DNA of 23,749 nucleotides, from IMG/VR virus record IMGVR_UViG_3300008117_000991, positions 1 through 23,749 of that record. One strand, written 5' to 3'. Positions 1-23,749 of the stretch are shown in pieces. The notes under the pieces were generated by a model that searched no databases, had not been told where the DNA came from, and was given only the letters and a program-made list of their open reading frames with translations. Source of the stretch: a virus. Both the position numbers and the translations under genes were made by a program. How positions within the stretch are numbered: the first letter of the stretch is position 1; every line of letters begins with the position of its first letter.

Positions 1-389
1 ACTTTGACTGTATTTTTCAATGGCAAGTCCTCTTCTAATATCAAAATAGTAAAGTCATCAATACGGGTCAGATCCTTGCCAATCCTTGGTCGGTATGTAG
101 GTGCAACAAGAACTTTCTTAACTTTGTATTTCTTCTTTCCAATAGTTGAATTAATTCCAGGCTCATAAACAAACCCATCTTTTTCCCATTGTTCAACACT
201 TTTCATAGAGTCAAGAAAGTGAGCAACGGTAAATACAATTCTTTCAGAATATAGAAAACCAGAAGTTACGCCTTGTACTTTGACAGCATTTGGATCACCA
301 GTTGCATCTTGACCAAATTCAACGGCATTGGAAAAGGGTATAGATAAAATTAAAAATAAAGATAAAAATACTGATAAAAGTTTTTTCAT
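1..389 (-). CDS. Secreted trypsin-like serine protease, C-terminus beyond the window
   Basis: 129 residues are visible, running off the left edge. A lipophilic signal peptide (residues 1-21, ending PFSNA) is followed by a mature start resembling the trypsin fold entry. The sequence TVAHF puts His57 where TAAHC has the catalytic His, and DDFTIL puts Asp112 where NDIALL has the catalytic Asp. The Ser motif GDSGG would lie outside the window. The Cys that normally follows the His is Phe here, so the usual disulfide is absent. The start ATG at 389 lies exactly 6 nt after a TATAAT box with a TTGACT -35 box at 17 bp, so the mRNA is probably leaderless. Family S1-like fold is likely; substrate unknown. 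It might act on host-surface or competing proteins outside the cell. Confidence 0.72.
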   Translation of the reverse strand, partial: MKKLLSVFLSLFLILSIPFSNAVEFGQDATGDPNAVKVQGVTSGFLYSERIVFTVAHFLDSMKSVEQWEKDGFVYEPGINSTIGKKKYKVKKVLVAPTYRPRIGKDLTRIDDFTILILEEDLPLKNTVK

Positions 390-395
390 ATAATT

Positions 396-424
396 ATTAT
401 ACAGATTTGATACAACAAAGTCAA
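396..424 (-). promoter_or_regulatory. Promoter of the protease gene, leaderless
   Basis: TTGACT (419-424), 17-bp spacer, TATAAT (396-401), then 6 nt to the ATG at 389. No ribosome site can fit between, so the start codon is about +1. Confidence 0.75.
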
Positions 425-470
425 GTAAACAACCTTGATTGGATTTGAACTAACTATAAACGGAACCTTG

Positions 471-544
471 TAGAGCAGGTAGGACTTGAACCTACGATAG
501 CCGAATTATGAGTTCGGGGCCTTGACCAACTTGGCTACTGCTCC
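471..544 (-). tRNA. tRNA with CAT anticodon (elongator Met, or Ile if lysidinylated)
   Basis: A full cloverleaf reads on the minus strand. The acceptor stem GGAGCAG pairs with CTGCTCT, with a G-U pair at 1-72. The D-stem is GCC/GGC, the anticodon stem CCGAA/TTCGG with loop CTCATAA, the variable loop has 5 nt, and the T-stem GTAGG/CCTAC encloses TTCAAGT. The discriminator is A and CCA is not encoded. The anticodon stem lacks the three G-C pairs of initiator tRNA, so it is not fMet. Choosing between elongator Met and Ile(CAT) needs identity-element analysis. Confidence 0.9.
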
Positions 545-550
545 TTATTT

Positions 551-715
551 TTATAGTCCTTTTTGACTAAAAAATATTATAGTAAATAAAATTGTAACTC
601 CCAATACCGTACCCCACGATATAGATCCAACAATCCAAGCAAACACTATTAAAAATAATGGAACCCAAATTATTGATGTTAGTAATAAAAATATAAATGC
701 AGCAAACTTAGTCAT
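551..715 (-). CDS. Small two-span membrane protein
   Basis: 54 residues, nearly all hydrophobic: one span at about residues 5-28 and another at about 34-49, ending with the basic tail SQKGL. It starts 5 nt after the stop of the 434-residue secreted protein and is probably co-transcribed with it. The ribosome site is weak. No family recognised. It could help export or anchor the neighbouring secreted proteins, or be a small lysis-type membrane peptide; neither is supported beyond position and composition. Confidence 0.6.
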   Translation of the reverse strand: MTKFAAFIFLLLTSIIWVPLFLIVFAWIVGSISWGTVLGVTILFTIIFFSQKGL

Positions 716-720
716 TGTTA

Positions 721-2025
721 TTAATTCTTTTTATAAGAAATTTGACAAGGATTCTTTGCTTTGCAGTTTACTTCATATCCCTGAAATTTTGCTTGGTCAA
801 TTGTTTGGTAATATACTTTTGTTTGCTGATTTAACAGATTATTGGATATACGCATGTGATCGGCTTGTTCTTTTTTTGTATAGACATATTTATATCTTTT
901 ATACTCTGGACCAGCAGTAGCAACTACAGTATTTTTATCAATCTGTGTAGCACTTACAATATACCTTCCAGTTTTTGAGGTATAATAAAATGGCTTTAAT
1001 GGTTTAAAATATCCATCTTTCATCAAGTCAGATTTAATTTTGTCTGGAAAATAATTTTTTAATGTTTGATTCGCATCATCAACCCACTTAATTGAAGATT
1101 CTGCTTCAAACCTAATTCTTTCTGCATCTGCAATCAAAGATTTTTTATATGCTTCAGCATTTGACAATTGCGTATAATATTCAGCGTTTGCAGACGCAAC
1201 CAATTTTTTATGGTTAGCCTGAGCAGACAGCATATTCGCATAAGATGTCTTTACCTTATTCCTGGCAGCACTAAATTCTGAATATGGAATTCTTGTTCCG
1301 TCAATTTTAACAGGGTATATCCATCCTAAATCAAAAGATAGAATTGTTTTTGCAGGAACTTCCCATCTCATTCCTGCTTGAGAATATTCCCACTCAAAGT
1401 CCCAGTTAAAGTCTATCCAGTTTGGCTTTTCCCACTCATTCCAGCCAGCAACTAACTGATAGATAACATTATCTCCACCAGGAATGCCAAAATGACCATA
1501 TCTGCTGTCTTTGGCTTCTCCAGAAAGTATTGGTCCCACAGGAGCACCAGTAGGCCCAAGATCCCTCCTTCCTCCATCTTGAGTAGAAAGTCTGATTAAA
1601 GAATTAACACCATTTGAACTTCTTGAATTTAAAATGTTAACGTCGACTACGCAATCTTTTGATTGCGCTACACCATATCTATCTACAGAACTTGGTTTAC
1701 ATCCTGTATCTTTCACGATGTCAATGCTTTTTACTATTTTAACTTGGTCAACTTGTTTCCATTCTAACATTGCATTTTGGTAATCAGCAATAGATTGTGT
1801 TTCTTTTACGCCAGCAGTGTTTTTAATATTTTGAAGATTTGAATTATAATTATTTTGAATACTTAAAACATTTTTAGAATGATAATCGTTTGCAGCATTA
1901 AGGGACAAAGCGTACTGGTTATTTATTTGTTGCTGTAAATTTGACCTTTCTAGAAATTCATTTGCCTGAGCAGGCGAGGGAGCAATCAAAGAGATTGCAA
2001 AAATAATAGCGATAAGTTTCTTCAT
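721..2025 (-). CDS. Secreted protein with central coiled coil, unknown function
   Basis: 434 residues. The signal peptide (1-22) ends in SPAQA, a good signal-peptidase I site. The N-terminal part to about residue 90 is Asn/Gln-rich and helical. A region with Cys109 and Cys125 follows, then a Trp-rich stretch (about 190-225, several W-x-W pairs), an Ala-rich predicted coiled coil (about 250-325), and a basic C-terminus with Cys421 and Cys427. The two Cys pairs fit disulfides outside the cytoplasm. The SD GAAAGG lies 8 nt before the ATG and a consensus promoter lies upstream. I do not recognise the family. With the nearby secreted protease it suggests a locus acting at the host envelope or outside the cell. 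Confidence 0.85.
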   Translation of the reverse strand: MKKLIAIIFAISLIAPSPAQANEFLERSNLQQQINNQYALSLNAANDYHSKNVLSIQNNYNSNLQNIKNTAGVKETQSIADYQNAMLEWKQVDQVKIVKSIDIVKDTGCKPSSVDRYGVAQSKDCVVDVNILNSRSSNGVNSLIRLSTQDGGRRDLGPTGAPVGPILSGEAKDSRYGHFGIPGGDNVIYQLVAGWNEWEKPNWIDFNWDFEWEYSQAGMRWEVPAKTILSFDLGWIYPVKIDGTRIPYSEFSAARNKVKTSYANMLSAQANHKKLVASANAEYYTQLSNAEAYKKSLIADAERIRFEAESSIKWVDDANQTLKNYFPDKIKSDLMKDGYFKPLKPFYYTSKTGRYIVSATQIDKNTVVATAGPEYKRYKYVYTKKEQADHMRISNNLLNQQTKVYYQTIDQAKFQGYEVNCKAKNPCQISYKKN

Positions 2026-2056
2026 TGTAAAGCCTTTCTGTTTAGGTTGTATACTA

Positions 2057-2086
2057 ATTATAGAACAGGGCAGGGTAGATTGTCAA
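2057..2086 (-). promoter_or_regulatory. Consensus sigma70 promoter of the secreted protein
   Basis: TTGACA (2081-2086), 18-bp spacer, TATAAT (2057-2062). It overlaps the last codons of the upstream gene, so this gene can be read independently of the tiny-gene operon. The leader of about 25 nt has a GAAAGG site. Confidence 0.8.
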
Positions 2087-2379
2087 ATACCGTTGTCTTC
2101 AAGTCTTCGTAATATTTCTACTGTATCTGGATCAGCAAGCATTTCATCAAAAGCCTCTTTAACTGCAGGCCTCATTTCTGGCAGGGTATACAAATCATCT
2201 TTCGTAATCTTATATAGAATATTCATTACTCTTACACAATCATCATGTCTATACCAGGTATAACAGTATAGTTTATTGTTAATCTCAACAACATTAGGGC
2301 AAGACCTATAGTCACTTACGATCTGGTCTATAACAGCCTTATAGCCCCATCTAATGGCACTCCAAGGTGGCTTAATCAT
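2083..2379 (-). CDS. Hypothetical protein, 98 residues
   Basis: The N-terminus is rich in Trp and Tyr and the C-terminus is acidic and helical (about 67-98). Scattered Cys do not form a clear metal motif. The start overlaps the stop of the CDGSH gene by one base (TAATG), showing translational coupling in the minus-strand operon. No family recognised. Confidence 0.8.
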   Translation of the reverse strand: MIKPPWSAIRWGYKAVIDQIVSDYRSCPNVVEINNKLYCYTWYRHDDCVRVMNILYKITKDDLYTLPEMRPAVKEAFDEMLADPDTVEILRRLEDNGI

Positions 2380-2564
2380 TACACGCCTTTAGTTTTTTTG
2401 ATAGCCTCTAACACAAGAATTTTCATACCAAGACCATTTAATTTACCATCTGAAATATCAATAGCCTCAATGGCTTCAGTTATTTTATCTTTAACTTGCT
2501 TAACAACACTGTGAGTACCATTACAATTTGGATACTCTGTTGAAAATCCACAGCCACATGGCAT
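2379..2564 (-). CDS. CDGSH-type iron-sulfur mini-protein
   Basis: 61 residues. The N-terminus carries C3-x-C5-x2-S8-x3-P12-x-C14-N15-G16-T17-H18, which matches the CDGSH signature C-x-C-x2-(S/T)-x3-P-x-C-D-G-(S/A/T)-H except that Asp is Asn. In that family the three Cys and the His bind a redox-active, acid-labile 2Fe-2S cluster. The rest (about 20-61) is a charged helix unlike known CDGSH proteins. There is no membrane span. GAGGAA lies 7 nt before the ATG. Confidence in the motif is high; the role (electron transfer or cluster donation) is inferred. Confidence 0.75.
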   Translation of the reverse strand: MPCGCGFSTEYPNCNGTHSVVKQVKDKITEAIEAIDISDGKLNGLGMKILVLEAIKKTKGV

Positions 2565-2568
2565 ATTG

Positions 2569-2835
2569 TTATTCCTCTATTTCTGTTTTCATATGATAAA
2601 AAGTTCCCCATCTATCATAAATTGGCCAAAGTTTTTCCCAAATAAATCCATCTATTCTATATCCAAAAGAAGAATCAATGCCATTTTCTTCTCTATCAAA
2701 CATACGCATCATAGCATTTGATGCAAAGTGTCCTGCTAAATTTGCCAGCCATCGTAATGGTGGACGGGAGTTATCAATTCTCACTGACTCCCACTCTAAA
2801 CTATCATCGTCGTACATGTCTGTGTGGACCCCCAC
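2569..2835 (-). CDS. Hypothetical protein, 88 residues, GTG start
   Basis: Rich in Trp and acidic residues, with no Cys and no recognised domain. The GTG start at 2835 is preferred because GGGAG lies 7 nt upstream; the internal ATG at 2817 has a less well spaced G-rich stretch. It overlaps the end of the preceding gene by 32 nt in another frame and ends 4 nt before the CDGSH gene. Confidence 0.7.
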   Translation of the reverse strand: MGVHTDMYDDDSLEWESVRIDNSRPPLRWLANLAGHFASNAMMRMFDREENGIDSSFGYRIDGFIWEKLWPIYDRWGTFYHMKTEIEE

Positions 2836-2983
2836 GAACTAACTCCCATTCTCCAGTTTCTTTAGCAACAAATACATCTCCAGTTTGTCTATCTACCAAC
2901 AAATATTTTTCAGGACATTTGGTTTTAAGTGTAACAACAACTGATTTTTCTAATTCTGCAAACTCTACTGGCTCTCTACTCAT
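2804..2983 (-). CDS. Hypothetical small protein, 59 residues
   Basis: Starts at the ATG at 2983, with AGGAG 7 nt upstream; its start overlaps the stop of the preceding membrane peptide (ATGA). The sequence is beta-strand-like, with YLLVDRQTGDVFVA in the middle and a Gly/His/Arg-rich end. No family recognised. The longer in-frame version starting at 3037 would overlap the membrane-peptide gene and has no ribosome site. Confidence 0.7.
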   Translation of the reverse strand: MSREPVEFAELEKSVVVTLKTKCPEKYLLVDRQTGDVFVAKETGEWELVRGGPHRHVRR

Positions 2984-3144
2984 ACAATTACTCCTATTAA
3001 AAATCCAATTATAAATGAAAATAATCCTACTGCCCAATAAAAGGTTTTGGCATAATGCTTTATGAGTATGCTTTTAACCACTTCTTTAGGAACAATAATC
3101 TCATAGCCTTCATTGTCTGGATCATCAAACTTATATTCTGTCAC
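2980..3144 (-). CDS. Small single-span membrane protein, GTG start
   Basis: 54 residues: an acidic N-terminal half, then a basic patch (KHYAK) and a span at about residues 35-54 ending at the C-terminus, so it is tail-anchored. The GTG at 3144 has GAAGGAG 5 nt upstream and overlaps the stop of the zinc-finger gene (GTGA). The 3' end overlaps the next gene (ATGA). Function unknown. Confidence 0.7.
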   Translation of the reverse strand: MTEYKFDDPDNEGYEIIVPKEVVKSILIKHYAKTFYWAVGLFSFIIGFLIGVIV

Positions 3145-3248
3145 TTGTGCTCCTTCATATGTCTATTTAGTGTATCATGAGCAAAAATACCCCAACGCAC
3201 TTCTGTTTCTTTTTTGCACACGGGACAAATAACAATTTTTCCATTCAT
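3141..3248 (-). CDS. Tiny C2H2-type zinc-finger protein
   Basis: 35 residues. The layout is Cys8-x2-Cys11, a 17-residue span with aromatic and hydrophobic core positions, then two late His (His30 and His34, with another at 24). This is a single classical-looking finger making up the whole protein. The ATG at 3248 lies 6 nt after a TATACT box with a TTTACA -35 box at 17 bp and has no ribosome site, so its mRNA is likely leaderless and heads the operon running to 2083. A nucleic-acid or protein-binding role is inferred. Confidence 0.68.
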   Translation of the reverse strand: MNGKIVICPVCKKETEVRWGIFAHDTLNRHMKEHK

Positions 3249-3254
3249 ACTTTT

Positions 3255-3283
3255 AGTATACACTAAACCGACAAAATTGTAAA
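3255..3283 (-). promoter_or_regulatory. Leaderless promoter of the zinc-finger operon
   Basis: TTTACA (3278-3283), 17 bp, TATACT (3255-3260), 6 nt to the ATG at 3248. Confidence 0.7.
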
Positions 3284-3284
3284 G

Positions 3285-3455
3285 TTAGATATCCTTATAT
3301 TCTTCAAAAAGTTTTAAAATTTCATCAGAATATTTGTCATAATCTATTTCAATAATAGTATTATCAGAATTTATTTTATGTATCTTTATTTCTTGTCCAA
3401 TTTTAAATAATATATTATCTATCTTATCTTTTATGTTCATTCTATTTACATTCAT
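3285..3455 (-). CDS. Hypothetical small acidic protein
   Basis: 56 residues from the ATG at 3455, or 51 from the ATG at 3440. Ile/Lys/Asp-rich, one helix-strand-helix by eye, no Cys. The only SD-like bases (AAGGA) sit in the stop region of the preceding gene and overlap the first ATG, so the true start may be 3440. No family recognised. Confidence 0.6.
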   Translation of the reverse strand: MNVNRMNIKDKIDNILFKIGQEIKIHKINSDNTIIEIDYDKYSDEILKLFEEYKDI

Positions 3456-3457
3456 CC

Positions 3458-3613
3458 TTAAAACTTTGATAGACTTTCAGATATTATTCGTAATCTTTCT
3501 CTTAATTCCCATCTCTCATGTTTAGATAGGTATGGTTTGTCAGACATACGATTTTTATTTTTTTCAGCCCTTTTACGTTGCGTTTCTGACTTATTGTCAT
3601 TAGACTGTTTCAT
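3458..3613 (-). CDS. Small highly charged helical protein
   Basis: 51 residues, very basic in the first half (KSETQRKRAEKNKNR) and Arg/Glu-helical in the second. It begins at the TAATG overlap with the membrane peptide before it. Such peptides can bind nucleic acid; no family recognised. Confidence 0.62.
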   Translation of the reverse strand: MKQSNDNKSETQRKRAEKNKNRMSDKPYLSKHERWELRERLRIISESLSKF

Positions 3614-3708
3614 TAGATAAGGGCAAAGAATACTAATGATGCTAGAATAACCATAACAGATATAATAACCTTCTGCTTAGTCTCTCTTGACCACTCTTCT
3701 GTATTCAT
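3613..3708 (-). CDS. 31-residue single-span membrane peptide
   Basis: A short polar N-terminus (about 12 residues) is followed by one hydrophobic span to the C-terminus. GGAG lies 5 nt before the ATG, and the stop overlaps the next start by one base. The ribosome site and overlap are the best evidence that it is translated. Confidence 0.55.
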   Translation of the reverse strand: MNTEEWSRETKQKVIISVMVILASLVFFALI

Positions 3709-3716
3709 ATTATCTC

Positions 3717-3836
3717 CTATCCCCAATGTTTAAAATCAAAATGTTTTTCGCAGACGTCTATAATCTTGCCTGTATTTTTTCCTGGCTGAGTATATTTTGA
3801 CTCTTCGTCACAATAATAACATTTTGCTTTTTCCAT
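3717..3836 (-). CDS. Small zinc-ribbon-like protein
   Basis: 39 residues with Cys6-x2-Cys9 and a distal Cys29 and His32 (and His37), a CCCH or CCHH metal site. The ATG directly follows the stop of the upstream gene (TAA then ATG). The last codons of that upstream gene form a TATAAT at 3843-3848, 6 nt before this ATG, so an internal leaderless start is possible. Confidence 0.6.
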   Translation of the reverse strand: MEKAKCYYCDEESKYTQPGKNTGKIIDVCEKHFDFKHWG

Positions 3837-3947
3837 TTATTTATTATAGCATGTTGGACAATGTTCCCATTTGTCCTTAATATCAATATCTATCATAAAT
3901 ATAACACCGCAACTGTAGCAAAGATATTTTATTTTTTCTTTATCCAT
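3837..3947 (-). CDS. Tiny four-Cys zinc-ribbon protein
   Basis: 36 residues with Cys10-x2-Cys13 and Cys30-x2-Cys33, two knuckles 16 residues apart, typical of rubredoxin-like zinc ribbons. It overlaps the 3' end of the gene before it by 8 nt. It is one of at least six such mini-proteins in the window. Confidence 0.65.
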   Translation of the reverse strand: MDKEKIKYLCYSCGVIFMIDIDIKDKWEHCPTCYNK

Positions 3948-4125
3948 GCTCATACCAAGTAGGGGCTTCGTCTTCTATGGCATCCAATATTTCTTCTGCC
4001 AATTGCTTAGCCAACCTATCCTTGTGTTTTCCTTTAAGTTGATCATAAATAATTTCAACTATAGAATCAATCTTGGACTCACGAGATAACATGGCAAACC
4101 CATTATATAATACCTTTATGTCCAT
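3940..4125 (-). CDS. Hypothetical helical protein, 61 residues
   Basis: Predicted all-helical, with a Lys/Asp/Glu-rich middle and no Cys. First gene of the minus operon; its start lies back to back with the GIY-YIG-like gene on the other strand, overlapping it by 8 nt. Widely spaced hydrophobics suggest a small helical bundle. No family recognised. Confidence 0.7.
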   Translation of the reverse strand: MDIKVLYNGFAMLSRESKIDSIVEIIYDQLKGKHKDRLAKQLAEEILDAIEDEAPTWYEHG

Positions 4126-4432
4126 TCTATATGTGATTTATCATGAAAAATATCATGCCATCAAGGTAGGTGTGGGGGATATCACAGGTAGAAGGTTTCG
4201 CCAACATAGGGCCAAGGGGTGGGAATTAGTGGCATATTGGTATTTTCAAGATCGGCGGGGATGTAGAAGAATAGAATCTACAGTACTACAAATACTAAGG
4301 GATAAATACGGCTATTACCTACATAAGGAAGACATGCCATATGGGGGCTATACGGAGACATTTGATGCCTCAAAAATAACCAAAAGAAAGATAATTGGTT
4401 TGGTCAATAAATCTATAAAGAAATACACTTAG
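4118..4432 (+). CDS. GIY-YIG-like nuclease-domain protein (putative homing-type or T5orf172-like)
   Basis: 104 residues from the ATG at 4118. The N-terminus LYVIY followed by IKVGVGD at residues 15-21 fits the two short strands of a GIY-YIG core, with Arg25/Arg26 and His30 next and Glu53 (RRIES) in the metal-binding Glu position. The length fits a bare catalytic domain. This start is chosen over the in-frame ATG at 4073 because TATAAT (4106-4111) lies exactly 6 nt upstream and no SD exists. It is the only plus-strand gene among minus neighbours and overlaps the end of the sulfotransferase gene by 20 nt, consistent with insertion of a mobile gene. The key Tyr-Tyr spacing is divergent, so activity is uncertain. 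Confidence 0.68.
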   Translation: MSILYVIYHEKYHAIKVGVGDITGRRFRQHRAKGWELVAYWYFQDRRGCRRIESTVLQILRDKYGYYLHKEDMPYGGYTETFDASKITKRKIIGLVNKSIKKYT

Positions 4433-5045
4433 ACTTGATTTTATCGTATGCCTCGTAAAATTTAAACAAATCTACTTGGCCTACAGCCTCTTTGATAACA
4501 TCATAGCCTGAAGCATTTTTACTACTTACCATATAACCATTCTTATAGTCTTTTAGTTTAGTTTTATATTTTTCTGTTATAATTTTAATATTTAATAAAT
4601 TTGCTATATGACAGGTTGTTTCAAATGGATAAGACACTAGTTGATCATAGTCTACTATTATTTTGCTTTGGCTTGATAGTTTTGTATAATGATCACAATA
4701 TTGGTTAGCCCTATCTTGTATATCTTTTATTTGTAATAATGATATGTCTTCAAAGTTTCTATGTTTTTGCTTTATAGCCATAGTAATGTCTGATATAAGT
4801 AAATCTTTTGGATCCCTGGCTATGGTTATCATTTTGAGTTGACCTATTTCCAACCCGCTCCAAAAACGAGCATTGTTATTTAGAAGGCCTCCAATTGCAT
4901 AACCCCAAGTCTGAGGTTTAGGTTCATGATATTTTAGCACTACATGTCCAGTATGTACAAATAGTCTTTCTTGTAGATAATGACTTCCTGTACGAGGAAC
5001 TGTAACTATTGCCCAATCTTTGACAATGTTCAAGGCATCATTCAT
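4413..5045 (-). CDS. PAPS-dependent sulfotransferase (first of two)
   Basis: 210 residues. Residues 14-27 (VTVPRTGSHYL) form the 5'-phosphosulfate-binding loop, equivalent to YPKSGT in cytosolic sulfotransferases. Residues 71-85 (KMITIARDPKDLLIS) form the 3'-phosphate-binding motif with the R-x-P-x-D-x3-S pattern. A VDYDQL segment near residue 135 matches the conserved YEDL region. Such enzymes move a sulfonate group from PAPS to a hydroxyl or amine on sugars, lipids or tyrosine; the acceptor is not predictable. It is shorter than eukaryotic enzymes (about 280-300) but complete for the core. No SD; TATAGT lies 7 nt before the ATG. Last gene of the modification cassette. Confidence 0.82.
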   Translation of the reverse strand: MNDALNIVKDWAIVTVPRTGSHYLQERLFVHTGHVVLKYHEPKPQTWGYAIGGLLNNNARFWSGLEIGQLKMITIARDPKDLLISDITMAIKQKHRNFEDISLLQIKDIQDRANQYCDHYTKLSSQSKIIVDYDQLVSYPFETTCHIANLLNIKIITEKYKTKLKDYKNGYMVSSKNASGYDVIKEAVGQVDLFKFYEAYDKIKSKCISL

Positions 5046-5048
5046 ATT

Positions 5049-5663
5049 TTATACTATATCGTACCACAATGGTACTGTATATCTTGTTCCAGATATTACG
5101 GTTTTGACTTCATGAGCAAAATTATACGTTCCTGGAAAATAAATCAAATCACCTTTTTTAGGTTTTATTAATAAGTCATGATCTAGAAAATATAATTCTC
5201 CGCCCTCATAGTCATCATTTAAATATATAATGCTGGCTAAAGGACTTGCATTTGGATTACCGATGTCATCTACATGAACTCCTAAACTTGTTCCTGCATC
5301 CCATTTCACTACACAAATTGGTTGATTTGGTCTTGGTATTATTTTTACAGAAAAAGAATTTTCTATTAACGCACCAACTTTGTCAAAAAGCCATGCAAAA
5401 CTTTGCATTGGAGGGCTGTTAAATACTTGAAACCAATTACACTCTTGTCCATTTTCATCCCATTGACAAGGTATTTTCTGTCCATTAAACATTTTTGTAT
5501 AATTTATTAATTCATCACAAGTTTGATAATCTAAAAAATTATTGATAACTATGATATTTTCTTTATTATTGCTTACCCTCTCAAAATACTGTTTATAAGC
5601 ATCAGACCTATCAAAAGAGTCTGGATCATGTCCTATGTCTTTTCCATTTATCTTATAACCCAT
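5049..5663 (-). CDS. 2-oxoglutarate/Fe(II) dioxygenase, prolyl-4-hydroxylase type
   Basis: 204 residues from the ATG at 5663. The double-stranded beta-helix core shows GVHVDD (iron ligands His130 and Asp132), then YLNDDYEGGELYF, the GDLIYFPG strand, NFAHEV with the third iron ligand His184, and GTRYTVPLW with Arg194 placed to bind the 2-oxoglutarate carboxylate. All cofactor ligands are present, so it should be active. It hydroxylates an unknown substrate. The ATG at 5663 is preferred over the upstream GTG because TATAAT lies 6 nt before it and neither has an SD. Flanked on both sides by sulfotransferases. Confidence 0.88.
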   Translation of the reverse strand: MGYKINGKDIGHDPDSFDRSDAYKQYFERVSNNKENIIVINNFLDYQTCDELINYTKMFNGQKIPCQWDENGQECNWFQVFNSPPMQSFAWLFDKVGALIENSFSVKIIPRPNQPICVVKWDAGTSLGVHVDDIGNPNASPLASIIYLNDDYEGGELYFLDHDLLIKPKKGDLIYFPGTYNFAHEVKTVISGTRYTVPLWYDIV

Positions 5664-5683
5664 TTTTATATTATACACTTCAT

Positions 5684-6211
5684 TTAAGGTTTTAATGCTT
5701 TATTTTTTACTTGTTCATATAATTTATTTAATTCTTTTAAATCATATTCTTTGACCTTTTCTTTAACAAGATCATAGTGTGATGACTTAGTGCTGGTTGT
5801 TATATGTTTTTCACTAATATTATCTTGAACTTCTTCAAATGGGGTTTCATTTATTTCAGTTATATTCAATTCTTTAATTAATGTTTTGATAATGCCATCA
5901 GGATTCTGTAGCAAATCTTCATATTTAAATATTATTGCAGGTCTTTTTAACAACTCTGTATAAAAACCAGAATATTTTTTGATTAAGTCAGAAATCTTAT
6001 AAAATTCATCATAATGAGAAAGTTTTGTTGCTTCAGATGTTATTGAGTCTAAAGGATTTCTGACTACAACTATAATGGTACCTTCTACAAAATAATGATA
6101 TTTAGGAAATTGATATCCAGTTTTGGCTACTATCAAATTAGACAGATAAACGCTACCAGATCTGGGATATGTACATATTGAAACTGATTCTATAGTTCTT
6201 AAATTGCTCAT
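5684..6211 (-). CDS. PAPS-dependent sulfotransferase (second, short form)
   Basis: 175 residues. CTYPRSGSVYL (13-23) is the 5'-phosphosulfate loop. TIIVVVRNPLDSITS (45-59) is the 3'-phosphate motif, with Arg51, Pro53, Asp55 and Ser59. IIFKYEDLLQNP (93-104) is a textbook YEDL motif. The spacing between the first two motifs is unusually short, meaning the helical acceptor-binding insert is reduced. Sequence similarity with the 4413-5045 protein is confined to the motifs and a few C-terminal positions (SSHYDLVKE versus ASGYDVIKE), so they are diverged paralogues. The ATG at 6211 has no SD; TACAAT lies 8 nt upstream. First gene of the cassette. Confidence 0.85.
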   Translation of the reverse strand: MSNLRTIESVSICTYPRSGSVYLSNLIVAKTGYQFPKYHYFVEGTIIVVVRNPLDSITSEATKLSHYDEFYKISDLIKKYSGFYTELLKRPAIIFKYEDLLQNPDGIIKTLIKELNITEINETPFEEVQDNISEKHITTSTKSSHYDLVKEKVKEYDLKELNKLYEQVKNKALKP

Positions 6212-6516
6212 TATTTATGATTGTATCATGAGTTATGCTAAAGTTCGGCGGAAAATAGAAATACAAACCCCCCTATGCTCTAAACGAGCACTATGGGTTA
6301 ATATATCTATATCCCCGATAAAATGGAGGGGATGTAAAGTATCCCCATTATCCCCCATAGTAGAATATATCCCATATGGGACCAAAGGTGGTTTTATGTG
6401 TACCGTCGCTTAAAAGGTTTTATAATAGCCCAATGCATTTACATCAGGTTTATACTAGGATATCTGATACGAAGATAGTTTATTATTGTCAACAGTGTGG
6501 ATGGGAAAAGACAGAG

Positions 6517-6580
6517 TTATCCACAGGTTAGACACATCTATATTGGTTTGAATATAGAAGTTATCCACAGGTTATCCACA
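6517..6580 (+). other. DnaA-box cluster
   Basis: Three exact TTATCCACA 9-mers at 6517-6525, 6561-6569 and 6572-6580; the last two are 11 bp apart, on the same face of the helix. A degenerate inverted box (TGTGGATGG) lies at 6496-6504. Perfect boxes in this arrangement are typical of DnaA-dependent origins or DnaA-titration sites. Confidence 0.7.
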
Positions 6581-6772
6581 GATAAATCTTACTGATATTA
6601 TTTCTATATGGAGTAGAAGTGGAGTAAAGTGGAGGATAGTGGAGGATGGAACGTTTTTATAAGGCGGGATCGTAATGTCGCTGCCAAACCTTACATCCCT
6701 ATATCTTCAAACCTCACAAACCCTCATACCATATATGCCCGATATTGTCAAACCATCATATAAGGTTTGGGC

Positions 6773-6801
6773 ATTATAGCCTAAATATGGGGGTTTGTCA
6801 A
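6773..6801 (-). promoter_or_regulatory. Perfect consensus promoter with no adjacent gene
   Basis: TTGACA (6796-6801), 17 bp, TATAAT (6773-6778). Transcription would cross the DnaA-box region towards the sulfotransferase at 6211, giving a 550-nt leader or an untranslated RNA. An ATTACGAAC box (6806-6814) lies 4 bp upstream of the -35. Confidence 0.7.
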
Positions 6802-6993
6802 TAGCGTTCGTAATCTTTTTTTGCCCAAAATTCTGGAAAAAATCCAATAAGTTCGTAATACTTTTTATTATGTTTTAAAATGTTTTAAAAAACCAGAAAA
6901 CCAGGAAATATGGTTTGTTACTTACTTATAGAGGTTTTTGTGATGGGGTTTGTAATCTTTTTGATCCCCGCTCGTAATAGGCCGCTCTTGATG

Positions 6994-7012
6994 CCCGCCA
7001 AAAAGCGGCGGG
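6994..7012. other. GC-rich perfect hairpin
   Basis: CCCGCC and GGCGGG enclose a 7-nt loop in otherwise AT-rich DNA. No T-run follows on either strand, so it is not a standard terminator; it may be a structural or protein-binding site of the candidate origin. Confidence 0.45.
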
Positions 7013-7182
7013 ATAAAGAAAAAGAACCTACTAAGACCTATAGTATGAGTAAAGGCTACAAAGGCATTAGTCAAACCAATGTCTTCTTGTTTGGCTGCTT
7101 TTGGATTATTGAGTCTATAGAAATGTCTGGCCATATATCAATAATAACATCATTTATTATGGTTTGGCCATATTATGGTTTG

Positions 7183-7455
7183 TTATTCTCTACCCTCAAC
7201 ATAGGCTAATAGATCATTAAGGTTTGTAAATAGATCTGCTTCTTCATGAGAAATCTCAAATGCAGATATAAAGAGATCAAAGGTTTCGTTGACATACTCT
7301 TCTGCCATCGAGGTAGGCATAACAACATGTGTGGATATAAACCATGCTAGTGGCAAACCAATATCGTTGTATTCGATAAAGTCTTTTAGTTTCTCATCAT
7401 CTCTAAATTCAAACCAGAACTGCCCTAATATGTCACACTTGGTTTCAAAAGTCAT
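7183..7455 (-). CDS. Hypothetical acidic protein, 90 residues
   Basis: Very acidic and helical, no Cys-based motif. The ATG at 7455 is 6 nt from a TAAACT -10 box with a TTGTTT -35 at 17 bp and has no SD, so it is probably leaderless. Two ATTACGAA boxes lie upstream. Small acidic phage proteins often bind host enzymes or mimic DNA; the family is not recognised. Confidence 0.8.
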   Translation of the reverse strand: MTFETKCDILGQFWFEFRDDEKLKDFIEYNDIGLPLAWFISTHVVMPTSMAEEYVNETFDLFISAFEISHEEADLFTNLNDLLAYVEGRE

Positions 7456-7461
7456 AGATCT

Positions 7462-7490
7462 AGTTTACCATATCCCCTGGGCTTAAACAA
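7462..7490 (-). promoter_or_regulatory. Leaderless promoter with upstream ATTACGAA box
   Basis: TTGTTT (7485-7490), 17 bp, TAAACT (7462-7467), 6 nt to the ATG. ATTACGAAG at 7495-7503 ends 4 bp before the -35; a second copy is at 7530-7538. Confidence 0.62.
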
Positions 7491-7583
7491 TGGGCTTCGT
7501 AATCTAAAAATCTGGGAAAAAATATAATGGTTCGTAATCTAATATACACAAAGAAAGATCGAACCGCAGCAGCGGTCTAAAGA

Positions 7584-7907
7584 TTATTTAGATTTTTTCT
7601 TTTTCTTGCCCTGTTCAATAGGGACAACTTCAGCATCTATTGCCTGAGCCTTAAAAAAGTCAAGCAGGTTATCATACATAACATTGGGGCTTATATCTCT
7701 AAGAGCACAAAGTATTCCCCAAATTGAGTCAATAACTACTTTTCCTTCTGAAGTTAGTTTAGCCCAACCACCATCAACAAATACGGCAAGTTGTAGTCCT
7801 TCCTCAAACTCTATAAAAAACTCTGATGGCAAAAACTCTATGTCTACTATGTCAAGTTCATTTTCTTTTAAGTATCTTAGGATACCTACTGCTTTACCAT
7901 AGTCCAC
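7584..7907 (-). CDS. Hypothetical protein with Lys-rich tail, 107 residues
   Basis: An alpha/beta-looking domain (about 1-95) is followed by a tail of consecutive lysines at the C-terminus. GTG start at 7907, overlapping the end of the upstream gene by 14 nt; AGGTGG lies upstream as a possible SD. No ATG fits this frame near the 5' end. No family recognised. Confidence 0.75.
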   Translation of the reverse strand: MDYGKAVGILRYLKENELDIVDIEFLPSEFFIEFEEGLQLAVFVDGGWAKLTSEGKVVIDSIWGILCALRDISPNVMYDNLLDFFKAQAIDAEVVPIEQGKKKKKSK

Positions 7908-8127
7908 CTTGTCGCCACCTATCTTGTCTAATTTGCGGATTTAATATCATTTCTTTTTCATCATTAGCAACTTCCATTATATACTTTAATCTTGTGAAAG
8001 TCAAGTGTGGAAGGGTTCTAGCAATCATTATGCCAGCCTGTTCTAGGTCTAGGTCTAGGTCTTCAACTATAGCCTTGACTCTTTTGGCTACCCGTTCTTC
8101 GGGCACCATTGCTTTAGATATACGCAT
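7894..8127 (-). CDS. Hypothetical helical protein, 77 residues
   Basis: Charged, predicted mostly helical; the N-terminus is basic and the middle has a run of alternating Asp and Leu (EDLDLDLE). The ATG at 8127 is chosen because GAGGAG lies 5 nt upstream; the in-frame GTG at 8133 would sit inside that site. Promoter at 8139-8167. No family recognised. Confidence 0.75.
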   Translation of the reverse strand: MRISKAMVPEERVAKRVKAIVEDLDLDLEQAGIMIARTLPHLTFTRLKYIMEVANDEKEMILNPQIRQDRWRQGGLW

Positions 8128-8138
8128 AAACACTCCTC

Positions 8139-8167
8139 AGTGTATCAGAAAAAGATGTGGAGGGCAA
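8139..8167 (-). promoter_or_regulatory. Promoter overlapping a hairpin
   Basis: TTGCCC (8162-8167), 17 bp, TACACT (8139-8144). The -35 lies in the descending arm of the hairpin at 8159-8190. Confidence 0.55.
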
Positions 8168-8215
8168 GTCAGAAAGGGGACCTGCCCTCCTATTAAGAGG
8201 GGACCCAACCCTCTT
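8159..8215 (-). terminator. Two hairpins after the 8216 gene
   Basis: Right after the stop come AAGAGGG/CCCTCTT (8195-8215, loop 7 nt) and then GGAGGGCA/TGCCCTCC (8159-8190), with five T on the minus strand a few bases beyond. Both are perfect. Terminator function is likely but the T-run is short. Confidence 0.6.
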
Positions 8216-8575
8216 TTATTTAGTGACCGTCGTCACAAGATTATAATTAATAAAGTCTTCAATATTGTGCCAGTCTTCACCGCTGCCCACGGTCATGTCA
8301 GTGAGGTCAATTGTGATTGGATGGTCTAAGAAGCCTTGGTCTGATGGGTCCATGGCTGTAATACCATAGCCAGTCTCATCCAGAATAGAATCTTTAATAA
8401 TATAACTAATAGCCATACGGGTAGCATATGCAATGTCCCCCATTTGTAGACGTGGACGTGCATGCTGCAGGGCTGCTGCAAGCAACTCATACATATGGTC
8501 CTCATCCCAGTGGCTGTATAAGGCCACAGCGTGGTCCTCTGATTGTTTAAATACAAAGTTACAACGTGCTCCCAC
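8216..8575 (-). CDS. Conserved-type phage hypothetical protein, 119 residues
   Basis: The N-terminus MGARCNFVFKQ and the following YSHWDED segment resemble small proteins I recall from actinophages, but I know no function. Mixed alpha/beta, acidic C-terminus. GTG start at 8575, whose G is also the last base of the upstream stop TAG. Probably co-translated with the gene before it. Confidence 0.8.
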   Translation of the reverse strand: MGARCNFVFKQSEDHAVALYSHWDEDHMYELLAAALQHARPRLQMGDIAYATRMAISYIIKDSILDETGYGITAMDPSDQGFLDHPITIDLTDMTVGSGEDWHNIEDFINYNLVTTVTK

Positions 8576-8901
8576 TATTCATCATCTCCTACAAAATCAA
8601 TAACAATCTTAGCAACTCGTCCGTCCTCATTGATTTCAGCATAGACAGGATAGTATCCATCGCCATAGCCTGTAGAGAAAGCAACGGCAGAACCATTTCC
8701 TAATTCTCCGTAACCTTTATCAAGGGTAGCATTACAGGCACCAAGGTAGCCATACTCGCCAACTTTATTTACATGGTCCTCAAAGTTGTCCTCCTCTGAA
8801 TTCCATGGTTTCCATTCATCAAGATAGCAAGGGTCTCCAACCATGGCTTGCCCGCTGTCTACTCCGAAATGACCTATTAGTGTTAGGTTTTTAGTATTCA
8901 T
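8575..8901 (-). CDS. Hypothetical beta-rich protein, possibly DUF4241-like
   Basis: 108 residues from the ATG at 8901, preceded by AGAAAGGA. Key segment VDSGQAMVGDPCYLDEW (residues 14-30), a pattern seen in phage and bacterial DUF4241-like proteins, followed by Gly-rich strands (GYGELGNGSAVAF, GYGDGYYPVY). The longer frame starting at 8937 would cover the promoter. Role unknown. Confidence 0.8.
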   Translation of the reverse strand: MNTKNLTLIGHFGVDSGQAMVGDPCYLDEWKPWNSEEDNFEDHVNKVGEYGYLGACNATLDKGYGELGNGSAVAFSTGYGDGYYPVYAEINEDGRVAKIVIDFVGDDE

Positions 8902-8927
8902 TATTTTCCTTTCTGTGGTTTGTGTTA

Positions 8928-8956
8928 ATAGTATCAAAGTCTAATGGGATTGTCAA
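8928..8956 (-). promoter_or_regulatory. Consensus promoter
   Basis: TTGACA (8951-8956), 17 bp, TACTAT (8928-8933); a leader of about 20 nt with AGAAAGGA before the ATG at 8901. Confidence 0.75.
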
Positions 8957-8966
8957 CTGGATCCAT

Positions 8967-9251
8967 TCATTCATTGGTCGCCTCCTTGGCTGCAATGGCA
9001 AATGACAGGTCATATGTTAAACTATATAGATTAGCAAGTGCGTCTACCTGTCCCTCCCAATATTTACGCTCCATAGATTCCATAGCGTCACTAAAGTCGT
9101 TCTCCTCTTCAATACGCTGCGCCTCTGTCAGTTCTTGTTCAGCCTCCAGCATTAAAACTTTGAGGTGGCCATGCATGACATCAATACCGCTGATACCATG
9201 GTCGACCTGTCTCTGCAGATACGGGTCCAGAGTTGTTGGTGCTATTTCCAT
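8967..9251 (-). CDS. Hypothetical helical protein, 94 residues
   Basis: A long charged helix (about 28-75), probably a coiled coil. AGGAAGGA lies before the ATG at 9251; it starts 3 nt after the previous stop. No family recognised. Confidence 0.8.
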   Translation of the reverse strand: MEIAPTTLDPYLQRQVDHGISGIDVMHGHLKVLMLEAEQELTEAQRIEEENDFSDAMESMERKYWEGQVDALANLYSLTYDLSFAIAAKEATNE

Positions 9252-9253
9252 TT

Positions 9254-9451
9254 TTATCCTTCCTGTGTTTGACTAAGTATATATCTCATACCCATGATTT
9301 GTCCACTTATGTAAGTGTGTTCTATATCTAATTCAGTGTAGTCTTTAGAAGCAGGGTCTAATAAAATCATCGCTTCTGCTATACCGTCCAAATCTTGCTC
9401 AAGACTAATAATAGTAATCTTGATAAATTCAATTAATGTTTCTAGGTTCAT
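9254..9451 (-). CDS. Hypothetical helical protein, 65 residues
   Basis: Predicted two-helix hairpin with an acidic surface and no Cys. The start overlaps the stop of the Api92/YubB-like gene (ATGA), so translation is coupled; AGGG lies 7 nt upstream. No family recognised. Confidence 0.78.
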   Translation of the reverse strand: MNLETLIEFIKITIISLEQDLDGIAEAMILLDPASKDYTELDIEHTYISGQIMGMRYILSQTQEG

Positions 9452-9921
9452 TTGTCTACCCTTCTGTATTCAGGAACATGCTCGTCGTCTAAGTATACTT
9501 TATGGATATCACATTCCGCAACACAGTCAAGGTCTGCTTCACCCATGTAATTACAATCGCTGCAGATTTCTCCACAATCGTTCTCACAGTATTCAAGGGT
9601 ATCTAATGAATCACAATCTCTACACTTACTACCATAGTCTTCAACAGTAGTGATAAAACCATTAAGCAGTGTAACCTCGCCACCCCAACCTGTTTCTTCT
9701 TCATAAGATAGATTAAAGTTAAGAGTTGGATACTGTGTTGATAGTTTAGTTATAGCCTCAATAGGCGGAGACCAAGCGGTATTAAAACGGTATGCAAGAG
9801 AAGTCTCATCTTCTTCCATTAACTCAGTCTCAGGATACTCCTCACCATGTCTAATTGCTACATCCCATTTGGTTCCCCAGTTTCTTACATTCCAGTCATA
9901 CCAATGGTTGCCTTTGAACAT
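9448..9921 (-). CDS. Api92/YubB-like ferredoxin-fold protein, main reading frame
   Basis: 157 residues. NWGTKWDV (14-21) and FNTAWSPPIEAITKLS (46-61) are hallmarks of the YubB/DUF1281 ferredoxin-like domain of phages and plasmids. A Cys-rich extension (about 98-138, ten Cys and a His) looks like a metal-binding insert. The family's start motif PNWCYN is missing here but occurs upstream in another frame (9960-10061), and this frame stays open upstream to about 10019 with protein-like sequence. The ATG at 9921 is therefore probably internal, and the gene is broken or frameshifted. Function of the family is unknown. Confidence 0.78.
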   Translation of the reverse strand: MFKGNHWYDWNVRNWGTKWDVAIRHGEEYPETELMEEDETSLAYRFNTAWSPPIEAITKLSTQYPTLNFNLSYEEETGWGGEVTLLNGFITTVEDYGSKCRDCDSLDTLEYCENDCGEICSDCNYMGEADLDCVAECDIHKVYLDDEHVPEYRRVDK

Positions 9922-9959
9922 AAGAGATTCTTCTAATGGTAGGCTATGGTCAGGTTGCT

Positions 9960-10061
9960 TTAGATACTCTTCATCAGAGATACCGTCCTGAATATGATTA
10001 TAGATATTATGAAAAGCAAATCACCTGATATGTCAAGATAGTTGTAGCACCAGTTTGGCAC
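9960..10061 (-). pseudogene. 5' part of the Api92/YubB-like gene in a different frame
   Basis: From GTG 10061 (AAAGGA 6 nt upstream, promoter at 10093-10121) the frame reads VPNWCYNYLDISGD, the usual N-terminus of YubB-like proteins, then becomes nonsense and stops at 9960. The main frame picks up one base back near the T-rich GATTTGCTTTTC at about 10010-10022. It is either a -1 programmed frameshift, a one-base loss in the virus, or an assembly error. Confidence 0.6.
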
Positions 10062-10092
10062 AGGGGGTCCTTTCTGTTGAGTTCGTAATGCA

Positions 10093-10121
10093 ATTTTAGC
10101 AAAATGTCAGGGGGATGTCAA
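10093..10121 (-). promoter_or_regulatory. Consensus promoter of the Api92/YubB-like gene
   Basis: TTGACA (10116-10121), 17 bp, TAAAAT (10093-10098). An ATTACGAAC box (10081-10089) lies 3 bp downstream of the -10, over the likely start site. Confidence 0.75.
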
Positions 10122-10122
10122 G

Positions 10123-10266
10123 TCACTCCCAATATTGCACAATAGTCCTAATAGTAGTATGGATATGACAATCACAGTCATCCGATGTATCCCTGTCATC
10201 AAAATGAGATAGGTTGTCTTCATAGATCTCTGTAACTAATTCATCAATTGTATACAGTCGAGACAT
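10123..10266 (-). CDS. Small acidic protein, 47 residues
   Basis: Starts with MSRLYTIDELVTEIYEDN and contains CDCHIH at residues 31-36, a possible metal site. The start overlaps the previous stop (TAATG). No family recognised. Confidence 0.68.
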   Translation of the reverse strand: MSRLYTIDELVTEIYEDNLSHFDDRDTSDDCDCHIHTTIRTIVQYWE

Positions 10267-10412
10267 TATTCTACGTCCTCTAATACCTCATAAGTCATGT
10301 TATCAGCCATGCTTGTATCCATAAAATCATTTATCCATGAATCCATACTGGCAAGAAACTCTTCCTCAGTATATTCATTATCAAATGTAAACTGTATTGT
10401 TATTTGTTTCAT
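10266..10412 (-). CDS. Small acidic protein, 48 residues
   Basis: A strand-like N-terminus (MKQITIQFTF) is followed by an acidic Met-rich helix. Both ends overlap neighbours by one base (TAATG), making a coupled chain 10630, 10412, 10266, 10123. No family recognised. Confidence 0.7.
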   Translation of the reverse strand: MKQITIQFTFDNEYTEEEFLASMDSWINDFMDTSMADNMTYEVLEDVE

Positions 10413-10630
10413 TATGCCCCTACCTCTTCTATTTCTTTGTGGTATGCGTTAAGAGAAGTCACTGATAAGTCAAATGTATCAGAAGGGTGCATAATTAGCA
10501 AGTGGTCCAATGCGTGTCCAGCAGTCTTAAAACCTGAATAGCATTTATTGCCAATAGTCATTTCCCAGCAGTCAACGCCACCAGGAGATACGGAGTATTC
10601 CATTTCATATATTTCTACGTTTAGGGTCAT
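10412..10630 (-). CDS. Hypothetical protein, 72 residues
   Basis: Beta strands with one helix (GHALDHLLIMH), two Cys, no motif known to me. The ATG at 10630 is leaderless-type: TATTAT ends 6 nt before it and TTGCCT lies 17 bp further up. Head of a four-gene coupled operon. Confidence 0.8.
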   Translation of the reverse strand: MTLNVEIYEMEYSVSPGGVDCWEMTIGNKCYSGFKTAGHALDHLLIMHPSDTFDLSVTSLNAYHKEIEEVGA

Positions 10631-10636
10631 AAACTA

Positions 10637-10665
10637 ATAATAGCAAAAACCTAGGGAAAAGGCAA
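10637..10665 (-). promoter_or_regulatory. Leaderless promoter with ATTACGAA box
   Basis: TTGCCT (10660-10665), 17 bp, TATTAT (10637-10642), 6 nt to the ATG. ATTACGAAG (10669-10677) sits 3 bp upstream of the -35. Confidence 0.65.
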
Positions 10666-10741
10666 GTCCTTCGTAATTAAATAAAATAAAAAAATCTCAT
10701 TTCGAAAATTTTAAGATCCTGGGAATTTTGTAAAAAAAATT

Positions 10742-10768
10742 GAGCAGTTTATACTCTTACTCAGGAGT
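10742..10768 (-). ncRNA. Candidate pseudoknot RNA element, copy 1
   Basis: Minus strand: stem ACTC/GAGT with loop CTGAGTAA, then ATAAAC and TGCTC, which can pair with GAGTA in the loop. Eight T follow almost at once. It begins about 9 nt after the DUF932 gene stop. Confidence 0.6.
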
Positions 10769-10777
10769 TGCGATTAC

Positions 10778-11797
10778 TTACGCAATCGCTAAAGTATTTT
10801 TTACAATACCAAGCAGACGATTTTTTTCTGCTGTAATCATTGGGTCAAATCCAGAAGCAGCAGCGAGCATTGCCTCAGTATTACCACCACGAGCAGACCT
10901 GTGCCAATCAAGGCGTTCAGTTAGAGCATTGAAAGCACCCCAAGCGGTGTTAGCAATCATTCCATTAAATTGACCTGTATAGATGTCATTGATAACATCA
11001 ACCTTATTGGTCCATTTAGTAAGAGCAACTTTCGCTGCGTCTTTGTCAGGCTTAGGATAAGCAGCAAGAACAATATCATTGAACTGTTGCGCTGTAATTT
11101 CTTTTTCAATCATAGCCTTAGCCATAACATCAAAAGCGTCCATATAAGCATTAGCAAGACCAAGAGCCTCACGAGCAATTTGAACCTTGCCGTTAGCGGT
11201 CTGTGTATGACGAATCTTGAATGATTGCTTGATAGCGTTCTTGCCACGCTTAGAACCAAGAGCAAGATTAAGAGTGTTAGCGCATACAACACGAACGGGT
11301 GTTATTGACGCTTGAATAGCAATAGAGCCATCGTGGCTTGTGTTGATAAGTAAATAAGTTTTTACTTTATCCGCAACACCATTAGGGTCTAATACTGTTT
11401 CACGCTCAAGAGCAAGAGAGCCGAATACTACACGCCCTCCACGAATTGAACCAGCGGTTTCCCAGCGACCTCCGCCGTCTAGGATATTATCACCGAATGA
11501 AAATAAATCTTCATTCTGTAAAACATGATAACGCTCACCGACAACACCGAGAACATCGGTCTGTGTGTTATCCGTAGGGTTAGTGCGAACAACATATTGA
11601 TAAGCCTTATCTGATGTAAGGGTATTTGGAATCTCAACATCAACCAATCTAACATTCCAATTATTTAGATTAGCAGCAGCAAGCATTTCGCTTGTTGTTT
11701 TTTCTTCTGAGAAAACTGTGCCAAGACCATGCCAAGCAGGTTCTCTAAAAGAAGCAAATGAAGCAACGCCATTTTGCGTTTCTAATTCATGAGCCAT
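10778..11797 (-). CDS. DUF932 / TIGR03299 phage-plasmid-like protein
   Basis: 339 residues, the usual length. The N-terminus MAHELETQNGVASFASFREPAWHGLGT is characteristic of TIGR03299, and the DUF932 core follows (VVGERYHVLQNEDLFSF, GGRVVFGSLAL, VCANTLNLAL). It ends with a Trp-rich C-terminal segment (NTAWGAFNALTERLDWHR) typical of the family. Such proteins are abundant on phages and plasmids, soluble, and of unknown molecular function; some are linked to DNA metabolism by context. GGAAAGGA lies before the ATG, with a promoter at 11825-11853. One of the most confident calls in the window. Confidence 0.95.
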   Translation of the reverse strand: MAHELETQNGVASFASFREPAWHGLGTVFSEEKTTSEMLAAANLNNWNVRLVDVEIPNTLTSDKAYQYVVRTNPTDNTQTDVLGVVGERYHVLQNEDLFSFGDNILDGGGRWETAGSIRGGRVVFGSLALERETVLDPNGVADKVKTYLLINTSHDGSIAIQASITPVRVVCANTLNLALGSKRGKNAIKQSFKIRHTQTANGKVQIAREALGLANAYMDAFDVMAKAMIEKEITAQQFNDIVLAAYPKPDKDAAKVALTKWTNKVDVINDIYTGQFNGMIANTAWGAFNALTERLDWHRSARGGNTEAMLAAASGFDPMITAEKNRLLGIVKNTLAIA

Positions 11798-11824
11798 TTT
11801 TTTCCTTTCCGTAGTGTTTTAATA

Positions 11825-11853
11825 AGTTTATCATAAGATACTGACAAAATCAA
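11825..11853 (-). promoter_or_regulatory. Promoter of the DUF932 gene
   Basis: TTGATT (11848-11853), 17 bp, TAAACT (11825-11830). GTTACGAAC (11887-11895), a variant of the ATTACGAAC box, lies 33 bp above the -35. Confidence 0.7.
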
Positions 11854-11933
11854 GTTTAGTTTGTAAATTGGGGCAAATCGGACATCGTTCGTAACTTGAC
11901 AAATTAAACAAGATCGGTTCGAAATTTGAGGTG

Positions 11934-11961
11934 GAGCAGTTTTAAGACATGCTCAGGTCTT
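11934..11961 (-). ncRNA. Candidate pseudoknot RNA element, copy 2
   Basis: Minus strand: AAGAC/GTCTT stem, loop CTGAGCAT, linker AAAAC, then TGCTC complementary to GAGCA in the loop. Located 14 nt after the stop of the gene ending at 11976. Confidence 0.65.
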
Positions 11962-11975
11962 GGATAGCCCTACTA

Positions 11976-12440
11976 TCACGCTTTATAGATATTATCTATC
12001 TCAACATCAACATCTCCGTCATATGAACTTAGTTCAGCATAAACATTTAAGTCAATATCACTAACATCAAAGTTAGCAACTTCATCTAACGGAACTGATA
12101 TTGTTCCTCTAATTGTGGCGGTAGCCTCAAATTCAATTTCCTTAGTAGGATTAAATCCAAATATACTACAAATATCAGCAACGATTTCCTCTGAATCCAT
12201 ATCAAGGTAATCAGGTAGGCGACTTTCTAACATAGTCACTTTTTGAGTATATCTATTAAGTTCTCGGCTTTCTCTGCGGTATTGGTGTAATTCCCACTCA
12301 AGGTCGCTAACCTTTACTGTTGGATACCAATTTGTATAGTCGCTTGGTAGCGAACCAGAATCAGAATCAATAATCTTATAGGTTACGATTTGATTAGGGT
12401 TGTAGTGTGCTGGCACTACTATTTCATTAGTTGTTTCCAT
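11976..12440 (-). CDS. Hypothetical two-part protein, 154 residues
   Basis: The N-terminal half has a helix (about 48-75, Arg/Glu-rich, coiled-coil-like). The C-terminal half (about 98-150) is acidic and strand-rich (TATIRGTISVP, then alternating Asp and hydrophobics). The ATG at 12440 follows GGAAAGGA, and the start overlaps the previous gene by 14 nt. I recall similar C-terminal domains in actinophage proteins, without a function. Confidence 0.82.
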   Translation of the reverse strand: METTNEIVVPAHYNPNQIVTYKIIDSDSGSLPSDYTNWYPTVKVSDLEWELHQYRRESRELNRYTQKVTMLESRLPDYLDMDSEEIVADICSIFGFNPTKEIEFEATATIRGTISVPLDEVANFDVSDIDLNVYAELSSYDGDVDVEIDNIYKA

Positions 12441-12702
12441 TTTCAATATCCTTTCCCATTGAATCCATTTCTTTTATTGTTTCTAGCATATCATTTATTT
12501 GGCTTTCGGTCAAGCAGGCGTGAGTTACTAGAGTAGCGGTCATCGCTGATAAGTGAGCAGAATACATAAACATCGCTTTTACGAAATCGTCCTCACTTAA
12601 TTCGTGTCTGTGATGAAAAATAGCAGCAGCCATTCCCATAACTTCCTCATCGTGAACGGCATCGCTTGTTGCCTCTTGTATTGCTAATGCGGTTGATATC
12701 AT
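12427..12702 (-). CDS. Hypothetical helical protein, 91 residues
   Basis: All-helical, Met-rich, with Ala-rich helices and HHRHE in the middle. The ATG at 12702 is chosen because AAAGGAAAG lies just upstream and a promoter follows at 12734-12762; the longer frame to 12789 runs through that promoter. A perfect TGTGA-N6-TCACA dyad lies upstream (12782-12797). No family recognised. Confidence 0.78.
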   Translation of the reverse strand: MISTALAIQEATSDAVHDEEVMGMAAAIFHHRHELSEDDFVKAMFMYSAHLSAMTATLVTHACLTESQINDMLETIKEMDSMGKDIENGNN

Positions 12703-12733
12703 TAGGGCTTTCCTTTCTTTTGGGTATTTATTA

Positions 12734-12762
12734 AGTTTAGCATAAATATGGCAAAAATACAA
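12734..12762 (-). promoter_or_regulatory. Promoter with upstream CRP-like dyad
   Basis: TTGTAT (12757-12762), 17 bp, TAAACT (12734-12739). The -35 matches at only three or four positions, as at activator-dependent promoters. Confidence 0.68.
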
Positions 12763-12781
12763 ATCCTGCCGTAAAGCCTCG

Positions 12782-12797
12782 TGTGACAATTCTCACA
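12782..12797. promoter_or_regulatory. Perfect CRP/GlxR-like operator
   Basis: TGTGA-CAATTC-TCACA. Its centre is 55.5 bp from the -10 of the promoter at 12734, about -62 from the start site, a class I activator position. Confidence 0.68.
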
Positions 12798-12814
12798 TTT
12801 TCGAAATTTTTTGG

Positions 12815-12843
12815 GAGCAGTTTATTGTCATACTCAGGACAAT
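12815..12843 (-). ncRNA. Candidate pseudoknot RNA element, copy 3
   Basis: Minus strand: stem ATTGTC/GACAAT (6 bp), loop CTGAGTAT, linker AAAC, then TGCTC pairing with GAGTA through one G-U. It follows a structured untranslated stretch. Confidence 0.62.
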
Positions 12844-12923
12844 CTCTCTAAGGGACTTTCGCAACAAGATCAACACAATCTAGTTTTGTGTCGCAGGTTG
12901 CCTTGAACACAAGAGAGAAAAAG
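12844..12923 (-). other. Structured non-coding stretch before pseudoknot copy 3
   Basis: No gene. On the minus strand CTCTCT near 12920 can pair with AGAGAG near 12848, and inside it CACAA/TTGTG forms a hairpin. With copy 3 this gives about 100 nt of likely folded RNA placed after a terminator, so it may be a separate small RNA. Confidence 0.4.
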
Positions 12924-12966
12924 TTGTGGCGGGGCAATTGCGATTACACATTCAAAACCGCCACAA
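12924..12966 (-). terminator. Intrinsic terminator of the 12972 gene
   Basis: TTGTGGCGG and CCGCCACAA form a perfect 9-bp stem with a 25-nt loop, followed on the minus strand by a short T-run. It starts 5 nt after the stop. Confidence 0.65.
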
Positions 12967-12971
12967 TTCTA

Positions 12972-13139
12972 TTAGTAAGTTTTTACCATAGCAAATCTTG
13001 TTTGGTTATTTGCTAAGCGTAGCATTACCTTAGTGACATTTCTAGTTTGTGGCACAAACTTTTCAATGCGACCTGTAATACCTGCTTTAGAAGTAGTGAA
13101 TAAATCGCCTACTCTGTAAGTATAGCCTCCAAGGGTCAT
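12972..13139 (-). CDS. Small SH3-barrel-like protein, 55 residues
   Basis: YTYRVGDLFTTSKAGITGRI at the N-terminus and a strand-rich remainder resemble a small KOW/SH3-like barrel. It is a paralogue of the 13750-13917 product, which reads YKVGDTYTSQKSKITGTI at the same place. GAAAGGA lies before the ATG. Probably binds nucleic acid or protein; function unknown. Confidence 0.75.
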   Translation of the reverse strand: MTLGGYTYRVGDLFTTSKAGITGRIEKFVPQTRNVTKVMLRLANNQTRFAMVKTY

Positions 13140-13168
13140 TTTGTTCCTTTCTGTATTGGGTTAATACA

Positions 13169-13197
13169 ATTCTAACATTTTTTGGTGGGGGAGTCAA
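13169..13197 (-). promoter_or_regulatory. Promoter overlapping a GC hairpin
   Basis: TTGACT (13192-13197), 17 bp, TAGAAT (13169-13174). The -35 lies in the loop and arm of the GGGGGAG/CTCCCCC hairpin. Confidence 0.68.
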
Positions 13198-13209
13198 ATA
13201 CCCTCCCCC
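13187..13209 (-). terminator. GGGGGAG/CTCCCCC hairpin after the 13219 gene
   Basis: Perfect 7-bp stem, 9-nt loop, 10 nt after the stop. There is no T-run, so termination may be partial; it overlaps the next promoter. Confidence 0.5.
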
Positions 13210-13218
13210 TTTGCTCAA

Positions 13219-13641
13219 TTAGAGATAACGAGCGATAGTGTTGTAAGTAGAAGTGGAAACTGTTTCCTCATCTGTCATCTTGAGAATACGAATTGCGTTC
13301 TCAATTTCATCTACCATTTCTTTATACTGCCACTCTTGGAAAGACTCAAAATCTTTCTCAGGTTCAGTAGGTAGGTCAATAGCACCTTTAGGTAGGTTGA
13401 AATCAACATTTACGCTTCCGTTGTAGCGGAGATTAGCAGATAAGTCCTCTGCCTTGTTGATAGCAGATAGAGCGAGTTTAGCAACATCTTTGCGCCACTT
13501 TTCGTGAGCCTTCTGATACTTCTCCTCATTTACTTTTTGATTAGCCTTATCTTTCTTGAGTTGGGCTAACTTAGTTTCTAATGCCGTGATTACTTTGGTT
13601 GTAGCAATCTTGACATTTATACTTTTGCCATTTCTAGCCAT
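13219..13641 (-). CDS. Hypothetical Lys-rich coiled-coil protein, 140 residues
   Basis: A basic helical N-terminal two-thirds (about 1-65, many Lys and Glu in heptads) is followed by a short strand region (VNVDFNLPKGAI) and an acidic C-terminal helix. GAAAGGAAAA lies before the ATG at 13641. Similar in style to actinophage proteins of unknown role. A coiled coil and DNA contact are inferred from composition only. Confidence 0.85.
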   Translation of the reverse strand: MARNGKSINVKIATTKVITALETKLAQLKKDKANQKVNEEKYQKAHEKWRKDVAKLALSAINKAEDLSANLRYNGSVNVDFNLPKGAIDLPTEPEKDFESFQEWQYKEMVDEIENAIRILKMTDEETVSTSTYNTIARYL

Positions 13642-13668
13642 TTGTTTTCCTTTCTGTTTGGGGTATCT

Positions 13669-13697
13669 ATCCTAGCATTTCTAAGATAAAAAATCAA
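13669..13697 (-). promoter_or_regulatory. Promoter of the 13219 gene
   Basis: TTGATT (13692-13697), 17 bp, TAGGAT (13669-13674). The -35 begins 3 nt after pseudoknot copy 4. Confidence 0.65.
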
Positions 13698-13700
13698 GTT

Positions 13701-13729
13701 GAGCAGTTTTAACAGACTTGCTCAGGTCT
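13701..13729 (-). ncRNA. Candidate pseudoknot RNA element, copy 4
   Basis: Minus strand: AGAC/GTCT stem, loop CTGAGCAA, linker GTTAAAAC, then TGCTC matching GAGCA in the loop (six pairs with the next A). 20 nt after the stop of the gene ending at 13750. Confidence 0.65.
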
Positions 13730-13749
13730 TTTCCTGTATTAGGAATTAT

Positions 13750-13917
13750 TTACTTTGCTGTCCAAGTTGTCCAGCGTGGTGAGCCATTGACATCTAACTT
13801 GACACGAACAGTTGTTCCGTCTTTGCTAGGCTTGATTTCGGTGATAGTGCCTGTAATCTTAGACTTCTGTGAAGTATAAGTGTCGCCTACCTTGTAAGTT
13901 GCGGTTGCTACTGACAT
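13750..13917 (-). CDS. Small SH3-barrel-like protein, 55 residues
   Basis: YKVGDTYTSQKSKITGTITEI then basic strands, ending RWTTWTAK. Paralogue of the product at 12972-13139. The ATG at 13917 has AAAGGAG 6 nt upstream; the longer frame to 13995 crosses the promoter and has no ribosome site. Possibly nucleic-acid-binding (KOW-like); unproven. Confidence 0.78.
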   Translation of the reverse strand: MSVATATYKVGDTYTSQKSKITGTITEIKPSKDGTTVRVKLDVNGSPRWTTWTAK

Positions 13918-13945
13918 TTTTTCTCCTTTCTTTTGTTGATACCTA

Positions 13946-13974
13946 ATTATGACATTATTTGACATTTTTGTCAA
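13946..13974 (-). promoter_or_regulatory. Promoter of the 13750 gene
   Basis: TTGACA (13969-13974), 17 bp, CATAAT (13946-13951). A near-dyad AGTGA-N6-TCACT lies at 14006-14021, 67.5 bp from the -10. Confidence 0.72.
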
Positions 13975-14005
13975 TTCATTTCTGACATTTCTCACTATTT
14001 GAGAT

Positions 14006-14021
14006 AGTGATTTATATCACT
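14006..14021. promoter_or_regulatory. Near-perfect CRP-like operator
   Basis: AGTGA-TTTATA-TCACT, perfectly symmetric, differing from TGTGA-N6-TCACA only at the outer base pair. About -74 from the predicted start site. Confidence 0.5.
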
Positions 14022-14082
14022 TTCCTCCTGCTAGTAATAAGGTTATTAAGAACCCTATCCCTAATAAGATTATTAGTTCCAT
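14017..14082 (-). CDS. 21-residue membrane peptide
   Basis: One hydrophobic span (residues 3-17) with a GGK end. AAGGGGA lies before the ATG, 12 nt after the stop of the Gp88-like gene. Only the ribosome site, the hydrophobicity and the position support it. Confidence 0.45.
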   Translation of the reverse strand: MELIILLGIGFLITLLLAGGK

Positions 14083-14093
14083 ATTCCCCTTTC

Positions 14094-14813
14094 CTATTTC
14101 TTTTTAGCCGAGAACACGATATCTGCCTTATTATAGACACATAGACTACATTTTACACAAGCAGAGCCCTCTTTGTCAATTAGGGGAATTGCCTTTTTAT
14201 TCTCAGGGCACTTTGCTCCTACCTTGCCTATCATTGCTTTTAGGTCTGCCTGCCCAATTGCGAAGGTATCTGCAAGGTATGCCAGTCTAATCCCTTTATC
14301 CTTATTAAGACTAATAGCAATATCCTTATTCTCTTTATCTGTTGAGAAGTAGAGGCTTAAATTTTCAATATCCTTGAGCATATCTGCAGCGGTAGCCACA
14401 CGAGTGTAAACCCAGAATTGTATATCAGGATTATTTAAGATAACATGCTTCCATGCGAAAGTGTAAGTATCATTGAAGAAGTCGCCATCCCAGTGTATAC
14501 GAAATAGTTTAGGAGCGTCTTTCTTTTCACAATCTTTTCTAAAGTCTTCAATCATTTCCTGCAGCAGGTTTTCCATAGTGTCATGGTCTGCGTCTTTTAG
14601 TAATTCCCAATTGTGCAGGAGTACAGCCTTTACTCCTTTGTATACTCTTTCAAGTTTTCCTGCGTAGCAAACACTTTCACAAACACTAGTGGCACCAGGG
14701 CACGAGAAGTTTTTTCCAGCAGGCAATCCAAAAGTGTTGGCAATTGTTGGGGTTTTTCCATTGGGCGATACGGCATTAGCCACCTTCCTATCATTAGAGC
14801 GTTTTAATTTCAT
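14094..14813 (-). CDS. Gp88-like protein (mycobacteriophage gene product 88 family)
   Basis: 239 residues. NAVSPNGKTPTIANTFGLPAG leads into SCPGATSVCESVCYAGK with Cys38, Cys45 and Cys49, the signature of the Gp88 family found in many actinophages. RIHWDGDFFN and QFWVYTR follow in the core. The C-terminus has Cys202 and then C219-x2-C222-x2-C225, a second Cys cluster that may hold an Fe-S cluster or zinc. Function unproven; the Cys arrangement and the alpha/beta core have prompted comparison with radical-SAM-like proteins. GAAAGG lies before the ATG, with a consensus promoter at 14834-14862. Confidence 0.88.
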   Translation of the reverse strand: MKLKRSNDRKVANAVSPNGKTPTIANTFGLPAGKNFSCPGATSVCESVCYAGKLERVYKGVKAVLLHNWELLKDADHDTMENLLQEMIEDFRKDCEKKDAPKLFRIHWDGDFFNDTYTFAWKHVILNNPDIQFWVYTRVATAADMLKDIENLSLYFSTDKENKDIAISLNKDKGIRLAYLADTFAIGQADLKAMIGKVGAKCPENKKAIPLIDKEGSACVKCSLCVYNKADIVFSAKKK

Positions 14814-14833
14814 TTGGGCCTTTCTTTGTTTTT

Positions 14834-14862
14834 AGTATAACATTTTATTTATGGGTTGTCAA
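14834..14862 (-). promoter_or_regulatory. Consensus promoter of the Gp88-like gene
   Basis: TTGACA (14857-14862), 17 bp, TATACT (14834-14839). It lies inside the 3' end of the basic-peptide gene. Confidence 0.78.
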
Positions 14863-14976
14863 TTTTGGGTATTTGGGTTTTCTGGAATATAGTTTTTTGT
14901 TCCTTAATGGCGTGGCAGCATTAGATCTACGTAATTCCTGTAATCTACGTAATTCCTCAGCCGTCTTTTTTCTCAT
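14845..14976 (-). CDS. Basic 43-residue peptide, actinophage type
   Basis: MRKKTAEELRRLQELRRSN begins a strongly basic helix, followed by NAATPLRNKK and a Tyr/Lys/Pro-rich tail. I recall peptides with RRSNAA in actinophages, without a function. The ATG at 14976 is leaderless: TAAGAT ends 6 nt upstream and TTGCAT lies at 17-bp spacing. The DNA has an internal direct repeat encoding ELRR twice. Likely binds nucleic acid. Confidence 0.68.
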   Translation of the reverse strand: MRKKTAEELRRLQELRRSNAATPLRNKKLYSRKPKYPKLTTHK

Positions 14977-14982
14977 AGAATA

Positions 14983-15011
14983 ATCTTATCATAAAAATCT
15001 TAAAAATGCAA
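14983..15011 (-). promoter_or_regulatory. Leaderless promoter of the basic peptide
   Basis: TTGCAT (15006-15011), 17 bp, TAAGAT (14983-14988), 6 nt to the ATG. Confidence 0.68.
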
Positions 15012-15051
15012 ATGTCCGTTTTGTACCAATTTTCGAAATTTTTAGCAGGGC

Positions 15052-15288
15052 TTAGAAATTTTCAATAAACAATTCAAATTTTTCATTATCTAAAATTTCA
15101 ACATCTTCTTTTTCACTAAACTCATTTTCAATTACAAGAGAGAATCCATCTTTAGTTGAATCAATTGAAATAATTTTTACTATTCCAACAATGCCTAACC
15201 CAATTAGATCTCCTACTTCTAATTGGTCAGCACTGAGAACATCTACAAAGCGATAATCTTCTTCCATATCAATTATTGTAGCAGACAT
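15052..15288 (-). CDS. Hypothetical beta-rich acidic protein, 78 residues
   Basis: VDVLSADQLEVGDLIGL then VGIVKIISI and FSLVIENEFSEKEDV: strands with turns, like a small barrel. The start touches the stop before it (TAA then ATG). The VGDLI pattern resembles the two SH3-like proteins further left. No firm family. Confidence 0.78.
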   Translation of the reverse strand: MSATIIDMEEDYRFVDVLSADQLEVGDLIGLGIVGIVKIISIDSTKDGFSLVIENEFSEKEDVEILDNEKFELFIENF

Positions 15289-15498
15289 TTATTTAATTGA
15301 CACTTTCCCATTAGCATAAAAGTTTTTAGTATACATTTTACCTGTTGGGTCTGTAAGATTATAGGTTGCGTATTCTTTAGCATTTCCGTGGTCTGAGCAT
15401 TTAGCCCAAGCCTCGTGTGCTTCTAAGAAATCGCTAATTCGCAGGGTAGAGAATAATTCTCCATCATACGCAGTAGTCAAGACATAGTTATATTCCAT
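15289..15498 (-). CDS. Hypothetical protein, 69 residues
   Basis: Mixed alpha/beta; the middle (EAHEAWAKCSDHGNAKEYATYNL) resembles small proteins frequent in actinophages. GATTT-rich leader with GGAGG inside the upstream gene's end. Part of the 16134 to 15052 operon. Confidence 0.78.
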   Translation of the reverse strand: MEYNYVLTTAYDGELFSTLRISDFLEAHEAWAKCSDHGNAKEYATYNLTDPTGKMYTKNFYANGKVSIK

Positions 15499-15499
15499 T

Positions 15500-15640
15500 T
15501 TAGATTTCCTCCATTGGTATTAGTTCATCATTTACAAGTCTGAAACCTGTTGAGATTATTACCTCGCCATTTTCCTCATCGTGGAATAGTGCTTCAGGGA
15601 ATAATTCAAGCACCTTTCCTAGCATTTCATCAAAAGTCAT
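15500..15640 (-). CDS. Small conserved-type phage protein, 46 residues
   Basis: MTFDEMLGKVLELFPEALF then strands VIISTGFRLV. I recall similar short proteins in actinophages, function unknown. GAGGAAG lies before the ATG; the start overlaps the previous stop (TAATG). Confidence 0.75.
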   Translation of the reverse strand: MTFDEMLGKVLELFPEALFHDEENGEVIISTGFRLVNDELIPMEEI

Positions 15641-15924
15641 TAGACTTCCTCTCTTTCAATAATCCACGCATTTAGGTGGTGTTGGTCAATAATAGCGTGT
15701 GCTGGAGCAGTGGTCAAATTATCCTTATAGAATACTCCTTCGGGTAAGGGTATCTCTAAGTGCCATAGCCCTAAGTCATTTACGGCGTCAATTGCTTCAA
15801 TACAAGGTTTAACCATTTCTTTAGGAACGGGTGGGTAGTGATTAGCAGATAAGTGAATTGCTATCTGCCTTTCAATATCAAACTCATCAAATAAAGCAAG
15901 GTCGTGTGCGAAAGTGCTTCCCAT
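15640..15924 (-). CDS. Hypothetical protein, 94 residues
   Basis: The N-terminal helix is acidic and the middle is Pro-rich (HYPPVPKEMVKP). The C-terminal part has HAIIDQHHLNAWII. Several His could bind metal but no motif is recognised. It follows the zinc-binding gene by 3 nt. Confidence 0.8.
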   Translation of the reverse strand: MGSTFAHDLALFDEFDIERQIAIHLSANHYPPVPKEMVKPCIEAIDAVNDLGLWHLEIPLPEGVFYKDNLTTAPAHAIIDQHHLNAWIIEREEV

Positions 15925-15927
15925 TAT

Positions 15928-16134
15928 TTATACCTCAGCACTTTCCCAAATAGTTTTTTCAAGGCTTTCGTCAGCCCAAATTACATCTCCGTCGTGGTCA
16001 AAGATTATTTCGTGAGGATTACACACACAATTCTCAAAGTCATAGTCCTCGCCATTACTCCAAGTATAAACACCCTTGCCGTCGCATAGGTGGCAGTTTC
16101 TAATTCTATCTACCGCTATTTCTAATCTATCCAT
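15928..16134 (-). CDS. Small CxxCxGxG zinc-binding protein, 68 residues
   Basis: CHLCDGKG (residues 14-21) is a DnaJ-type zinc repeat, closed by CVC about 20 residues later; the rest is acidic and Trp-containing. The same layout (CSPCGGRG ... CEC) occurs in the 19141-19260 product, so they are paralogues on opposite strands. The ATG at 16134 follows GAAGGAAAG; the longer frame from 16158 would begin at the predicted start site. Head of the operon to 15052. Confidence 0.78.
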   Translation of the reverse strand: MDRLEIAVDRIRNCHLCDGKGVYTWSNGEDYDFENCVCNPHEIIFDHDGDVIWADESLEKTIWESAEV

Positions 16135-16164
16135 TTTTCTTTCCTTCTTTCTGTTCATACTGAA

Positions 16165-16193
16165 ATCCTATCATAGGGGTCTGACATTTTCAA
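16165..16193 (-). promoter_or_regulatory. Promoter of the 16134 operon
   Basis: TTGAAA (16188-16193), 17 bp, TAGGAT (16165-16170). It shares TTGAAAATGTCAG with the promoters at 16889 and 18622. Confidence 0.72.
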
Positions 16194-16207
16194 ATCCCCA
16201 CGCCCTT

Positions 16208-16705
16208 CTACCACGAGGAAGTGTAGTAAAAGGACAATTTGGACATTTCGGGCAGAGCAAATATACGCTCCAATTTAGTCTTAGTATTCTTTAGGTCTTG
16301 CCAATACCACTCGTCGATATCGGTTGAGCCAAAGAAAAATCCCCCTTGAGGCGATAGCAAAGTAGGGTTACGCTCTGCCAATGCTCTATTCACGAGATCA
16401 AGTAGTGCCTGTAATTTTTCGTGTGATACATAGTAATCACCGCAGTCATCTACTCCACGCTGAACATTATCAACAAACCATTTATGAATCTGATTAGCCT
16501 TGCGCCAATAAGCACAAGTTACTTCAACATTAACGCCATAAATATCTGTAGCAACATCTGACATATCAGCAACATCTACAATATTTTTCCATAACGGATT
16601 AATTACTTCAGGACTTTCATAGGATAATTCCTCATTATCTCTAAGAGCCTGCCAATTTACTTTTTCCACATATTTTTTAGCGTGGAGATACATATCTAAT
16701 CCCAT
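16208..16705 (-). CDS. Conserved phage hypothetical, MGLDMYL family
   Basis: 165 residues. MGLDMYLHAKKYV at the start and YWRKANQIHKWFVDNVQ (about 66-82), followed by GVDDCGDYYVS, are typical of a widespread phage/prophage family of unknown function. The C-terminus (FFFGSTDIDEWYWQDL) is aromatic. The SD lies in the end of the previous gene (GAGAAAAA), weak. Its own ATG follows that stop directly. Confidence 0.88.
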   Translation of the reverse strand: MGLDMYLHAKKYVEKVNWQALRDNEELSYESPEVINPLWKNIVDVADMSDVATDIYGVNVEVTCAYWRKANQIHKWFVDNVQRGVDDCGDYYVSHEKLQALLDLVNRALAERNPTLLSPQGGFFFGSTDIDEWYWQDLKNTKTKLERIFALPEMSKLSFYYTSSW

Positions 16706-16858
16706 TTAGTTTTTCTCCTTTTCTACATCAAGAATATCAAAAGCATCAAACTTTGCCAATTCACTATCAGGCAAACTTCTCAAAGATTTCTGAAGCGCAA
16801 AATACGCATCTAAATCAGTATCAACATCAACAACATAACTAATTAAAATATTTTTCAT
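16706..16858 (-). CDS. Hypothetical acidic protein, 50 residues
   Basis: A hydrophobic strand (ILISYVVDVDTDLDAYFAL) then a charged helix. GAAAGGAAAA lies before the ATG. It heads the operon with the MGLDMYL protein. Its promoter carries a CRP-like dyad and a CGACACGCC box. Confidence 0.7.
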   Translation of the reverse strand: MKNILISYVVDVDTDLDAYFALQKSLRSLPDSELAKFDAFDILDVEKEKN

Positions 16859-16888
16859 TAGTTTTCCTTTCTTTATTTTCAGGCTTCT

Positions 16889-16917
16889 AGCCTACCATTT
16901 TTCACTGACATTTTCAA
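16889..16917 (-). promoter_or_regulatory. Promoter with CRP-like dyad and GC box
   Basis: TTGAAA (16912-16917), 17 bp, TAGGCT (16889-16894). CGACACGCC box at 16939-16947 and dyad at 16948-16963. Confidence 0.7.
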
Positions 16918-16947
16918 ACTCATCTCAAACTTTAAGACGGCGTGTCG

Positions 16948-16963
16948 TGTGGGAAAAATCACA
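16948..16963. promoter_or_regulatory. CRP-like operator (one mismatch)
   Basis: TGTGG-GAAAAA-TCACA, centre 66.5 bp from the -10 at 16889. Confidence 0.5.
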
Positions 16964-16992
16964 AATCCCGTAAAGTGTTACATAATTCACAT

Positions 16993-17012
16993 TGTGGATA
17001 ACCTGTGGATAA
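16993..17012 (-). other. Inverted pair of DnaA boxes
   Basis: Two TGTGGATAA (reverse of TTATCCACA) at 16993-17001 and 17004-17012, 11 bp apart. The whole 20-mer is the exact reverse complement of 6561-6580. Confidence 0.65.
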
Positions 17013-17025
17013 CGTTTCGAATTTT

Positions 17026-17118
17026 TTAGGATTTTTTAGCAGCACACGCAAAGCATTTGAGATCTGCGATAAAAATTCTACCGCAGATTTCGCATTTGCT
17101 AATTTTATTTTTAGACAG
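17026..17118 (-). CDS. Zinc-ribbon peptide without a standard start codon
   Basis: The frame reads KCEICGRIFIADLKCFACAA, two C-x2-C knuckles 11 residues apart, matching the style of the neighbouring mini-ribbons (compare MKKCEICE at 18686). No ATG, GTG or TTG precedes it in frame; only CTG (17116-17118) or ATT (17101-17103) are available after an in-frame stop. It is either a rare-start gene, a decayed copy, or translated by re-initiation from the overlapping gene ending at 17111. Confidence 0.42.
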   Translation of the reverse strand: MSKNKISKCEICGRIFIADLKCFACAAKKS

Positions 17119-17302
17119 GAATTAAACCTAATTCATCTACACCGCAAGCCTTTTCAAATCTTGCTTTGTCAAATCTATCGTTATCAGCGAGAAAGAATTG
17201 AGCGAATTCCTCTACCAAATCCTCAAAGACTTGTGGGTGAATATCATCAGCAAAGCCTTTAAGAATGTTAGAAGTTTGAACATAGTCTTTTCGTGTCATC
17301 AT
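17111..17302 (-). CDS. Hypothetical acidic helical protein, 63 residues
   Basis: Helical, rich in Phe and Asp (VFEDLVEEFAQFFLADNDRFDKARFEKACG). TAATG overlap with the gene before it; the first or second Met (17302 or 17299) may be used. No family recognised. Confidence 0.75.
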   Translation of the reverse strand: MMTRKDYVQTSNILKGFADDIHPQVFEDLVEEFAQFFLADNDRFDKARFEKACGVDELGLIPV

Positions 17303-17562
17303 TAGTTAGACTCCTCATCTAATAGAATAAGAGCGGTTGACCAGCCTGCATTTATTTGTTCTAATTCATTTACCAATTCATTACGAGTTAAAACTGAAGC
17401 ATTACCTATTAAATCTGTAATTGCTTGAAGATTCATTGCAGTAAATATACCTTCAGGAAGCATAGCAATTTGATTTGCCATTGGTGAATTATTATAGACT
17501 CTTGAAATAAACTTTACGCCTTGAGCAGTAAAGGGGTAGTCTGTGTAAGTTGTGTTTGTCAT
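17302..17562 (-). CDS. Hypothetical protein, 86 residues
   Basis: Soluble, mixed strands and helices, no Cys. GAAAGGTAAAAAC lies before the ATG at 17562; its promoter lies inside the upstream gene (17602-17630). Coupled by TAATG to the next gene. No family recognised. Confidence 0.78.
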   Translation of the reverse strand: MTNTTYTDYPFTAQGVKFISRVYNNSPMANQIAMLPEGIFTAMNLQAITDLIGNASVLTRNELVNELEQINAGWSTALILLDEESN

Positions 17563-17564
17563 AG

Positions 17565-17684
17565 TTAGTTTTTACCTTTCTTGTTGTTTGTGTTATTAAC
17601 TATTGTAGCGATTTTCTCTAAGTTTGTCAATTGTTGCGCTTTGCGCTGGCTCTCAATAAGAGCCTTGAATTCATCTAATTTCAT
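17565..17684 (-). CDS. Small helical peptide, 39 residues
   Basis: MKLDEFKALIESQRKAQQL then a polar Asn/Lys-rich tail. GAAAGG lies about 11 nt before the ATG. Its second half doubles as the promoter at 17602-17630, so this could be fortuitous, but the helical pattern and its place in the operon favour a gene. Confidence 0.55.
   Translation of the reverse strand: MKLDEFKALIESQRKAQQLTNLEKIATIVNNTNNKKGKN
17602..17630 (-). promoter_or_regulatory. Internal consensus promoter
   Basis: TTGACA (17625-17630), 17 bp, TACAAT (17602-17607), inside the 17565-17684 gene, reading into the 17302-17562 gene. Confidence 0.7.
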
Positions 17685-17685
17685 T

Positions 17686-17832
17686 TTAGTTTTCAACCTT
17701 TCTCAATTCGTATGAATTATTTAGTGAGCGAGAATTATTAGAGAACATAGCCTCTACAATTTTTTTATCTTTTAGACTTTGAGCAATTCTTTTTTCTTGT
17801 TGCTCTTTTAGTATTCTATCAAAAGTGTTCAT
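17686..17832 (-). CDS. Small basic helical protein, 48 residues
   Basis: A charged helix (KEQQEKRIAQSLKDKK) then an Asn/Ser-rich stretch. The ATG overlaps the previous stop (TAATG). No family recognised; co-translated in the operon 18029 to 17111. Confidence 0.68.
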   Translation of the reverse strand: MNTFDRILKEQQEKRIAQSLKDKKIVEAMFSNNSRSLNNSYELRKVEN

Positions 17833-18029
17833 TAGTCTGCCACCTTTACGGCGACAGTAGCCCAACGATGACCATTGAAGCGAATTGCGAAAGCCTCATA
17901 GCCTTCGGATAAATAAATATCCTCACGCTTTTCAGCGAAATTGATTTCGCCGTATTGGTATTTTCTCGCAAGGGAGCGAGGGTAATAAGTTTGACCCACT
18001 AACAGGTCAGGAATTGAATAAGTTTTCAT
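17832..18029 (-). CDS. Hypothetical basic protein, 65 residues
   Basis: MKTYSIPDLLVGQTYYPRSLA at the start, then basic strands (IRFNGHRWATVAVKVAD), a possible small barrel. The ATG at 18029 follows AGAAAGGATAA; the longer frame to 18131 crosses promoter and operator. No family recognised. Confidence 0.78.
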   Translation of the reverse strand: MKTYSIPDLLVGQTYYPRSLARKYQYGEINFAEKREDIYLSEGYEAFAIRFNGHRWATVAVKVAD

Positions 18030-18066
18030 TTCAGTTATCCTTTCTAAGATACTTTCTAATAGTGCT

Positions 18067-18095
18067 ATTATTTCATTTTTTAGCGTTAAAGTCAA
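18067..18095 (-). promoter_or_regulatory. Promoter with CRP-like dyad
   Basis: TTGACT (18090-18095), 17 bp, AATAAT (18067-18072). The dyad at 18117-18132 is 57.5 bp above the -10. Confidence 0.65.
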
Positions 18096-18116
18096 ATTAG
18101 ACCCACGCTTGGGGAG

Positions 18117-18132
18117 TGTGAGTTGCCTCACA
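18117..18132. promoter_or_regulatory. Perfect CRP/GlxR-like operator
   Basis: TGTGA-GTTGCC-TCACA. It overlaps the stop codon of the zinc-ribbon gene and can also fold as a 7-bp hairpin with a 4-nt loop, so a terminator role is possible too, though no T-run follows. Confidence 0.62.
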
Positions 18133-18322
18133 CACCTAGAATATCTACTCCGTAGTAATCAACGGCGTCTATGACTTTCATCACGCCTTTATACTCTTGG
18201 CAAGGGAAGCAAAAAGTATCCCAGCGATCAAGGGTATTTGAACAAAATACGCAGATTTTATCCTGAATATTGAAACCATTTTCTAAAACGATTTCTATCG
18301 TAGTTTTATTTAGTGTAGTCAT
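18128..18322 (-). CDS. Zinc-ribbon protein, 64 residues
   Basis: C24-x2-C27 and C38-x2-C41 form a compact four-Cys ribbon after a 20-residue helix; the C-terminal 20 residues are hydrophobic and acidic. AGAAAGG lies before the ATG. The 100-nt leader carries a tandem 20-bp repeat (18354-18403). Role unknown; may bind nucleic acid or host polymerase, inferred only from fold. Confidence 0.75.
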   Translation of the reverse strand: MTTLNKTTIEIVLENGFNIQDKICVFCSNTLDRWDTFCFPCQEYKGVMKVIDAVDYYGVDILGV

Positions 18323-18347
18323 TTTCTGACCTACCTTTCTATTTAGT

Positions 18348-18409
18348 GTGCTAACTTATTTGCTAGGCTCATTCTATTTCTAGACTTATTTGCTAGGCTC
18401 ATTTAGCAC
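18348..18409 (-). repeat. Tandem 20-bp repeat framed by inverted 7-mers, in a leader
   Basis: ACTTATTTGCTAGGCTCATT occurs exactly at 18354-18373 and 18384-18403. GTGCTAA (18348-18354) and TTAGCAC (18403-18409) frame the pair as an inverted repeat. The block lies between the promoter at 18430 and the zinc-ribbon gene, so it is transcribed. Confidence 0.65.
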
Positions 18410-18429
18410 TATTTAATTTTGATACTGTA

Positions 18430-18458
18430 AGTCTAACACGAGGCACTGACATTTTGCC
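18430..18458 (-). promoter_or_regulatory. Weak-35 minus promoter of the zinc-ribbon gene
   Basis: GGCAAA (18453-18458), 17 bp, TAGACT (18430-18435). It aligns with the TTGAAAATGTCAG promoter family but with a poor -35, which fits the need for an activator at 18490-18505. Confidence 0.5.
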
Positions 18459-18489
18459 CTGTATTTCGGGCGTGTCGGAAATCTTTTTT

Positions 18490-18505
18490 TGTGAGGATTA
18501 TCACA
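18490..18505. promoter_or_regulatory. Perfect CRP/GlxR-like operator
   Basis: TGTGA-GGATTA-TCACA; centre 67.5 bp from the -10 of the minus promoter at 18430. Confidence 0.65.
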
Positions 18506-18574
18506 AAATCCCCCACCCCCGAGGTCGGGCGTGTCGGGGTTCGAAATTTTTCGAAAATTCGGACATTTAGGACA

Positions 18575-18590
18575 TGTGATGAACACCACA
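18575..18590. promoter_or_regulatory. CRP-like operator (one mismatch)
   Basis: TGTGA-TGAACA-CCACA; centre 67.5 bp from the -10 of the plus promoter at 18622, the same distance as its mirror copy at 18490. Confidence 0.52.
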
Positions 18591-18621
18591 AAAATAGTTA
18601 TACGACACGCCGACGGAAGAC

Positions 18622-18650
18622 TTGAAAATGTCAGTTCTATCGTGTAGAAT
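18622..18650 (+). promoter_or_regulatory. Plus promoter of the tiny-gene cluster
   Basis: TTGAAA (18622-18627), 17 bp, TAGAAT (18645-18650). CGACACGCC (18603-18611) lies 10 bp above the -35. GTAGAATACGCAGTATA around the -10 recurs at the next promoter. Confidence 0.72.
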
Positions 18651-18685
18651 ACGCAGTATAGAAACTAAAGAAAGGAACAGATAAA

Positions 18686-18790
18686 ATGAAAAAATGTGAA
18701 ATCTGTGAACTAGATAGAAAATACACTCAGGTTATGACTTCTGGGCGTGTCGTCTGCTCAGGTTGCTACCTAGAGCATTACGCCTCCTAG
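18686..18790 (+). CDS. Zinc-ribbon mini-protein, 34 residues
   Basis: MKKCEICE with C4-x2-C7, then C24-x2-C27 and a late His: a minimal four-Cys ribbon. AAAGGAACAG lies before the ATG. It carries a GGCGTGTCG box inside the gene (18744-18752). Similar to the 17026-17118 peptide. Confidence 0.7.
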   Translation: MKKCEICELDRKYTQVMTSGRVVCSGCYLEHYAS

Positions 18791-18806
18791 TGTGGCACAA
18801 GTCACA
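18791..18806. promoter_or_regulatory. CRP-like operator (one mismatch)
   Basis: TGTGG-CACAAG-TCACA; centre 56.5 bp from the -10 of the promoter at 18827. Confidence 0.5.
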
Positions 18807-18826
18807 AAAAGACACGGCGTGTCGTC

Positions 18827-18855
18827 TTGACTTTTGTGGCGGTATAGAGTAGAAT
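18827..18855 (+). promoter_or_regulatory. Second plus promoter
   Basis: TTGACT (18827-18832), 17 bp, TAGAAT (18850-18855). GGCGTGTCG (18816-18824) ends 2 bp before the -35. Confidence 0.72.
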
Positions 18856-18889
18856 ACGCAGTATAAGAAATGAACAGAAAGGTTCTAAA

Positions 18890-19033
18890 ATGAGTAAGAA
18901 AAATTGTAAGTTATGTGGTCAGACCACCTATGTATCAAAAGAAAGGTTAGGTAGCAAAAATGCTAACACTAAATTACACAGTATCAAAAGAGGATACTAT
19001 TCTAACAACATCAAACATGTTGATGATAAATGA
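18890..19033 (+). CDS. Small basic protein with CxxC, 47 residues
   Basis: NCKLCGQTTYVSKERLGSK gives one C-x2-C knuckle; the rest is Lys/Asn/His-rich. With no second Cys pair it may bind metal as a dimer or using His. AGAAAGG lies before the ATG. No family recognised. Confidence 0.65.
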   Translation: MSKKNCKLCGQTTYVSKERLGSKNANTKLHSIKRGYYSNNIKHVDDK

Positions 19034-19118
19034 GCGTCAGATAAATGACCTTATGGAAAGCCTAGTGGCTTACGGATTTACAGTAGAGGCTATGTCAGTA
19101 GCCCCTGCTACACTTTAA
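19017..19118 (+). CDS. Small helical protein, 33 residues
   Basis: MLMINERQINDLMESLVAYGF then a hydrophobic end. It overlaps the end of the previous gene by 17 nt. The start may be 19017 or 19023; the SD is weak, so translation is probably coupled. Confidence 0.5.
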   Translation: MLMINERQINDLMESLVAYGFTVEAMSVAPATL

Positions 19119-19140
19119 GAATTAAGAAAGGATAAACAAA

Positions 19141-19260
19141 ATGAAAATGTATCAGACACTAAGTTATAAATGCTCCCCTTGTGGCGGTAGAGGTTATGTA
19201 TTCTACGGCGATAACGATGATTACACCATTGAACCTTGCGAGTGTGTTAGCAATGGCTAA
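19141..19260 (+). CDS. CxxCxGxG zinc-binding mini-protein, 39 residues
   Basis: CSPCGGRG followed 16 residues later by CEC. Paralogue of the 15928-16134 product, reduced to the metal-binding core. GAAAGGATAA lies before the ATG. It overlaps the next gene by 8 nt. Confidence 0.72.
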   Translation: MKMYQTLSYKCSPCGGRGYVFYGDNDDYTIEPCECVSNG

Positions 19261-19387
19261 CTACTCAGCAGAGCAACTACGCAGAAAATCACACCTAGAA
19301 AATGGCGGAACATTAGGAAACTATGACCGCTCACACTACGAATTAGAAAAGGAAAAAAATGATACCAATAACACTAACAACGACTAA
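19253..19387 (+). CDS. Small polar protein, 44 residues
   Basis: MANYSAEQLRRKSHLENGG then a Glu/Asn/Thr-rich tail; probably a short helix plus a disordered tail. The ATG at 19253 overlaps the previous gene; the tail overlaps the next start. No family recognised. Confidence 0.6.
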   Translation: MANYSAEQLRRKSHLENGGTLGNYDRSHYELEKEKNDTNNTNND

Positions 19388-19550
19388 CGGCGAAACTAAG
19401 AAAATGACATTACCTAACAAGGAAAGTGTAGAAACTTTTATTACATCTTTCTCAAGTGCCCTACCACCAAACATCGCAGTATGTATTGACGCACCCCTGA
19501 TAGGAATACACAACGGGTGGCTATTTGGAACTAGGCAAGTAGTGCCATAG
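19359..19550 (+). CDS. Hypothetical protein, 63 residues
   Basis: Strand-helix-strand, ending in IGIHNGWLFGTRQVVP. AAAAGGAAAAAA lies before the ATG. Last gene of the plus cluster, followed by a strong terminator. No family recognised. Confidence 0.72.
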   Translation: MIPITLTTTNGETKKMTLPNKESVETFITSFSSALPPNIAVCIDAPLIGIHNGWLFGTRQVVP

Positions 19551-19569
19551 AAATAAAATCTCCCCCTAG

Positions 19570-19618
19570 TAGTGAGCACAAAAATAAATCTCCCAAGATC
19601 GTGCTCACTATTTTTTTT
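19570..19618 (+). terminator. Strong intrinsic terminator
   Basis: TAGTGAGCAC and GTGCTCACTA form a perfect 10-bp stem with a 21-nt loop, followed by eight T. It ends the plus-strand cluster. The best terminator in the window. Confidence 0.88.
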
Positions 19619-19722
19619 ATTTAATTTTATTTTTTTTATGCATCATACACATTAGCAAAAAATTCAGATTTTTGTAAAAATGGTTTTTAAAAAATTTTTC
19701 AGATGGCGGTATAATGAAATAC

Positions 19723-20016
19723 ATGAAGGTTATCGTTGGCCCAGACACTAAAAGCGGGGTAGTCCATAATATATATCCAGATGGACTACCTATACCAGAA
19801 CATATGATGAATCCTCATATTGGTGGATGGAACAAAAAATGTAGGCATGTATTTGAATATGTCAAAGCAGAGGTTTGTCCAGATTGTGAGCGGTATACAC
19901 ATGAGCCAGACTATGATTTTCAAAACAAACTACATAGGCAGTGGATTGCCGACGGTAAACATTTAGAAATGCAATGTCCACTTGGTGGAACTATTAGAGG
20001 ATGGTGGGATATATGA
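19723..20016 (+). CDS. Cys/His-rich hypothetical protein, 97 residues
   Basis: MKVIVGPDTKSG start; CRHVFEY and CPDCERYTHEP suggest a CHCC zinc site near the middle, with a further Cys before the GWWDI end. The ATG at 19723 is chosen because TATAAT (19710-19715) ends 7 nt before it and no SD exists; the alternative ATG at 19714 overlaps that -10. Similar HEP-containing small proteins occur in actinophages to my memory. Confidence 0.75.
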   Translation: MKVIVGPDTKSGVVHNIYPDGLPIPEHMMNPHIGGWNKKCRHVFEYVKAEVCPDCERYTHEPDYDFQNKLHRQWIADGKHLEMQCPLGGTIRGWWDI

Positions 20017-20177
20017 GCGAATCAGAAAAAATTTCAGAAATTGACAATATGGGTAGAGAGAAGTTCTGGGAAGATCTAGGTAGACCAGAAAACGATGGTT
20101 TGGCATTAAAGATGTTTAAAGAACAGTGCTGTGAACAGTGTTTGTGCAATAAAAATAACAAAAAATGGGGGTTATAA
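20013..20177 (+). CDS. Small Cys-rich protein, 54 residues
   Basis: An acidic helix with CCEQCLC near the C-terminus (four Cys in seven residues), then a basic end. The start overlaps the previous stop (ATGA). The Cys cluster could hold a metal or Fe-S centre. No family recognised. Confidence 0.68.
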   Translation: MSESEKISEIDNMGREKFWEDLGRPENDGLALKMFKEQCCEQCLCNKNNKKWGL

Positions 20178-20184
20178 TATACCC

Positions 20185-20220
20185 ATGACTACCGAACTAA
20201 ACATTCATAAGTCACAATAA
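20185..20220 (+). CDS. Possible 11-residue leader peptide
   Basis: MTTELNIHKSQ. The ATG lies exactly 6 nt after a TATAAT (20173-20178), the same geometry as the leaderless genes, and the frame stops 19 nt before the peroxidase start. It may be a translated leader of the peroxidase mRNA, or chance. Confidence 0.3.
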   Translation: MTTELNIHKSQ

Positions 20221-20239
20221 TTTTATGGGGGAAACTACA

Positions 20240-21028
20240 ATGACGCCAAAGTCTATATACGACATTGATTTAAATTCTGCAGAAGGAAATTCTGATTTTT
20301 TAAAACAATACAAAGGTAAAGTAACAATGATAGCAAACACAACAGTTGGTTGTGGAAATGCTAATCAACTAGAAGTTCTTCAGTGGCTTCAGGAAAAGTA
20401 CCAAGATCAAGGATTTGAAATCATTGGTGTTCCTACAAATGACTATTGTGGTCCAGGAATTACTAGAGGAAAGTGGGCAGATGGAATTACTTGCGGTCTA
20501 GACTCAAAGGCTTATGGAGAAGATGTTTACGGAACAACATTTAATTACTCTGAAATGGTTTCTTCAAATCCACACGAAAAGTTTTATGAAATATATCCTC
20601 ATGCTAACGATAATCACGAAAGACGTCAACCTCATGAGTTGTATGTAGAAATTTCATCACAGATGAAGGCTTTACGGGATATGAAAGAGCATTTAGAAGA
20701 CTCAAATGTAGAAGGAAAATTCATGCCAACCAGTGGGTTCAACATTGGTTTTTATGATCAAGTTGACATGGGTGGAAACTACGAAAAGTATCTTATTGAT
20801 AAAGATGGATATGTCATGAAACACTTTGCAAACAAATCCTTAAACTACGATGCTGAGAAAACACTCAAAGAGTCATTAATGGCAGAAGGACACTCTGAAC
20901 CTTTTGCACAGCATGGTGGCAGAACAATTGAAACATTTAACGAAGAATACAATTTTGTTTGTTCTGAAATCGAAAAAGCAATTGCAGGAGCAAGATCTGC
21001 ACTTAATCCAAGTTTAGTAAAAATTTAA
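20240..21028 (+). CDS. Glutathione-peroxidase-like thiol peroxidase
   Basis: 262 residues from the ATG at 20240, with GGGGGA 7 nt upstream; 20225 is a weaker start. SIYDIDLN, YKGKVTMIANTTVGCGNANQ (Cys38 at the peroxidatic position), YQDQGFEIIGVPTNDYCG and KYLIDKDGYVMKHF follow the GPX fold. Of the family's catalytic tetrad (C, Q, W, N), Asn180 is kept, but the Trp of WNF is Gly179 and the Gln near NDY is Asp. Extra Cys70 and Cys85 could be resolving Cys. A long insert (about 86-165) and a C-terminal extension are unusual for GPX (about 160). It may relieve oxidative stress in the infected host, or be a non-peroxidase relative. Confidence 0.85.
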   Translation: MTPKSIYDIDLNSAEGNSDFLKQYKGKVTMIANTTVGCGNANQLEVLQWLQEKYQDQGFEIIGVPTNDYCGPGITRGKWADGITCGLDSKAYGEDVYGTTFNYSEMVSSNPHEKFYEIYPHANDNHERRQPHELYVEISSQMKALRDMKEHLEDSNVEGKFMPTSGFNIGFYDQVDMGGNYEKYLIDKDGYVMKHFANKSLNYDAEKTLKESLMAEGHSEPFAQHGGRTIETFNEEYNFVCSEIEKAIAGARSALNPSLVKI

Positions 21029-21071
21029 AGATTACTTCAACTTTAAAAAACGTGACTAGATAAATATGGCA

Positions 21072-21263
21072 CTACTCAGCCGTAATAGCACCTTTTTTAA
21101 CTAGATCATCATAAATCATACTAAACATCTGAACTAAGTCTGGTCTAGTAGAATCTAACATATTTTGAATTTGCTCATATGTCAAACCAGCCTTCTCGGC
21201 ACCTTCAATATTATAATTATTAACAGTGTAGATCATTATTTCTACAACATCTTCTTTTTTCAT
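21072..21263 (-). CDS. Hypothetical helical protein, 63 residues
   Basis: Helical throughout (VVEIMIYTVNNY, YEQIQNMLDS, MFSMIYDDLV), one likely three-helix bundle. Converges with the peroxidase gene. No Cys, no family recognised. It follows the Cys-rich gene by one base. Confidence 0.75.
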   Translation of the reverse strand: MKKEDVVEIMIYTVNNYNIEGAEKAGLTYEQIQNMLDSTRPDLVQMFSMIYDDLVKKGAITAE

Positions 21264-21264
21264 A

Positions 21265-21468
21265 TTACCACTTTCCTATCGGACATTTTGCTTGAACTAA
21301 TGTTGTCTTAAGTTTCATAAAACAACCACACTTCTTACATTTTACCATACGCTTGTTAAACCATTCACAACCATTGCATATTTCGAGGCGGGACTCAATT
21401 AAATCCCTATCACTTCTTGGCTGATTAGGATCAAACAAATCAATAAACCTAACATCATCACTCACCAT
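21265..21468 (-). CDS. Cys-rich phage protein of T4-like type, 67 residues
   Basis: C31-x2-C34 then C44-x2-C47-x-C49 and C62-P-I-G-K-W at the end. This ICNGC ... CKKCGCFM ... CPIGKW pattern is widespread in small phage proteins of unknown function and could bind Zn or an Fe-S cluster. The start overlaps the DHH-like gene by 7 nt. Confidence 0.82.
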   Translation of the reverse strand: MVSDDVRFIDLFDPNQPRSDRDLIESRLEICNGCEWFNKRMVKCKKCGCFMKLKTTLVQAKCPIGKW

Positions 21469-22229
21469 TCCATCATATCATAATAAGTAACCGAATACTC
21501 TCCTGAGTATATTTCAGCATATGAGAAAATATCACACATATATTTTTTCATGGTCGTCAAACCAACTTTATCGGTTTGGTATTTATATCCATGCGTTAAT
21601 GTTTCATGTGAAACCTTCTCATTAACAAATGCATCATTAAGGGTTTGTACATACCGTTCTTTGCCATACCGTTTGGAAGTAAAGGATTGGTTTGGATATT
21701 GTATTCTTATACCGTCGTCAATTTGTCTGGCATATTCGGTTTCATGCATAACATATTCTACTGCAGGGCAAACCATCCTATCAGACCATGTTCGCATGTT
21801 TTCGCTGTAATTATCTAAATTGCGTAGGGTAGAGTCAGCGTAGGCCATGCGTATCATCTCTGTTGCCGATGTTTGAATTCCTGTTGCGAACGCAATTAAA
21901 TATGCGGTTGCGAATGGAAACTTGTCGCTATATTTTGTAATACCGAAATGGACATTCGGGTTAAAACTTTTCGCCGACATATTATCATTTAATAAACGCA
22001 TGTGATTGCCAACCGAAACATAATCTGGATGATTCATATCGCAATCAACAAACAAACAATCTCTAGGACTGATACTGTCCGCCAGACATAAAATATTCTT
22101 ATCATACGTACCTACAACCCTAGATCCGTTATAACGATTTAATAACTGCGCCGACATAAAACCATCCATATCTGGCGAAATTATTAAATTTGTAGAATAC
22201 TCTAATGTTCTAAGTATCTCAGATTTCAT
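21462..22229 (-). CDS. Putative DHH-superfamily-like phosphoesterase, divergent
   Basis: 255 residues. IISPDMDGFMSAQLL (16-30) matches the first DHH motif (H-x-D-x-D-G-x-x-S/A) with His as Ser18, then DCLFVDCDMNHPDYVSVGNHM (57-77) resembles the D-x-D plus histidine region (Asp62, Asp64, His67, His76). The C-terminal half is helical and Tyr/Met-rich with no motif known to me. Proteins of this superfamily include RecJ, nanoRNases and pyrophosphatases. The canonical DHH triplet is not clear, so the assignment is tentative. GGAG lies before the ATG; TTATAA upstream serves both directions. Confidence 0.55.
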   Translation of the reverse strand: MKSEILRTLEYSTNLIISPDMDGFMSAQLLNRYNGSRVVGTYDKNILCLADSISPRDCLFVDCDMNHPDYVSVGNHMRLLNDNMSAKSFNPNVHFGITKYSDKFPFATAYLIAFATGIQTSATEMIRMAYADSTLRNLDNYSENMRTWSDRMVCPAVEYVMHETEYARQIDDGIRIQYPNQSFTSKRYGKERYVQTLNDAFVNEKVSHETLTHGYKYQTDKVGLTTMKKYMCDIFSYAEIYSGEYSVTYYDMMEW

Positions 22230-22247
22230 TTTTTAAAAACTCCATGT

Positions 22248-22253
22248 TATAAT
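22248..22253 (+). promoter_or_regulatory. Shared -10 for divergent genes
   Basis: TATAAT on the plus strand, 9 nt before the ATG at 22263; the overlapping TTATAA also reads as TATAAC for the minus gene at 22229. No clear -35. Confidence 0.4.
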
Positions 22254-22262
22254 TTCCTTGTT

Positions 22263-22550
22263 ATGTCAATCGAATCCTGGGCAGCGCTAATAGTTTCAAT
22301 AGGTTCTATTGTAGCATTAGTTACTGGTGGAATCAAGTGGCTAACAAAACATTACTTTGATGAAATAAGAGCAGAATTTAAACCCAATGGTGGATCAAGT
22401 TTAAAAGATCAAGTTAATCGTCTAGAATTAGAAATGTCTCACATGAAAGATCATTTAATGAGAGAAGAAAAAGAACAGGCCGATATGCAAAAAAAACTTG
22501 ATCGTATGTATGAAACCATTATAGACTTTATTTCTAGTAATAAAAAGTAA
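22263..22550 (+). CDS. Membrane-anchored coiled-coil protein (DUF2746/holin-like)
   Basis: 95 residues: one N-terminal membrane span (about 7-27), a basic stop (KWLTKH), KPNGGSSLKDQ (about 40-50), then a charged coiled coil to the end. KPNGGSSL followed by a Leu-rich coil is typical of DUF2746 and related actinophage proteins, often coded near lysis genes. A holin or spanin-like role is inferred. Confidence 0.7.
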   Translation: MSIESWAALIVSIGSIVALVTGGIKWLTKHYFDEIRAEFKPNGGSSLKDQVNRLELEMSHMKDHLMREEKEQADMQKKLDRMYETIIDFISSNKK

Positions 22551-22573
22551 CTATATATAATATATAAATAATA

Positions 22574-22667
22574 AGTATCTCTGAGGGAAAGTCCCCCCCT
22601 CCCCCCATAGATTTTTTGTTACATCTATTGGTGGAAGAGGAACTAGTATCTCTAGTGCAAAGTCCCC
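22574..22667 (+). repeat. Duplicated AGTATCTCT-N5-AAAGTCCCC element
   Basis: AGTATCTCT plus AAAGTCCCC separated by exactly 5 nt, at 22574-22596 and 22645-22667. The first copy runs into C7-T-C6. In the second, ACTAG/CTAGT frames the first half as a hairpin. No gene overlaps it. Confidence 0.6.
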
Positions 22668-22762
22668 ACAAACCCTATAAACACTATACCACAAACTATT
22701 TTCTATTGCAAACACTTTAATAACTAATTGTCCGTTTTATCCGTTATGATATACTTTTAATG

Positions 22763-22807
22763 CTTGCCCTTTGATCTGTCTCTCATACCCACCGATCTTT
22801 GGGCAAG
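22763..22807 (+). other. Nested hairpin before the virion genes
   Basis: CTTGCCC/GGGCAAG stem, a T3-T3 internal loop and a GATC/GATC inner stem. Its 3' arm contains the TTGGGC -35 of the next promoter. It could end upstream transcripts while starting the next. Confidence 0.5.
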
Positions 22808-22827
22808 TCTATATTTCGTGGTATAAT
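22799..22827 (+). promoter_or_regulatory. Promoter of the virion-like genes, near-leaderless
   Basis: TTGGGC (22799-22804), 17 bp, TATAAT (22822-22827), 8 nt to the ATG at 22836; no SD. Confidence 0.6.
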
Positions 22828-22835
22828 CTTTTATT

Positions 22836-23234
22836 ATGGCAAATCTCTGTGCTCCCGAAATTTTTGGTGCTGATCCAGTAACCATTCAGTGGAGAGCAGT
22901 TCGTGGAGATACAGCAACTTTACGTGTAGAATTTTATGAAGATGATGAAGTAACATATTATGATACAACTGGATGGATATATAGATGCACAGCCTATGAT
23001 CAATCTGGAAATGTATTAGATGCTTTGGATTGCGAACCAGGCGAAGGATTTGTAGATATTACTGCTTATGCTTCAGTTACTAAGAACTGGGGAAGTGGTT
23101 ATAAGGCTACCGTCGCAGAGTTGCCTTTTGATCTTCAGGTAATAATTCCAGAAGAAATAGAAGATATTGTTTGGACACCAGTTGTCGGAACGATTTATGT
23201 TATAGGTGATGTAACACCAGGAGGTACTTTATAA
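22836..23234 (+). CDS. Probable virion protein, 132 residues, beta-rich
   Basis: WRAVRGDTATLRVEFYEDDEV then WIYRCTAYDQSGNVLDAL, strands typical of small Ig-like or adaptor domains found beside phage tail-fibre genes. The C-terminus is DVTPGGTL. The stop overlaps the collagen-like gene by one base (TAATG), which supports a shared role such as baseplate or fibre attachment. No exact family. Confidence 0.75.
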   Translation: MANLCAPEIFGADPVTIQWRAVRGDTATLRVEFYEDDEVTYYDTTGWIYRCTAYDQSGNVLDALDCEPGEGFVDITAYASVTKNWGSGYKATVAELPFDLQVIIPEEIEDIVWTPVVGTIYVIGDVTPGGTL

Positions 23235-23749
23235 TGGCAGTTATTAAAATTGTTCCTATGCCAGGCGCAAAAGGAGATCAGGGAGACGATGGTGCAACAG
23301 GTGCACAAGGATTGCAGGGGCCAATTGGTGAGACAGGTCCAGCAGGTGCTGATGCTTTATGGAACTATAATGGTGAATGGAGTCCAAGCGCTACATATGC
23401 AGAAGGTGACGTAGTTACTTATAATGGACAAACATATTATGCAACTGGAATTACAACTCTTGCAACAACTCCAGACATAGATCTTAATTTTGATTTAATT
23501 GCAGCCAAAGGTGCTGACGGATTAAATGGTGTTGATGGTGCACAAGGAGAGCAAGGCATACAGGGTATTCAAGGTGAGCAAGGAATTCAAGGTATCCAAG
23601 GCATACAAGGAGAAACTGGACCTGCTGGAGCAGATGCTCTTTGGAATTACACTGGAGCATATAGTGGTGGCTCAGCATATGGCGTCGGAGATCTAGCAAC
23701 ATATGACGGACAACTTTGGTATCGCAAACACGCTAATGGCGGTAATGTT
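23234..23749 (+). CDS. Collagen-like tail-fibre protein, runs off the right edge
   Basis: 172 residues visible. The N-terminal MAVIKIVPMPGAKGDQGDDG enters Gly-x-y repeats (residues 11-38), then GADALWNYNGEWSPSATYAEGDVVTYNGQTYYA, which resembles a CBM5/12 chitin-binding-like module. A second Gly-x-y run, rich in GIQGIQ (about 91-125), is followed by a second such module (ALWNYTGAYSGGSAYGVGDL). Trimeric collagen-like shafts with small carbohydrate-binding domains are typical of phage receptor-binding fibres. Pro occurs at x but rarely at y positions. Confidence 0.88.
   Translation, partial: MAVIKIVPMPGAKGDQGDDGATGAQGLQGPIGETGPAGADALWNYNGEWSPSATYAEGDVVTYNGQTYYATGITTLATTPDIDLNFDLIAAKGADGLNGVDGAQGEQGIQGIQGEQGIQGIQGIQGETGPAGADALWNYTGAYSGGSAYGVGDLATYDGQLWYRKHANGGNV

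Follow-up and report, generated by a model that had tools for sequence, protein, structure and literature searches.

Genes and features of the locus

The stretch of DNA analysed in the present study (the window) is a 23,749-base viral fragment from IMG/VR (IMGVR_UViG_3300008117_000991). Three genes lie together on its minus strand and are ordered in the direction of transcription as ST_up, DOX and ST_down: two predicted PAPS-type sulfotransferases on either side of a predicted prolyl-4-hydroxylase (P4H)-like 2OG/Fe(II) oxygenase. Table 1 lists these genes with their promoter boxes and neighbours. A first-pass annotation had described the trio with intergenic gaps of 20 and 3 nt, and its co-ordinates, strand and gaps are correct when DOX is started at ATG 5663, which also leaves the TATAAT box 6 nt upstream. 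The mechanical open reading frame of DOX begins at GTG 5678 (209 aa), a start that would place this box within the coding sequence. The T5orf172/GIY-YIG-like nuclease gene is convergent with the trio and overlaps ST_down by 20 nt. The DUF932 protein of the window has 50% identity with that of the Streptomyces phage Jay2Jay group and 77-85% identity with those of the relatives that bear the module described below. Against 50,697 cultured-phage records, neither the window DNA (megablast) nor its sulfotransferase proteins (tblastn) gave a match.

Table 1 Features of the window
Feature	Position	Strand	Match or support
ST_up, PAPS-type sulfotransferase, 175 aa	5684..6211	-	Pfam Sulfotransfer_1, 6e-7
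DOX, prolyl-4-hydroxylase-like 2OG/Fe(II) oxygenase, 204 aa from ATG 5663	5049..5663	-	Pfam 2OG-FeII_Oxy_3, 2e-12
ST_down, PAPS-type sulfotransferase, 210 aa	4413..5045	-	Pfam Sulfotransfer_1, 1e-7
-10 box TACAAT, 8 nt before ST_up ATG	6220..6225	-	
-10 box TATAAT, 6 nt before DOX ATG, leaderless geometry	5670..5675	-	
-10 box TATAGT, 7 nt before ST_down ATG	5053..5058	-	
Module-head element TTTTCCGCCGAACTTTA, conserved	6239..6255	-	54 distinct contexts vs 1 in shuffled sequence
T5orf172/GIY-YIG-like nuclease gene	4073..4432	+	phrog_681 endonuclease, 7e-10; Pfam T5orf172 just under cut-off
DUF932 gene, marker of the block adjoining the module	10778..11797	-	Pfam, 2e-49

The two sulfotransferases

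ST_up carries the P-loop TYPRSGSVYL, a KYH motif, the 3'-phosphate motif VRNPLDSITS and STKSSHY, and ST_down carries TVPRTGSHYLQE, KYHEP, ARDPKDLLIS and SSKNASGY. The two proteins have only 26% identity, so they are not the products of a recent duplication. In an alignment of 71 diverse sulfotransferases, with the window pair included, residues Arg18, His40, Arg77, Pro79, Ser85, Tyr181 and Tyr200 are invariant. The P-loop that binds the 5'-phosphosulfate (TxPRxG) is thus present (Arg18 in 71/71, Pro17 in 70/71 and Gly20 in 69/71), as are the 3'-phosphate-binding RxPxxxxxS motif (Arg77, Pro79 and Ser85, each in 71/71) and the conserved histidine, a candidate catalytic base (His40, 71/71).

An AlphaFold (AF2) model of ST_down (pLDDT 88) matched PAPS sulfotransferases with Z values of up to 10.8, and in VIA-align the leading rows were sulfotransferases, with Z values of approximately 10-11 and an rmsd of approximately 4 over 160-180 residues. 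By Foldseek the same model gave an E-value of only approximately 1e-3, as the protein is short and diverged. SULT, heparan 3-O-sulfotransferase and TPST2 lay within 1 Z of each other as fold matches, and this tie between cytosolic, heparan 3-O- and tyrosylprotein enzymes means that the fold gives no guide to the acceptor. Membership of both proteins in the PAPS sulfotransferase class is well supported, that of ST_up by Pfam and motifs, and the sulfotransferase fold of ST_down is supported by the model; both would be single-domain PAPS-dependent O-sulfotransferases, with transfer of sulfate from PAPS predicted from their intact motifs.

The oxygenase

DOX has the iron ligands His130, Asp132 and His184 and the 2OG arginine Arg194. 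Among 51 relatives the ligands are retained in 50, 51 and 50 sequences respectively, and the 2OG position is arginine in 44 and lysine in seven. The AF2 model (pLDDT 94) has the double-stranded β-helix of the P4H group, its best PDB match being the PBCV-1 viral collagen prolyl hydroxylase vCPH (Z 17.7, rmsd 2.7, 160 residues aligned); mimivirus L230, LH3 and bacterial P4H are also near, and the DOX profile matched Bacillus anthracis P4H with an E-value of 2e-16. Assignment of DOX to the P4H-like class is therefore well supported, its fold being taken from the model, and the first-pass description of PAPS-motif enzymes flanking an iron/2-oxoglutarate oxygenase was borne out by Pfam matches and intact catalytic motifs. 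DOX would be a P4H-type hydroxylase and, by analogy with this class, which modifies peptide residues, prolyl or lysyl residues are candidate substrates. DNA modification was set aside as a target, since DOX is presumably not of the TET/JBP type and we know of no sulfated DNA base.

Conservation and selection

The same three genes occur in the same order on a separate contig, L004, on which the counterparts of ST_up, DOX and ST_down have 81-82, 88 and 70% identity respectively with those of the window. Across the trio dS is 0.3-0.9, and dN/dS values of 0.39, 0.18 and 0.21, in the same order, indicate that purifying selection acts on each of the three proteins. A 24-kb contig, G001, encodes trio proteins identical with those of the window, followed by a trypsin-like protease, SGNH-like proteins, a VirX1-like halogenase and a methyltransferase. 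The first-pass annotation had held that absence of the trio from all relatives, or decay of the PAPS or iron sites in related copies, would speak against a functional cassette; L004 has the trio, and the catalytic residues are retained in the related sulfotransferases and oxygenases as described above. A strict, contiguous ST-DOX-ST arrangement is nevertheless rare and was found in two lineages only, most relatives having a fusion gene, an SGNH-like protein and extra sulfotransferases, and we rejected the trio as a fixed unit.

A wider module in related phages

Profile searches of the related loci revealed a wider module behind the DUF932 gene, ordered as sulfotransferase, antisense GIY-YIG-like gene, DOX, an LLM~DOX fusion, one or two sulfotransferases and an SGNH-like protein. 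The fusion consists of an SsuD-like flavin mono-oxygenase domain and a 2OG-type domain, and the SGNH-like label comes from weak Pfam matches (E-values of 0.01-0.02). Judged from this gene order, the trio is a rearranged form of the freshwater-actinophage module, and we regard it as one arrangement of what would be a modular tailoring cassette. Every record that bears the module comes from a metagenome, and many of these records are fragments; some of the loci fetched share contigs, and non-redundant counts were used where given. Several of the tests described here were designed post hoc, after inspection of the data.

In 43 of 44 non-redundant sulfotransferase loci a DOX gene lies within 4 kb on the same strand, and in 40 of 44 the fusion is present; these loci were collected by similarity to the module's own sulfotransferases, and the 43/44 describes that family and not all phage sulfotransferases. 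This synteny supports the proposal of the first-pass annotation that sulfation and hydroxylation genes belong together. The fusion itself was represented by 53 non-redundant loci. In all 39 of them with enough upstream sequence it is preceded by DOX, and it is followed by a sulfotransferase in 30/37 and by SGNH in 31/37. Sulfotransferases were present in 32/38 fusion loci, compared with none of 48 distant DOX loci, a contrast that further ties sulfotransferase to DOX within the module; none lay nearby in 4/29 fusion loci with flanks on both sides. A regular neighbour is the GIY-YIG-like gene, which in 29/39 loci lies in the 3.5 kb that precede the fusion.

In an ML (maximum-likelihood) tree of 72 sulfotransferases, the enzymes encoded upstream of the fusion form a clade, of 23 rows and with support of 100/98, that contains the window ST_down and is separate from those encoded downstream. 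Position of the upstream group changed three times on the tree, compared with 19 times in shuffles. The window ST_up lies on a long branch and its placement is unsure. Sulfotransferases of different positions thus fall mostly in different clades, which suggests separate acceptors and fits distinct, retained specificities; each enzyme would serve an acceptor of its own.

The GIY-like gene shifts its position relative to the sulfotransferases among loci, the module-head element stands before differing genes, and the 48 distant DOX loci examined carry several DOX genes and no sulfotransferase (0/48). The trio region also has the lowest GC content of the window (0.31, compared with up to 0.42 elsewhere). 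All four observations would fit a history in which independent accessory genes with unrelated substrates had been gathered in a variable locus by a mobile boundary, either the head element or the GIY-YIG-like gene. We consider such an origin unlikely: the near-constant pairing of sulfotransferase with DOX, and the hold of sulfotransferase lineages on their positions over large divergence, amount to more order than an insertion site needs.

Some relatives add a NodU-like carbamoyltransferase, a GlcNAc-type glycosyltransferase and a methyltransferase, and P4H-like oxygenases arrayed together with a VirX1-like halogenase also occur in relatives of the window phage. Carbamoyltransferases, glycosyltransferases and methyltransferases are enzymes often used on glycans. 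Together with the SsuD-like oxygenase, the halogenase, carbamoyltransferase and methyltransferase also recall natural-product gene clusters, and the best solved relative of the sulfotransferase profile is the CurM sulfotransferase of curacin synthesis, as would be the case if the module tailored a small molecule or host metabolite. However, there is no scaffold-making enzyme among the annotated genes and the fold scores tie among small-molecule, glycan and protein sulfotransferases, and we give this possibility the least weight, judging it very unlikely.

Promoter boxes and the module-head element

The first-pass annotation had also reported a TANNNT box 6-8 nt before each ATG of the trio and had proposed that each gene could be expressed from its own. 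The three boxes lie at the distances claimed (Table 1), and they represent a pattern above chance for this class of gene: in related phages, TANNNT occurs 5-8 nt before the start of 64% of DOX genes and 42% of sulfotransferase genes, compared with approximately 16% of shuffled upstream sequences, which supports a separate leaderless promoter box for each gene. At exactly 6 nt before the start, the box is found in 68 of 117 DOX genes; over all 294 phage genes counted, it is found there in 45, compared with approximately 10 per position elsewhere. With a 6-nt spacer, transcription starts at the A of the ATG, which is the geometry of leaderless mRNA in actinobacteria. The signal is strong for DOX, sulfotransferase, SGNH and the GIY-like gene, and in the related phages it was not enriched before the fusion, halogenase and DUF932 genes. 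On this sequence evidence, the leaderless -10 boxes are real and are enriched in the gene class of the trio.

The head element, of approximately 20 bp, occurs in 54 distinct contexts across 3.3 Mb of locus sequence, compared with one in 1.45 Mb of shuffled sequence, and often directly precedes the -10 box of the first DOX or sulfotransferase gene of a module. It is probably an operator or a cassette boundary, and may have either role. Transcription would proceed from the head element and from the leaderless promoter of each gene; it is probably carried out by the RNA polymerase of the host and independently of the late tail operon, a timing that we infer from gene position and promoter boxes only.

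Likely host and supply of PAPS

For the G001 protease, the nearest proteins come from Candidatus Planktophila and from another actinobacterial MAG (42-45%); DUF932 points to Streptomyces phages, as noted above, and WhiB, an actinophage marker, is encoded in 11 of 12 long related records. The likely hosts are therefore acI (Nanopelagicaceae) actinobacteria. APS kinase scored above the cut-off in 42 of 121 sampled Nanopelagicaceae genomes, mostly in a frame of approximately 610-630 aa that fits a CysN-CysC fusion. The other genomes, approximately two-thirds of the sample, gave no match above the cut-off, which in incomplete genomes does not prove absence. The host loci examined, where genes were named by reading the sequences together with family matches, are ordered as glycosyltransferase-like, glycosyltransferase-like, sulfotransferase, CysD and CysNC.

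No gene of the PAPS_reduct family (CysD/CysH) was found in 14 phage records, and PAPS would therefore be drawn from the host. A kinase-nucleotidyltransferase of some relatives scored 62 bits with Pfam APS_kinase (cut-off 21), but falls below the NCBIfam apsK equivalog (62.7 compared with a cut-off of 138.7); only seven of the 65 loci with this protein have sulfotransferases, and the window does not encode it. Being common without sulfotransferases and under the equivalog cut-off, it was rejected as proof of phage-made PAPS. Recent capture of the module from the host, as a host-derived auxiliary metabolic gene, is likewise not supported: the phage sulfotransferase profile matched in only three of the 121 host-family genomes, with E-values of 1e-6 or weaker, and the SsuD-like part in none of the 121 (a query run without a positive control).

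Acceptor and purpose

Given the enzyme classes, the selection on the trio, the linkage of sulfotransferase with DOX, the position-specific clades, and the leaderless boxes with a module-specific head element, we tentatively favour, with somewhat less than even confidence, a reading in which parallel action of the enzymes modifies an exposed polymer, most likely one of the host envelope. The envelope is favoured because the cassette, with its own promoter boxes, adjoins the DUF932 block, because none of the 53 fusion loci has a collagen-like ORF (open reading frame) nearby, and because glycosyltransferase-like genes accompany the sulfotransferase in loci of the inferred hosts; the carbamoyltransferase, GlcNAc-type glycosyltransferase and methyltransferase of some relatives are consistent with it. 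The surface of the infected cell would thereby be changed, with receptor masking or superinfection exclusion as the possible outcome. Set against this reading is the APS kinase count, from which PAPS may be lacking in many hosts. The closest folds of DOX also count against it, as they are peptide hydroxylases, some of them acting on collagen-like viral protein, and favour a protein acceptor.

A close rival, although one that we hold to be rather unlikely on present evidence, is that virion proteins of the phage itself are the substrates of the cassette. The targets of DOX would then be prolyl or lysyl residues in collagen-like or adhesin proteins, and those of the sulfotransferases would be tyrosine or the residues so hydroxylated, with the effect that fibre stability or host binding is tuned. 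The ranking of DOX fold matches, headed by the viral collagen enzyme, fits this well; a collagen-like gene (23234-23749, with GPA/GPI repeats) stands at the end of the window, and others are present in relatives; and halogenase or 2OG genes adjoin structural or collagen-like genes in the cyanophages Sf-CH11 and S-CREM1 and in phage DSL-LC01, which also tells against an envelope target. The collagen-like gene of the window, however, is approximately 17 kb from the trio on the opposite strand, none of the 53 fusion loci has one, and the module genes have promoter boxes of their own. For the first two of these reasons, a local collagen substrate or collagen-tailoring system was not supported.

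A bolder reading would be a dedicated surface-sulfation system of freshwater actinophages, in which lineage-specific PAPS sulfotransferases, a P4H-type hydroxylase and the SsuD-like/degenerate-2OG fusion, under one regulatory element, place sulfate and hydroxyl groups on a defined polymer during infection and parasitize a patchy host supply of PAPS; we put this forward as a speculation and with low confidence. The chemical sequence suggested by the first-pass annotation, hydroxylation followed by sulfation on one atom, is possible, but the P4H-like class of DOX, which acts on peptide residues, the fusion loci (4/29) and distant DOX loci (48) that lack a nearby sulfotransferase, and the position-specific sulfotransferase clades weigh against it.

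Comparison with known systems

The phage sulfotransferases resemble the PAPS sulfotransferase superfamily (Sulfotransfer_1/3, with the SULTs, heparan sulfate 3-O-sulfotransferase, TPST2, mycobacterial STF9 and the CurM sulfotransferase) in the 5'-phosphosulfate P-loop, the 3'-phosphate RxP...S motif, the conserved histidine and a fold shared over approximately 160-180 residues. They differ in being short (168-222 aa compared with approximately 250-300), highly diverged and clustered with an oxygenase. DOX shares HxD...H and the 2OG arginine with the P4H-like oxygenases PBCV-1 vCPH, B. anthracis P4H and PHD2, but has only 20-25% identity with them and occurs with sulfotransferases. The Nanopelagicaceae CysD-CysNC-sulfotransferase locus similarly sets a sulfotransferase beside PAPS-making genes, although its sulfotransferases, of approximately 290-310 aa, are only distantly similar to those of the phages.

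Clusters of halogenase and 2OG genes in cyanophages (Sf-CH11 and S-CREM1; VirX1 of Syn10) share with relatives of the window phage the arrays of P4H-like oxygenases with a VirX1-like halogenase. Those clusters adjoin structural genes and have no sulfotransferase annotated in the stretches viewed, whereas the set described here lies beside the DUF932 block and is centred on sulfotransferases. Phages, for example those of OM43 bacteria, have been reported to carry single auxiliary genes of the same broad classes, a sulfotransferase or a 2OG oxygenase [PMC10580990]; these were reported as separate genes, whereas the window set belongs to a syntenic module with a head element. We found no description of this module in the open-access literature searched; each enzyme class is known already.

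The role of phage sulfotransferases has been stated to be unclear [PMC10580990], hence the interest of a module in which sulfotransferases stand almost always beside a P4H-like hydroxylase, under purifying selection and in position-specific lineages, and in which a scatter of single genes becomes a system with a short list of candidate acceptors. Its carriers are actinophages of very abundant freshwater bacteria, and the host prerequisite, PAPS synthesis, is not uniform across species, so that host range could be limited or shaped by it. Members of the inferred host order are now in culture and phages of these have been isolated, although their genomes are approximately 39 kb and they have been described as a separate family [PMC10202952].

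Tailoring-type genes in related phages

The SsuD-like/2OG fusion protein encoded in related phages was examined in its 61 unique copies, in most of which the HxD motif of the 2OG domain was altered (to PxD, SxD, RxD, AxD and similar), the histidine being retained in only three, as HIND. Because of these changes, the sequences suggest that the 2OG domain may be non-catalytic. The closest solved relatives of the first half of the fusion were alkanesulfonate monooxygenases, with a weak match.

The contig that carries the flavin-dependent halogenase also encodes trio proteins identical to those of the window, and the solved structure closest to this halogenase is VirX1 of a cyanophage. The APS-kinase-like/cytidylyltransferase-like protein was frequent among aquatic phage contigs, often adjoining the halogenase. 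Several 2OG oxygenases lie close to the NodU-like carbamoyltransferase.

Sulfation genes in the inferred host family and further features of the window

The locus shared by glycosyltransferase-like, sulfotransferase, CysD and CysN–CysC genes in Nanopelagicaceae hints that some members of the acI family may carry sulfated polymers on their surface. The conserved element at the module head was occasionally present as tandem degenerate copies. Elsewhere in the window, the glutathione-peroxidase-like protein is extended by a long additional C-terminal part.

Features of the window and of loci from related or other aquatic phage contigs (L011, L084, L095, L096) and Nanopelagicaceae genomes (L127–L130)
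Feature	Position	Strand	Remark
Trypsin-like exported protease	window 3-389	minus	start of gene only
tRNA-Met gene	window 470-544	minus	
434-aa protein	window 721-2025	minus	apparent signal peptide
Conserved ~20-bp element, module head	window 6239-6255		also 54 contexts in related loci
Glutathione-peroxidase-like protein	window 20225-21028		
SsuD-like/2OG fusion	L011:8898-10325		about 60 homologues
Flavin-dependent halogenase	L084:14360-15982		Pfam E 9e-99
APS-kinase-like domain fused to cytidylyltransferase-like domain	L095:6650-7408		
NodU-like carbamoyltransferase	L096:2607-4028		in a relative
Two glycosyltransferase-like genes, sulfotransferase, CysD, CysN-CysC	L127:7567-11164 and L128-L130		Nanopelagicaceae locus

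Follow-up and report, generated by a model that had tools for sequence, protein, structure and literature searches.

Four places in the window, by which we mean the whole 23,749-nt stretch of viral DNA analysed here (IMG/VR record IMGVR_UViG_3300008117_000991), share one short motif, and the question is whether they encode the same folded RNA and what such an element might do for a phage. A first-pass annotation had read them as minus-strand copies of a compact H-type pseudoknot. All four copies proved exact (Table 1): their core, CTGAGYA-N-AAACTGCTC, has a chance expectation of 0 (none in 100 dinucleotide shuffles), and a covariance model whose training sequences came mostly from other phages recovered them with E values of 1e-8 to 1e-10 and found no fifth copy in the window.

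Table 1. Positions of the four pseudoknots and neighbouring features in the window.
Feature	Position	Core	Strand	Details
Pseudoknot copy 1	10742..10768	10742-10764	-	S1 ACUC/GAGU, L1 CU, S2 GAGUA/UGCUC, L3 AUAAAC; E 8e-10
Pseudoknot copy 2	11934..11961	11934-11956	-	S1 AAGAC/GUCUU, L1 CU, S2 GAGCA/UGCUC, L3 AAAAC; E 1.2e-10
Pseudoknot copy 3	12815..12843	12815-12837	-	S1 AUUGUC/GACAAU, L1 CU, S2 GAGUA/UGCUC, L3 AAAC; E 2.5e-9
Pseudoknot copy 4	13701..13729	13701-13725	-	S1 AGAC/GUCU, L1 CU, S2 GAGCA/UGCUC, L3 GUUAAAAC; E 1.5e-8
Noncoding, stably folding stretch between 55-codon ORF and copy 3	12844..12972		-	MFE -38.4 vs shuffles -26.4, z -3.6
DUF932 (phrog_1221) gene, ends just before copy 1	10778..11797		-	
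Promoter-like sequence after copy 4	13669..13697		-	TTGATT-17-TAGGAT; consensus match only

Structure and covariation

The module comprises ∼27 nt, with a first stem (S1) of 4-6 bp and a C-G closing pair, a loop L1 of CU, a 5-bp second stem (S2), one junction base, and a loop L3 that ends in AAAC; AAAC-U is invariant in the A3 sequences and mostly preceded by U or A. In the window, S1 varies in sequence and yet pairs in all four copies, and L1, S2 (GAGYA/UGCUC) and an L3 of 4-8 nt are as the first-pass annotation had described them. Among 98 copies gathered without regard to S1, 81 form at least four S1 pairs. For S2, search patterns that barred the pair found in the window returned complementary replacements in 125 of 126 and in 122 of 122 matches, while extra matches to the pattern for S2 position 4, mostly a single coding sequence without S1 pairing, were set aside. 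Across 149 sequences, 97.2% of the cells pair, and there are 284 double changes, compared with 93 ± 6 after shuffling and at most 73 when slid. Two interleaved helices, each with covariation, thus make up an H-type pseudoknot; both stems are proven, and structure and family are solid. The annotation had proposed to abandon this reading if further homologues lacked compensatory changes, and the outcome went the opposite way, with compensation in both stems. Besides, the copies contain U-G wobbles in the sense strand, which identifies RNA as the pairing molecule.

Position relative to stop codons, genes and tRNAs

Within the collected set of 433 copies, 332 lie near a stop codon that ends an ORF of 50 or more codons, in sense orientation, with S1 typically starting 4-7 nt past the stop (mode 5), and this proximity recurred in 35 of 44 copies from a search with a single exact sequence (mode 5-6). 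The pseudoknot thereby lies directly 3' of coding sequences, as a 3'-end stabiliser should, and its distance to the next start codon is broad (17-295 nt). Upstream stop codons are enriched in UAA (66% vs 46%) and depleted of UGA (12% vs 32%). The upstream genes are diverse, 101 of them falling into 74 PHROGs (18 of the 101 sampled genes being DUF932, as upstream of copy 1), and no common downstream gene was seen.

In the window itself, the claim that each copy follows a stop codon held for copy 1, where S1 begins 9 nt past the stop of the DUF932 gene and U8 lies downstream, for copy 2 (14 nt past the stop of the gene at 11976-12434) and for copy 4 (20 nt past the stop of the ORF at 13750-13917), but not for copy 3, whose nearest gene stop lies ∼130 nt upstream. 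The intervening noncoding stretch is predicted to fold stably and is a candidate structured RNA with the copy 3 pseudoknot as its end. At a related locus (L090), the counterpart of copy 3 stands directly after a stop codon. The further claim that each copy precedes a promoter stands at the level of a consensus match only, as TTGnnn-17-TAnnnT occurs downstream of all four copies, starting 3-80 nt away.

An asymmetry exists with respect to tRNAs. In 26 copies a tRNA begins 2-13 nt downstream, so that RNase P would make the mRNA 3' end there; conversely, no tRNA ends within 50 nt upstream of the pseudoknot in the collected copies. Among junctions of 30-200 nt, the pseudoknot is present in 23 of 53 that lead from a gene to a tRNA, in 177 of 1209 between genes, and in 1 of 41 that lead from a tRNA to a gene. 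The phage cr124_1 shows the arrangement with a downstream tRNA too, with tRNA-Val ∼5 nt after the pseudoknot. Not all copies follow genes: some stand at the end of noncoding phage RNAs that bear a promoter-like sequence of their own. Among the copies, 39 are convergent, with no downstream gene on their strand; in siphophages of Firmicutes and in some cyanophage-like contigs, the pseudoknot stands before a Shine-Dalgarno sequence (SD) and gene, after terminator-like or leader hairpins. Several chromosomal copies have a UGA inside the pseudoknot itself; selenocysteine insertion was considered for these and rejected, since the extensions differ and soon stop.

Possible functions

By its context, the pseudoknot points to a portable element at mRNA 3' ends. 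The first-pass annotation had offered three functions, namely blocking exonucleases, aiding termination, or sensing a ligand; the first of these fits the context best, and the last has no support. We infer that the pseudoknot resists 3'-to-5' exonucleases and stabilises the upstream message, a putative role to which we would give slightly less than an even chance. Phages would finish messages, and some noncoding RNAs as well, with the pseudoknot at the 3' end, where it would stop enzymes of the PNPase or RNase R/II type. Trimming of a transcript with its end or cut site farther downstream would go only as far as the pseudoknot, keeping stop codon and reading frame intact. The element sits about as near the stop codon as is probably compatible with a terminating ribosome, so translation need not unfold it. 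Compact pseudoknots, i.e. evopreQ1 and the M-MLV knot, shield the 3' ends of engineered pegRNAs from exonucleases (PMC10754014). Several observations count against protection of 3' ends. One tRNA-Asp layout makes up half of the tRNA cases (without it, the gene-to-tRNA share is ∼9/35, near that of gene-to-gene junctions), and none of the 44 copies from the exact-sequence search has a neighbouring tRNA. The copies before SD and gene would suit a 5' element too, and CU, AAAC and parts of S2 are more invariant than simple stability requires.

An alternative is that the pseudoknot blocks 5'-to-3' decay (by RNase J in bacteria), as plant-virus xrRNAs do, and shields the downstream gene; most hosts of the named phages belong to taxa that have RNase J, and some copies precede an SD within a leader. 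In its layout, the pseudoknot is reminiscent of the coremin xrRNA of Beny-, Cucumo-, Hypo- and other RNA viruses (Dilweg et al. 2023, PMC10520033), with which it shares a short hairpin closed by a C-G pair, a Y-G...A-D-like loop, UUAAACU straight after the hairpin (compare the invariant AAAC-U) and a 3' UTR or intergenic position, and a tested coremin CGAGUAA loop stalls Xrn1 (PMC10520033). However, the loop register differs: the coremin consensus (YGAD or YGNNAD) requires G at the second loop position (PMC10520033), whereas the phage loop, C-UGAGYA-W, begins C-U in the A3 sequences. At the site of coremin's second hairpin, the phage element has a 5-bp loop pseudoknot, the 3' strand of S2 pairing with the loop and tRNAs or SDs following close behind; besides, its hairpin sequence is free, and it belongs to DNA phages rather than RNA viruses. 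Since its position is tied to the upstream stop and not to the downstream start, tRNA-to-gene junctions almost never carry it, and the convergent copies have no downstream gene to shield, we consider this alternative unlikely.

Just as unlikely is a pseudoknot-type transcription terminator or attenuator, even though the window copies are located at transcription-unit ends. Counted from the end of S2, T climbs to ∼42% between +2 and +9 before it drops at +10, and TTTT occurs within the first ten bases in 94 of 419 copies, compared with 5-20 in later windows, so termination may be possible for about a quarter of the copies. The other ∼75%, however, have no T-rich tail, and these tails are not linked to transcription-unit ends (T-rich at 29% where SD and start codon follow within 45 nt, 25-26% elsewhere, 13% in convergent copies); moreover, full termination would silence the tRNAs that begin a few nucleotides downstream.

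Also improbable is a barrier before the terminating ribosome that would limit readthrough or post-termination sliding, or shape termination and re-initiation. The spacing of S1 from the stop approximates the entry-channel distance, UAA is enriched, and coremin stalls scanning ribosomes (PMC10520033), yet noncoding RNAs bear the pseudoknot as well, and the chromosomal copies with an internal UGA speak against it. More doubtful still is recognition by a widely conserved host protein or small molecule, be it an RNA-binding regulator, a processing nuclease or a riboswitch ligand. The invariance of CU, AAAC and the closing pairs would agree with it, as would RNWUU, the RNase E-like cut consensus, which directly follows the pseudoknot in 19% of copies (1-9% at other offsets); against it stand the diverse upstream genes, the lack of a common downstream gene, up to seven copies per genome and a very broad host range. 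Finally, recoding (a frameshift or readthrough of the stop codon), whose sites the pseudoknot and its spacing from the stop resemble, is rejected, as UGA is depleted, slippery heptamers lie near the stop in just 7 of 332 copies, and extensions in frame are not conserved and have a median of 8 codons, below the background median of 10.

Relation to known elements and distribution

The annotation had set the element apart from preQ1-I and SAM-II, and rightly so. Apart from a tRNA, Rfam gave no gathering-level match in the window, none overlapping the four pseudoknots even at E up to 10, and none at the pseudoknot of 20 related loci, for these or other families. The preQ1-I aptamer and evopreQ1, its version engineered as a 3' cap that shields RNA from exonucleases (PMC10754014), are similarly sized H-type pseudoknots and have an A-rich L3 too, but the phage knot has other conserved bases and resides in the 3' UTRs of many unrelated operons. 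H-type pseudoknots of the luteovirus and gene-32 types likewise have a short L1, little or no junction and an A-rich L3; the phage knot differs in its 5-bp S2, in following stops without a slippery site and in not lying upstream of an autoregulated gene. The REP/BIME elements of enterobacteria, repeated in 3' UTRs and intergenic regions, are thought to protect mRNA 3' ends, but are chromosomal hairpins tied to RAYT transposases rather than phage pseudoknots. ToxI/AntiQ antitoxins are small pseudoknots, too (∼34-36 nt), though as tandem repeats beside a toxin gene, which was not seen for the phage knot. ToxIN is a type III toxin-antitoxin system (PMC3475682).

Hundreds of unrelated phages share this pseudoknot, with over 120 IMG/VR contigs and ∼100 GTDB contigs carrying it, and it is present as well in named phages of cyanobacteria, alphaproteobacteria, lactobacilli, lactococci, mycobacteria and Moraxella and of the crAss group. 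It is rare in bacterial chromosomes: class-wide searches, covering 274 and 301 genomes, turned up a few matches, most of which lacked complementary stems. Despite very many phage copies, the family is missing from Rfam release 15; its shortness and its pseudoknotted fold are the probable reasons. We found no earlier description in a literature search that covers few subscription papers or preprints. Conserved flanks at some loci (L002, L131 and others) are phage noncoding RNA and short ORFs, not tmRNA or RNase P. Of note, one type III CRISPR array holds five separate spacers against the pseudoknot; an origin of these spacers from RNA was discarded, as the Cas1 of this array has no fused reverse transcriptase.

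Extending 3'-end protection to its widest form, the pseudoknot might be a universal, portable RNA '3' cap', one fold across phages of several bacterial phyla that would arrest 3'-to-5' decay just past the stop, replace hairpin terminators at the 3' ends of mRNAs and small RNAs, and have drawn the five CRISPR spacers; we regard this as conceivable but rather doubtful. If RNase J or ribosomes were stalled instead, the pseudoknot would represent an xrRNA-like device in DNA phages. If 3' ends are indeed protected, it would reveal a general way in which phages counter RNA decay in their hosts; it could also supply RNA engineering with a compact 3' cap from nature, and serve as a marker of phage 3' UTRs and transcription-unit ends.

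Conservation and fold of the pseudoknot

The four minus-strand copies in the window share the core CTGAGYA...AAACTGCTC described in the first-pass annotation, and each has its own, pairing first stem (S1); this core pattern was absent from 100 dinucleotide shuffles. It matches at least 120 IMG/VR loci, and a stricter pattern 105 loci in GTDB genomes. Since the core may match by chance, S1, which lies outside it, served as the test: among the 98 matches from viruses and the window that span 23 nt, S1 forms four or more pairs in 81, where about 2% would be expected at random. For the second stem (S2), IMG/VR was searched with patterns excluding the window's own base pair; position 3 held a complementary pair in 125 of 126 matches (A-T 108, C-G 10, T-A 7) and position 2 a G-C in all 122. 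In an alignment of 149 knot sequences (A3), 97.2% of the cells are paired and 284 are changed on both sides, against 92.7 ± 6.4 after shuffling and at most 73 with partners slid. Homologues with compensatory changes, which the annotation had sought as a test, thus exist for both stems. As the U-G wobbles (GAGUA/UGCUC) sit in the sense strand, the pairing RNA is the coding-strand RNA.

By these tests the knot is an H-type pseudoknot, its core comprising a C-G closing pair, loop L1 (CU), the outer G-C and inner A-U pairs of S2, and AAAC, and it constitutes a real, widespread RNA family. A search for the two stems across 4.3 Mb of collected DNA yielded 529 matches with L1 = CT (21-80 for other dinucleotides) and, after filtering, 433 distinct copies. 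Phage genomes carry up to 7 knots, and one exact sequence (25 specified bases) is present in 57 IMG/VR contigs, so the family as a whole probably numbers thousands of copies. The annotation's view that the conserved bases match no familiar riboswitch is borne out by the knot's failure against every model of Rfam 15; no earlier description was found there or in the literature searched, and the family is undescribed as far as these searches reach.

Coordinates and occurrences of the knot and of neighbouring features
Feature	Location	Strand	Remark
Knot copy 1	window 10742	minus	9 nt after stop
Knot copy 2	window 11934	minus	14 nt after stop
Knot copy 3	window 12815	minus	~130 nt past its gene
Knot copy 4	window 13701	minus	20 nt after stop
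Hairpin ending knot-less message	window 12923-12966	minus	GUGGCGG...CCGCCAC
Hairpin ending knot-less message	window 13177-13210	minus	GGGGGAG...CUCCCCC; without U-tract
Cargo genes	window 4413-6211, 20225-21028
MKRFxIPRxAHCxEGC-like ORFs	L131, L137, L139, L154, L182, L187, L191, L193, L156, L210
Type III-A CRISPR array	L565 (CP054675.1, 1029054-1038717)
Knot 5' of DUF2800 RNA	L152:2824-3006		RF02960
Knot	cyanophages S-RIM4, S-EIV1		checked by eye; S-EIV1 with one S2 mismatch
Knot	Paracoccus phage ParKuw1; Lentibacter phages ICBM2, ICBM3		checked by eye
Knot	Roseobacter phage SIO1; Celeribacter phage P12053L; Rhizobium phage RHph_Y65		checked by eye
Knot	Lactobacillus phage phiAQ113; Lactococcus phage Q33		checked by eye
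Knot	mycobacteriophage Labelle; Moraxella phage Mcat1		checked by eye
Knot	crAss-like cr7_1, cr124_1; gut phage NatCom_3357		checked by eye

Position at message ends

Where copies lie between two called genes, the upstream gene is on the same strand in 290 of 316 cases. Near 332 of the 433 copies lies the stop codon of an ORF with 50 codons or more; its distance to S1 peaks at 4-7 nt (mode 5, almost none below 4), and the next start follows at widely varying distances (17-295 nt). The knot is therefore tied to where the upstream message ends, not to where the next one begins. Another 44 copies, collected separately, behave alike: 35 have a stop of this kind, with the mode at 5-6. The preceding stop is UAA in 66% (background 46%) and UGA in 12% (background 32%). 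Upstream genes are varied (74 PHROGs among 101 proteins), the commonest (18/101) being DUF932, the family of the gene before copy 1. Within the window, the proposed location behind a stop codon holds at close range for copies 1, 2 and 4 but not for copy 3, which a stably folding stretch (z = -3.6) separates from its gene; its counterpart in a relative, L090, directly follows the stop. The predicted next promoter is represented by a TTGnnn-17-TAnnnT promoter-like sequence starting 3-80 nt past each copy. Minus-strand messages of the window that lack a knot have strong G+C hairpins at their ends instead.

Transfer RNA genes start 2-13 nt downstream of 26 copies (Asp, Lys, Arg, Asn, Met, Leu, Ala, Gly), and cr124_1 adds another such case, while none of the 433 copies has a tRNA ending within 50 nt upstream. 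Knots occupy 23 of 53 gene-to-tRNA, 177 of 1209 gene-to-gene and 1 of 41 tRNA-to-gene junctions (Fisher p = 1e-6 and 2e-6). Because a single tRNA-Asp layout accounts for half of the gene-to-tRNA cases, their enrichment relative to gene-to-gene junctions is weaker than apparent, yet the asymmetry between gene-to-tRNA and tRNA-to-gene junctions stands. If RNase P cuts at the tRNA 5' end, the knot would become the final structure of the mRNA.

On visual inspection, about 30 copies stand at the end of an untranslated RNA or leader, which favours a 3'-end role without need of translation. In seven aligned contigs (A1), a promoter-like TATAAT and three hairpins with compensatory changes precede a 3'-terminal knot. 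Phage noncoding RNAs of this type (~110 nt) occur at L002, L004, L053, L068, L079, L102, L112 and L214, with no Rfam match in the two loci tested; L214 has two in succession, each knot-ended directly before the next promoter-like sequence. In leaders of cyanophage-like contigs (L024, L027, L038, L057, L061, L100, L111), TATAAT lies at the upstream stop or beyond it and is followed by one or two hairpins, then by the knot, and lastly by a Shine-Dalgarno-type site (SD) with start. In Firmicutes siphophages (L095, L098, L141, L216, L509, L510) the knot, sometimes with a terminator-like hairpin 5' of it, precedes a structured, seemingly conserved leader of the genes for scaffold and major head proteins. 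A DUF2800 RNA immediately follows the knot at L152, and DUF2800-like RNAs, by sequence likeness only, at L163, L183 and L235.

Hosts, short ORFs and CRISPR spacers

Phages of enterobacteria, pseudomonads and vibrios form a large part of the named-phage collection; none was among the best matches listed in our named-phage search. Vibrio pattern matches were also returned, as candidates by pattern alone, and those in Erwinia and Pelagibacter Eyrgjafa phages were rejected on failing the pairing test. The closest syntenic relatives of the window seen are actinobacterial MAG contigs (L200, L220), hence an actinobacterial host is likely. The window's two sulfotransferase-like, one 2OG-Fe(II) oxygenase-like and one glutathione-peroxidase-domain proteins are unusual phage cargo.

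Short chromosomal MKRFxIPRxAHCxEGC-like ORFs (~18-20 codons) of Aminicenantes, Deltaproteobacteria and others have a stop codon that lies within the knot or adjoins it and is often the UGA in C-UGA-GC. A second family of short ORFs, MRWMFPHATHCSACGSMR-like (L158, L175, L207, L219, L222), ends 1-2 bases before the knot, with a terminator-like hairpin after it. The knot also seems to be a favoured, broad CRISPR target: five of 139 spacers in the L565 array, which has Csm-type genes, Cas10 and a Cas1 without fused reverse transcriptase, hold it complete, on one strand and with differing flanks, and further such spacers occur at L177, L223 and L138.

Possible function

In its position the knot agrees with the 3'-end stabiliser class. 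On the simplest reading it would be a compact block against 3'-to-5' exonucleases that sits as close to the stop as the terminating ribosome leaves room; small pseudoknots already serve as such blocks in engineered RNAs (PMC10754014). Against this speak knots before SDs and behind terminator-like hairpins in Firmicutes siphophages, a resemblance to coremin, an RNA-virus element that stops a 5'-to-3' enzyme, and T-rich tails 3' of a quarter of the copies, which suggest that it may help termination; G is generally depleted across the first eight bases there. The knot fails the coremin loop register. A recoding signal was rejected, the knot not qualifying as one, and slippery sites are nearly absent at the 332 preceding stops. 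From its context we tentatively assign the knot a function as 3'-end stabiliser, which would arrest nucleases and give the upstream message a longer half-life.
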